NCBI GenBank assembly: GCA_947475715.1
Contig: CANJNY010000029.1
Coordinates: forward strand, 1 to 44,049
DNA: 44,049 nucleotides
Direction of reading: 5' to 3'
DNA from: Prolixibacteraceae bacterium
GTDB lineage: Bacteria; Bacteroidota; Bacteroidia; Bacteroidales; Prolixibacteraceae
Part shown: positions 1 through 44,049 of the stretch, piece after piece
Layout: every line of letters begins with the position of its first letter
How positions within the stretch are numbered: the first letter of the stretch is position 1
The notes under the pieces: model-generated
Seen by the model: only the letters and a program-made list of their open reading frames with translations
Databases searched by the model: none
Told to the model about the DNA's origin: nothing
Position numbers and translations under genes: made by a program

Positions 1-453
1 AAATACAAATTCAAGACCTTTCAAAACCTTGTTGGTGTTTTCGAGATGCACGATTTTATAGTGGTGGTAGAACTGCTCCATGTCGTGCTCGAACACCTGG
101 TTCACCAGACTCAGTGCGTAAACCGGCTGCAACTCCGTGTATTCGTTACCTTTGTCTAACTGACGAACGTATGCTTTACTGGCATTGAACAGCACCCTGG
201 TTTTGAAACTGTCGGTCCAGAGCATCTGCATCTCCACAATAAACTGCCTCCCTTGTTCGTCGACACAGCGGACATCCACGATCGAAAACTTCAGCAACGG
301 CACTTCGGGAACCAGCTCTGCCGGCAGGTATTCCAGGTCCCTGATGGGCACAGAAAGCGGCAGCATGGCGTTCAGAAAGCTTTTGAGTAACCGGGGGTGC
401 TCTCCGAAGACCTTTTTGAAGGTGAGATCATTTTTGGGATCGAGATAACGCAT
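1..453 (-). CDS. PD-(D/E)XK nuclease family transposase / Rpn-like protein, partial (3' end outside window)
   Basis: Reading the minus strand from an ATG at 451-453 gives 151 codons with no stop before the left edge, so the C-terminus is missing. The product begins MRYLDPKNDLTFKKVFGE, the usual opening of the PD-(D/E)XK nuclease 'transposase' family (PF12784-like), common in Bacteroidota in many copies. A later IVDVRCVDEQGRQFIVEMQM stretch matches the nuclease core: an Asp in the first strand, then E-x-Q of the (D/E)xK-like motif. These proteins are thought to be recombination-promoting nucleases; most are not carried on an IS with clear ends and none is visible here. The family call is strong from sequence. 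The DNA-cleaving role is family knowledge only. Confidence 0.85.
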   Translation of the reverse strand, partial: MRYLDPKNDLTFKKVFGEHPRLLKSFLNAMLPLSVPIRDLEYLPAELVPEVPLLKFSIVDVRCVDEQGRQFIVEMQMLWTDSFKTRVLFNASKAYVRQLDKGNEYTELQPVYALSLVNQVFEHDMEQFYHHYKIVHLENTNKVLKGLEFVF

Positions 454-628
454 AATGCAGTTTTTATACAAATATACGATGTTTTAAAGTAATTCCTTTT
501 TTCGGGAACTAGCCCTTTTTCAGCCCTTCTGAATTAGGTAACTCTTCTTTTTATTGCATAACTTTACCCGTTGGTTGATCGAAGTAATTAAAGTCGTATT
601 TTGTTTGATATGACATTTATTCTTATTT

Positions 629-2263
629 ATGATAATTATGAAAAAATATTCTCCGTTCGGATTAGGAATCCTTATTCTTTTGATGATATCCCTTTCGCAG
701 CTTGCAATTGGTCAGAAATCAGAGGTTGAACCGCTTTCAAAACTTGTCAAAGTTACCGTTTACACAGACAGGGCGATGATCGAAAAAGAGGCGCTGCTAT
801 CGGTAACTAAAGGTGAAAATGTGGTGTGTATTTCCGGTATAACACCTAATTTGTTGGATCAGACTGTTCAGGTCTCTTTGATGGGACAAAATGATTTGGC
901 AATTTCGGAAGTTACCGTTGAAGAGACATACTTAAAGAAAGCCGACCATCCTGAAATGGTGAAACTTCAAACGCGGCTTACCAACCTGATTAGTCAAATT
1001 AATGAGCTTACTAACCAGATAGGTGTGATCAGCAGTTCCAGTGATTTTCTTAAAAAAGTCAATCCATTTCCTCAGAATTTGAAAGTTTCTATTGCCGATA
1101 TTGAAGCTCATACCCGCTTTCTCGAAAAAACACTTTCGGTAAACTTTGACAGGATGGCACTACTGGATACAAAGGTGAAGAAATTAAACGAAGAGAAAGT
1201 GGCCCTTGAAAACGAATTGGCAGCCTTCAATTCAGGAAATAATAAGAGTAAAACAATTGTCATACACCTACTCTCACTATCAGGGAAGAGCAATGTTAAA
1301 CTGGGTTTTACTTACCTTACAACCCAGGCAGGCTGGTCGTCTCTGTATGAGGCCAGGGGAGATCTCAGCACATCTAAAATCGATTTGAACTACTTCACCT
1401 CCATCTGGCAGTCTACGGGTGAGGACTGGAGCGATGTCAATATGGAGATCTCAACTGCAAAACCGTTTATTTATGGAAATATTCCTCAACTTACCCCCTG
1501 GTATGTCGATCTATTTACTCCCCGGCTTTTTCGTTCGCAGTCGCTGGTGGCTTCCGATAATGGGGGTGCCCCAAATGTGATGATGGCCAAGGCTGCCTCC
1601 CCTGTCGAAGAAAAAGAATTTGAAGAGACAGCGATTCAGGAAGAAAACACCTCCTTTACTTTTGTTCTTCCACGTAAGGTCGACATTATTTCCGATGGTC
1701 AGCCGCACAGGGTCCTAATTGCAACGTCCATTGCAGACGCAAAATACAGTTGGTTTACGGTTCCCAAACTTGTTCAAAGTGCACTGCTCAAGGCAAAGGT
1801 CTTAAATCCGTTTACTTTTCCGTTATTGTCCGGGCCGGTAAGTGTATTCTCAAATCAGAAAATGGTCGGAACGGCTTTAATCAATGCACCTGTGTTGGCG
1901 GCAGGGGAGCTGGAACTCTCATTGGGTGTTGATGAAGGGATCAAACTGGAACGAAAACTGGTCAAGAAATTCACCGATTATGCAGGAATATTATCACGCG
2001 AAACGTCTGTGAATTTTGAATATTCAATCGAGATTACCAATGGAAAAAATAAAGAGATTACCCTTGAACTGAATGATCAGTTTCCAATATCGCGTAATGA
2101 AAAAATTAAAATAGAATGGCAGTCTCCGCAGAGTGGTGAAGCAACGATAAGTGAAGAGGGAAAAATAACCTGGAATATTCTATTGGCCCCCGGGGCAAAA
2201 AAAAGTATGCCGATTAAATATAAAGTAACATATCCTAAGGACCTTACAGTTACCGGACTTTGA
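629..2263 (+). CDS. DUF4140/DUF4139 domain protein (MuiA-like), secreted
   Basis: The 544-aa product starts MIIMKKYSPFGLG; the second ATG at 638 gives a more typical leader (MKK, hydrophobic stretch, cleavage near IGQ). An N-terminal beta-rich part with VKVTVYTDRAMIEKEA (DUF4140) is followed by a long helical region (about residues 100-200) rich in Lys, Glu and Leu, likely coiled coil. A DUF4139 beta domain from about 225 to the end includes YLTTQAGWSSLYEARGD and a C-terminal GKITWNILLAPGAKKSM. The family is known as DUF4139 or 'mucoidy inhibitor MuiA'-like, with no defined biochemical role. No partner gene is adjacent. The region upstream (454-628) is AT-rich and holds nothing else recognisable. 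Confidence 0.88.
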   Translation: MIIMKKYSPFGLGILILLMISLSQLAIGQKSEVEPLSKLVKVTVYTDRAMIEKEALLSVTKGENVVCISGITPNLLDQTVQVSLMGQNDLAISEVTVEETYLKKADHPEMVKLQTRLTNLISQINELTNQIGVISSSSDFLKKVNPFPQNLKVSIADIEAHTRFLEKTLSVNFDRMALLDTKVKKLNEEKVALENELAAFNSGNNKSKTIVIHLLSLSGKSNVKLGFTYLTTQAGWSSLYEARGDLSTSKIDLNYFTSIWQSTGEDWSDVNMEISTAKPFIYGNIPQLTPWYVDLFTPRLFRSQSLVASDNGGAPNVMMAKAASPVEEKEFEETAIQEENTSFTFVLPRKVDIISDGQPHRVLIATSIADAKYSWFTVPKLVQSALLKAKVLNPFTFPLLSGPVSVFSNQKMVGTALINAPVLAAGELELSLGVDEGIKLERKLVKKFTDYAGILSRETSVNFEYSIEITNGKNKEITLELNDQFPISRNEKIKIEWQSPQSGEATISEEGKITWNILLAPGAKKSMPIKYKVTYPKDLTVTGL

Positions 2264-2328
2264 TTTGTCCGTTTGTTTTATTGCTTTCTTGTGTAACGTC
2301 AGAGGTTATATTATCTATGATTTGGCGA

Positions 2329-2808
2329 TTATTTATTGTTTTTAAAAAATCGTCTCGGGAAGACTAGTAACCCGTAATTTGTAAAATCATTTCTGCTCTT
2401 TGGCCGGTGGTGGGCCAGATGGGCATTGATAATGGACCGGGTAAATGAATTGTCGATTTTTGAAAAGAATGGAATTTTAATCCGCTGATGGATAAGAATA
2501 TCGTGAATCCAGAAATAGGTTAAACCGTATAATGAAATTCCTATGCCGCTAAAAATCATTTTAGGGTAATCAAAGTAGAATCCCAAAATTAAAAATACAA
2601 TCGCAGGGGTGGCATAGACAATGAAAAACAGATCATTTTTTTCCATTCCTGAAAAAGTCATTTCATGCATGGCCGCTTTTTTGTGATCGTTGACATGGTG
2701 ATCCTGATGCCATTTCCACAAAAAGCCGTGCATCACAAATTTGTGATTAGACCATGCTACAAACTCCATAAAACAGTATGCTCCGATCAGGAAAACAATA
2801 TCTAACAT
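2329..2808 (-). CDS. crtZ: Beta-carotene hydroxylase-like di-iron membrane hydroxylase (CrtZ/fatty acid hydroxylase superfamily)
   Basis: The 159-aa membrane protein has the histidine clusters of the non-haem di-iron hydroxylases: NHKFVMHGFLWKWHQDHH near residues 21-38, HDILIHQ near 105-111 and NAHLAHHR near 130-137. The size and His spacing fit short CrtZ-type carotenoid 3-hydroxylases better than long sterol desaturases. Hydrophobic segments lie between the His clusters, as expected for an integral membrane enzyme with cytoplasmic His ligands. The expected reaction is hydroxylation of the beta-ionone ring (beta-carotene to zeaxanthin). No crtB, crtI or crtY is in the window, so the substrate is inferred from family. 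The gene is monocistronic and convergent with the DUF4139 gene. Confidence 0.8.
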   Translation of the reverse strand: MLDIVFLIGAYCFMEFVAWSNHKFVMHGFLWKWHQDHHVNDHKKAAMHEMTFSGMEKNDLFFIVYATPAIVFLILGFYFDYPKMIFSGIGISLYGLTYFWIHDILIHQRIKIPFFSKIDNSFTRSIINAHLAHHRPKSRNDFTNYGLLVFPRRFFKNNK

Positions 2809-3148
2809 AAAAAATCGATTCTATTTTTTCCAAATATAGTTTTTTTTTGGGTCTATGAGCCTTGGTGTGGGTATTATATTTGACTTTACCTGCCGCAGGC
2901 TTTTGTGGAATTATGTAACGAGATTAAACAGATGTTATTAGTATTAAACCCTGAAGTTGATAAATTTTTTTTCGCCACTAAAACACCAAGACACTAAAAA
3001 GGCACGAAAGAAATTTGTTAGATGCATTTTAGTCCCGCAAGTGAGGGATAGTGTTTTCGTGATTTAGTAGCAATTTTTTATTTTGGATCATTAAGAAAAC
3101 AGCGCTTAATATTTAACTATTTTTGAGAAGAACCAATTTTTCAAATAG
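2809..3148. other. Non-coding gap between crtZ-like gene and phosphoesterase
   Basis: This 340-base AT-rich gap has no supported reading frame. Its main content is a degenerate interspersed repeat at about 2971-3100 (separate entry). The rest should carry the promoters of the diverging genes; I could not place them confidently. Confidence 0.6.
2971..3100. repeat. Interspersed degenerate inverted repeat, copy A
   Basis: The element opens with GCCACTAAAACACCAAGACA and closes with the tract ATTTTGGATCATTAAGAAAA. The left half is rich in CAAAACACC and the right half in GTGTTTTCGTG, its complement, so the whole can fold as a long imperfect hairpin. A copy at 19281-19414 shares both boundaries and the same order of blocks. 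It carries no gene and looks like a small non-autonomous palindromic element. Confidence 0.6.
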
Positions 3149-4060
3149 ATGATCGATTTTATAGGTGATATCCACGGCCACGCAGACAAGCTGAGTGAAT
3201 TACTCGAAAATCTTGGATATGCAACAAAAAATGGTGTTTACTGCCATCCCACCCGAAAAGTATTGTTTATCGGCGACTTTATTGACCGTGGCCCGCAGAT
3301 CCGTCGGACTCTGGAAATCGTCAGGCCTATGGTAGAATTTGGTAATGCCATTGCCATCATGGGAAATCACGAATATAATGCGCTCTGCTTTCACCGGGAA
3401 GAACACGAAGGGGGACATTTGAGAAAGCATTTGATTATCAATATTATCCAGCACTTTGAGACACTTAAACAGTTTCAGAACCGACAGGATGAATATGAAG
3501 ATTATCTTGAATGGTTTAAAACACTTCCACTCTATTATGAAGCTGCGGATTTTAGGGCCGTCCATGCCTGCTGGGATGTGGATCATATTGATTACCTGCG
3601 CGCTATATTAAAGCATGACCGTTTAACCGAGAAGGTGCTTCATGAGTCGGTGAAAATGGGAACCAAACTGTTTCAGATTTTTGATGAAACTCTTAAGGGG
3701 AAAGAAGTATTTATGCCTAAAGGCTTGTATTTTAGGGATAAAGATTCTAATGTTCGTAACGAACTGAGAATAAAATGGTGGAAAGATCCTTCAAATTTAT
3801 CCTATCACGAGATGAGCGTTCTTCCGATAGAAAATCTTCCGGATACAATAATCGATAAATCTTTAACCGGCCATGTCAGACCTTATTCACCCGATGAGCG
3901 ACCGGTCTTCTTTGGCCATTACTGGCTTACGGGAACTCCTCATTTACTTAGGGAAAATGTTTGCTGTCTCGATTTTAGTGTTGCCAAACATGGCTTCCTC
4001 ACCGCCTATCGGTTTGATGGAGAAAAGGAGTTGTCGAATGATAAATTCGTATTTGTATAA
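3149..4060 (+). CDS. Calcineurin-like metallophosphoesterase (PrpE / Ap4A hydrolase-like)
   Basis: The 303-aa cytosolic protein carries the metallophosphatase signature in order: IDFIGDIHGHADKL at the N-terminus (D-x-H), FIGDFIDRGP near residue 40 (GDxxDRG) and IAIMGNHEYNA near 70 (GNHE). Later His residues (VHACWDVDH near 140; LTGHVRPYSP near 245) supply the remaining metal ligands. The family includes bis(5'-nucleosyl)-tetraphosphatase PrpE and PPP-type protein phosphatases; sequence alone does not separate them. There is no leader peptide, and the gene stands alone with a repeat upstream and a 600-base gap downstream. The start fits a normal domain beginning two residues before the first motif. 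Confidence 0.87.
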   Translation: MIDFIGDIHGHADKLSELLENLGYATKNGVYCHPTRKVLFIGDFIDRGPQIRRTLEIVRPMVEFGNAIAIMGNHEYNALCFHREEHEGGHLRKHLIINIIQHFETLKQFQNRQDEYEDYLEWFKTLPLYYEAADFRAVHACWDVDHIDYLRAILKHDRLTEKVLHESVKMGTKLFQIFDETLKGKEVFMPKGLYFRDKDSNVRNELRIKWWKDPSNLSYHEMSVLPIENLPDTIIDKSLTGHVRPYSPDERPVFFGHYWLTGTPHLLRENVCCLDFSVAKHGFLTAYRFDGEKELSNDKFVFV

Positions 4061-4657
4061 TCGCCATAACCCCGGGTGAAGTTTTGAGAATGGGTGTGTC
4101 CTGTCCGGATATTTGTTTGCCGATTGAACCGATAGAATTGGTTATCAATCATGCCACCCTTTCCGGGTTTTGCAGGTGATAATAACGTGGTTTTTGCTAT
4201 AATCATTTTACCCCTTCGGGATTGGAATCTTCAAGTTTCAATGGATTAGACGGTTCAGCCATGTTGACGTGTCGCTGTATTGAGGTCCCATCGTGCCGTC
4301 ATGTTTTTTCTTTCTGGAAACCACAACGTGGTTTAAGTTGATTAGCCCCTGGTGGAGCTTGCGTAACCGGGTGTATAAGAATGATCAACAACCCAGCCCT
4401 GAGGGGGCTGAAGGTTGATCTCACGAAATAGTAATAATTAACAGTGGGGTGCACTTTAAATCTGTGCTTCCGTTTTGACGCTTTGTTGTGGCAAGGAGCC
4501 GTTCCGTCCTATGGTGGTGCAGCACCTTTGCGGGGCTTCGATCGCGGACGGTCCACCGTCACTATTGGCTTTCCCGGGGTTGAGCAATGCCATGAGGTTT
4601 ATCGTACCGTCCGATTGAGATGCAGAACCTTTGTGGTGATTACTTTAACTCTTTAAA
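4061..4657. repeat. 600-base block of degenerate hairpin-forming repeats, non-coding
   Basis: No convincing gene lies here. The stretch is studded with short palindromes: AAACCAC-AAC-GTGGTTT at 4318-4334; GATCAAC...GTTGATC at 4383-4420 with an inner CAGCCC/GGGCTG stem; and GACGGT-CC-ACCGTC near 4547. The phrase AACGTGGTTT occurs twice (about 4186 and 4326). It contains GC-rich phrases such as CCCTTCGGGATTGGAATC and TTTCCCGGGGTTGAGCAATG, which resemble GC-rich intergenic repeats I associate with Bacteroidota genomes. Its higher GC contrasts with neighbouring intergenic DNA. It reads as a decayed multi-unit element. Confidence 0.5.
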
Positions 4658-5851
4658 TTATTCCTGCTTTTTAATGCTTAATGAATCAAAGAAAGCCCTC
4701 GTTTTTGGAATTGCTGCGTAGGCCGATTGCGTATGGCTCAGTTCTCCAAGACCGATAAGTTCAACATTTCCGCCCAATTGCTTCATCCGATTATAGGCAT
4801 TTATGGCATCCTTCGGCGAAACGTCTTTGTCTTTGGATCCATAATACATTCTGAATAATGCATTGGGCTTCCAGTCGAAGGTCTGATTTTCACCGATTTT
4901 ATCAGTAAACCAGTCATGATTTCCCGAACTAAAATCATCCAGAATATCTTTCCTATATAAACTTTCCGGAGCTTTGGGAAGTGCGGCAATAATCTGTTCA
5001 TAGGTGTGGTTCCCATCAAATAGCTGCGGAACTACCGTATCGTAAGGAGCCAATAAAACTGAATTAAGATTTTTTTTGTAAATGTGACAATAGGCATTGG
5101 CCAGATATCCCAGATAAAAAACACTTTTATTCTCAATGGCATAAGGTATACTAATCTCTTTTAGATTATAGGCCCCGACGATTGATGAAGTGGCGACAAG
5201 ATGTAATCCGCTCACCGGGTTCTTCTCAATATAGCGATGGACAGCCGCCGTGGCATGCCCGCCTTGAGAAATTCCGATTAGAAAAAGATCGTTTGTCTCT
5301 TTTTTCGTAAGGGTAGTACAAATTTCTGATCCGATCCTGAGTAAATCCACTACTGCATTAGCTGTAGTTTCTGCATGAAGATAGGTGTGAATCTCTTTTG
5401 AAATGCCAAATCCGATATAATCAGGAACCACACAGAGATAGCCTCCACCTGCAAAGACAGCAGCAATTCCTAGCCCTTCATCTTCTGAAGGTTTTGATGG
5501 GGAATTCAATCTCTCGCTGTTTGTCCCATGCTGGTAACTTACCACTCCTTTAATTCTTTTATTTCTTGGGAAGGCGAGTAATCCGGAAACCGGAATCTGC
5601 TTGTTATTTTCATCGTTGGTAAAATAGGATACCCGGTATAACTCAATTCCACTGGTTATGCTGATCTTATCCGGAGTTTTTATTTTTTTTACGAAATAGT
5701 TTATAACCGGGCGGGGATAGATTCCTCTGGCCTCGAATTTCAGGCTTTGTAAATCAGGAGTTTTCCTGATTAGTTTAGTGATATTGATTCGCGGAGTGCA
5801 ACCGGTCAGGATTAGCAACAGAAAAATGTACTTCAATAGGTTTATGGTCAT
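4658..5851 (-). CDS. Secreted lipoprotein alpha/beta hydrolase, secretory-lipase-like
   Basis: The 397-aa product has a lipoprotein leader ending LLILTGC (Cys18), so it should sit in the membrane facing the periplasm or the surface. The fold is an alpha/beta hydrolase of the secretory lipase (LIP, PF03583-like) type. It has an oxyanion-site region VVSYQHGT near 105, a nucleophile elbow LIGISQGGHA with Ser195, an acid-loop MYYGSKDKDVSP near 330-345 and a His in GELSHTQSA near 375. The likely reaction is ester hydrolysis, substrate unknown. The gene begins 25 bases after the stop of the LamG protein upstream and is probably co-transcribed with it, which suggests joint action on an extracellular polymer or ester. 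Confidence 0.82.
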   Translation of the reverse strand: MTINLLKYIFLLLILTGCTPRINITKLIRKTPDLQSLKFEARGIYPRPVINYFVKKIKTPDKISITSGIELYRVSYFTNDENNKQIPVSGLLAFPRNKRIKGVVSYQHGTNSERLNSPSKPSEDEGLGIAAVFAGGGYLCVVPDYIGFGISKEIHTYLHAETTANAVVDLLRIGSEICTTLTKKETNDLFLIGISQGGHATAAVHRYIEKNPVSGLHLVATSSIVGAYNLKEISIPYAIENKSVFYLGYLANAYCHIYKKNLNSVLLAPYDTVVPQLFDGNHTYEQIIAALPKAPESLYRKDILDDFSSGNHDWFTDKIGENQTFDWKPNALFRMYYGSKDKDVSPKDAINAYNRMKQLGGNVELIGLGELSHTQSAYAAIPKTRAFFDSLSIKKQE

Positions 5852-5876
5852 TAGAGTATAATTGAAAGATTAAATC

Positions 5877-8597
5877 CTATTTTGATAGTTTCAGATTCAG
5901 CGGTTTTACACTTTCATTCGTGATAAATAGAACCGTATTATAGCTTCCATCGGTATCCCGAACAGTTCCCTGTTTCACTTTCTCAGCTCCGGTAAAATGA
6001 ATATCCCCTTTCGAATTCCACCCTTTGATTACAAAACAGAGGTTGTGAACAGGATTTTCAGGAGTGGCATTCACCGTAAAGGACACTGATTTGTCTGAAA
6101 CATTCAGCACATAAGCACGTTGTTCGGGATCGTAGCTGCCGGCGCACCCAATAAGATTTATTAAACCGGGTGCATGAGTCCACGATTTCGACAAGGGAAT
6201 TAGGTCGGCCGCCGACTTATTCCACATCCCCTCAAGCATAATCTTTTCATAAAAAGGTTTATCTCCTGTCGCTTCCTTGTAAACAGGCAGGTTAACATGG
6301 GTAAACGAACTGTGTGCAGCCCTGTCAGGATAGGAGGCATAGCGGCCATCGGAAGGCATTTGCGCAATAGGCCAGTGATTCCAGGTACAAAAAACAGCAT
6401 AAGGGGTTAGCTCACCGCCATAAACATTGGTTGATTCAAAATTTGTCCCGATTGTAAAAGGATCATATTTCCCTGTATAATTGATCAGCTGAATATTCGA
6501 ATTTTTCGGCTCATCAATGTTTTTGGGAGGTGAATCCTGCCAGTTGTAAATATGTGACTGACCATCTTCGGTAACCATGGTGATGGTATTGGTTCGCTCT
6601 ATAATCTGGTTGGGATGCTGGTCAGGTCCGAAAATAGCCATCGATTCCTGCCACTCGTGGTTCCGCTCACCATCAGTCCAAAGCTGCATTTTCTTAACAG
6701 CCACCCCATCGGGATAGATATAATAATACCAGTCTGACCAGTCGCTCCACCCCGTTTTTTCATCATAATTAGCCAGCACATGTTCCACATCCAATAGCGG
6801 GAAACGCCAGTGAACAACCACTCGTGCAGGTGTATTCTCCAGAATCCTGACATGACTGTATGCAGAGCTTTTGTCAGACATCGGCTCCTGACAACCTTGA
6901 CCTCCCGATTTGCCCCATGTCTCATTAAATTCATTGCTGTACCATTGATTTTTTTCGTTTACAATCATCGGAATATAGCTTACACCTCTCCAGAAAACAA
7001 ATTTGGAGGGGTTTTCGCCCAGACTTACAACCACATCGGCACCCTTGGTAAACCGGAACAGATTATCCCAGCTGTCGTAATATTTTAAAGCAGAATATTC
7101 TGCACCAAACGATTCTCTCTTCTTGCCTGAGGGGAGTATCCGAGCCGGCATCTCAACGCTTGTCACACTTTCATGGGTCGTTTGGTAATTGGCATACGAC
7201 TGTTTTACCTGTTCCGGTGATAAGGCAACATCATAAAGTTTCAGTTCATCCAGTAAACCATCAAATGAGTAGGTTCCCGGGAAAGTGCTGGCTCTGACGG
7301 GATTAATCGGACGCCGCGCTTTTCCCCTTCCAATCTGTAAATCTTTATTCGATCGTTCAATTTTCCCGGGATGGGTTACTGATTTTTCGGCAACTGCCTT
7401 CCCATTTAGATAAAGTGTTAACATACCGCTGCTTTTGCCATAGGTTCCTGTGAGGTGGTACCAGGTTCTTCGTTCAAGATGGATTTTTGCGGTGAGTTCT
7501 TCCCAGATCCCGCCCACTTTAATTTTCAATCCCGGATGACCATCGCCGTCAATACCCAGAAAATACCCTTTTTCTTTAGAGGCTGTCGTGGCGGTATCGA
7601 TGATTTGCGGATGCTGCTTTGCATCAGAGGGTAGTTCTTCTGAAAGATCATCCATTTGCTGAATAATCGGGCACCAGCTCCAGGGATATGCACCAATGGC
7701 AATCCACCCTTCGAGGGTAATCGAATTCTCAGGCTTTGGTGCAAGGGGTGCAGGAACCATTATTGAGGTGCTTACATCATCAAACTGAACCGATGTTCCT
7801 GAGATTCCCCTCCTCCAATAGGTTTTATAACCCATTATAACTGCCGCTGTTCCCGAAATATTTTCATGTGCAGTATCTCCGATCGCTTCGTCGAATCTGA
7901 ACCAGGCCGCGGGTTTTACTATACTGCCTGAAATTACACGTTGCCCACCCTTTTTCTCTGCTTTTAATGAGCGGTGCGGTTGAGTAATCTGTTTATTGGT
8001 AATACCCTCAGGGCTTAAATTAAAGGTTTGATGATATTCAAAAGTGGGATCTGCCCAATCCTCAACCTTTGGGGTCCCCTTCCTGATGCTTCGGCTGATG
8101 CTTCCGTTGGGTGAGAAAGTAAAGTATTCATCAACAAACCCATTGTTAATCTCGCCCATTAAGGGATTTTTACCACTAAATACAGGTAGATAACGCCAAT
8201 GAATAACCACACGATCACTATTGTTTTCGATAATTTTAACCACAGAAAACGAATTGACTTTATCCGGCATCGTCTGAGTGCCATTGCCTGAGCGGGGAAT
8301 TATCTCTGGGGCATAAAATTTTTCTCCCTGCCTGTTTTCCCAGTAAGGTAAATAACTGCTACCTCTCCAGAAAACGAACCTACCATTCTCTTTTCCAAAG
8401 TCAACAATAATGTCAGCATAATCTCCGGTCCTTGACACCTTTTCAAACGAATCATTTGTTACGATATGGGTGTAATATGCGCCAAAATCCGCATTGACAT
8501 TCAATGCCTTTATGCCTTTAGCAGAAGTTGATACAGCAATATATAGAATAATTAATATGCAATATTTTGGATTTATAAAATTATTTTTTTGTTTCAT
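5877..8597 (-). CDS. Secreted 906-aa LamG-domain protein with a duplicated flanking module
   Basis: A Sec leader (hydrophobic stretch about residues 12-26) leads into three parts. Module A (about 38-160) contains FVFWRGSSYLPYW at 74-86, then MPDK at 110 and VIHWR at 131. A concanavalin-like LamG/Laminin_G_3 domain spans about 230-466 (SITLEGWIA, WYHLTGTYGKSSGMLTLYLN, FDGLLDELKLYDVALS). Module B (about 497-650) repeats the pattern of A with FVFWRGVSYIPM at 533-544, MSDK at 573 and VVHWR at 594. LamG domains bind glycans or proteins. The modules resemble no family I can name. A catalytic role is not proven; a polysaccharide-active or -binding surface protein is the best guess. It is the first gene of a probable operon with the lipase-like gene. 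Confidence 0.75.
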   Translation of the reverse strand: MKQKNNFINPKYCILIILYIAVSTSAKGIKALNVNADFGAYYTHIVTNDSFEKVSRTGDYADIIVDFGKENGRFVFWRGSSYLPYWENRQGEKFYAPEIIPRSGNGTQTMPDKVNSFSVVKIIENNSDRVVIHWRYLPVFSGKNPLMGEINNGFVDEYFTFSPNGSISRSIRKGTPKVEDWADPTFEYHQTFNLSPEGITNKQITQPHRSLKAEKKGGQRVISGSIVKPAAWFRFDEAIGDTAHENISGTAAVIMGYKTYWRRGISGTSVQFDDVSTSIMVPAPLAPKPENSITLEGWIAIGAYPWSWCPIIQQMDDLSEELPSDAKQHPQIIDTATTASKEKGYFLGIDGDGHPGLKIKVGGIWEELTAKIHLERRTWYHLTGTYGKSSGMLTLYLNGKAVAEKSVTHPGKIERSNKDLQIGRGKARRPINPVRASTFPGTYSFDGLLDELKLYDVALSPEQVKQSYANYQTTHESVTSVEMPARILPSGKKRESFGAEYSALKYYDSWDNLFRFTKGADVVVSLGENPSKFVFWRGVSYIPMIVNEKNQWYSNEFNETWGKSGGQGCQEPMSDKSSAYSHVRILENTPARVVVHWRFPLLDVEHVLANYDEKTGWSDWSDWYYYIYPDGVAVKKMQLWTDGERNHEWQESMAIFGPDQHPNQIIERTNTITMVTEDGQSHIYNWQDSPPKNIDEPKNSNIQLINYTGKYDPFTIGTNFESTNVYGGELTPYAVFCTWNHWPIAQMPSDGRYASYPDRAAHSSFTHVNLPVYKEATGDKPFYEKIMLEGMWNKSAADLIPLSKSWTHAPGLINLIGCAGSYDPEQRAYVLNVSDKSVSFTVNATPENPVHNLCFVIKGWNSKGDIHFTGAEKVKQGTVRDTDGSYNTVLFITNESVKPLNLKLSK

Positions 8598-8759
8598 TGA
8601 AGCAGATTTTATTTTATTTTGCGACGGTGAATTACATTTTATTCAGCCCAAAGATAACTGTATTTGGCACTATTTTCCCGGAACAAATTCTAAATTTGTC
8701 ATAGCTAAAACTAAAAGCTAATTTAGCGTTAACATTTATCAAACAAAATAATATTTTCC
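8598..8759. promoter_or_regulatory. Divergent promoter region between LamG operon and Old Yellow Enzyme operon
   Basis: On the plus strand TTTG at 8663-8666 and TAAATTTG at 8691-8698 (24-base spacer) fit the Bacteroidota -33/-7 pattern upstream of the ATG at 8760. On the minus strand TATCTTTG at 8656-8649 fits the -7 element for the gene starting at 8597, with only a weak, distant TTTG. The two candidate promoters interleave, so the divergent units may be co-regulated. This is pattern matching only. Confidence 0.4.
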
Positions 8760-9824
8760 ATGTCAAAACTATTTTCTCCGTTGGATATTAAATCGGTAAC
8801 TTTTAGAAATCGACTGGTTATATCACCGATGTGCCAGTATACGGCAGTTGATGGATTTGCCAATGACTGGCATTTGGTCCATCTGGGGAGTCGGGCCGTA
8901 GGTGGTGCCGCTTTGATTATTCAGGAGGCAACGGCTGTTTCACCCGAGGGGCGTATTACCCCCGGAGATTTGGGGATCTGGAATGATGCTCACATCAAAA
9001 AGCTGGAAGCGATAACCCATTTTATTCATGGTCAGGGGGCAGTGGCCGGAATTCAACTGGCACATGCCGGACGAAAAGGGGGGTGTGCATTGCCATGGAA
9101 TGGGGGCAAGCAACTTAAACCAACAGAGGGTGGCTGGGAAAGAGTTTCGGCCTCGGATCTTCCATTTGCCCCTGATGATGTATCTCCCATATCATTAGAT
9201 AGTTCGGGTATTTCAAGAATCATTAACTGTTTTAAGATTGGTGCACAACGGGCACTTGAGGCTGGTTACAAGGTTGTCGAAATTCATGCTGCACACGGTT
9301 ACCTGATTCATCAGTTTCTCTCACCACTAAGTAACCACCGTAAAGATCAATACGGAGGAACCTTTGAAAACAGGATCAGGCTGTTGCTGGAGATTGTCGG
9401 AGCCATAAAATCTGTCTGGCCTGAAGAATTTCCTCTTTTTGTACGGATTTCAGCAACTGATTATTATGATGGCGGGTGGAATCCGGATGAGGCTGCCAAG
9501 CTTTCTGCAATCCTGAAAACTCAAGGTGTCGATCTGATGGATTGTTCTTCTGGAGGTCTCGTTTATGATGCAAAAATTCCTTTTAGCCCCGGATACCAGG
9601 TGTTGTTTTCTTCAAGGATCCGCAAGGAGGTTGGCATTTTAACCGGCGCAGTGGGATTGATCACCACTGCAGAGCAAGCGGAGAATATTTTAGACCAGGG
9701 AGATGCTGATCTGATTTTGATAGGCAGGGAATCGCTGCGTGAACCCTATCTTGCTCTCAAGGCTGCCTCCGAACTAGGGGATGATATATCCTGGCCGCTG
9801 CAATATCTTAGGGCTAAATTATAA
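8760..9824 (+). CDS. namA: NADH:flavin oxidoreductase, YqjM-type Old Yellow Enzyme
   Basis: The 354-aa FMN-dependent TIM-barrel enzyme belongs to the YqjM (thermophilic-like) class of ene-reductases. Visible hallmarks are SPMCQYTA with the flavin-tuning Cys25 and Tyr27, IQLAHAGRKG near 98-107, the substrate-anchoring pair HAAHGYL (His176 and His179), LSPLSNHRKDQYGG near 187-200, and LILIGRESLREPYL near the C-terminus for phosphate binding. Full length matches the family (about 340-360). It should reduce activated C=C bonds with NAD(P)H in the cytosol; the physiological substrate is unknown. The next gene starts about 61 bases downstream on the same strand, so an operon is possible. Confidence 0.9.
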   Translation: MSKLFSPLDIKSVTFRNRLVISPMCQYTAVDGFANDWHLVHLGSRAVGGAALIIQEATAVSPEGRITPGDLGIWNDAHIKKLEAITHFIHGQGAVAGIQLAHAGRKGGCALPWNGGKQLKPTEGGWERVSASDLPFAPDDVSPISLDSSGISRIINCFKIGAQRALEAGYKVVEIHAAHGYLIHQFLSPLSNHRKDQYGGTFENRIRLLLEIVGAIKSVWPEEFPLFVRISATDYYDGGWNPDEAAKLSAILKTQGVDLMDCSSGGLVYDAKIPFSPGYQVLFSSRIRKEVGILTGAVGLITTAEQAENILDQGDADLILIGRESLREPYLALKAASELGDDISWPLQYLRAKL

Positions 9825-9840
9825 TTGTTTAATCCTTATC

Positions 9841-9868
9841 CCTGTGAGGGTTTCAAACCTGTCAGTGC
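9841..9868. repeat. Short palindromic remnant in the gap before the PQQ dehydrogenase
   Basis: CCTGTGAGGGTTTCAAACCT followed by GTCAGTGC is an imperfect palindrome centred on TTTCAAA. It resembles CCTGACAGGTTT...AAACCTGTCAGG palindromes that I associate with intergenic regions of Bacteroidota. It lies in the 61-base spacer between two co-directional genes and could act as an attenuator or be a decayed repeat. Confidence 0.35.
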
Positions 9869-9885
9869 TAAAAAATATTTATTTG

Positions 9886-12105
9886 ATGAAAAATAACAAT
9901 TCAAACTGCCTCCGCTGCATCTTTTTTATTGTATTTGCGGTGCTGTGTACCGGACTTATTTCCTGTGTAAATCCAGCAACATCCCCTTCGGATTACAGTG
10001 GATGGGGTACTTATGCCGGAACAAAGGATGGCATACGCTATTCATCAAACGACCAGATTAATGCTGAAAATGTATCTAAACTTCAGGTCGCCTGGACCTA
10101 TAATTCGGCAGATAAAGATACCGGCAACCGCACACAGATTCAATGTAATCCAATAATGGTCGACGGAATACTTTATGGTACTACACCCCGGGTTAAACTT
10201 TTTGCATTGAATGGTACGACGGGTAAACAGCTTTGGATTTTTGATCCGGCCCTGGAGGATACCGCCACCAAAAAGAATCCCGCCTCCTATTTTAAGGTGT
10301 GTCGCGGTGTTGTTTTCTGGAAGGATGAGCAAGGGACCAATCAACGGATTCTTTACGGCGTTGGATCCAGAACCTATGCGATCAATGTGGCTGATGGAAC
10401 ACCGATAAGGAGTTTTGGACAAAACGGGTACATCGATCTGACTCAAAATATTGATCGGGAGCCAGGCACTTATAATCCCTACATCAGTAGTACTACTCCA
10501 GGCGTTATTTTTAAAGATTTGATTATTATGGGAATGCGGTTGAGCGAAGATGCAGATGCTGCCCCAGGAACGATAAGGGCTTTTGATGTACGTACAGGAA
10601 AACTCAGATGGCAGTTTCATACTATTCCTCATCCCGGAGAAAAAGGTTATGAAACCTGGCCTGATAAGGATGCGTGGAAAAAACTTGGAGCAGCAAATAA
10701 CTGGGGAGGCATGTCCCTGGATGAGAAGCGTGGCATCGTGTATGTGCCGACCGGCTCGGTGGGTGGCGACTTTTATGGAGGATTCCGCAAAGGGGAGAAT
10801 CTGTATGCCAATTCACTCCTGGCTCTGGATGCAGCTACTGGTAAATATTTGTGGCACTACCAGACTATTCATCACGATTTATGGGACCGTGATTTACCAA
10901 CTAATCCTAATTTGATAACATTGAAGCAAAACGGTAAGGAGATCGATGCAGTGGCTCAGATTACCAAACAAGGATATATCTTTATTTTTGACAGAGTGAA
11001 TGGGCACCCTCTTTTTCCAATAAATGAAATTGCTGTTCCTTCATCCGATTTGCCCGGTGAGGAGGCCTGGCCAACGCAGCCAGTTCCAACATTGCCGGAA
11101 CCCTTTGCACGCCAGAAGTTCGGTCCTGAGGATATCACCGATCGCACTCCTGAAGTGTATGCACAGATGAAGAAGCGGTTTGATAACGTTAAGTATCATG
11201 GGATGTTTGATCCCCCAAGTAAATCCAGTTCAATGATATTTCCCGGTTTTGATGGCGGTGGTGAGTGGGGAGGTGCTGCCGTTGACCCTGCTTCGGGAAT
11301 ACTCTATACAAACAGCAGCGAGATGCCCTGGATATTGACAATGATCGATAAAATTGAAGGTGATAATACAACTTTAAAAGGGAAGGGTCAGACTGTTTAC
11401 GGTAAATATTGCATGGCCTGTCATGGCCCCGGGCTAAAGGGAAACGGAAGCTCATTCCCTTCCCTGGTCGATATCCGGAAAAAATATAATCAGGAACAGA
11501 TTCTGAGCTTATTAGGTACCGGAAAAAATATGATGCCTGCCTTTAAACAGATTTCAGAAAACGATAAAAAAGCGTTGGTCTCCTTTCTGCTCAAATCTGT
11601 GCCAAAAAGTTCAGACTCAAAACAGGATTTAGCTAAAATTAAAGAGGCACCTCAGAACCATTCGATCATGGATGATGTCCCTTATTCGATGACCGGTTAT
11701 AACCGTTTTCTGGATAAAGATGGTTACCCGGGTATAAAGCCTCCCTGGGGAACATTAAACGCCGTAGATCTGAACAGCGGAAAATTACTTTGGAAAGTTC
11801 CCCTTGGGGAATATCCCGAGCTCACGGCAAAGGGAATTCCAATCACCGGAACGGAAGGCTATGGCGGGCCGCTTGTAACCAAAGGGGGACTCGTCTTTAT
11901 CGCCGCCTCAAAAGATGCACGGCTGCACGCATTCAATAAGAAAACCGGCAAACTGTTATGGCAGGCTCAGCTTCCTGTACCGGGATATGCAACTCCGGCC
12001 ACCTACACCATCGACGGGAAACAATACGTGGTCATCGGATGCGGTGGAGGTAAGATCGGCAGTAAATCGGGTGATCAGTATATCGCCTTTGCATTGCCGG
12101 ATTGA
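9886..12105 (+). CDS. PQQ-dependent dehydrogenase (membrane glucose dehydrogenase-like) with embedded cytochrome c domain, lipoprotein
   Basis: The start at 9886 (MKNNNSN) is chosen over an in-frame ATG at 9781 because it places a leader with lipobox LISC directly at the N-terminus and avoids overlap with the previous gene; this gives 739 aa. The protein is an eight-bladed PQQ propeller of the mGDH type (GWGTYAGTKDGIRYSS, VYVPTGSVGGDFYGG, HHDLWDRDLPTNPNL). Near residues 497-575 a cytochrome c domain is inserted, with haem motif CMACH (Cys509 to His513) and a likely axial Met in KNMMPAF. The propeller resumes afterwards and ends GGGKIGSKSGDQYIAFALP. It should oxidise sugars or alcohols in the periplasm and pass electrons internally to haem. 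No PQQ synthesis genes are in the window. Confidence 0.87.
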   Translation: MKNNNSNCLRCIFFIVFAVLCTGLISCVNPATSPSDYSGWGTYAGTKDGIRYSSNDQINAENVSKLQVAWTYNSADKDTGNRTQIQCNPIMVDGILYGTTPRVKLFALNGTTGKQLWIFDPALEDTATKKNPASYFKVCRGVVFWKDEQGTNQRILYGVGSRTYAINVADGTPIRSFGQNGYIDLTQNIDREPGTYNPYISSTTPGVIFKDLIIMGMRLSEDADAAPGTIRAFDVRTGKLRWQFHTIPHPGEKGYETWPDKDAWKKLGAANNWGGMSLDEKRGIVYVPTGSVGGDFYGGFRKGENLYANSLLALDAATGKYLWHYQTIHHDLWDRDLPTNPNLITLKQNGKEIDAVAQITKQGYIFIFDRVNGHPLFPINEIAVPSSDLPGEEAWPTQPVPTLPEPFARQKFGPEDITDRTPEVYAQMKKRFDNVKYHGMFDPPSKSSSMIFPGFDGGGEWGGAAVDPASGILYTNSSEMPWILTMIDKIEGDNTTLKGKGQTVYGKYCMACHGPGLKGNGSSFPSLVDIRKKYNQEQILSLLGTGKNMMPAFKQISENDKKALVSFLLKSVPKSSDSKQDLAKIKEAPQNHSIMDDVPYSMTGYNRFLDKDGYPGIKPPWGTLNAVDLNSGKLLWKVPLGEYPELTAKGIPITGTEGYGGPLVTKGGLVFIAASKDARLHAFNKKTGKLLWQAQLPVPGYATPATYTIDGKQYVVIGCGGGKIGSKSGDQYIAFALPD

Positions 12106-12400
12106 TATTTTTAGTTTGGATCTGGAATAAAGTTGCCAATTGTGGAATTACGAAATTATTCCATTTGTATAATTGGCCAGTATTCAAACTGTCTTTTTCA
12201 AATAGTCTAAGTAATTGATAGTTGAATGTAAACATACGTGTACGTTAGTAAACAGTTTAAATATTTATAAATAAAACACCTTTTTTAATTGGTGTTATCC
12301 AGGTTCTGAACCCTGTGAACGCTTCTCCTTATTTATGTATGTTTGCAAACTAAACTCGATCCAGTCACCGGTGGGATGACTAAGATCTAATCCATATTTT
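12106..12400. terminator. Intergenic region with hairpins after the PQQ dehydrogenase
   Basis: An imperfect inverted repeat at 12135-12177 (GCCAATT...AATTGGC with inner TGGAAT/ATTCCA) follows the stop by 30 bases and may terminate transcription, though no T-run follows. A smaller hairpin AACACC/GGTGTT sits at 12275-12296. No small gene was seen. The last 60 bases should contain the promoter of the DUF4838 gene. Confidence 0.4.
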
Positions 12401-14962
12401 ATGAAACGAATTTTCCTTTTATTTGGACTTTCCCTTTTGATTTCTTTAACCCGATTGAGTGCGCAAACATTCAATCAAAAACCTCTTGTGGCTGGTGAAT
12501 GGGTAAAAGAATGGTTTCTTTGCGGACCGTTTTCGCTTGTAAAAAATGATGATGTTTATGCTCATTGTACCGGTTTTGAAGCTGACTTTTTGCAGAAAAT
12601 CGGAGGGGAGCGAGCCCCTAAATTCAAAGCAGGTGACGTGGTTAAATACCCGGGTGGCTCAAACATCTGGAAATACTATTCCTCTCCCGATAATACACTG
12701 AATCTTGACAATGCCATTTCCACGAAGGAACCGGTTTGTGCTTATGCCTATTCTGAAGTTTTTACCGATGAACCCGGATTCTGGAAAATCTCCTTCGGCA
12801 GCAATGACGGTGGACGGTTGTGGGTAAACGGAAAACAGGTTTGGGATTATGCACCCAATCGGGGTATTTATCCCGATCAGGATATCCTGCCCGTTGTTCT
12901 GAATAAAGGGAAAAATACAATCTTATTTAAGGTTGAAGAAAAAGGTGGTATGTGGCGCCTTGCCCTGCGGTTTCTCCCACTTGAGGGGCCGATGTTAAAG
13001 GAGAAAGAGGCTCCCCTCTCGATCAATTACCAAAAAGATGGGACAATAGGTTTAAACTCCGTAACAACACCCGATCAGTTAAATTCAGTTGTAAGAGAGG
13101 TCCACATCAAAGTCTTGGAAAAAGGAACTGTTGTAGCAGATGAGAACCTTCAAAGTGATTTTTTGAAGAGAATTAAGTTGAAGGCTCTTTTTTACAGACC
13201 CTTGGATGCTGAAATAAGAATAGTACTCAAAAATGGTAATTCACTAAATTCGGAGCAGAAATTGTTTGTTGGTGAACGAAAAGTATATCCGTTATTTGAA
13301 AATGGAAAATCATCGTATGCCATCATACTTGGAAAGGATGCTTCCGAATCGGAGCATTTTGCAGCCAGTGAGCTTCAGGATTGCATTCAAAAAGGGAGTG
13401 GAGTTGCTATCCCAATTAAGTCGGTGCAGGAAATCCATAATGGAGGACGAATCATCTTAGGTTTTAACGAGGCTTCCCGGGAATCAGGATTAACATCGCC
13501 ACCCGCTCCATCGGATGAGTCCTTTGTTTACCGTAGTGTCGGAGGTGATATACTAATCTATGGCGGAAGTGAACGTGGAACAATGTATGGAGTCTTCTCA
13601 TTCCTTGAACGGGAATTAGGAGTTCGATGGTACACCTCCCGGGTGACCGATATTCCGCAGCGTTCGGCCTATCGTTTTGACAATCTATACCATACCGAGA
13701 AACCGGGTGTGCGGGTTCGGAACGATTTCTATTTTGACGCCTTTAATCCGGATTATGCCGCGCACAACCGTATCAATGGTGCGATGGGTGGCAGAGGTCA
13801 GCACGGCGGGGTCGAAGGTTACTGGGGCGTGCACACCTTCGATGTTTTGGTTCCGCCGGCTACCTATTTTGATTCACACCCCGAATATTTCAGTTTAATC
13901 AATGGAAAGAGAACACGCGAAAACACACAACTTTGCCTCACAAACCTTGACGTACTTCGAATTACAATAGAAAATATTAAAGAGGTCATGCGAAAAGACC
14001 CTTCGCATCTGATCTACGATGTTTCGCAAAATGACCATATCGGATATTGTACGTGTGATAATTGTCAGGCGATCTCAAAAGCAGAGGGAAGTGAATCGGG
14101 GTTGATGATCTGGTTTGTGAACCAGGTAGCCGAAGCGATTGAAAAGGAGTTTCCGGATAAATTTATCGGAACATTGGCTTACGTTTATACCCGCACACCT
14201 CCTAAAACGATTCGTCCACGAAAAAATGTGGTGGTTCGATTATGCAGTATCGAGTGTTGTTTTTCGCATGATTTGCACTCCTGTGCGCAAAATGCTTCGT
14301 TTCTCAAAGATCTCGAAGCGTGGGGAGCAATTGCCCCGAATATGTATATCTGGGATTATGTGGTGAGTTATGCCGATTACCTCTCACCATTTCCTAATTT
14401 TAATGTCCTGCAGTCAAACATTAAAGATTTCCAGCGTAACCATGCAATAGGTATCATGGAGGAGGGGAATTTTCAGTCTGACGGCGGCGAACTGGCTGAG
14501 CTTCGGGCCTACGTTTTTGCCAAACTATTTTGGGATCCTGATTTAAATTATCAGGAGTTACTGAATGATTTTATCTCTGGTTATTACGGACATGCAGGAA
14601 CATACGTACGACAATACTACGATTTAGTGCAGGGATTGGTAACCAAAGATGTTCATATTACCCCCAATTTATCGGTAGAAAACACCCTCTTTACGAATGA
14701 ATTTTTAAGTCAGGCCCTTTCAATTTTTGAGAAAGCGGAAAAGGCTGCAAGTAATGAGGATCAGATTCACCGTGTTGAGCTTGCTTCGTTAGGCGTTTTA
14801 TATATGAAATGTATCCGCACACCGGTCCTGGCCCGTGAGGATGGAACTTATGAGAAATTCAGCCGGATTGTTGAGCGGGAGAAGGTAATCAACTGGATGG
14901 ATACCGATTTTCTTCAGAAAACGAAGGCATTTCATCGGATGATTAAGGATGCACATTTGTAG
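12401..14962 (+). CDS. DUF4838 domain protein, secreted, alpha-glucuronidase-like architecture
   Basis: The 853-aa product has a Sec leader (MKRIFLLFGLSLLISL, cleavage near LSAQ). An N-terminal jelly-roll-like region (about 25-200; FGSNDGGRLWVNGKQVWDYA) resembles PA14/beta-sandwich accessory domains. About residues 303-405 match the alpha-glucuronidase N-terminal type domain (ILGKDASESEHFAASELQ, GGSERGTMYGVFSFLE). The DUF4838 core follows (about 450-730), with GYCTCDNCQAI near 548-558 (C-x-C-x2-C, a hallmark) and WDYVVSYADYLSPFPNF. The family is widely predicted to be a glycoside hydrolase of uncharacterised specificity, possibly acting on glucuronic-acid-containing glycans. It is a single gene with its stop codon inside a partial repeat. 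Carbohydrate activity is inference from domains. Confidence 0.85.
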   Translation: MKRIFLLFGLSLLISLTRLSAQTFNQKPLVAGEWVKEWFLCGPFSLVKNDDVYAHCTGFEADFLQKIGGERAPKFKAGDVVKYPGGSNIWKYYSSPDNTLNLDNAISTKEPVCAYAYSEVFTDEPGFWKISFGSNDGGRLWVNGKQVWDYAPNRGIYPDQDILPVVLNKGKNTILFKVEEKGGMWRLALRFLPLEGPMLKEKEAPLSINYQKDGTIGLNSVTTPDQLNSVVREVHIKVLEKGTVVADENLQSDFLKRIKLKALFYRPLDAEIRIVLKNGNSLNSEQKLFVGERKVYPLFENGKSSYAIILGKDASESEHFAASELQDCIQKGSGVAIPIKSVQEIHNGGRIILGFNEASRESGLTSPPAPSDESFVYRSVGGDILIYGGSERGTMYGVFSFLERELGVRWYTSRVTDIPQRSAYRFDNLYHTEKPGVRVRNDFYFDAFNPDYAAHNRINGAMGGRGQHGGVEGYWGVHTFDVLVPPATYFDSHPEYFSLINGKRTRENTQLCLTNLDVLRITIENIKEVMRKDPSHLIYDVSQNDHIGYCTCDNCQAISKAEGSESGLMIWFVNQVAEAIEKEFPDKFIGTLAYVYTRTPPKTIRPRKNVVVRLCSIECCFSHDLHSCAQNASFLKDLEAWGAIAPNMYIWDYVVSYADYLSPFPNFNVLQSNIKDFQRNHAIGIMEEGNFQSDGGELAELRAYVFAKLFWDPDLNYQELLNDFISGYYGHAGTYVRQYYDLVQGLVTKDVHITPNLSVENTLFTNEFLSQALSIFEKAEKAASNEDQIHRVELASLGVLYMKCIRTPVLAREDGTYEKFSRIVEREKVINWMDTDFLQKTKAFHRMIKDAHL

Positions 14963-15012
14963 AGATGTTGCATTCCGGGTTGTAGAGACATTGCATGCAA
15001 CGTCTCTACAAC
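14960..15012. repeat. Near-perfect 34-bp palindrome plus partial copy, shared terminator of convergent genes
   Basis: Positions 14979-15012 read GTTGTAGAGAC, then a TTGCATGCAA centre, then GTCTCTACAAC; a single base pair is mismatched. A partial copy, GTAGAGATGTTGCA, starts at 14959 and supplies the stop codon of the DUF4838 gene (TAG at 14960). The aldo/keto reductase on the other strand stops at 15015. The position fits a bidirectional terminator; the sequence resembles a class of GTAGAGACGTTGCATGCAACGTCTCTAC palindromes that I recall as interspersed repeats in bacterial genomes. Confidence 0.65.
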
Positions 15013-15014
15013 CA

Positions 15015-15896
15015 TTAATTCAGAAAATCCATATCTTCTCTGGATAGGTTAATATCTGCTGCTTTCATGTTTTCTTCAAAATGGTTCAATGACGAAGTGC
15101 CCGGGATGGGTAAAATCCATGGTGATTTGTGTAAAAGCCATGCAATATTAATCTGAGCCTCAGTGGCGCCATGCTTTTGGGCAATTGTAGAAATCCGTCC
15201 ATCTTTTTTCCCCAATGAATTAAGAAGGGAGAAAAACGGGATTAGCGGAATCTCATTTTGCTCACAAAGATCAAGAACCTCCTCGCCTCCGCGGGTATCA
15301 CCGTAATGAGCCTTTATGGTGGTCCGTTGTCCATGTCCAAACATATTTTCGACTGTCGCAATTTTACCTATTTTCATTGCGGTCTCAAGTTCAGTCCGGT
15401 CAACATTACTAACACCGACATGCAATATTTTACCCTCCTGTTGAAGTTCAAACATTGCGTTCATTGATTCTTCAAACGGCACTTTACTTCCAGGCATGAC
15501 CCTGAAATGGACCAGAGTCATTTGTTCAATATTGAGTGTCCGAAGGTTGTTTTCAATGCTGGTTCTAATATTTCCGGGGGTATTAAATCCGATCCAGCTT
15601 TTATCCGGTTTTCGGGCATACCCTACCTTGCTGCAAATAACCAAATCATCGGAATAGGGATGCAATGCTTCTGAAATTAATCGATTGGTAACATCTTCAC
15701 CATAATAGTCGGCGGTATCTATGAAATTGACACCCTTTTTGATCGCCTGTTTCAGAATTTGTAATGCCTCTGGCCTGTTAACCGGTTCTCCATAAATCCC
15801 TTCGCCAGTGAGCCGCATGGTTCCATAGCCTATCCGGCTTACCTGAATGGGTCTGTTACTTTGTCCTCCTATCGTGATATGTTTTGAAATTTTCAT
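15015..15896 (-). CDS. Aldo/keto reductase
   Basis: The 293-aa NADPH-dependent TIM-barrel oxidoreductase carries the AKR tetrad: Asp in FIDTADYYGE (near 60), Tyr in the same motif, Lys in VICSKVGYARKP (near 88) and His in MTLVHFRVMP (near 127). Cofactor-binding segments include ENMFGHGQ near 187 and a C-terminal PWILPIPGTSSLNHFEEN, typical of NADPH phosphate and adenine contacts. The length is slightly below the usual 300-330, as in the YdbC-like group. It reduces aldehydes or ketones in the cytosol; the substrate is not predictable. It is monocistronic and convergent with DUF4838 across the palindrome. Confidence 0.88.
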   Translation of the reverse strand: MKISKHITIGGQSNRPIQVSRIGYGTMRLTGEGIYGEPVNRPEALQILKQAIKKGVNFIDTADYYGEDVTNRLISEALHPYSDDLVICSKVGYARKPDKSWIGFNTPGNIRTSIENNLRTLNIEQMTLVHFRVMPGSKVPFEESMNAMFELQQEGKILHVGVSNVDRTELETAMKIGKIATVENMFGHGQRTTIKAHYGDTRGGEEVLDLCEQNEIPLIPFFSLLNSLGKKDGRISTIAQKHGATEAQINIAWLLHKSPWILPIPGTSSLNHFEENMKAADINLSREDMDFLN

Positions 15897-16422
15897 AGTG
15901 TTTTAATTAAGTATTGTGAATATTGTAATGTCGTATTGTAAATTTTACACTGATAGATAATGAGAATTATTTTTGGCCACCAAAACACACGAAGCAATTA
16001 ATTTTTAGAGTCATCTTTTATTGTTTTTGTCCGTCAGCCGACGGATGGTGTTTTAGTATCGCTTTTTAAGACTGAATTCTAAAAAAGTATCATTTAAAAA
16101 TTCATTATTATTTTATTCGTATAGAGAGGTAACATCTGGCTCTTTATATTGTTGGTGTTTTAATTAAAAACTGATTTCCGGAGGTTCCGAAATATTCGAG
16201 GTAAGGTTTAAAATAGTTGCGTTTATTTTTTCAGAGCAAGGTCTATAAGCAGAATGAATTTGCCGGCTATTTATATTCATTTTAAGTACCAACAGGCTGA
16301 ATTTAACTACTTTTATCATAATGGTACGATAATTAATTGTGGTGCCAATTCACCCCATGTTTTTTCATGAAATTCTGATTTGCATATAGAAATTAAGTCA
16401 AATTAAATTTTAACTATTCAAT
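15897..16422. other. Non-coding region upstream of the sulfide:quinone oxidoreductase
   Basis: A 526-base AT-rich gap with no supported frame. It contains a degenerate interspersed repeat at 15973-16070 (separate entry). The remaining 300 bases upstream of the ATG at 16423 are low in GC and should hold the promoter, which I cannot pinpoint. Confidence 0.5.
15973..16070. repeat. Interspersed degenerate inverted repeat, copy B
   Basis: It opens with GGCCACCAAAACACACGAAG, the same start as copies A and D. Its right half has TTTTTGTCCG, seven bases, then ACGGATGGTGTTTTAGT at 16024-16057; the CCGTC/GACGG arms form a small hairpin. The right-half block recurs at 36710-36743 (copy E), which argues for a dispersed family. 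Confidence 0.55.
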
Positions 16423-17881
16423 ATGGCAAAGATTGTTGTTTTGGGCGCTGGTATCTCAGGGCATACCGCAGCAGCTTTTATCAAAAAAAAAACTTGGACG
16501 GGGCCATGAGGTTGTAGTGGTGAGTCCGGGTGCATATTACCAATGGATTCCATCAAATATTTGGGTGGGTGTTGGCAAGATGAAGATCGATCAGGTTCGG
16601 TTTAAATTGCAGCCGGTATATGATCGGTGGAAAATCGATTTCAGGCAGGCTAAGGCAACCGCTGTTTATCCTGAGGGGGATCAATCTGTGAATCGCCCCT
16701 ATATCGCGATTGAATATACCAACGAATCACGACGCGGAGAGACAGATCAAGTAGATTACGATTATCTGGTTAATGCCACAGGACCGAAACTCAATTTTGA
16801 GGCCACCGAAGGACTGGGCCCCAATAAATTTACCCATTCGGTTTGCTCATGCGATCACGCTGTGGCAACCTGGAAAGCCCTTCAAGCCTGCTTTACACGT
16901 ATGGAGAAGGGGGAGAAACTCCGTTTTCTGATCGGAACAGGCCACCCGACGGCGACCTGCCAGGGTGCAGCCTTTGAATATGCACTCAATGTCGCTTTTG
17001 AGATTAAATCCCGCGGACTTTTGAATATGGCTGATATCACCTGGATTTCGAATGAGTATGAATTGGGTGATTTCGGAATGGGTGGCGCGTTTATAAAGCG
17101 TGGTGGTTATGTTACCCCAACAAAGGTCTTCAGTGAATCAATTTTCGCCGAATATGGAATCCGCTGGATTAAACGGGCAGGTGTTACCAGAGTGGAAGAG
17201 GGCTTGGCGCATTATGAAACGCTCGACGGTCAACTGCATACCGAGCCATTCGATTTTGCAATGCTTATCCCCGCCTTCGCAGGTGTGGGTTTGAAAGCAT
17301 TTGATAAATCAGGAGAAGATATCACCCCAAAACTCTTTGCCCCCAGTGGTTTTATGAAGGTTGATGCCGATTATTCCGGTAAGGCTTTCGAGGAGTGGTC
17401 GGTAGAGGATTGGCCTTCGGTATACCAGAATCCGGCCTATGCCAACATCTTTGCAACGGGTATCGCTTTTGCACCGCCTCATCAGATTTCAAAACCAATG
17501 AAAAGTCCCAACGGTACATTAATTACTCCGGCACCTCCACGAACAGGGATGCCATCGGGGGTAACAGGAAAAATAGTAGCTTTAAATATTGTTAACCAGA
17601 TATGTACCGGAAATAGTGGTTTTAAACACCGGGCCTCAATGGGGAAAATGGGCGCCGCTTGTGTCGTTTCTGCTGGTTTTAGTCTGTTCAAAGGAAACGC
17701 CGCCACAATGACGGTCTTCCCAATCGTTCCCGACTGGCAGCGGTTTCCTGAGTGGGGACGCGACATCAACTATACAGTTGGTGAAGCAGGACTTGCCGGC
17801 CATTGGATTAAGTTATTCCTCCACTATATGTTTATTCACAAGGCAAAAGGGTATCCCTTCTGGTGGCTTTTACCTGAATAA
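16423..17881 (+). CDS. sqr: Sulfide:quinone oxidoreductase, reading frame broken in an A10 tract
   Basis: The true start is ATG at 16423: MAKIVVLGAGISGHTAAAF carries the FAD-binding G-x-G-x2-G (residues 8-13). That frame runs into TGA at 16507 because the A-run at 16483-16492 has ten A; nine would give ...FIKKKLGRGHEVVVVSPGAYYQ and an intact product of about 485 aa. The rest reads through to 17881 in the other frame, with VNATGPKLNFEATEGLG, cysteines in HSVCSCDHA and TATCQGAAFEYALN, FGMGGAFIKRGGY, and GYPFWWLLPE at the end. The family oxidises sulfide at the membrane and reduces quinone. The break may be a sequencing error, a phase-variable switch or a slippage site. A small gene follows 67 bases downstream. 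Confidence 0.83.
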
Positions 17882-17948
17882 CATCTTCCCAGCTTGACAA
17901 ACTGTTCGGATTTTCAGATTATAAAAATAACCTTTAAAGTATAGCATC

Positions 17949-18107
17949 ATGGGAAAAAATATCGTTCGGGGATATTACGATGAATCCTATCCCCCGATTC
18001 CAACTAAGGGAACACGTTTTTGGCGCCGAAACCTCCTTTGGCAGGCATGGCGGTTTATCGTTTTGAATATTAAAATTATGCGTATTGTAGTTGGAGGGCA
18101 TTCTTAG
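17949..18107 (+). CDS. 52-aa conserved-looking small protein downstream of sqr
   Basis: An ATG at 17949 opens 52 codons ending in TAG at 18105-18107. The product starts MGKNIVRGYYDESYPPIPTK, is Trp/Arg-rich in the middle (RFWRRNLLWQAWRFIVLNI) and ends MRIVVGGHS. The second half could be a short amphipathic or membrane-associated helix. Base composition and codon use match the sqr gene and the spacing (67 bases, same strand, no terminator) suggests co-transcription. I believe similar small ORFs follow sqr of this type in related genomes but cannot confirm this here. A role as a partner or membrane anchor of the quinone reductase is inference. Confidence 0.6.
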   Translation: MGKNIVRGYYDESYPPIPTKGTRFWRRNLLWQAWRFIVLNIKIMRIVVGGHS

Positions 18108-18418
18108 GCTAAAAAAACCTCATGCAAAGTACTGGGGAGATGTGAAACTCCAATTTCATGTTTTCTTTGCGGTTTTGCTTCCCCTATTCAACAAGAAATA
18201 TTTAATGTCGTATTTGCTTAATTGAATATTTCCTTAATGATCTCCAAAAACATGCCACCAATTGATGAAAAAACTAATCTGCCAGCCGGAAGACAATAAA
18301 ATTCTTCCACCGAATATTTTTGGTGCCTTTTTGGTGTTTTCGTGGTTTGGTGGAGAAAAGAATTTTTGTTTAATTAAGTATAATCGTCATAAATGAGATA
18401 TTTTTTTATTCTTAGTTT
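18108..18418. repeat. Convergent intergenic region with interspersed repeat copy C (about 18305-18362)
   Basis: This gap lies between the small plus-strand gene and the methyltransferase on the other strand. At 18310-18360 the phrase TTTTTGGTGCCTTTTTGGTG followed by TTTTCGTGGTTTGGTGG matches the right half of copies A and D (GTGTTTTCGTGATTTAG, GTGTTTTGGATACTTGGTGG). It seems to be a half element. No gene is supported. Confidence 0.45.
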
Positions 18419-19018
18419 TTACTTCTGCGCAACCAGCAAAAATATCGGATAAATCCTTCCTGATTCCCGTTTCATCCGAAAACTTTCTTTGAATTCCACC
18501 GTTTTAAATCCATGCTTTTTTAGTCTTGTGGTGAGCTCCTGAGGATCAAAACCCCAATGAACCTTTACTTCCAATCCATGGAATGACCCGTCCTCGGGAT
18601 ATAAATCTGCGATGGCCAGATACCCTTCGGGATTAAGGAGCGTATAGAATTTTTCGAAAATCAGATCGATATCGTTGACATGGTGTAATACCATCTGATT
18701 AAAGATCAAATCAAATTTGCCATCATAATCGGTGTGTTCCAGATCAAACCAAAGCGGCGTAATATGCCTGGTATTGAAGTAAGCCGTTTTTTCTTTGCAA
18801 ACTTCAATCATCTCCCGGGAGCTATCCATAAGAGTAATCTCCGAGAACATATCCTTAAGCAAAAAGCTTAACAACCCTGTACCTGCACCATATTCCATGG
18901 CTTTCATCTCATGTTGGATTGGGATCATTCGTTGAAGTTCGATCGCAAGTGCCTCAGAACGTTCAAGGTGTATTTTATCTTTGTCCCATACCCGGGCACG
19001 ACTGTCGAATTCGCTCAT
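18419..19018 (-). CDS. Class I SAM-dependent methyltransferase
   Basis: The 199-aa cytosolic protein has the Rossmann SAM-binding motif I, MEYGAGTGLLSF at 41-52. Motif II follows in ITLMDSSREMI near 60-70 (acidic residue for the ribose), and motif IV in FDLIFNQMVLHHVNDID near 103-120. The layout matches the UbiE/Methyltransf_11 group. The N-terminal FDSRARVWDKD is typical of this Bacteroidota subgroup. The methyl acceptor cannot be deduced; a quinone, lipid or small-molecule substrate is possible. It is a single gene on the minus strand, convergent with sqr. Confidence 0.87.
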   Translation of the reverse strand: MSEFDSRARVWDKDKIHLERSEALAIELQRMIPIQHEMKAMEYGAGTGLLSFLLKDMFSEITLMDSSREMIEVCKEKTAYFNTRHITPLWFDLEHTDYDGKFDLIFNQMVLHHVNDIDLIFEKFYTLLNPEGYLAIADLYPEDGSFHGLEVKVHWGFDPQELTTRLKKHGFKTVEFKESFRMKRESGRIYPIFLLVAQK

Positions 19019-19488
19019 ATTATTTCTTTGTTTAAGTGGGATTGCATCCTATTTTAAATTATGCTAATCCTTTGATGATTGATAAAATTACTGTTTAACC
19101 TTTTTAGATTGGATCCAGCAAGAATTTTTTTGAATTAATCCCAGCAAAGCGGCTTATCTAAACGCCGTTCTTAAACAGGATCAAAGTTATTCTTTTATGT
19201 GGGTTGAGTATCTCACTTTAAAATCTGAAGGAACAACTTCGACATTGATCTGGGACAGCTTTTTTATTGATAAGAATTCTTTTAGCCAACAAAACACCAT
19301 CCCGAATGTGCGGGACCAAAATGGCACCAAAGCTATTCGTTAGTTGTATTTTGGTGGGATTTAGTGTTTTGGATACTTGGTGGCATTTTTTTATTTTTGA
19401 TCATTAAGAAAACAGTCCATTATGGAAATACGACATTATATCACTCTTATTACCTAGGTTCAGGTTGAAAAGATTAAGTGATGTCACA
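19019..19488. other. Non-coding region between methyltransferase and permease
   Basis: A 470-base gap without a supported frame. It holds interspersed repeat copy D at 19281-19414. Since the genes on both sides are on the minus strand, the left part should contain the methyltransferase promoter and the right part the end of the permease transcript. Confidence 0.5.
19281..19414. repeat. Interspersed degenerate inverted repeat, copy D
   Basis: It begins with TTAGCCAACAAAACACCATC, contains a small CCCG...CGGG hairpin, then GGCACCAAAGCTATTCGTTA, and ends with TTGATCATTAAGAAAACAG. Copy A at 2971-3100 has the same order and the same closing phrase GATCATTAAGAAAACAG. Left and right halves are mutually complementary (CAAAACACC versus GTGTTTTGG). 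The shared, abrupt right boundary suggests a defined element. Confidence 0.6.
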
Positions 19489-20769
19489 TTAGCCTCTGAT
19501 CACCTCTTTCTCCTTATCGAAGAGGTATAAAACCAGTCCTGTCAGAATAGTTGAAAGCCCGATCATACTCTCGGTGGGATGCTGAATAAAGGTAAATACA
19601 CAAATATAAATACCGAAAATAATGTAGATAACCGGGAAAATATAGAAGTAATTCCCTTTGAAAAGCATTAACTGCTCTTTTGGAATCCGGAAGACCGTTG
19701 CAACGGCAATTACACTTATAAATTGTAAAACAAATGAGGCATAAACGAAAATCTCGGCAAAGCCACCCGAGGCAATAATCAGTATCGCAATAAATGCCTG
19801 AATCCAGATGGCAATATAGGGGGTTTCGTTTCGTGATTTATTCATAAAACTCCAAAGCTTATGCTCCTTCGAGGTGGCGAAACAAACCCTCGATCCAATC
19901 CATAAATACCCGCTGATCGTCGCAATCAATTGGACAGAGATAAAAAAACAAACCCATTTGGCACCGGTTGATCCTAAGAAATTTTGTGCGGCCAACGAAG
20001 CAACATCCTCCTGATTCGACATTGCAGCTATGGAGGCGTGTTTTAAAAACACAAAATTAAGCAGAATATAGATTGAAGAGACAAAGAGTGTTCCTAATAT
20101 CAGCGCTTTGGAAAGGTTCTTACGTGGGTTTTTTATTTCGGAAACGATATAGGAGGCGGAATTCCAACCGGTATAGGCAAAGGAGACAAAGACAAGTGAG
20201 AACGCGAATGAGGGAGTTTTTATTTCTGAAATCCAGGAACTATCCCATCGCAATGAATTTACCCCTTCTGACCCCATTGAAAGTCCCAGAATAATCAGCC
20301 CCAGAACAAACAAAACTTTAATAACGGTAAAAATATTTTGAAAGTTACTGCTCGATCGCAGACTTATTGATTGTGAGATCGCCACCAGGACAATGACCCA
20401 TACGGCAAATCCTTTCCCCAAATCCCAGCCAAATACATGTAAATACTTGGTCATGGCCAGGGCTGCAAGTGAAACCGGTGCCGAAAAACCAACAATTAAA
20501 GAGATCCAGCTGCTTAAATAACCCAGGATCGGATGAAAAGCCCGGGAGAGAAAAATATAATCTCCCCCGGACTTTTTATAGTAGTTGCCTAATTCAGCAT
20601 AACAAAAGGTGCCAAAAAGTGCGAGTAAGCCGCCAAGAGTCCAAAGCAGCAGGATCGTGACAGTATTATTCAGATATGCAACCTGGTAGCCCAGCGAGGT
20701 AAAGACCCCCGTTCCGATCATATTCGAAACCACGAGTGCGGCTGCTGTAATCCATGAGATCTTTTTCAA
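19489..20769 (-). CDS. APC-superfamily amino acid permease
   Basis: The 426-aa integral membrane protein begins MKKISWITAAALVVSNMIGT, with the unwound TM1 motif NMIGTGVF that binds the amino acid backbone in APC carriers. About twelve hydrophobic segments follow, including ALFGTFCYAELGNYYKKSGG (TM2/TM3 loop, Y-A-E-L-G signature) and FVSFAYTGWNSASYIVSEI around TM6. The length fits a 12-TM APC transporter. It should import an amino acid or exchange related compounds by proton coupling; the substrate is not evident. No catabolic genes are adjacent. Alternative: polyamine or cation-chloride type APC, less likely from the TM2 motif. Confidence 0.87.
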   Translation of the reverse strand: MKKISWITAAALVVSNMIGTGVFTSLGYQVAYLNNTVTILLLWTLGGLLALFGTFCYAELGNYYKKSGGDYIFLSRAFHPILGYLSSWISLIVGFSAPVSLAALAMTKYLHVFGWDLGKGFAVWVIVLVAISQSISLRSSSNFQNIFTVIKVLFVLGLIILGLSMGSEGVNSLRWDSSWISEIKTPSFAFSLVFVSFAYTGWNSASYIVSEIKNPRKNLSKALILGTLFVSSIYILLNFVFLKHASIAAMSNQEDVASLAAQNFLGSTGAKWVCFFISVQLIATISGYLWIGSRVCFATSKEHKLWSFMNKSRNETPYIAIWIQAFIAILIIASGGFAEIFVYASFVLQFISVIAVATVFRIPKEQLMLFKGNYFYIFPVIYIIFGIYICVFTFIQHPTESMIGLSTILTGLVLYLFDKEKEVIRG

Positions 20770-20868
20770 AGCAAGTTAATTAGGCCGCAAGTGTATTCAT
20801 TTTTTATTGTTAAGGCAAATTTTTCAGCGTTGAAATTTTATAATGTAAAACTTAATCTGCCAAAATAG
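20770..20868. other. Short AT-rich spacer before IS remnant
   Basis: No gene or clear signal. It should contain the promoter of the minus-strand permease starting at 20769. Confidence 0.4.
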
Positions 20869-20870
20869 TA

Positions 20871-21190
20871 TGATACTCCCTAAAATTAGGACAGAAAGTT
20901 AAGATATAAATTTACATCTTTAAAATAAAATTTATGTCAACAAGTGGGAGAAAATTCAGTAAAGAATTCTAGTTTAAAGTTGTTCTGGAAGCGATCAAAG
21001 AGCGGGTTCCTTTAGAAGTATTAGCCAAGAAGTATGACGTATATTCAGTTTTACAATCATGTGAGAATAGATCAATCTTTAGATTATCAAACGCCAAAAC
21101 AGCGGTATGTATTAGCGGCCTAAATCGAGAATAACTTTTTTTGGTGTTGAATACCAAAAAGTTATTTTCCAATTGGTCCGAGGGAAATAT
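20871..21190 (+). mobile_element. IS3-family insertion sequence remnant with internal deletion
   Basis: The left end, TACTCCCTAAAATTAGGACA at 20874, looks like an IS3-type terminal repeat. From ATG 20934 the orfA start reads MSTSGRKFSKEF, an in-frame TAG, then FKVVLEAIKERVPLEVLAKK, the classic IS3 helix-turn-helix N-terminus. At 21049 the frame switches straight to FYNHVRIDQSLDYQTPKQRY and a stop at 21121-21123, the C-terminal tail of the orfB integrase. About 1 kb between them, including the DDE core, is gone. A hairpin follows at 21130-21166 (AATAAC...GTTATT), as is common near IS 3' ends. It cannot move on its own. Confidence 0.75.
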
Positions 21191-21314
21191 AGCAGCGCAT
21201 AAATATCTGAACTTGCTGCATTTATTGTCCGGACAATGAGGAGTATCTTAGTATTAATGATGTAGTTGTGGTGGAATAAATTACTGGTAATTAATCACAT
21301 TCATAAAAGGCTTC
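21191..21314. other. Spacer upstream of AOR
   Basis: AT-rich leader between the IS remnant and the oxidoreductase start. A promoter is expected here, but no convincing -33/-7 pair was found. Confidence 0.35.
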
Positions 21315-23201
21315 ATGAACAAATTATTTGGTTATAATGGATCTATTCTTCATATAGACCTGGAAAAAAAAACAACAAAGGTTGAAAATCCTTCGGAGAG
21401 TTGGTATCGTCATTTTGCGGGCGGAGGATTGATGGGTACAGCAATACTTTACCGTGAAACCCAACCTTTGACAGATTGTTTTTCGCCTGACAGCAGGCTT
21501 ATATTTCTATCAAGTGTTATTGCAGGTATTGAAGCGCCAGGACTTGCACGTTTTAGTGTAGTATCAAAATCTCCGTTGTCAAATGGAATAGCAGAATCTC
21601 GTTGTGAAGGTCCATTTGGAACCTATCTTAAAGGGTCAGGTTTTGATGCAATAGACATTACTGGACAGGCGGAAGATCCTGTATACATTATCATAGAAAA
21701 TAAATCAGTTAAATTTTTATCAGCAGATAAAATTTGGGGTAAAACAACATTAGAATCTACTAAAATACTTGAAAGTATTCATGGGAAAGAGGAAATTAAG
21801 GTTGCTGTTATTGGCCAGGCAGGCGAAAACCTTATTCGATATGCAAGTATCGTAACAGATTATTCAAACCAGGCCATGCGCATGGGAACAGGTGCTGTTA
21901 TGGGTTCTAAAAAATTGAAGGCATTGGTATTGAAAGGAAAAAAAATGCCTAAGGTTTTTGATCAGGAAGGCCTGGAGGAATTAAAGAAAGTTTTTCAAAA
22001 AAAAATGCTGGAAAATACACTTAGCATGTGGCAAAAAAATCCACCTGGTTTTGCGGCTTCTGCCGATCTTTCGGATTATGAAACGGCTTATATAGGATAT
22101 GAAAATTATCAGTCAAATCTCAGAGTAGAAAATTCGCATTATACACGACAAGAGTATATGCCCTATTTTAGAGGTGATAAGATTTGCCCTGGATGCCCAA
22201 ACGATTGTATTAAATTTATAGCTGCCGATTTTGAGTTGTTTCCTGAAGCCACAGGGATTCATCAGGAGGTGACCGGCTCTTTAGGTCCCAATATTGGAAA
22301 TGAGGATTTAGCAGTTATGCTAAAAGCAAATACGCTTTGCAATTTATATGGCCTTGACCCTGTTTCGCTTGGATTTACGCTGAGCTTTGCTATGGAATGT
22401 AGCAAGAATGGGCTACTTCCCGAACACCTAAAAGGGAGCAGAAAATATAATTTTGGAAATTCTGATGAGTTATTATCTCTAATTGATGACATCGTTTTTA
22501 GAAAAGGTTTGGGAGATTTATTATCTGAAGGTGTTCGAATTGCGGCTAACCGAATTGGGAATGGGGCTGAAAGATTTGCTCTTCATGTAAAGGGTATTGA
22601 AATGGTAAGTTTTGAACCTAGATCAATGACTAATTTGGCATTGGGTTATGCAACAGCTGCGGTAGGACCAAGATATGATATCTGTGAACATGATTGGGAT
22701 TTTGATACAACATCAGGCTGGGAGCATACTTTGGATAACGCTCGAACGCTTGGAATTTCCGAACGGGTAGCAATGGAACAATTAAGTTTTAAAAAAGTAA
22801 AGAATTACAAGGAATTAAATAATCTTTGGAGTGCTTGTGATGCGATGAATTTATGCATATTCGCAAGTGCCCCAACAAGGGTATGGAGTCTTGAAATGAT
22901 TGCAAAACTAATTCATGTCATTACCGGATGGCAAACAAGTTCATATGAATTTATGAAGTGGGGTGAAAGAAGGAACCATTTAATGCGGCTTTATAATAAC
23001 CGGGAAGGATTGACTACTACAGATGATACTTTGCCTGCCAGATTTTTTGAAGAAACAATTCTTACCGGAAGATTCAAAGGCGTGGCCCTTAACAAAAAGG
23101 TATTTAAAGAGATGATACTATTTTATTATGAAATGATGGGCTGGGATGAAAATGGTATACCCTTAAAAGCAACTATTGTGGACAATGGATTAGATTTATA
23201 A
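21315..23201 (+). CDS. aor: Aldehyde:ferredoxin oxidoreductase (tungsten/molybdenum-bispterin enzyme)
   Basis: The 628-aa product is full length for the AOR family. The N-terminal domain has LFGYNGSILHIDLEKKTTKV and the pterin-contact region PGLARFSVVSKSPLSNGIAE followed by RCEGPFGTYLKGSGFDAID. The [4Fe-4S] ligands are seen as CPGCPNDC (Cys291, Cys294, Cys298), with the distal Cys514 in CDAMNLCIF. The enzyme oxidises aldehydes to acids with ferredoxin in the cytosol and needs a W- or Mo-bispterin cofactor. No cofactor genes or ferredoxin lie nearby. By eye the gene is more AT-rich than neighbours such as the Old Yellow Enzyme and sits beside an IS remnant, so acquisition by transfer is possible. 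The exact aldehyde is unknown. Confidence 0.9.
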   Translation: MNKLFGYNGSILHIDLEKKTTKVENPSESWYRHFAGGGLMGTAILYRETQPLTDCFSPDSRLIFLSSVIAGIEAPGLARFSVVSKSPLSNGIAESRCEGPFGTYLKGSGFDAIDITGQAEDPVYIIIENKSVKFLSADKIWGKTTLESTKILESIHGKEEIKVAVIGQAGENLIRYASIVTDYSNQAMRMGTGAVMGSKKLKALVLKGKKMPKVFDQEGLEELKKVFQKKMLENTLSMWQKNPPGFAASADLSDYETAYIGYENYQSNLRVENSHYTRQEYMPYFRGDKICPGCPNDCIKFIAADFELFPEATGIHQEVTGSLGPNIGNEDLAVMLKANTLCNLYGLDPVSLGFTLSFAMECSKNGLLPEHLKGSRKYNFGNSDELLSLIDDIVFRKGLGDLLSEGVRIAANRIGNGAERFALHVKGIEMVSFEPRSMTNLALGYATAAVGPRYDICEHDWDFDTTSGWEHTLDNARTLGISERVAMEQLSFKKVKNYKELNNLWSACDAMNLCIFASAPTRVWSLEMIAKLIHVITGWQTSSYEFMKWGERRNHLMRLYNNREGLTTTDDTLPARFFEETILTGRFKGVALNKKVFKEMILFYYEMMGWDENGIPLKATIVDNGLDL

Positions 23202-23872
23202 ATGCGAATTAATTTTTCGCAGTCATTTAATGGCCTGGCATGGGTAATATCTTAGTATATTTAGTGAGCCACTCATGGACTTTTAGGTTCGTGTTTTCGT
23301 TGTCCAGGATCATATTTTTACAGGTATAATTCTGGTTTTAATTTGGGTCCCGAAAGTTAGGAGATATTGGAATCAATTACTTACAAAATTTAGGTGACAA
23401 TCATCCTTCACACCGTTTCGAATTCGAATTCTTACCTTTTGATCTTCTATCTTTCTGTTTCGATCCGCAATAATTGGCATCTGATCCTCGGTTTTTCTCC
23501 ATAAAGCGGTAAACCTGCCGTTAAAAGATTCGGATTTAAAGTTCTATACAGCAATTATTCTTAAAATAGCTCCGATGATTCAGATCTGAGGCTCACCTAT
23601 AGATTCAAAAATGGACCGGTTGAATCAAAAGCGCCAAAAAATTACCGCCCGGAAGATTAACTTTTGTATTCAGTTCAGAAAATTGCTCCCTTTTAGGAGA
23701 TATCCTTTCGCCCATTTCAGAACCCTGGAAGATTTTTGCTGAAATTTGGAAGTAACCAAGGGCATTGCCTTCCATGAGAACACAGACTGAAAAGATTAGC
23801 AATAAAATTTGCCCTTACAGAACATAATTGATCATGGCTGCAAGGGTAAATTTTGTAAAAAACAGCCTATCT
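23202..23872. other. 670-base decayed region; possible outer-membrane-protein C-terminal relic
   Basis: No intact gene is supported. At 23569-23652 the plus strand can be read as SSDDSDLRLTYRFKNGPVES and on to a TAA. This resembles the last strand and tail of a Bacteroidota outer-membrane beta-barrel or TonB receptor (DLRLTYRF), but upstream frames are interrupted by stops. The rest gives only short, unrelated frames. It reads as a pseudogene tail in a decayed stretch; the assignment is weak. Confidence 0.3.
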
Positions 23873-24184
23873 TTAATTAATTATAGCGGTAGGGGCCGGC
23901 ACAACCTGTCCTCGTCCCGGGTAACGTGATTGTAAATCTGCATAAATGTTTTTCATCCCGGGTTCACCGGCTTTTGCTGCCCCCTTAAGTGCATTATAAA
24001 AAACCAGGGCTGCAGTGTAGGCTTCACTTCCCGTTAACAATGTGGTGTCATCCAGTTTCTCAACCATTTGCTGCAACGGATTCAACACCTTTTTTAGTTC
24101 GTTAAAGCCTTTGGTATCCTTTTCAAATTCAGCCATATCCATGTAATTAGGGACTATTTTGGGATTCTGTTTGGCATACTCCAA
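23873..24184 (-). CDS. Hypothetical protein, 103 aa, perhaps 5'-truncated
   Basis: The frame has no ATG near its beginning; the best start is TTG at 24184, and the frame is open for only eight more codons upstream. The product reads as an all-helical soluble protein (FEKDTKGFNELKKVLNPLQQ, LLTGSEAYTAALVFYNALKG) with a basic C-terminal SRYPGRGQV. I recall similar unnamed proteins of about 120 aa from Bacteroidota that begin slightly earlier, so this copy may have lost its first residues. No domain or function is known to me. It sits between the decayed region and a hairpin. It could be a pseudogene. Confidence 0.5.
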   Translation of the reverse strand: MEYAKQNPKIVPNYMDMAEFEKDTKGFNELKKVLNPLQQMVEKLDDTTLLTGSEAYTAALVFYNALKGAAKAGEPGMKNIYADLQSRYPGRGQVVPAPTAIIN

Positions 24185-24228
24185 CGCTTTAGTTAAAATT
24201 AAAACGAATCTTTATAAATTACACTATA

Positions 24229-24260
24229 TTAAACGGTTATAATCGACTATAACCGTTTAA
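24229..24260 (-). terminator. Perfect 13-bp inverted repeat after the acyl-CoA ligase
   Basis: TTAAACGGTTATA (24229-24241), six-base loop ATCGAC, then TATAACCGTTTAA (24248-24260). It lies about 90 bases past the stop of the minus-strand ligase and before the hypothetical gene, so it most likely ends the ligase transcript. AT-rich sequence follows but no clean T-run. An operator role is an alternative. Confidence 0.55.
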
Positions 24261-24348
24261 CGACAGATCATTCAATAGCGCATTAATTCTGCAGTGAAGG
24301 TCTGACTTTAAGTAAGGCTCTCACTCCTATGCAGATTTGAAATTCTTC

Positions 24349-25986
24349 TCACTGGAATTTAGCCCGCAGCGCAACCTTGTTAATTTTCCCAACACTTGTT
24401 TTATCGATAAATTCTGCCCTTTGAACTTTTAATGTGATTGCTTCCCGGGGCAGGATCCCACTATCTACGCTGGCTTTTACCGTTTGGACAATCTCCCGGT
24501 CTTCGAATGTAGCACCTGCTTTTGCCACCACAATAGCCAATGGGACCTCTCCCCAGTTGGTGTCGGGATATCCGATGACAGCAACCTCTGAAACCCCTTC
24601 ATGTTTTGCAATAACATCTTCGATTTCCAATGAACTAAGCCATTCACCGCCCACTTTGATCACATCCTTTGTCCGGTCAGTAATCCGGATGCTCCCTTTT
24701 TGATTCACACAGGCAACATCATTGGTATGCATCCATCCCCCTTCCCAGAGTTTTTCAGAATGGACATGATCCTTTAAATATCCCTGAGTTAAGTAAGGTG
24801 AGCGGACAATAATTTCGCCTGAGGTTTTATCATCTTTTGGTACATCCTTCCCATCAATATCTACAACACGTATTTGTGCTAATCCGATTGGGATTCCTGT
24901 GCGACAACGGATATCCATTTGTTCCTCATTTGACAGATTAATCTCTTGTTCAGTTAATTGAGCCAAAGATAAAATTGGACCTGTCTCAGACATTCCATAT
25001 CCGCTTAATACGTCAATACCTCTTTTTAATGCCTCTAAGGCCAGAGCTCTTGGAAATGCAGCCCCACCAATAATACAGGTCCAGCCTGATAGATCACACT
25101 GACTTGAGGAAGGTTCTTTTAAAAGCATATTTAATATCGTGGGAACACAATGGCTAAATGTTACTTTATGGGTCTCAAGCAGTTTTAACAGCATCGCCGG
25201 CACATATTTCCCGGGATAGACCTGCTTTATTCCCAAAAAGGTCGCGATATAGGGTATTCCCCAGGCATGAACATGAAACATCGGGGTTAACGGCATGTAA
25301 ATTGACTCCCTGTGAAGACGTCCCTGTACAGAATTTGCTGCAAGTGCCCCACCCGTTGAGAGTGTATGAAGGACTAATTGCCGGTGGGAGAAATAAACTC
25401 CCTTAGGTAGCCCCGTTGTTCCTGTAGTGTAAAAGGTCGTGGCCCTGGTATTTTCGTCAAAGTCAGGAAAATCAAATTCGGGTGAGGCATCTGTCATCAT
25501 CTTTTCATACTCCCCTTCAAATTGAAAGTGATTTTTGCAGATCTCTCCTCCCTCGTCAATTAATATAAATTTACGACCCTCAGCTATACGGCCTCTGATC
25601 CCCTCCAATATTGGGAGAAAGTCGGTGTGACAGAGAATCACATCATCTTCTGCGTGATCAATGGTGTACATCATTTGTTCGGGTGAGAGGCGCACATTAA
25701 TCGTATGAAGCACAGCTCCCATCATGGGAATAGCATAATAGGCTTCAAGGTAGCGATGTGAGTCATAGTCCATTACAGCAACAGTGTCACCCGCCTTTAC
25801 TCCGATTGAAGTTAACATATTTGCAAGACGGTGAACCCGTTCCTGCCAGGTTTTATAGGTCAGGGTAAGCTGATCACGATAGACAATCTGCTGATCCGGA
25901 TTATACCCCAGCGGTGCAAGGAATAGCTGTTTGATAAGCAGTGGATATTCGTAGGCTGATTTGGTTTTTTCAATCAAATTGCTCAT
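24349..25986 (-). CDS. Acyl-CoA synthetase (AMP-forming), medium/long-chain fatty acid type
   Basis: The 545-aa product is a full-length ANL-superfamily adenylating enzyme. It has the P-loop TFYTTGTTGLPKGV at 184-197, the A5 motif GYGMSETGP near 310-320, GGWMHTNDVA near 410-420 (Asp binding ribose), RTKDVIKVGGEW near 433-444 (hinge), and the catalytic Lys534 in SVGKINK near the C-terminus. The order and length match AlkK/FadD-like ligases rather than acetyl-CoA synthetase. It activates a fatty acid to its CoA thioester in the cytosol, with ATP giving AMP and PPi. Chain length is not determinable. It is a single gene; no beta-oxidation genes adjoin it. Confidence 0.88.
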   Translation of the reverse strand: MSNLIEKTKSAYEYPLLIKQLFLAPLGYNPDQQIVYRDQLTLTYKTWQERVHRLANMLTSIGVKAGDTVAVMDYDSHRYLEAYYAIPMMGAVLHTINVRLSPEQMMYTIDHAEDDVILCHTDFLPILEGIRGRIAEGRKFILIDEGGEICKNHFQFEGEYEKMMTDASPEFDFPDFDENTRATTFYTTGTTGLPKGVYFSHRQLVLHTLSTGGALAANSVQGRLHRESIYMPLTPMFHVHAWGIPYIATFLGIKQVYPGKYVPAMLLKLLETHKVTFSHCVPTILNMLLKEPSSSQCDLSGWTCIIGGAAFPRALALEALKRGIDVLSGYGMSETGPILSLAQLTEQEINLSNEEQMDIRCRTGIPIGLAQIRVVDIDGKDVPKDDKTSGEIIVRSPYLTQGYLKDHVHSEKLWEGGWMHTNDVACVNQKGSIRITDRTKDVIKVGGEWLSSLEIEDVIAKHEGVSEVAVIGYPDTNWGEVPLAIVVAKAGATFEDREIVQTVKASVDSGILPREAITLKVQRAEFIDKTSVGKINKVALRAKFQ

Positions 25987-26166
25987 TGCATTTAAGTTTA
26001 ATGGGTTGCTGTTAAATTTGTTAGTAATCTTAACCGACTTAACTTCTGAAAAGTTTAAAGAAAATGCAAAGAAGTGAATTTTTCTTCATTGAACCAATAT
26101 CCTATTTCCGAATCGGGATTTTTCAGGCGATATATTTTTATTTTAATTCTAGCTGCATCAGCAGGT

Positions 26167-27459
26167 TTAATGGGTGTGAATATTTTTTATTATCTCGGGT
26201 AGTTTATGAAGAAAAATAAGAGCCCCAACAATGCAGGAGATGCCACCAATGAGAATAGTATTTGGAACCCCAATTGTTTTAGCGGAAGTTCCAGCCAGCA
26301 GACTGCCAAAGGGAACAGTTCCCATAAAAGCCATCGTGTAAAAGCTCATAACCCGCCCTCGCATATCATCTTTTACAATAGTTTGCAAAAAGGTATTGCT
26401 TGATGCCATTTGGAGCATCATTCCAAGACCGATAAAAACCATTAGCAATAAAGATAAAATAAAGACTCTTGAAAATGAAAACATAATCAGTCCTGTTCCA
26501 AAAATAATGGCGGCAACAGGTATGATTTTAACGATTCCAATGACGCTGTTTCTGGAAGCCAGATAAAGCGCCCCGGATAGTGCGCCCAATCCCGACGCCC
26601 CAATTAAAAAGCCAAAGGTATGGGAACCTCCATGTAAAATCTCTTTTGCAAATACCGGCATTAAAACGGTATATGGCATTCCCATCAGACTAACTAATGC
26701 CAGTAAAAAAATATTGTATTTTATTGGAATCGAACCAAATGTATATTTAAATCCTTCCTTAAACTCCTTTAAAACCGCCTTGCCCTGACCTTTGTTAATA
26801 TTCGGAGCAACTTTCATAAGCAGTAAAGACCAGATCACAAAAATATAACTTAACGCATTCAGCAGAAAGCAAATCCCTTCACCCGTTGTGGCTATCAGGA
26901 TGCCAGCCAATGATGGTCCTACTAATCTGGCCCCATTGACTATCGATGAATTGAGTGCGATTGCATTTCCCAGATCTTCTTTCTTTTCAACCATTTGAAT
27001 TACGAATGACTGACGGGCAGGAATATCAAAAGCATTGATACAACCCAGAATACCACTTAACAAAATGATCTGCCAAACCTCCGCTGAACCGGTTAAAACC
27101 AGCCAGGTTAAAAGGGAGGCCTGAATCATTGCCAGAATTTGCGTTGTAATCAGGATATGGTAACGATTCCACCGGTCTGTGAGTACCCCGGCAAAGGGAG
27201 AGATCAAAAAAGTGGGTATCTGCCCTACAAACCCAACAATACCCAGCAGTAGAACCGATTTGGTGAGGTCGTAAACCAGCCAGGGCATTGCAATCCGTTG
27301 TATCCAGGTGCCAATCAGCGAAATACTCTGACCGGCAAAGAATAACCTGTAATTTCGATACCTAAGTGAACGAAAGGTAGTTTTAAATCCGCGTGGAAGT
27401 TTTTCCTTAATTGTATTGAAGCGCTCTTTTTGCAATTTACCGTTGATTTTCGCATCCAA
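26167..27459 (-). CDS. MFS transporter, EntS/MFS_3-type exporter
   Basis: The 430-aa protein has a basic cytosolic N-terminus of about 25 residues followed by about 10-12 hydrophobic segments. The MFS signature between TM2 and TM3 is visible as FAGVLTDRWNRYHIL near residues 93-107. The start FRSLRYRNYRLFFAGQSISL is the typical opening of the MFS_3 (enterobactin exporter EntS-like) subfamily. It probably exports a small molecule such as a siderophore or drug, driven by the proton gradient; the substrate is unknown. It diverges from the ECF sigma gene, with 170 bases between the starts. Confidence 0.87.
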   Translation of the reverse strand: MDAKINGKLQKERFNTIKEKLPRGFKTTFRSLRYRNYRLFFAGQSISLIGTWIQRIAMPWLVYDLTKSVLLLGIVGFVGQIPTFLISPFAGVLTDRWNRYHILITTQILAMIQASLLTWLVLTGSAEVWQIILLSGILGCINAFDIPARQSFVIQMVEKKEDLGNAIALNSSIVNGARLVGPSLAGILIATTGEGICFLLNALSYIFVIWSLLLMKVAPNINKGQGKAVLKEFKEGFKYTFGSIPIKYNIFLLALVSLMGMPYTVLMPVFAKEILHGGSHTFGFLIGASGLGALSGALYLASRNSVIGIVKIIPVAAIIFGTGLIMFSFSRVFILSLLLMVFIGLGMMLQMASSNTFLQTIVKDDMRGRVMSFYTMAFMGTVPFGSLLAGTSAKTIGVPNTILIGGISCIVGALIFLHKLPEIIKNIHTH

Positions 27460-27629
27460 AAGTAATTAAACCAATGGCAGCAATTGCAATTTTAATTGTA
27501 AATTTCGGATATCCGGGAATAGGAATCTTTCACACCTGTTGCAAAAAGATTTAATTTTCTTACAATTTCGAACATGGTTGAAATCCTGTTTTTAAGGTAA
27601 TTTCCTCACTCATTCGTCTTCATGATTAT
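27460..27629. promoter_or_regulatory. Divergent promoter region between MFS exporter and ECF sigma gene
   Basis: A perfect 10-bp palindrome CGGATATCCG sits at 27506-27515, between the two start codons. An AT-rich, partly palindromic stretch precedes it (GCAATTGCAATTTTAATTG). It could be a regulator-binding site for one or both genes, but this rests on symmetry alone. No clear -33/-7 pair was identified. Confidence 0.3.
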
Positions 27630-28193
27630 ATGGACGAATTAATTGTATTACCGATGGCGCAGCGACAACAAAGTATTCAGGATGCTGTACAGAATTATGG
27701 AAAGCGTTTGTTCAGTTTCATACGCAGCCGCGTTAAAAATGATCAGGATGCCGAAGATATTCTGCAGGATGTATGGTATCAGCTAAGTTCTATTATCGAT
27801 ACCGAACCTATCGAACTTTTGAGTTCTTGGCTTTACCGGGTAAGCAAAAACAGGATCGTTGATAAAAAACGAAAAATGAAGCCTGAATCCCTTGAAGATT
27901 TTGCTTATATGGATAAAGAGGGAGTACTGGTATTCCCTGAGGCCATGCTTACAGACAACAGTAATCCCGAAACGGAACTTGAAAGGCTCTTTTTCAAAGA
28001 GCTGTTCTATAGAGCATTGGGTGAGCTGCCAGATAAACAAAGAGATGTATTTGTATGGAACGAACTTGAAGATTTGACGCTTCAGGAAATCGCTGATAAA
28101 ACCGGTGAAAGCATTAAAACGATCATATCTCGAAAACGCTACGCAGTTGCACACCTGCGGGAACGTCTTCAAAACATGCAAAGGGAATATTAA
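27630..28193 (+). CDS. ECF-type RNA polymerase sigma factor
   Basis: The 187-aa protein holds sigma region 2 at about residues 20-85 (LFSFIRSRVKNDQDAEDILQ, then WLYRVSKNRIVDKKRK, the -10 recognition helix) and sigma region 4.2 at about 125-180 (LGELPDKQRDVFVWNELEDL, then LQEIADKTGESIKTIISRKR, the -35 helix-turn-helix). An in-frame ATG at 27654 is a possible alternative start. It lies 21 bases upstream of a small His-rich membrane protein with no intervening terminator, so the pair form one operon. That layout suggests the membrane protein controls the sigma factor. The regulon is unknown; the divergent MFS exporter is an obvious candidate. Confidence 0.9.
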   Translation: MDELIVLPMAQRQQSIQDAVQNYGKRLFSFIRSRVKNDQDAEDILQDVWYQLSSIIDTEPIELLSSWLYRVSKNRIVDKKRKMKPESLEDFAYMDKEGVLVFPEAMLTDNSNPETELERLFFKELFYRALGELPDKQRDVFVWNELEDLTLQEIADKTGESIKTIISRKRYAVAHLRERLQNMQREY

Positions 28194-28214
28194 CAATTTT
28201 AAAAATTAGAAATT

Positions 28215-28574
28215 ATGATCTGTTGTGGAAAAGAGCGGGGAAAGAGTTTTTGGATTAAAAGGGCCATTTTCATCCCGATAGCCATTGCGGCCGGAATTTT
28301 TGTATTTGGAACTGTGGTCATGCTTCTGTGGAACGGACTGCTGCCTGCGATATTGGGAGTCAAAACAATTACCTTCTGGCAGGCAATCGGAATACTTGTA
28401 CTGTCGAAAATCCTATTCGGAGGATTCACAGGGCGACAGGGTCATCATAAATACCATGGCCACGGCAATCCGCATCACTGGAGGGGGAAGTGGATGCACC
28501 TTACTCCGGAACAGAAGGAAATGATGAAATCAGAATGGAAAGGACGATGCACTTCTGACAAAAAAGCGGAATGA
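28215..28574 (+). CDS. Small membrane protein with His-rich tail, possible regulator of the adjacent sigma factor
   Basis: The 119-aa protein starts MICCGKERGK, followed by a hydrophobic helix at about 15-38 (IFIPIAIAAGIFVFGTVVML) and a second at about 52-70 (FWQAIGILVLSKILFGG). The tail is rich in His (HHKYHGHGNPHHWRGK) and ends MHLTPEQKEMMKSEWKGRC, somewhat like the LTPEQ motifs of Spy/CpxP-type chaperones. No classical anti-sigma domain is seen. It is probably co-transcribed with the sigma gene; a terminator follows at 28639-28674. A role in metal or envelope-stress sensing, with His residues binding Ni, Zn or Cu, is inference. Confidence 0.7.
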   Translation: MICCGKERGKSFWIKRAIFIPIAIAAGIFVFGTVVMLLWNGLLPAILGVKTITFWQAIGILVLSKILFGGFTGRQGHHKYHGHGNPHHWRGKWMHLTPEQKEMMKSEWKGRCTSDKKAE

Positions 28575-28601
28575 TTTTCTCGCCCATTTGGGGTGAATAA
28601 A

Positions 28602-28680
28602 TTCACCTTTATCAGGTAAAAACAGTTATAAATGAGATGGCCAGGAAGTTATTGTAAGATAATTTTTCCTGGCCGTTTGT
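28602..28680 (+). terminator. Rho-independent terminator of the sigma-factor operon
   Basis: GGCCAGGAA at 28639-28647 pairs with TTCCTGGCC at 28666-28674 and is followed by GTTTGTTTTTATT. A smaller perfect palindrome, GGTGAATAAATTCACC, sits just before at 28602-28617. Confidence 0.75.
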
Positions 28681-28709
28681 TTTTATTCTTCATGATGGGG
28701 GTAGATTTT

Positions 28710-28740
28710 CCAACCTTAAATAGGAGGTTTTCAAGGTTGG
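28710..28740 (-). terminator. Hairpin after the beta-propeller gene
   Basis: CCAACCTT (28710-28717) and AAGGTTGG (28733-28740) form an 8-bp stem with a 15-base loop. It lies 8 bases past the stop of the minus-strand gene at 28749, with TTTTC on its left side, which reads as a terminator on the minus strand. Confidence 0.55.
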
Positions 28741-28748
28741 TTTAAGCT

Positions 28749-29699
28749 TTAAAAACCAAGATCTATTCCCTGATGAATAGCCACCCCAATTTGTTCGTGA
28801 TTTTCACGTCGGCCGTTATAGTAAAGCAGCCAGCGCTCTTTCTCCATAATTGCGTATGGTTTGTAAACTGCGGAGGAATCCCATCCTGCTCCCGGTTTGA
28901 TAATCGGATTCTCTTTAAACCTTTCCCAATTGGTGATTCCGTCTCTTGACCGGGCCATGCCAATTTGTGCATAATCAATATTCTTAAATCCAATGTAAAA
29001 CATTAAATAGTCATTTGAACGTTTTATTACCTCGCAGGCAGTCACCTTCGACTGTTCCCATTCATTCATTGTGTTATTTGAAAATATAGGATTACGTTTA
29101 TCTTTTATCCAGTTCAGGCCATCATCACTGGTTGCAAAGCCAATGGCATCCGGTTCATACTGATCACCTGCGGAATACCACATCTTAAATAGTTTTTCTT
29201 TCGTATCCCATATCACATGAGGACACATAACTGCAACTTTTTCCCAGGAAACATCAGGAGATAGAACAGGGTTATTGCTTTTCCTTTTCCAATTTTTGCC
29301 ATCATTACTTACTGCATATCCAATCCAGGAATGTCCTTCGTCCTGACCGGTATACCACATATGATAACTACCATCTTTTAAGATAACTACCGGCCTGTTT
29401 AGATCCTTTTCCCAACTACTGCTATCCTGAAAGGCAAGACAAACAACAGGCAGGCTCCATTTCAAACCATCCCGGCTTTCTGAGATAGCGATACTTTTTT
29501 TAGGTCGCCACGAACAAAACATTTGATATAGTCCCTGATTGTTTTTTAAAACACTTATATCGAAAATTGTCCCCAATTCGCCACCTAATACCGGATTGTT
29601 TTCATATTTCACCCAACCTCCGGTGCACTCCTTATTTTGACCCGATATGGATATTAAGCATGAATATAAAACGACAAACAACAAAATTTTATTTTTCAT
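28749..29699 (-). CDS. Secreted five-bladed beta-propeller protein, GH43/GH32-like
   Basis: The 316-aa product has a Sec leader (KILLFVVLYSCLISISGQ). The mature part is built of repeating blades with an (S/T)-x-D-G-x-x-W motif: SESRDGLKW, VSNDGKNWKR, TSDDGLNWIKD and RSRDGITNWE. Each is followed by NPV/NPI turns (NNPVLSPD, RNPIFSN, ENPIIKPG). This is the pattern of family 43/32/130-like glycosidase propellers. Candidate acidic residues include Asp in GTIFDISV (near 47) and Glu in VTACEVIKRS. It likely acts on or binds glycans outside the cytoplasm; the catalytic class is uncertain. Single gene, no SusC/SusD pair nearby. Confidence 0.78.
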   Translation of the reverse strand: MKNKILLFVVLYSCLISISGQNKECTGGWVKYENNPVLGGELGTIFDISVLKNNQGLYQMFCSWRPKKSIAISESRDGLKWSLPVVCLAFQDSSSWEKDLNRPVVILKDGSYHMWYTGQDEGHSWIGYAVSNDGKNWKRKSNNPVLSPDVSWEKVAVMCPHVIWDTKEKLFKMWYSAGDQYEPDAIGFATSDDGLNWIKDKRNPIFSNNTMNEWEQSKVTACEVIKRSNDYLMFYIGFKNIDYAQIGMARSRDGITNWERFKENPIIKPGAGWDSSAVYKPYAIMEKERWLLYYNGRRENHEQIGVAIHQGIDLGF

Positions 29700-30068
29700 A
29701 AGTAACAGATCTTCATTTTCTATAAAAGGCTTTAGCGTAATTGGAATTATTTTATCTGGCTACACTCCGACGCAAATCGGTATCTGCCAAATCAGTTTGT
29801 CATTTATACAGAAGTGGTGTGAATAGAGTTGCAAATTAGACACTTTTTTCGTAATTTGATTGGGATATACCGAAATTATTAGCGAATGATTAAAGTCTCC
29901 TTTAATATCTTAACACAAACGTTTTTCACTGGCTGTAAACTCAAAATATAGAATATTTTAAATATTCATTTGCAGGTCTAAGAGAGATGGACTAAAATTC
30001 AATTCCGGTGGATTTATTAGTTGTATATTTCAGAATTATAGATATTTAAGGTAATATAAAAGCTGATT
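29700..30068. other. Divergent non-coding region between propeller and VirJ-like genes
   Basis: A 369-base AT-rich gap with no supported frame. It must contain promoters for both flanking genes; only weak partial matches to TAnnTTTG were seen. Confidence 0.45.
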
Positions 30069-30764
30069 ATGAAGCATATTTTTACCCTGTTTTGCATTTC
30101 TCTGGTATTTAGCATTAATTTGTATTCGCCATCACTTATTGCACAGACAATTCGTCCGACCAGAAAATTACCAATCATCGAATCACGATCCAGTGGCAAA
30201 TGCGATTATTATGTAATATTTCTGACAGGTAATGGTGGTTGGCAAAATTTAGTCCGATCAATAACCCATTACCTTAATGAAAGAAATATTTCAGTTGTGG
30301 CCATCAATACCAAGAAATACCTTTGGTCTGAAAAAGGGCCTGCACAGATTGGGTGTGATCTCGAATCCCTTATGTCCCGCTATGATCTGAAATGGGGTGA
30401 AAAAAAAGTGGTGTTTATTGGCTTTTCTATGGGTGCAGAAGTGCTTCCTTTTGCAGTTAATTGTATGGATCATAAATTCACCGACCAAATAGATGATCTG
30501 ATTTTAATAAGTCCGTGGCAAAACGTTACGTTTAAAGTCAGACTAAGGGATTTTTATTCTGAAGCAAACAGGGGTGCTGATTTATATACAGAACTATTAA
30601 AAATTAAAAGAGAGTATGTCATCTGCGATGATACCCAATTTTCTATTGCTCATAAAGATTTGAACGGATTAGTCGATCATGTTCATTTGGGAGGTGGCCA
30701 TCATTTTGGAGGAGATTATCATACTCTGTCAATACTAATAGGCAAAAGATTAAATTTAGAATAA
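30069..30764 (+). CDS. AcvB/VirJ-family alpha/beta hydrolase, secreted
   Basis: The 231-aa protein has a Sec leader (MKHIFTLFCISLVFSI, cleavage near LIAQ). The fold is alpha/beta hydrolase: an oxyanion/strand motif VIFLTGNGGWQNL near 49-61 (LxGxGGW is the VirJ hallmark), a conserved YLWSEKGPAQIGCDL near 84-98, nucleophile elbow FIGFSMGAEVLPFAVN near 117-132 with Ser in GFSMG, and a late His in GGGHHFGGDYH near 213-223. The family (PF06057) includes periplasmic VirJ and AcvB, reported to hydrolyse lysyl-phosphatidylglycerol. The same reaction here is plausible but unproven. It is a single gene with promoter not clearly visible. Confidence 0.82.
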   Translation: MKHIFTLFCISLVFSINLYSPSLIAQTIRPTRKLPIIESRSSGKCDYYVIFLTGNGGWQNLVRSITHYLNERNISVVAINTKKYLWSEKGPAQIGCDLESLMSRYDLKWGEKKVVFIGFSMGAEVLPFAVNCMDHKFTDQIDDLILISPWQNVTFKVRLRDFYSEANRGADLYTELLKIKREYVICDDTQFSIAHKDLNGLVDHVHLGGGHHFGGDYHTLSILIGKRLNLE

Positions 30765-30924
30765 ATCAACTCTTTTTATACCAATCTGGAGCAATAATCT
30801 ATCTAATAATTGGTTGACGATCTTTGGCACGTCCGGTCTGACAAATAAAGATCAAATTGCTATCGGTTGAACAACGATACTATTTGAACCAATTATTTGT
30901 AATAAAGTTGTATTTTTCCTCAGG

Positions 30925-30959
30925 TTTGTACTATACTTAAAGGGAGAGTATTATTTTTG
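30925..30959 (+). promoter_or_regulatory. Bacteroidota-type promoter for the Tat-leader isomerase gene
   Basis: TTTG at 30925-30928 and TATTTTTG at 30952-30959 (23-base spacer) match the -33 TTTG and -7 TAnnTTTG consensus. They leave a leader of about 40 bases before ATG 31005. Confidence 0.55.
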
Positions 30960-31004
30960 TCTTTTCAGTTCAAATCAAACACAAACAACAAATAATTATT
31001 TCCT

Positions 31005-31907
31005 ATGCAAAACAGACGAGAATTTTTGAAAATTTCAGCTGCAGGATCGCTAACCATGATGTTATTCGGCGCTGCAGGATGTACTACTGGCGTTTTAAAA
31101 GACCGGAAAAGCTTTGGTGTTGGTATTCAGCTCTATACTATTCGTGATGCAATGGCTGCAGATGCCAGGGGTACCTTGAAAAAAGTATCCGACATTGGTT
31201 ATAAAAACCTCGAATTAGCGGGTTATTCTGATGGGAAATTTTATGGTTTTGCACCTGCCGAATTTAGTAAGATTGTAACGGATCTTGGAATGGTAAATTT
31301 AAGCAGCCATAGCATGGTGGAAGCACCATCTATTTCGCTTGATAAAGCCAAGCTTATGGCCGATGCTCATGCGGAACTGGGAGTTAAATTCTGCATTAAG
31401 CCATGGATTGAACCTGTTGACCGTAATATTGAATCGTATAAAAAGATGATTGGCGACGTAAATGAAGTGGCTAAAATTACAAAAGGCGTCGGAATTCAAT
31501 TTGGATATCATAATCACAATTTCGAGTTCGCCAATATAAATGGGGTAGTCCCTTATTTTGATCTCTTTTTGCCGGGTATGGATGCTGATCTGGTAACTAT
31601 GGAATTAGACCTTTTCTGGGCATCTAAGGCTGGTCAGGATCCGGTTGCTATGTTTAACAAGTATCCTGGCAGATTCCAGCTCCTTCATATGAAAGATATG
31701 CTTCATAATCAGCCACCTTTCTATGAAGTTATCAAGGATGATGTGTGCAGTGTGGGAGCCGGCGTAATCGATTTCAAAAAGATCCTCGCTGCAAAACAAA
31801 TAGCAGGTGCACAATACATTTTTGTTGAAGATGATAATCAAGGCAATGGTAAACCATTTGAAGGGATCGACTTAAGTATTAAAAATCTCACGACCAAGAT
31901 TCTCTAA
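31005..31907 (+). CDS. Sugar phosphate isomerase/epimerase-like TIM barrel with Tat leader
   Basis: The 300-aa protein begins MQNRREFLKISAAGS, a twin-arginine signal (R-R-E-F-L-K). The hydrophobic stretch ends in GAAGC, a possible lipobox, so it may be a periplasmic lipoprotein. The mature part is a xylose-isomerase-like TIM barrel (AP_endonuc_2/IolE type): VGIQLYTIRDAM, YKNLELAGYSDG, FGYHNHNFEF near 165-174 with metal-binding His/Glu, MELDLFWASKAG near 199-210 and LHMKDM near 225. Exported members of this group are frequent in Bacteroidota and probably epimerise or isomerise sugar derivatives; the substrate is unknown. It is followed by a strong terminator. Confidence 0.87.
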   Translation: MQNRREFLKISAAGSLTMMLFGAAGCTTGVLKDRKSFGVGIQLYTIRDAMAADARGTLKKVSDIGYKNLELAGYSDGKFYGFAPAEFSKIVTDLGMVNLSSHSMVEAPSISLDKAKLMADAHAELGVKFCIKPWIEPVDRNIESYKKMIGDVNEVAKITKGVGIQFGYHNHNFEFANINGVVPYFDLFLPGMDADLVTMELDLFWASKAGQDPVAMFNKYPGRFQLLHMKDMLHNQPPFYEVIKDDVCSVGAGVIDFKKILAAKQIAGAQYIFVEDDNQGNGKPFEGIDLSIKNLTTKIL

Positions 31908-31982
31908 TTCCACTTAATTTAACTTATTTTATTTGTACGAGGTATTGTTATCCGAATTATCTCAAATCACATCAAGAATTTT

Positions 31983-32014
31983 AAAAGGCTCATATTTGTT
32001 ATGAGCCTTTTTTA
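31983..32014 (+). terminator. Rho-independent terminator
   Basis: AAAAGGCTCAT (31983-31993), loop ATTTGTT, ATGAGCCTTTT (32001-32011) and further T residues. It is 76 bases past the isomerase stop and, being symmetric, may also serve the minus-strand gene ending at 32052. Confidence 0.85.
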
Positions 32015-32051
32015 TCTTTAAAATGAATTCGGAATTATTTGGGAATTTAAA

Positions 32052-32930
32052 CTATGGAATGAGTCTTCCGATTAGCAGAGGTCTGGCACTTAAACTGAAA
32101 TATTCACTGGTGGAATAGGTACTCCACGAATATCCTGTAATGGTCCCGGTGGAATTCGTATAAAGACGAAAAATCCCTCTGCCGATTCCGTCGTTAAAAA
32201 CCCCTGTTGAGATATATCGCGTGTCAAGGCGTCCATGTCCGGAGGATGAAGCATCCATCACCGAAACCTCATATTGTTTCGTATTAGTTACCAGTGGTGC
32301 AGATGAGGTTCGAGCAACAGGCGCTGAGGCTACCAGCATGATATGTCCTGTATTTGTGCTGGTTCCTGCGGGATACTTTATGGCAATGATATCTCCACGG
32401 ATTATACTGCTCACATTAGACACTTGCGAAAAATGATCTTTTGACTGAATCTCGTTGTAGAAAGTCACCGCAAATGGAGTACTGGTGCCAGTCCAGGTTT
32501 TGATGTAAGCATCAGTATATCCGTAAGTTTGCTTTAATAGATTTTTCAGCAGACCACTGCAGTCTGTTTTACAGTAATATAATGTTGCCGCGTTTACACC
32601 GGCCCATGTTACAATGTCCGCAGAGCTAAGAGTACTATAAATATTATTGGCCTCTGTAACGTTTTTTATTAGTAAATCAGCCCAATATCCAGTAGAATTA
32701 TTTGTCGTAACTGCAGAAATAAGGGCAGACTTTTCATTGCTGTTATTTAAGTTTTGCTTGTTGGCAGGATTTATTTCAACTTTCTCACATCCACAAACTA
32801 AAAATGCAAGAAGAAGGCACATCGTTCTAATGTTAAAGTTAATCAGGTAATTGTAAAGATTGGAGTTCTTTTGTCTAATGTATTTAATTTTTAACATGAT
32901 GTTTGGTTTTAATATTATGTGATTATGCAA
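32052..32930 (-). CDS. NlpC/P60- or CHAP-like lipoprotein (papain-fold amidase candidate)
   Basis: Starts are possible at 32930, 32897 or 32822; the last gives MCLLLAFLVCGC, an ideal lipoprotein leader, and is the most likely functional start, making a mature protein of about 245 aa. The core has YYCKTDCSGLLKNLL with the candidate catalytic Cys (DCSG) and, about 80 residues later, NTGHIMLVASAP with the candidate His, the arrangement of NlpC/P60-type cysteine peptidases. An IRGDIIAIKYP motif precedes the His, as in the family (GD-x-x). The expected role is cleavage of peptidoglycan peptides or similar amides in the envelope. A -7 like TACATTTG on the minus strand is at 32979-32972. The identification is moderate. 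Confidence 0.65.
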   Translation of the reverse strand: MHNHIILKPNIMLKIKYIRQKNSNLYNYLINFNIRTMCLLLAFLVCGCEKVEINPANKQNLNNSNEKSALISAVTTNNSTGYWADLLIKNVTEANNIYSTLSSADIVTWAGVNAATLYYCKTDCSGLLKNLLKQTYGYTDAYIKTWTGTSTPFAVTFYNEIQSKDHFSQVSNVSSIIRGDIIAIKYPAGTSTNTGHIMLVASAPVARTSSAPLVTNTKQYEVSVMDASSSGHGRLDTRYISTGVFNDGIGRGIFRLYTNSTGTITGYSWSTYSTSEYFSLSARPLLIGRLIP

Positions 32931-33327
32931 TTATCATAAAATTAGTGTTATCTTATCAAAATAAACGTTCACAAATGTAGCTCAAGTTTCTTCATATTGT
33001 ACCTGGAAAAGGTTCTTTTTGCTATTACCTGCAATTTCAAACCTCGCTTTACTGCAAATAAGAATATGAAGCGACTTGTAACCTTTCAATGCGCTATACC
33101 TGAGGTTGCTTTTGTTAAAAGGAATTAAAGATAATCAGCTTATAAGTAATTAATAAAAAACTTTAAAAACAGGTGTACACATACGTAATTAATTGTATAC
33201 TTGTGGCGTTTCTCTTTGTAAATAAAATGCAATAACAATGGTTGAGAAATCATTAACCATAATTAAAAAAATATTGCCGGTCAGGTAACGGATTCCTTCT
33301 GACCTTAAAAAATAAATTAGTTAAAAA
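32931..33327. other. Divergent non-coding region
   Basis: A 397-base AT-rich gap. It holds the minus-strand -7-like TACATTTG (32979-32972) for the lipoprotein gene and a weaker TATACTTG near 33197 for the plus-strand gene. No gene or repeat recognised. Confidence 0.45.
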
Positions 33328-33762
33328 ATGAAATCAAATCCTATAACTTTTCGTGCCGATGAGGAGATCGCATTGATGCTCAATACTATGCATGTTCGCC
33401 AAACAACCGCAACTCTTTCTGTGCTTGAACTCTTTACTGCTATTCGTAAAGAAACAGTCCGTGAACTTAAGGGCCGATTCAGCCGGAAGGAAGTCATGGC
33501 ATTAGTTGACAGTTATAAAGTTTCTACTCCTGGTTTACAGAGTATGGCTACAAGTTACGTTCTGATAGGACACACCAAGGATGCTGAGCGTGATTTTAAA
33601 AGCACCTCTTCCAATAATGCCAATTTAAATGTTCTGATTGACAAATTAAAGATGCTAACCTCCGGTCAGGCTGCAATCCTTCAGCTTGAGCTTTGGGCTT
33701 ACTGGAATCGTAATGAGGATGATGTCCCGGACCTGGAGAAATTTATTGCCAGGTTTGTGTAA
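33328..33762 (+). CDS. Hypothetical protein, 144 aa
   Basis: I do not recognise this family. The product begins MKSNPITFRADEEIALMLNT, which loosely resembles the N-terminal strand and helix of ribbon-helix-helix proteins (FRADEE-x-x-x-L), then becomes helical (LELFTAIRKETVRELKGRFS, RKEVMALVDSYKV). It has a Trp/Glu-rich end (LELWAYWNRNEDDVPDLEKF). There is no leader peptide, so it is probably cytosolic. Codon use is normal and it has its own long upstream region, so the gene is likely real. A DNA-binding role is only a hint from the first 30 residues. Confidence 0.65.
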   Translation: MKSNPITFRADEEIALMLNTMHVRQTTATLSVLELFTAIRKETVRELKGRFSRKEVMALVDSYKVSTPGLQSMATSYVLIGHTKDAERDFKSTSSNNANLNVLIDKLKMLTSGQAAILQLELWAYWNRNEDDVPDLEKFIARFV

Positions 33763-34273
33763 TTGAGGTTTTCTGGTCTTAACAGATCGGAATGGATTCT
33801 GGCCTAAATCATTTAATTGGCACTTTCCTTCTTAATTTACAACGGTCTGCCGGGCTCTTTAATTAGCCTGCCATTAGTCTAATTTATGTTTTTTTTGTCC
33901 GGTTGGATGAAAAATTTATTTGGCTCTATTATTTTTAAGGTGGATAAGTATATATATTAAGCTCATTGTCCCGATGCATCTGAAGTAATGGGAAGCCAGT
34001 TGTTGGCAGATTTTAACAGAGTGAGAGGCATATTTAGTAGCGAGATTTGCAATATGAGTCAATTGGCTACTGCCAATCAAGCTGACAGCTCCCGTCCCGC
34101 ACTTGCTGGATCTGGCCCCAAAGGTGGCCGCGATACATTCATCGATTTGCAGAATAGGAAGCTTTTCTACCCAAAGGTTTTTTTTTGTAGAATCAAATAT
34201 TAATTCCATCGTGTCCATATTCAGGTAAATTTTTTTCTTTATAATCTTTTTTTGTTGTAAATTTAAAATATCT
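33763..34273. other. Intergenic region upstream of the EutBC fusion, with a doubtful minus-strand ORF
   Basis: The only candidate gene here is a minus-strand frame from ATG 34218 to 33916 (100 aa; MDTMELIFDSTKKNLW at its start, helical SQLTHIANLATKYASHSVKI later, five Cys). It diverges from the ammonia-lyase gene. It could be genuine, but no family is recognised and a competing plus-strand frame overlaps it, so I do not call it as a gene. The rest is AT-rich leader of the ammonia-lyase gene. Confidence 0.35.
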
Positions 34274-36616
34274 ATGCACCCAAATGCTATGAGAAAATAC
34301 AGCAGAAGAGATTTCATTCTTAATTCCGGTATATTCACCGGGATATTATTTTTCCCGATACCCTTTCCCTTTCCCTCTGCACCTATGCTTTCTGGTTGTG
34401 CAGATGTGATTTTAACCCCAATATCCAATGAGGATCTATTTTCATATATAAATCGGGTAAAAGGGAACTTTGATCAGACTCTTTACAGACAAATTGTTGG
34501 ATCTGCAAATACGTTCAAAGAGGGGGATCTTGCTCAGGGAGTTGCTGCTTTTGATGATAATTCACGGATTAATGCAAGGAAATTATTAACAAATACAAAA
34601 ATTAAAGAGCTCTGCCAAAAACCACTTTTTACAGACGATATCCTTACCCTGATTCAAAATACAACGGATCAACCATTATTCAATTCTATTTCCAACCAGA
34701 CTTTAGGGGAATTCAAATTTTTTTTACTCCGGAGTCCGGAGAAAGATATTCAATCAATTTTACCAGGATTAACCAGTGATCTCATTGGGTGTTTGGTGAA
34801 GATCCTCAGTAATGAAGAGCTGATAACTATCGGGCAGAAAGTGTTTAACCCCTTACCCGGCAGTAAAATTGGTTCAAAGGGATATCTGAGTGCACGTATT
34901 CAGCCCAATTCCCCTACGGACAATCCGGACGATATTATGATGCAGGTGTTTAATGGTTGGTCGTATGGTGTAGGAGACTTACTTCTTGGAACTAATCCTG
35001 TTTCAAGTGATCCGGAATCTGTTGCAAAAATAGAAAACACCCTGCGTGATATTCTAAGCACATTCGGTCTGGAACAGATTATGCCCCATAGCGTTTTGTC
35101 TCATATCGATATCCAGTCAGAGGTTGAAAACAGGAATCCGGGAACTACGGGAATCTGGTTTCAAAGTTTGGGAGGAACTGTAAGTGCAAATAAGACTTTT
35201 AATGTTACCGTCGAAAAGATGTTGAGCCATGCCTCTAAACGGACCGGTCAATATGGGTTATATGTTGAGACCGGACAAGGTGCCGATTTTACAAATGGCA
35301 ACGGTGAAGGATTTGACATGGTTGTTCATGAATCACGCAAATATGGGTTTCTACGTGCCTTAAAAACCCAAATCTCTAAGGTGCAGCCAAAACACTTCTC
35401 TGGTCCATGGGTTCATGTAAATGATGTAGCCGGTTTTATCGGTCCGGAGGTATTCAAGACTCGTGAGCAATTAGTCAGGTGCTGCCTCGAAGATACTGTC
35501 ATGGGAAAACTTCATGGACTTACAATCGGTCTGGATATCTGTTCCACATTGCATATGGACATTACACTGGACGATCTTGAGTGGTGTATCGATCAGATTA
35601 TGCCTGTAAATCCTGCCTATCTGATGGCTCTTCCCACAAAAAACGATCCAATGCTTAGCTATCTTACCACCGGTTTTAATGACCATGTCAGAATCCGCGC
35701 TAAATTCGGGTATAAGGTTAATGATGCGATGTGGGAGTTTTTCAAGCGGATTGAGATCATCGATCAAAACGGAAATGTTACTTCACATTTCGGCGATCCT
35801 TTGTGGGTCTACTTTAAATACAGAATTGCAAAAGGAGATCTAAGAAGCCACGATGAAATATATACCGAAGGGATGAAGTTAATCTCAGAAATTGAAGAGC
35901 GAGGTGTTCCTATTGCTCAGGGCTACGGCAAAAATACCTGGGTCCTTGAGCCGAAACTTGACAGGAAAATCCATGCATTATACGCTGATTCAAAGATTTG
36001 TCTCTGGAGAGAGATGTCTGAGAATTTTTTACTCTCCATTCCCAATCCGGTATATCTGCAAACGACCTCGACGGACAGAAGAGATTATATTTATCATCCT
36101 CCAACCGGTGAATTAATGAATGAACAATCGGTTGACAAATTGATCAGTTTGAGCAATAGCCGTAATGGCATAATTCCGGATGTTCAGATAATAATCTCTG
36201 ATGGATTGAATGTTAGTGCACTTACCGATGAAGGACATCTTAAACCTTTTCTGGATTATCTCAATATCGAATTGATCAAGGCTGGTTTACGCGTATCGTC
36301 AGATCATATCATAATCAGAAATGGGAGGGTAAGAGCCGGATACAGATGCGGTGAATATCTATTTGGAAAAGATTCGGTAATCGATAACCCGAAGGGAATT
36401 ATTCACATCATTGGTGAACGACCGGGCTCGGGACATCATAATTTTTCAGCATATATTTCGGCACAATTGATCAGCAATTGGAAAATGCGAGGTAAATTAG
36501 ATCATAATAGCTCTAAAGTGGTGTCCGGCATTTCTGATACTGCTTTATTGCCTGAATTAGCAGCAAATCAAACGGTAAGGATTTTGGCTGAAATGCTTGA
36601 TTCTGTTCGTAAGTGA
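34274..36616 (+). CDS. eutBC: Ethanolamine ammonia-lyase, EutB and EutC fused in one chain, with Tat leader
   Basis: A start at 34274 or, better, 34289 (MRKYSRRDFILNSG) gives a twin-arginine leader and a hydrophobic run ending SGC. EutB spans about residues 50-580: NEDLFSYINRVKGNFDQTLY, ARIQPNSPTDN (Arg208, Gln210), LGTNPV (Asn241), YVETGQG (Glu332), AGFIGPE (Phe388), GLDICST (Asp421), LMALP (Met451). These correspond, at constant offsets within each block, to E. coli EutB Arg160, Gln162, Asn193, Glu287, Phe329, Asp362 and Met392 as I recall them. EutC follows at about 590-775 (PDVQIIISDGLN, IIRNGRVRAGYRCGE, IHIIGERPGSGHHN). The EutC N-terminal part is shortened. The enzyme splits ethanolamine to acetaldehyde and ammonia with adenosylcobalamin. 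No other eut or microcompartment genes are present. Confidence 0.9.
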   Translation: MHPNAMRKYSRRDFILNSGIFTGILFFPIPFPFPSAPMLSGCADVILTPISNEDLFSYINRVKGNFDQTLYRQIVGSANTFKEGDLAQGVAAFDDNSRINARKLLTNTKIKELCQKPLFTDDILTLIQNTTDQPLFNSISNQTLGEFKFFLLRSPEKDIQSILPGLTSDLIGCLVKILSNEELITIGQKVFNPLPGSKIGSKGYLSARIQPNSPTDNPDDIMMQVFNGWSYGVGDLLLGTNPVSSDPESVAKIENTLRDILSTFGLEQIMPHSVLSHIDIQSEVENRNPGTTGIWFQSLGGTVSANKTFNVTVEKMLSHASKRTGQYGLYVETGQGADFTNGNGEGFDMVVHESRKYGFLRALKTQISKVQPKHFSGPWVHVNDVAGFIGPEVFKTREQLVRCCLEDTVMGKLHGLTIGLDICSTLHMDITLDDLEWCIDQIMPVNPAYLMALPTKNDPMLSYLTTGFNDHVRIRAKFGYKVNDAMWEFFKRIEIIDQNGNVTSHFGDPLWVYFKYRIAKGDLRSHDEIYTEGMKLISEIEERGVPIAQGYGKNTWVLEPKLDRKIHALYADSKICLWREMSENFLLSIPNPVYLQTTSTDRRDYIYHPPTGELMNEQSVDKLISLSNSRNGIIPDVQIIISDGLNVSALTDEGHLKPFLDYLNIELIKAGLRVSSDHIIIRNGRVRAGYRCGEYLFGKDSVIDNPKGIIHIIGERPGSGHHNFSAYISAQLISNWKMRGKLDHNSSKVVSGISDTALLPELAANQTVRILAEMLDSVRK

Positions 36617-36801
36617 AAAGTCAGGCAGCAATACCACTTGCTCAATCCCCGGAATTAGAAAAAACATCGTACTTAGGGGTATCATCCGGATAGGCTAGAT
36701 TTAAGAGCCTTTTTGTCCGGAAACAAACGGATGGTGTTATAGTGTTGAAAAAAGTATTTAATAATAAGAGCGATATCTTTTAATTTTTAAACGTGAAAAT
36801 C
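36617..36801. other. Intergenic region upstream of creD, with repeat copy E
   Basis: About 36710-36746 reads TTTTTGTCCGGAAACAAACG then GATGGTGTTATAGTGTT, matching the right half of copy B at 16024-16057 with the same CCG...CGG hairpin spacing. It appears to be a half element of the interspersed family. No gene is seen. Confidence 0.45.
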
Positions 36802-38109
36802 ATGGAAACAAAGAGTATTCAACAGTTCATGAACAGTTACAGCGTTAAGATGATCATTGTTTCAGGATTAGCTATTCTGCTCTTAATTCCTTCGTTTTTA
36901 ATACAGGATGTTATTCGTGAGCGGATTGCGCTAAGCCAGACTGTGAAACATGAACTTTACGCCCAATGGGGAGGAAAGCAAGTGATAGCAGGTCCGGTAT
37001 TGAATGTGCCGTTTTTGGTTAGTGAACCGGGAGAGAACAATCAGGTTAATAGCCAACGACATGGTGTGGCACATTTCCTGCCTGAAACATTTAAAACAGA
37101 GGTGGTTCTGTTTCCTGAAACTAGGATGCGGGGAATTTACAAAGTCGTAGTTTACGAAGGGAGACTCAAATTGAAAGGGACATTTACTCAGCCTGATGTT
37201 TCACAATTGAATCTTCAGAATGCCAATTATAATTGGAAAGCAGCTTATTTTACAATTGGGGTTTCAGATATGCGAGGAATAAGAAATCTGCCTGAATTAA
37301 GTATTAACGGTCAGAAATGTAAGGTTGAACCCGGAGTTGCTGACACTGATTTATTCGAGTCTGGAATGACTGTAAAAGCCAATTCATTAGAGCTGAAACA
37401 ACCGATGAATTTTGAACTTGATCTGGTACTTAACGGATCGGAGGACCTGTCGGTGGAACCATTGGGTAAAACCTCTGAGGTTACAATGAGTTCTGAATGG
37501 TCACAGCCGAGTTTTACTGGCGGATTTCTGCCAGCAAATCGCGAGGTTAACGCAAAAGGATTTACGGCTAACTGGACGGTAACTCACCTAAACCGCAATT
37601 TCCCGCAGCAATGGAATGACAGGAAATACAACACTCATGAGGCTAAATTAGGTGTTGAGCTTCTTATTCCGATTGATCATTACCAAAAATCAATGCGCTC
37701 CGTAAAATATGCCATTTTATTTATTGCACTGAACTTTATCATTTTTATTTTTATTGAAATTAAAAGCAAAATAAAGATTCATCCGTTCCAGTATTCGCTC
37801 GTGGCTTTTGCACTGTTGATTTTTTATGCGCTGCTAACTTCCATTGGCGAACATATCGGGTTTAATTGGGCTTTCCTTATTTCGGCAGTTGCGGTCACCT
37901 TATTGATTTCGTGGAATTCATTTACCATGTTGAAAAATGTACGAATGGTGGCCTGGATAATGCTATTACAAGCGGGCTTGTATTTGTTCCTTTTTACAAT
38001 CTTACAGTTACAGGACTTCGCATTGCTTGCCGGAAGTATTGGCCTGTTTATAATTCTGACCATAGTTATGCGTGCATCGGAGCGAATTCAATGGTATTCC
38101 GAAGAATAA
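36802..38109 (+). CDS. creD: CreD-family inner membrane protein
   Basis: ATG 36802 (METKSIQQF) is preferred to an in-frame GTG at 36793. The product of about 435 aa matches E. coli CreD (about 450) in plan. There is one N-terminal membrane helix (MIIVSGLAILLLIPSFLI) followed by the family signature VIRERIALSQTVKHELYAQW near 32-51 and GGKQVIAGPVLNVPFL. A large soluble beta-rich region (about 70-290) precedes a C-terminal block of about five membrane helices. In E. coli CreD belongs to the CreBC regulon and affects envelope integrity and beta-lactam response; its mechanism is unknown. No creB or creC is adjacent. It is a single gene. Confidence 0.9.
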   Translation: METKSIQQFMNSYSVKMIIVSGLAILLLIPSFLIQDVIRERIALSQTVKHELYAQWGGKQVIAGPVLNVPFLVSEPGENNQVNSQRHGVAHFLPETFKTEVVLFPETRMRGIYKVVVYEGRLKLKGTFTQPDVSQLNLQNANYNWKAAYFTIGVSDMRGIRNLPELSINGQKCKVEPGVADTDLFESGMTVKANSLELKQPMNFELDLVLNGSEDLSVEPLGKTSEVTMSSEWSQPSFTGGFLPANREVNAKGFTANWTVTHLNRNFPQQWNDRKYNTHEAKLGVELLIPIDHYQKSMRSVKYAILFIALNFIIFIFIEIKSKIKIHPFQYSLVAFALLIFYALLTSIGEHIGFNWAFLISAVAVTLLISWNSFTMLKNVRMVAWIMLLQAGLYLFLFTILQLQDFALLAGSIGLFIILTIVMRASERIQWYSEE

Positions 38110-38845
38110 AAGTGAAAATATGAAAAATACCACCTTGATTTTTGAAAATTATATCTTGAGTTTTCATTGGCTTTTTATCTGCTTAAAGGCCAGTATTATA
38201 GAGAACAAGGGGGTTTCACTAACCAAAATTGCAGAATTCTGAATACGGTTTGTGATCAGTTTAACCATGCTTCCTAATTTTACATAAATTATTTACCACT
38301 TTTATTTAAACCTCTTTTGTTTTTATTTGTTGTATATTCGATTTCATTTTCCAGATTGAACATGCCATACCCGGTCATCCTTATAATTGACTTAAATATT
38401 GCAATTGGTTTGCGTTATGAAGTAAAGAATACTAACTGGTCAAACAGAAACGAATTTTTAAGGTACTCTTTATTGAAATTATTTTGCTGTTTACTGGTAT
38501 TAAAAAAGCAATTAAAAGGACTTTTGATTGTGAACCTAGTTAGAAGTGGAAACCAATATTATTATTATTATTATTGTTCGGAACCTGGATCGGATTTATT
38601 ATGATTGATGGTAAGACCTATTTGTTATTGGTCCTGGTATTGGGAATGCGGCTTAATTTAGTATAAGCAATTGCATAAAAATCACTAGTTGCATTTTCTA
38701 CTGTTTTGATTGGACTTTCTAAATTTTAGTTTCTTTTCTGACAATAGAATTAATTAACCTTATTGTTTCTTATTAAAATCAATTGAATCAGTCGTTTGTA
38801 AAATATATATATAAATAATTAAACCTCTATTATACAATTTAAAAT
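38110..38845. other. 736-base AT-rich region with pseudogene fragment and ATT microsatellite
   Basis: Around 38145-38275 the plus strand reads KLYLEFSLAFYLLKGQYYRE, continuing QGGFT and ending at TAA. This resembles the 'four helix bundle suffix' type tail (EQGGFT) of Bacteroidota, but its start is missing, so it is probably a relic. A run of about seven ATT triplets occurs at 38557-38577. A 95-aa frame over 38317-38604 translates the microsatellite and is not believed. The end (38780-38845) is an AT-rich promoter-like region for the Cache lipoprotein. Confidence 0.35.
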
Positions 38846-39364
38846 ATGCTCAAAAAATCCGGTTCCGCAAAAAAATGTCTCCCGATCTTAATCGTTTTAT
38901 TATTTAATTTGGCCATCTACTCCTGCAAAAAGGAAGAAGCCTCTCTTTTGACTCCTATTGAGACTGCAATGGATAGCTTTGTTGCGACCTTGGTAAAGAC
39001 CCCACCTACAGCAGCCGATCTCTCTGATCGGATTAAAAATTACCTTATGGCACAACCTAAAACCTTTTACGGATCCACGGTTTCAATGCTTGATAAAAAT
39101 GGCAAGGTTGCTTTAAGTCCCTATTGGTACCGATCGAACAATGCGCTTGTCTTTTTGGAATTAACAATCGATACAACTTATCGTATAAACACGCTGGAGT
39201 GGCTACGGACTCCTATAGACGGAGGTAAAGCTATTTGGACTGCTCCATTTTTCGATGCCGGAGGAGGGAATATATGGATGAGAACACGCGCCGTGCCTGT
39301 TTACGTAAATGGTAAAATTATTGCAGTTGCAACGACTGATATAGAGATTGCAAAACCAAATTAA
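38846..39364 (+). CDS. Lone Cache-domain lipoprotein
   Basis: The 172-aa protein has a lipoprotein leader (LPILIVLLFNLAIYSC) and a single small extracellular-type sensor domain. The region from about 75 to 168 reads as a Cache fold: VALSPYWYRSNN, EWLRTPIDGGKAIWTAPFFD, AGGGNIWMRTRAVPVYVNGK and IIAVATTDIEI. These motifs are those of dCache sensor domains of chemoreceptors and RsbU/PP2C phosphatases (WYxxP...GkaxWTxPyfDxGgGnixMxTyxxPvy). Here no membrane-spanning output domain is attached, so it probably binds a small ligand and works as a free lipoprotein or partner. The ligand is unknown. The neighbours give no hint. Confidence 0.72.
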   Translation: MLKKSGSAKKCLPILIVLLFNLAIYSCKKEEASLLTPIETAMDSFVATLVKTPPTAADLSDRIKNYLMAQPKTFYGSTVSMLDKNGKVALSPYWYRSNNALVFLELTIDTTYRINTLEWLRTPIDGGKAIWTAPFFDAGGGNIWMRTRAVPVYVNGKIIAVATTDIEIAKPN

Positions 39365-39596
39365 ACATTTCATTCTTAAAGTCGATATCGGAATAAAAAA
39401 AAATTGATAATGCGTATTTTCGTTTTAGAGATTAAACTGGTAATCTTCCAAATTGTACCACAACATTTCGTAATTCTGTTACTTAAGAGGGTCTGCGCAG
39501 ATGCACTTTTCCATTATCAAAGTAACAGTTAATAATTTAAAATTTATAAAAATGAATACATACAAAAGTAGTATTAATAGAATCAAATAAGAATTT

Positions 39597-39630
39597 AAGG
39601 TGGATCTCTTCTGAGGTGTCCACCTTTTTT
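39597..39630 (+). terminator. Rho-independent terminator
   Basis: AAGGTGGA (39597-39604) pairs with TCCACCTT (39619-39626) around a 14-base loop and is followed by TTTT. It lies 230 bases past the Cache lipoprotein, with only a 12-codon frame between, so it may end a separate small RNA. Confidence 0.75.
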
Positions 39631-39712
39631 CATATCAAAAGTAAAATCACACTGGAATGGTTCCAACCATCAAAAGGAAAGTACTTTTAAACAGGCGACA
39701 ATAACTTGCTCC

Positions 39713-39746
39713 TTTGTTGGATTTGACGTTTTAAATGCTACCTTCG
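39713..39746 (+). promoter_or_regulatory. Candidate promoter of the 141-aa gene
   Basis: TTTG at 39713-39716 and TACCTTCG at 39739-39746 are 22 bases apart, one mismatch from the TAnnTTTG consensus, and the ATG follows at 39793. Confidence 0.4.
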
Positions 39747-39792
39747 TTTAACACCCGGTTAAATTTGACAGGGGCTGTTTTGATTAAAAAAC

Positions 39793-40218
39793 ATGCAGGA
39801 TTTATCAAGCTTTGAAAATCAGTTAAGTCGCAAAAATTTGTTCGAGTCTTTTAAAACGCAACTGGCCAAAGATTTCGATGAAAGTAATTTTTCCTATGAT
39901 TTTGTAGGGACTCTTGAGCCCGATTATGTTAAGATACATGAGAAAATTTCGTTTGAACTTTATTGTAACGGTAAGAAATCTGATTCAGATTTAATGCGTT
40001 TACTATATCGGGTTGATATCAGTGAAGCACAATTACACAAGTATTTTAAAAGAGATAAAACAGGAAATCAGCTAAACGTAATTGCCGAATTAATTATAAA
40101 ACGAGTACTGCAAAAGGTCGTTCTAAAACAATTTTACACCACCAATCAAAATTCGCAGAAAAATAAGAGTGGGTATCCTGATTCAGATAGCCCGCTATCC
40201 GGCAAGTCGATCGGCTAG
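39793..40218 (+). CDS. Hypothetical protein, 141 aa
   Basis: No family is recognised. It starts MQDLSSFENQLSRKNLFESF, has no leader or membrane segment, and is mostly helical and Lys/Glu/Asp-rich. The central part (KIHEKISFELYCNGKKSDSD) and RLLYRVDISEAQLHKYFKRD look like a compact helical domain. The C-terminal 25 residues (NQNSQKNKSGYPDSDSPLSG) are low in hydrophobic residues and probably disordered. The gene is likely real because it has a promoter candidate, normal codon use and fills its gap. It ends about 130 bases before a separate promoter and operon. Confidence 0.6.
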   Translation: MQDLSSFENQLSRKNLFESFKTQLAKDFDESNFSYDFVGTLEPDYVKIHEKISFELYCNGKKSDSDLMRLLYRVDISEAQLHKYFKRDKTGNQLNVIAELIIKRVLQKVVLKQFYTTNQNSQKNKSGYPDSDSPLSGKSIG

Positions 40219-40268
40219 GCATATATAAATCAAACAAAAATAAGAGCTGGATTGATTCGGAAACTTTC

Positions 40269-40299
40269 TTGCAAATCCCCATTTTTTAGTCTATATTTG
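40269..40299 (+). promoter_or_regulatory. Bacteroidota-type promoter of the 40351 operon
   Basis: TTG at 40269-40271 and TATATTTG at 40292-40299 (20-base spacer) fit the -33/-7 pattern, with ATG 40351 about 45 bases after the expected start of transcription. Confidence 0.5.
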
Positions 40300-40350
40300 T
40301 TAAAGTCCAATTGGAAATCAGGAAGCTAAATTATAATAAATTAAGGCCTT

Positions 40351-40680
40351 ATGAAAATTACAGGAATACTTATTTTAGTCTTATTGCTCCTCCCGTCGCT
40401 ATCCTTTGCCGGAGAGGTTTATGGTACAATAAAAAGTGATGATGGAAAACCATTAATAAATCAGGTTGTACAGATAAAGCAATATGATAAAATATTGGCA
40501 TCTGCAACCACCGATGTAAATGGCTTTTTTACTATTACTCTGAAAGAAGTAGGGAAGTTTAAACTTGAGGTGGCTGGATACAATGGTGCCAGTTTCGAGG
40601 TTTTTTCATCAAACAAATCAACGCGTTATAATTTATTGATGAGTAAAGCTGGAGATAAATGGATAGTGAAGAGCCTTTAG
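40351..40680 (+). CDS. Small secreted carboxypeptidase-regulatory-like (CarboxypepD_reg/CNA-B) domain protein
   Basis: The 109-aa protein has a Sec leader (MKITGILILVLLLLPSLSFA). A single beta-sandwich follows, with the family pattern GEVYGTIKSDDGKPLINQVV, then SATTDVNGFFTITLKEVGKF and a hydrophobic closing strand. These domains usually occur as linkers at the N-terminus of TonB receptors or in adhesins; here it stands alone. Its last 22 bases overlap the next gene in a different frame, so the two are probably translationally coupled and work together at the envelope. Biochemical role unknown. Confidence 0.75.
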   Translation: MKITGILILVLLLLPSLSFAGEVYGTIKSDDGKPLINQVVQIKQYDKILASATTDVNGFFTITLKEVGKFKLEVAGYNGASFEVFSSNKSTRYNLLMSKAGDKWIVKSL

Positions 40681-41594
40681 AAGGCAAAAAAGGGAGACGA
40701 GACTTATGGGACAAGATAGAGATTATTTTGCATCCCCTGGGTGGACTGATAACTGCCCTGACAATTACCTTGGTCAGTTATTTTGGTTCCAGTTATCTGA
40801 ACAATAAGCAGAACAATGATTCAAAAATCAGGCTCTATACCGAACTGATGAGCAGTCGTGAACAAGCTGAAAGTGCCCTTCGAAAGGATATGTTCAACTC
40901 GATTCTGGGAACTATTCTTAAAGATTCCCACTCCTTAGATGAAAATATCCTGCAGCTTGAACTTCTGGCCTACAACTTCCATGAGTCGCTCAATCTGATG
41001 CCGCTTTTTGTTTACCTGGACCGGCAAATTTCGACAGAAAAAAATATCCTGCACAGAGAGGAATACAGAAAACGGCTCTATAAAATGGCTGGGGATGTTA
41101 CCTCGAAGCAAATTTCGAGTCTCGAAGGTGCCTCTACCCGGGAGACTATGTTTATTACCTTCCCGGCCGATTCGACAACCTATAAACCGGGCCTTTCTCA
41201 GCAATTAGCAATGGATTGGAAAGATTCAAAGGTAATATATGATACAGTTACTGTTGGAAACACCATTTCAGTATATAAAAGAGTCCTATTTCTGAAAGCT
41301 TTGGGATATAATGTGGATGAGAAATCTGTTAATGTGAGGCTGGATATCGAGACATCTGTAAACAATAAGTTTATTAACATGGTAACCCAGGAGTTCACAA
41401 TCGATTATTTTCAGTTTCCTATGATAGACAATACCCGCCTTTCAAACGACATGCGCTGTGCAGTAGTTATGCGCGATTTCGATTTTCCCAATTTTATCGA
41501 AGTTGACCTTCTGTATTTCCCGGGTTCACATTCAAGCCTGAAAGAAAAACCCTATTATGACGAGGTTGTAAAAAAGCTTTTAATGAACCAATAA
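40659..41594 (+). CDS. Membrane-anchored protein of unknown function, 311 aa
   Basis: The ATG at 40659 lies inside the end of the previous gene (22-base overlap). A charged cytosolic N-terminus (MDSEEPLEGKKGRRDLWDKI) leads to one membrane helix at about 27-48 (LGGLITALTITLVSYFGSSY). The C-terminal 260 residues form an extracytoplasmic part: first helical (KIRLYTELMSSREQAESALR, probably a coiled coil), then beta-rich (KVIYDTVTVGNTISVYKRVL, NNKFINMVTQEFTIDYFQFP). No named domain is recognised. Gene coupling with the small secreted beta-sandwich protein suggests a two-component envelope complex. A fragment of an IS5-type transposase begins just past its stop. Confidence 0.65.
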   Translation: MDSEEPLEGKKGRRDLWDKIEIILHPLGGLITALTITLVSYFGSSYLNNKQNNDSKIRLYTELMSSREQAESALRKDMFNSILGTILKDSHSLDENILQLELLAYNFHESLNLMPLFVYLDRQISTEKNILHREEYRKRLYKMAGDVTSKQISSLEGASTRETMFITFPADSTTYKPGLSQQLAMDWKDSKVIYDTVTVGNTISVYKRVLFLKALGYNVDEKSVNVRLDIETSVNNKFINMVTQEFTIDYFQFPMIDNTRLSNDMRCAVVMRDFDFPNFIEVDLLYFPGSHSSLKEKPYYDEVVKKLLMNQ

Positions 41595-41599
41595 TAGGA

Positions 41600-42466
41600 T
41601 TTTAAGGTATTTATGGCTTTGGGGTTTGAGCGGAATCGTTTGATATGAGTCTAATAACCTATTGATTGAATTAAGATTGCGCTTAAAAAATCTTAACTGG
41701 CTACCAATAGCTTTACGTATCTCTTTGCGAGTCTTATTCTTCTTCTGAGCAGTTTTCAAATAACGGTTACGGGCAATATTACGATAAGTCCTCTGCTTTT
41801 TCTCATGCAGGACAGGGTTGTAGAGCTAATCAATCAAGTGCTCTGATTTCTCTTGTGCATCTGATAACAGGCCCAGATCCATTGGATACGCGATATCCTG
41901 AGGACAGGCTGTGGCATCAAAGATGATTCTGCGTTTGTTTTTAACCTGAGAGAAATTAGAAAGGTTGTCCGAATCGGATGAATAACCGTCATCTTTTTCG
42001 GGTTTTCTATCCCGTTTGGCGAAACAAACTTAGCCCTTAATTCCGCTATCTTTTCGTTCATTGCATTCAGGCTATCTATGCCAAGTTTCTTCCGGAAATC
42101 AACAAACAGAGAGGCATCAAACGGTAGTTCTTTGATGAAGCTTGTATAGCCCAGAAAGTACTTCATATAAATGTTTTCAGCTATCTGATCAACTCCCTTA
42201 CGATCATCAAGATTACAGCTGGGCTTAATGATCAGAGAACCTATAACACTTCTAGGATTTAACCCAGGACGTCCTGTACTTCTCACAGGTACATTCTTGA
42301 GATAAAAAGTACTAATCTCGTCCCATGGAATCAGTCCTGCTAGAACTACCCATCTGTTATTCGGATTAAGTTCACGCTCGAATGGGCTCTTAAAAGCATC
42401 CAAAGTAAGTTGATTCGGACTCATCTAGGCTGGAGTAGGTGCATGCTTTCTTTTTGACTTTTCCAT
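41600..42466 (-). pseudogene. IS5-family transposase pseudogene (DUF772 type)
   Basis: The original start was probably ATG 42466 (MEKSKRKHAPTPA, then TAG in place of a likely CAG). A second ATG at 42424 opens MSPNQLTLDAFKSPFEREL, which continues through the DUF772 domain (NPRSVIGSLIIKPSCNLDDR, IYMKYFLGYTSFIKELPFDA). Near 41995 a base is missing in an A-run; the frame then resumes as DDGYSSDSDNLSNFSQVKNK and RRIIFDATACPQDIAYPMDL, the catalytic-domain start. A stop at 41826-41828 follows, and the remainder (KAIGSQLRFFKRNLNSINRL) runs to about 41600. At least three lesions make it inactive. Terminal repeats were not found. Confidence 0.8.
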
Positions 42467-42589
42467 AATTCCTTGCACTTGGTTATCCAAATATTGTTAT
42501 AAATATTTAAATTTCAGCATTCAAATAGTTTTTAAGCAGACCCTTAATAATTGGCATAAAACAACTGCGAGTGATTCGAAATAAACAGT

Positions 42590-43168
42590 TAAGATTGAAT
42601 GCCATTACAAGAACCCGATCTTCGAGGAGCTTGATCCCAGTTCCTCGAATTTTGAGATTTCCCATGATCCGCCGATGTAAAGGGATGCTCCACCCGAAGC
42701 AAACAACATTCTAATTGCATCATAGTTAAGTGTTTCAAACCGATTAGGCAGGTATTTCTTGCGTTGCAGAACCATTTCGAAGCATTGATAAAGTTGGCAT
42801 CTTTAACGCCGGTCTGGGGCACTCCGTATGTTTGGCCGTCTGCGGTAGACCATGCACCACGAACCTATGCTATGAATTGGTCCATCTTTGATACCAGCCC
42901 GTTCAGCCAGGCCAGATAACCAACATTATACAGAGACTGTCCAAGGTCGTTGGCCGAATATTTATAATGTCGGCCCCCGTAACTGCTTCCAATTTGGCAA
43001 AAAAGGATGGGTCGTAATCAGCCGTTAGCTGGGGCTGTAATTCGATAGTTATATCCGGATGACTTTGAGTGAAGAATGCGTTGATACGGTTCAGTTGCGC
43101 CACATCCTCAATTCACCAGCTTGGCATAGTGTACCCAACCGGATTGGCACTTTTTTGCATCCCAAAAC
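42590..43168 (-). pseudogene. Extracellular solute-binding protein family 1 pseudogene
   Basis: Reading the minus strand in changing frames gives a recognisable sugar ABC-transporter binding protein. The first block is VAQLNRINAFFTQSHPDITI then LQPQLTADYDPSFFAKLEAV and TGADIINI. After a frameshift it continues LYNVGYLAWLNGLVSKMDQF, a TAG, RGAWSTADGQTYGVPQTGVK and, after a deletion, NYDAIRMLFASGGASLYIGG and SWEISKFEELGSSSSKIGF. The N-terminus (MQKSANPVGYTMPSW, then TGA) is also broken. Binding-protein-dependent sugar importers are uncommon in Bacteroidota, so this may be an acquired gene now in decay. No permease genes remain. Confidence 0.7.
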
Positions 43169-43307
43169 GCAAAAATAAATAGTGTTTTTATTATCGGGAC
43201 AAAACATGATAAATAAATTACTGGAACCCTTTGTTCCTCATATTCTTTTATACATTTGTATTTTTTAAATTAATCCTTATCCTTTATCTCATTAATGAAC
43301 CTGATTC
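43169..43307 (+). promoter_or_regulatory. Promoter region of the last gene
   Basis: TTTG at 43230-43233 and TACATTTG at 43251-43258 form a -33/-7-like pair with a short 17-base spacer, 50 bases upstream of ATG 43308. Confidence 0.4.
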
Positions 43308-44049
43308 ATGAAGTTATCAGTTAAGTTGTTATTTGTTTTTGGAATTATTTTCGCACTAATTTTAGGTCTTTTTGTCGGCCGCTCCGTTAAATTAGGAAAC
43401 ATAAATCAAACCGAAATTTCAGGCACTATTGTCAAAGTCAATAATTACAGAAAAGCACAGCTTGCAGCAACAGAGACCAATATTTCAAGTCAGCTGTTAT
43501 CCGATACCGACATGTTAAAAAACATGCAAAATTATTTGCGGTTTTACTATGCTACCAGTGCTAAAATGGCTGTAGATATCCGGTTTTCGATTGACGAAGC
43601 GAATGCAGATCAAGGATTCAAAAATAAATATATTAATGAGATTAGTGACCTGGTCACCTACGAAAAATCTTTTGCACCGGCAAGGAGTGACCTGCTAATA
43701 GCGCTGCGGGCTTCATTAAATCCGGGTAAAGCAGATCCTCTTTTACTGGGTGAATTTATCAACCAGGCAAACAATGTAATTGCCAGGATGAATTTCCGGA
43801 ATCGCGTTATCCTGGATTTTATCGGTATTCTGGATTCGTACATAAAGGAGAATAAGACAATGGATTTGCCTGGGCTTACCCGGGCGCACGACCTTTTAAT
43901 GTACAATGAACTCTACACCAGCTTAAAAACCAGGGATAAGCTTGTGCTCAAGTCATTTCATAAAAAGGGATTTCTCTCCGATGTTAAGAATCAAAAATTG
44001 GTTGACCCCCAAGGTTTGACAGATTTGATAAAAAAAGATTTGGAAAAAT
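43308..44049 (+). CDS. Membrane-anchored helical protein of unknown function, partial (3' end outside window)
   Basis: The frame opens at ATG 43308 and stays open for 247 codons to the right edge. It begins MKLSVKLLFVFGIIFALILG, a single N-terminal membrane helix or uncleaved signal anchor, followed by GRSVKLGNINQTEISGTIVK. The rest is almost entirely helical with Lys, Asp and Leu (YRKAQLAATETNISSQLLSD, MDLPGLTRAHDLLMYNELYT). No domain is recognised; four-helix sensor-like or structural roles are possible but speculative. It lies downstream of the decay zone with its own promoter candidate. Confidence 0.6.
   Translation, partial: MKLSVKLLFVFGIIFALILGLFVGRSVKLGNINQTEISGTIVKVNNYRKAQLAATETNISSQLLSDTDMLKNMQNYLRFYYATSAKMAVDIRFSIDEANADQGFKNKYINEISDLVTYEKSFAPARSDLLIALRASLNPGKADPLLLGEFINQANNVIARMNFRNRVILDFIGILDSYIKENKTMDLPGLTRAHDLLMYNELYTSLKTRDKLVLKSFHKKGFLSDVKNQKLVDPQGLTDLIKKDLEK

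Follow-up and report, generated by a model that had tools for sequence, protein, structure and literature searches.

A single-chain EutB-EutC lyase with a putative twin-arginine leader, predicted to act outside the cytoplasm of a Prolixibacteraceae bacterium

Introduction

Adenosylcobalamin radical enzymes are, to our knowledge, enzymes of the cytosol and of microcompartments, where ATP can be spent to exchange a cofactor that has been damaged. The canonical ethanolamine ammonia-lyase of E. coli (PDB 3abo) is made of two chains, EutB and EutC, neither of which carries a leader, and is encoded in an eut operon together with shell and EutA genes. The A. baumannii EutBC works without a microcompartment and without EutA; it consists of two subunits encoded by eutB and eutC, and export is not reported in the excerpts of PMC9426561 used here, in which the N-terminus of Salmonella EutC is described as bearing a microcompartment signal.

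A second comparison is offered by the reductive dehalogenases (RdhA/PceA), which carry Fe-S clusters and belong to another enzyme class than the lyase described below. They are not known to be adenosylcobalamin radical enzymes. RdhA is a precedent for the export of a corrinoid enzyme by the twin-arginine (Tat) route, since excerpts of PMC6095959 describe it as pre-folded and moved by an RRXFXK Tat signal.

Here we analyse a stretch of 44,049 nucleotides (contig CANJNY010000029.1, hereafter the window) from a Prolixibacteraceae bacterium. One of its genes encodes a protein with the same two domains, fold and substrate-site residues as canonical EutB and EutC, in one chain with a leader, which is 33% identical to E. 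coli EutB over the EutB part. Like the A. baumannii enzyme (excerpts of PMC9426561), it would work without a microcompartment and without EutA; unlike it, it is not made of two subunits. Domains and site residues place the protein with the EutB/EutC ethanolamine ammonia-lyases, from which it differs in being one chain, in its export-type leader and in its position outside an eut operon. The single chain lowers the case for a canonical EutBC, but not that for an enzyme resembling ethanolamine ammonia-lyase, because two subunits are usual for EutB/EutC and not needed for activity. We give a probability of roughly 0.6 to the reading of the window protein as a predicted exported single-chain ethanolamine ammonia-lyase.

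Results

Both subunits are encoded in one reading frame

The features of the gene are listed in Table 1. The reading frame has no internal stop. Pfam places EutB (PF06751, E 8e-134) at residues 71-504 and EutC (PF05985, E 8e-27) at residues 567-776, with scores of 447 and 94.5 bits that are both over the cut-offs (25 and 25.8, respectively). With the NCBIfam models, the EutB score is over the cut-off (589.7 vs 554 bits) and the EutC equivalog score is under it (64 vs 230 bits). The single chain of 780 residues proposed in an earlier sequence-only reading is therefore real, as is the insertion that it had noted in EutB: about 14 additional residues lie between the equivalents of R316 and N324 in the alignment with E. 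coli EutB. The EutC N-terminus is indeed shortened, as had also been claimed, but this is ordinary. In several unfused Bacteroidota EutC proteins, too, the match to E. coli EutC does not begin before about residue 56-70. The missing part is the one that bears the signal in Salmonella (excerpts of PMC9426561), and it is likewise missing in these unfused proteins.

Table 1 Features of the lyase gene in the window.
Feature	Coordinates	Strand	Basis
Single-chain EutB-EutC ORF, 780 aa	34274..36616	+	ORF and Pfam
Leader, from the likely start ATG (34289) up to the EutB core region	34289..34405	+	Start common to L001 and L002; canonical EutB without it
RRDF of the twin-arginine motif SRRDFI	34304..34315	+	RR motif in 22/33 members
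LSGC, lipobox-like	34388..34399	+	Not in L001-L003; similar Cys in six relatives
EutB domain (PF06751)	34484..35785	+	Pfam, structure match
Loop exceeding its E. coli EutB counterpart by about 14 residues	35357..35419	+	Alignment
Joining stretch between the two Pfam domains	35786..35971	+	Pfam boundaries
EutC domain (PF05985)	35972..36601	+	Pfam, structure match

Translation probably starts at the second ATG (residue 6), because relatives L001 and L002 have MKKYSRRDF at this place. Apart from these two ATGs, the initial 120 codons contain just two in-frame starts, ATG 38 and GTG 45. The possibility that the leader is a start-site artefact, with close homologues beginning after residue 45, was rejected: the relatives start earlier and have the leader too, and the motif survives with either plausible start.

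A single-chain family occurs in several phyla

Single-chain relatives were found in Bacteroidota, Planctomycetes, Deltaproteobacteria and on Sinorhizobium plasmids. A scan of genome contigs yielded 18 relatives from 40 pattern-matching stretches, with 51-78% identity to the window protein; all 18 were confirmed as single chains with an N-terminal leader, which suggests that the combination of the two is more than chance. Among plasmids, 148 records matched, 32 of them with at least 80% query cover. A stricter rerun matched 144 records (31 with at least 80% query cover), the best 25 of which come from Sinorhizobium, Pararhizobium or Ensifer and have 53-54% identity.

The distribution of the fused gene is patchy. 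Thirteen of the 395 genomes of the window's phylum gave a match, which corresponds to a full-length fused protein in two genomes (the host itself and G191) and to an EutB of canonical length in the other 11. Among 61 relatives, five matches were obtained, one canonical and four fused, and the latter all fall within the 18 genomes of the host's own genus. Another scan covered 294 genomes from the phylum to which G467, the carrier of the Pirellula-labelled locus L014, belongs. The 22 matching genomes comprise 12 with the fused leader family, nine with an EutB of canonical kind and one with only a weak EutC-like match. Two of these nine (L079 and L080, from two genomes) read through into EutC in one chain. 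Together with L083, from a Methylocystis plasmid, they resemble the window protein in having EutB and EutC fused, but they lack the leader and their EutC match is stronger (171 and 169 bits for the two that were scanned, against 94.5 for the window protein).

A careful tree of the EutB core was built from 32 family members, 13 canonical proteins and the three leader-less fused proteins, leaving out L082, which had been flagged as a long branch in a quick tree. A branch with 100/100 support separates all 32 members from the other proteins, and the quick tree with 33 members gave the same grouping. The leader family, the leader-less fused proteins and the canonical proteins are each set apart from the other two groups by a branch; the one leading to the family is very long (about 3.7-3.8 changes per column). 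Two separate fusion events are not claimed, since both trees are rooted by the choice of outgroup only, and one fusion with later divergence fits equally.

The sequence-only reading had called an exported fused form new. A distinct single-chain family does exist, but it is not restricted to the window. The annotations encountered on its members read plain EutB. Among the matches listed for open-licence PMC, no description of an exported or fused EutB-EutC lyase was found, and no open-licence PMC paper combining ethanolamine ammonia-lyase with twin-arginine and periplasm was found.

Site residues and fold are retained on a divergent background

We take R160, Q162, N193, E287, F329, D362 and M392 (E. 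coli EutB numbering) to be the substrate-site residues. Their retention, proposed from the sequence, was confirmed: all seven align in the window protein (7/7) and in six relatives. The first six are identical in 23/23 members and in 13/13 canonical EutB proteins. Met392 is kept in 20/23 members and replaced by Ile in the other three, as it is in 1/13 canonical proteins. In the EutC part, D167-G168-L169, R206 and G227-ERPG are conserved in the family. E257 was dropped as a mark of a lost cofactor site, as canonical EutB proteins also differ from one another at this position (7 S, 3 E, 2 G, 1 A; n=13).

The AlphaFold model of the window chain (19 sequences, mean pLDDT 75.6, pTM 0.74; residues 1-35 and parts of the barrel below pLDDT 50) matches E. 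coli EutB (3abo_A) best among PDB entries, with E 4e-22 and TM 0.78 by target. Listeria EutB chains come next, followed by chains of E. coli EutC (TM 0.68-0.72 by target) and then by diol dehydratases. The predicted fold of the single chain thus matches both EutB and EutC of 3abo. In nine pairs, dN/dS ranges from 0.06 to 0.14 in the core and from 0.13 to 0.81 in the leader, the top value being based on four differences and synonymous change in the window pairs being close to saturation.

At 73 EutB and 19 EutC positions, the family and the canonical proteins share a residue that is conserved to at least 90% in both. In contrast, the family departs from the canonical proteins at 96 EutB and 30 EutC positions that the latter conserve; for instance, S295 is Thr and A296 is Asn in 23/23 members. 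Given these changes and the very long branch, substrate or chemistry may have moved. The protein would then be an exported single chain for another amino alcohol, or one with shifted radical chemistry, and "ethanolamine lyase" would be the wrong name, which would also fit the absence of eut genes nearby. We consider such a shift unlikely, as it sits poorly with six invariant substrate-site residues and a Met392 kept in most members.

Leader sequences suggest possible export by more than one signal

In the window protein, the motif SRRDFI (residues 10-15, with RRDF at 11-14) is followed by a hydrophobic stretch, and the host genome encodes TatC. Leaders were classified in 33 members: the window protein, L001-L018, L021, L023, L024, L027, L069, L071-L077, L081 and L082. 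Omitted were L070 (a near-copy of L069), L022 (the second S. meliloti copy), L045-L047 (the same genes as L001, L011 and L003) and the other rhizobial plasmid matches. With start sites picked by hand, a leader of some kind is present in 31/33 members. An RRx[FVL] twin-arginine leader occurs in 22, the window protein included, which bears out the proposed twin-arginine leader as a sequence motif. R-K or R-T stands in place of RR in seven (L004, L005, L006, L016, L017, L018 and L027), all of which except L027 have a lipobox-like Cys. Two leaders (L007 and L010) are Sec-like, an assignment made by eye and not by a predictor, and two members (L081 and L082) have none. The RR motif is found in 0/13 canonical EutB proteins and in one of the three leader-less fused proteins (L083), with no hydrophobic stretch behind it.

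LSGC, the possible lipobox of the sequence-only reading, is present at residues 39-42 of the window protein but is not shared by its three closest relatives (L001-L003); a Cys occupies a comparable position in six flavobacterial relatives.

Several observations were counted against Tat export: the two members without a leader, the seven without the second Arg, the two Sec-like leaders and the modest hydrophobicity of the leaders, whose peak is above that of the remaining EutB part in just 17/33 members. Hydrophobicity by itself is weak evidence for a leader. A first look at the extended frame of L077 (G745) showed one TGA; this and the lack of a leader in L081 and L082 possibly reflect loss of export or assembly faults.

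The leader could instead be an uncleaved membrane anchor, or go unused, so that the enzyme would remain on the cytoplasmic side. The leader-less members and the modest hydrophobicity would agree with such a location, and excerpts of PMC9426561 place the A. baumannii EutBC, which has no microcompartment, at the cell membrane. An anchor, though, requires neither RR, nor a Sec-like leader, nor a lipobox-like Cys. The RR motif of 22/33 members, the two Sec-like leaders and the Cys of six R-K/T members are different signals for the same outside place, which makes a cytoplasmic anchor improbable.

An RR leader ending in Cys (MQNRREFLKI...GAAGC) is also found on a xylose isomerase-like TIM barrel protein at 31005-31907 of the window. 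In this host, export may be common among TIM-barrel enzymes.

Host genomes encode Tat and adenosyltransferase components

The host genome (98.94% complete) encodes one EutB, TatC and a PduO-type cobalamin adenosyltransferase; no EutA match was found in it. Four places encode B12-binding domains; two of these lie in frames (1235 and 726 aa) whose sizes would suit MetH and methylmalonyl-CoA mutase. EutB is single-copy in each of 18 distinct genomes (21 handles, three pairs being copies). TatC was found in 29/29 genomes of relatives, once as a sub-cut-off fragment, and a PduO-type adenosyltransferase in 27/29. The search covered that type only; the lack of a match in the genomes of L001 and L010, like the lack of an EutA match in the host, was counted against the exported-lyase reading. 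EutA matches at E 1e-3 or better occur in 13/29 relatives' genomes, and over the cut-off in 10/29. Each covers only 48-133 of the 475 positions; the frames, 420-461 aa long, are probably FtsA-like.

The 20 window ORFs scanned with Pfam include no eut or shell genes, in agreement with the sequence-only reading. No riboswitch was detected at the gathering threshold in the window and L001-L009, and no partner gene common to loci across phyla was found. Neighbours recur within groups. For instance, an M1-peptidase-like gene lies upstream of the lyase in Leeuwenhoekiella, a gene of the beta-lactamase family neighbours it in L004 and L018, and L014 has a BamB/PQQ-like ORF upstream, a relative of which occurs in L015. 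Seven loci of the L014 phylum (L069-L074 and L076) have PSD1/PSCyt ORFs (cytochrome-like; PF07587, PF07583, PF07635) within several kb, and four have DUF1501 ORFs; the Pfam names come from ORFs of L069, L072 and L074, the rest being assigned by similarity. Such ORFs are probably very common in Planctomycetes.

Further neighbours were observed at single loci or at two. Downstream of the lyase, the window (38846-39364) and L009 (8540-9091) encode small, lipoprotein-like PDC sensor-domain proteins (PF22673) that share 50% identity over 150 positions; at these two loci, the protein might act as a sensor for a ligand in the vicinity of the lyase. Immediately upstream, the window has a 144-aa ORF with no Pfam match (33328-33762), a relative of which adjoins the lyase in opposite orientation in L003 (5376-5861). 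In L021 (S. meliloti pSymA, 2287-11839), the lyase comes after adhP, phosphoketolase and two large carbohydrate-related genes. The window also encodes a PQQ alcohol dehydrogenase with a cytochrome c domain (9781-12105) and an aldehyde ferredoxin oxidoreductase (21315-23201), which, though far from the lyase, are possible users of the aldehyde.

Behind the lyase of L010 (2630-6280), a 260-aa ORF with no Pfam match, a relative of which is also found behind the lyase of L007, is followed by genes for an ABC ATPase, a Peripla_BP_2 protein and a FecCD permease. It is very improbable that the family consists of exported corrinoid-binding proteins for scavenging or storage with no lyase activity: this transporter and the lack of an EutA match in the host would suit such a role, but the transporter occurs at one locus only, and the invariant substrate-site residues would be unneeded for mere binding.

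Discussion

Both subunits lie in one chain, an export-type leader recurs across phyla, and the site residues and EutC motifs are kept, as the sequences show. The window protein is most likely a Tat-exported, B12-dependent amino-alcohol lyase, predicted to reside in the periplasm or at the cell surface. We infer its export, cofactor loading and catalysis as follows. The fused chain would fold in the cytoplasm and there take up adenosylcobalamin from the host adenosyltransferase. Tat transports folded proteins, and the loaded, folded chain would cross the membrane by this route. Two separate chains would each require a signal, unless one hitch-hiked with the other; fusion would carry both subunits across with one signal. 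Acting either in the periplasm or as a lipoprotein of the envelope, the enzyme would split ethanolamine, or another small amino alcohol of this kind derived from membrane lipid, into ammonia and an aldehyde outside the cytosol. The ammonia would be freed for uptake, and the aldehyde would stay outside without need of a microcompartment. The weakest point of the export picture is presented by the Sec-like members L007 and L010, in which the cofactor would need to be loaded outside. The FecCD/Peripla_BP_2 transporter behind the lyase of L010 may bear on such loading, though as a single case.

Whether the whole clade, in several phyla, works as an adenosylcobalamin radical lyase in the periplasm or at the surface, as a compartment-free alternative to the Eut microcompartment, is in our judgement an evenly balanced question. 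If so, it may be asked how the cofactor reaches an exported enzyme and how the enzyme lasts without a reactivase. Some bacteria might then exclude a toxic aldehyde by moving the lyase out, as opposed to walling it in. The plain EutB annotation would conceal the family, so far little noticed, and the named strains among its members (Leeuwenhoekiella and Sinorhizobium) mean that the system can be tested. A B12 enzyme known as two intracellular proteins occurs here as one chain with an apparent export tag, in a distinct family of its own.
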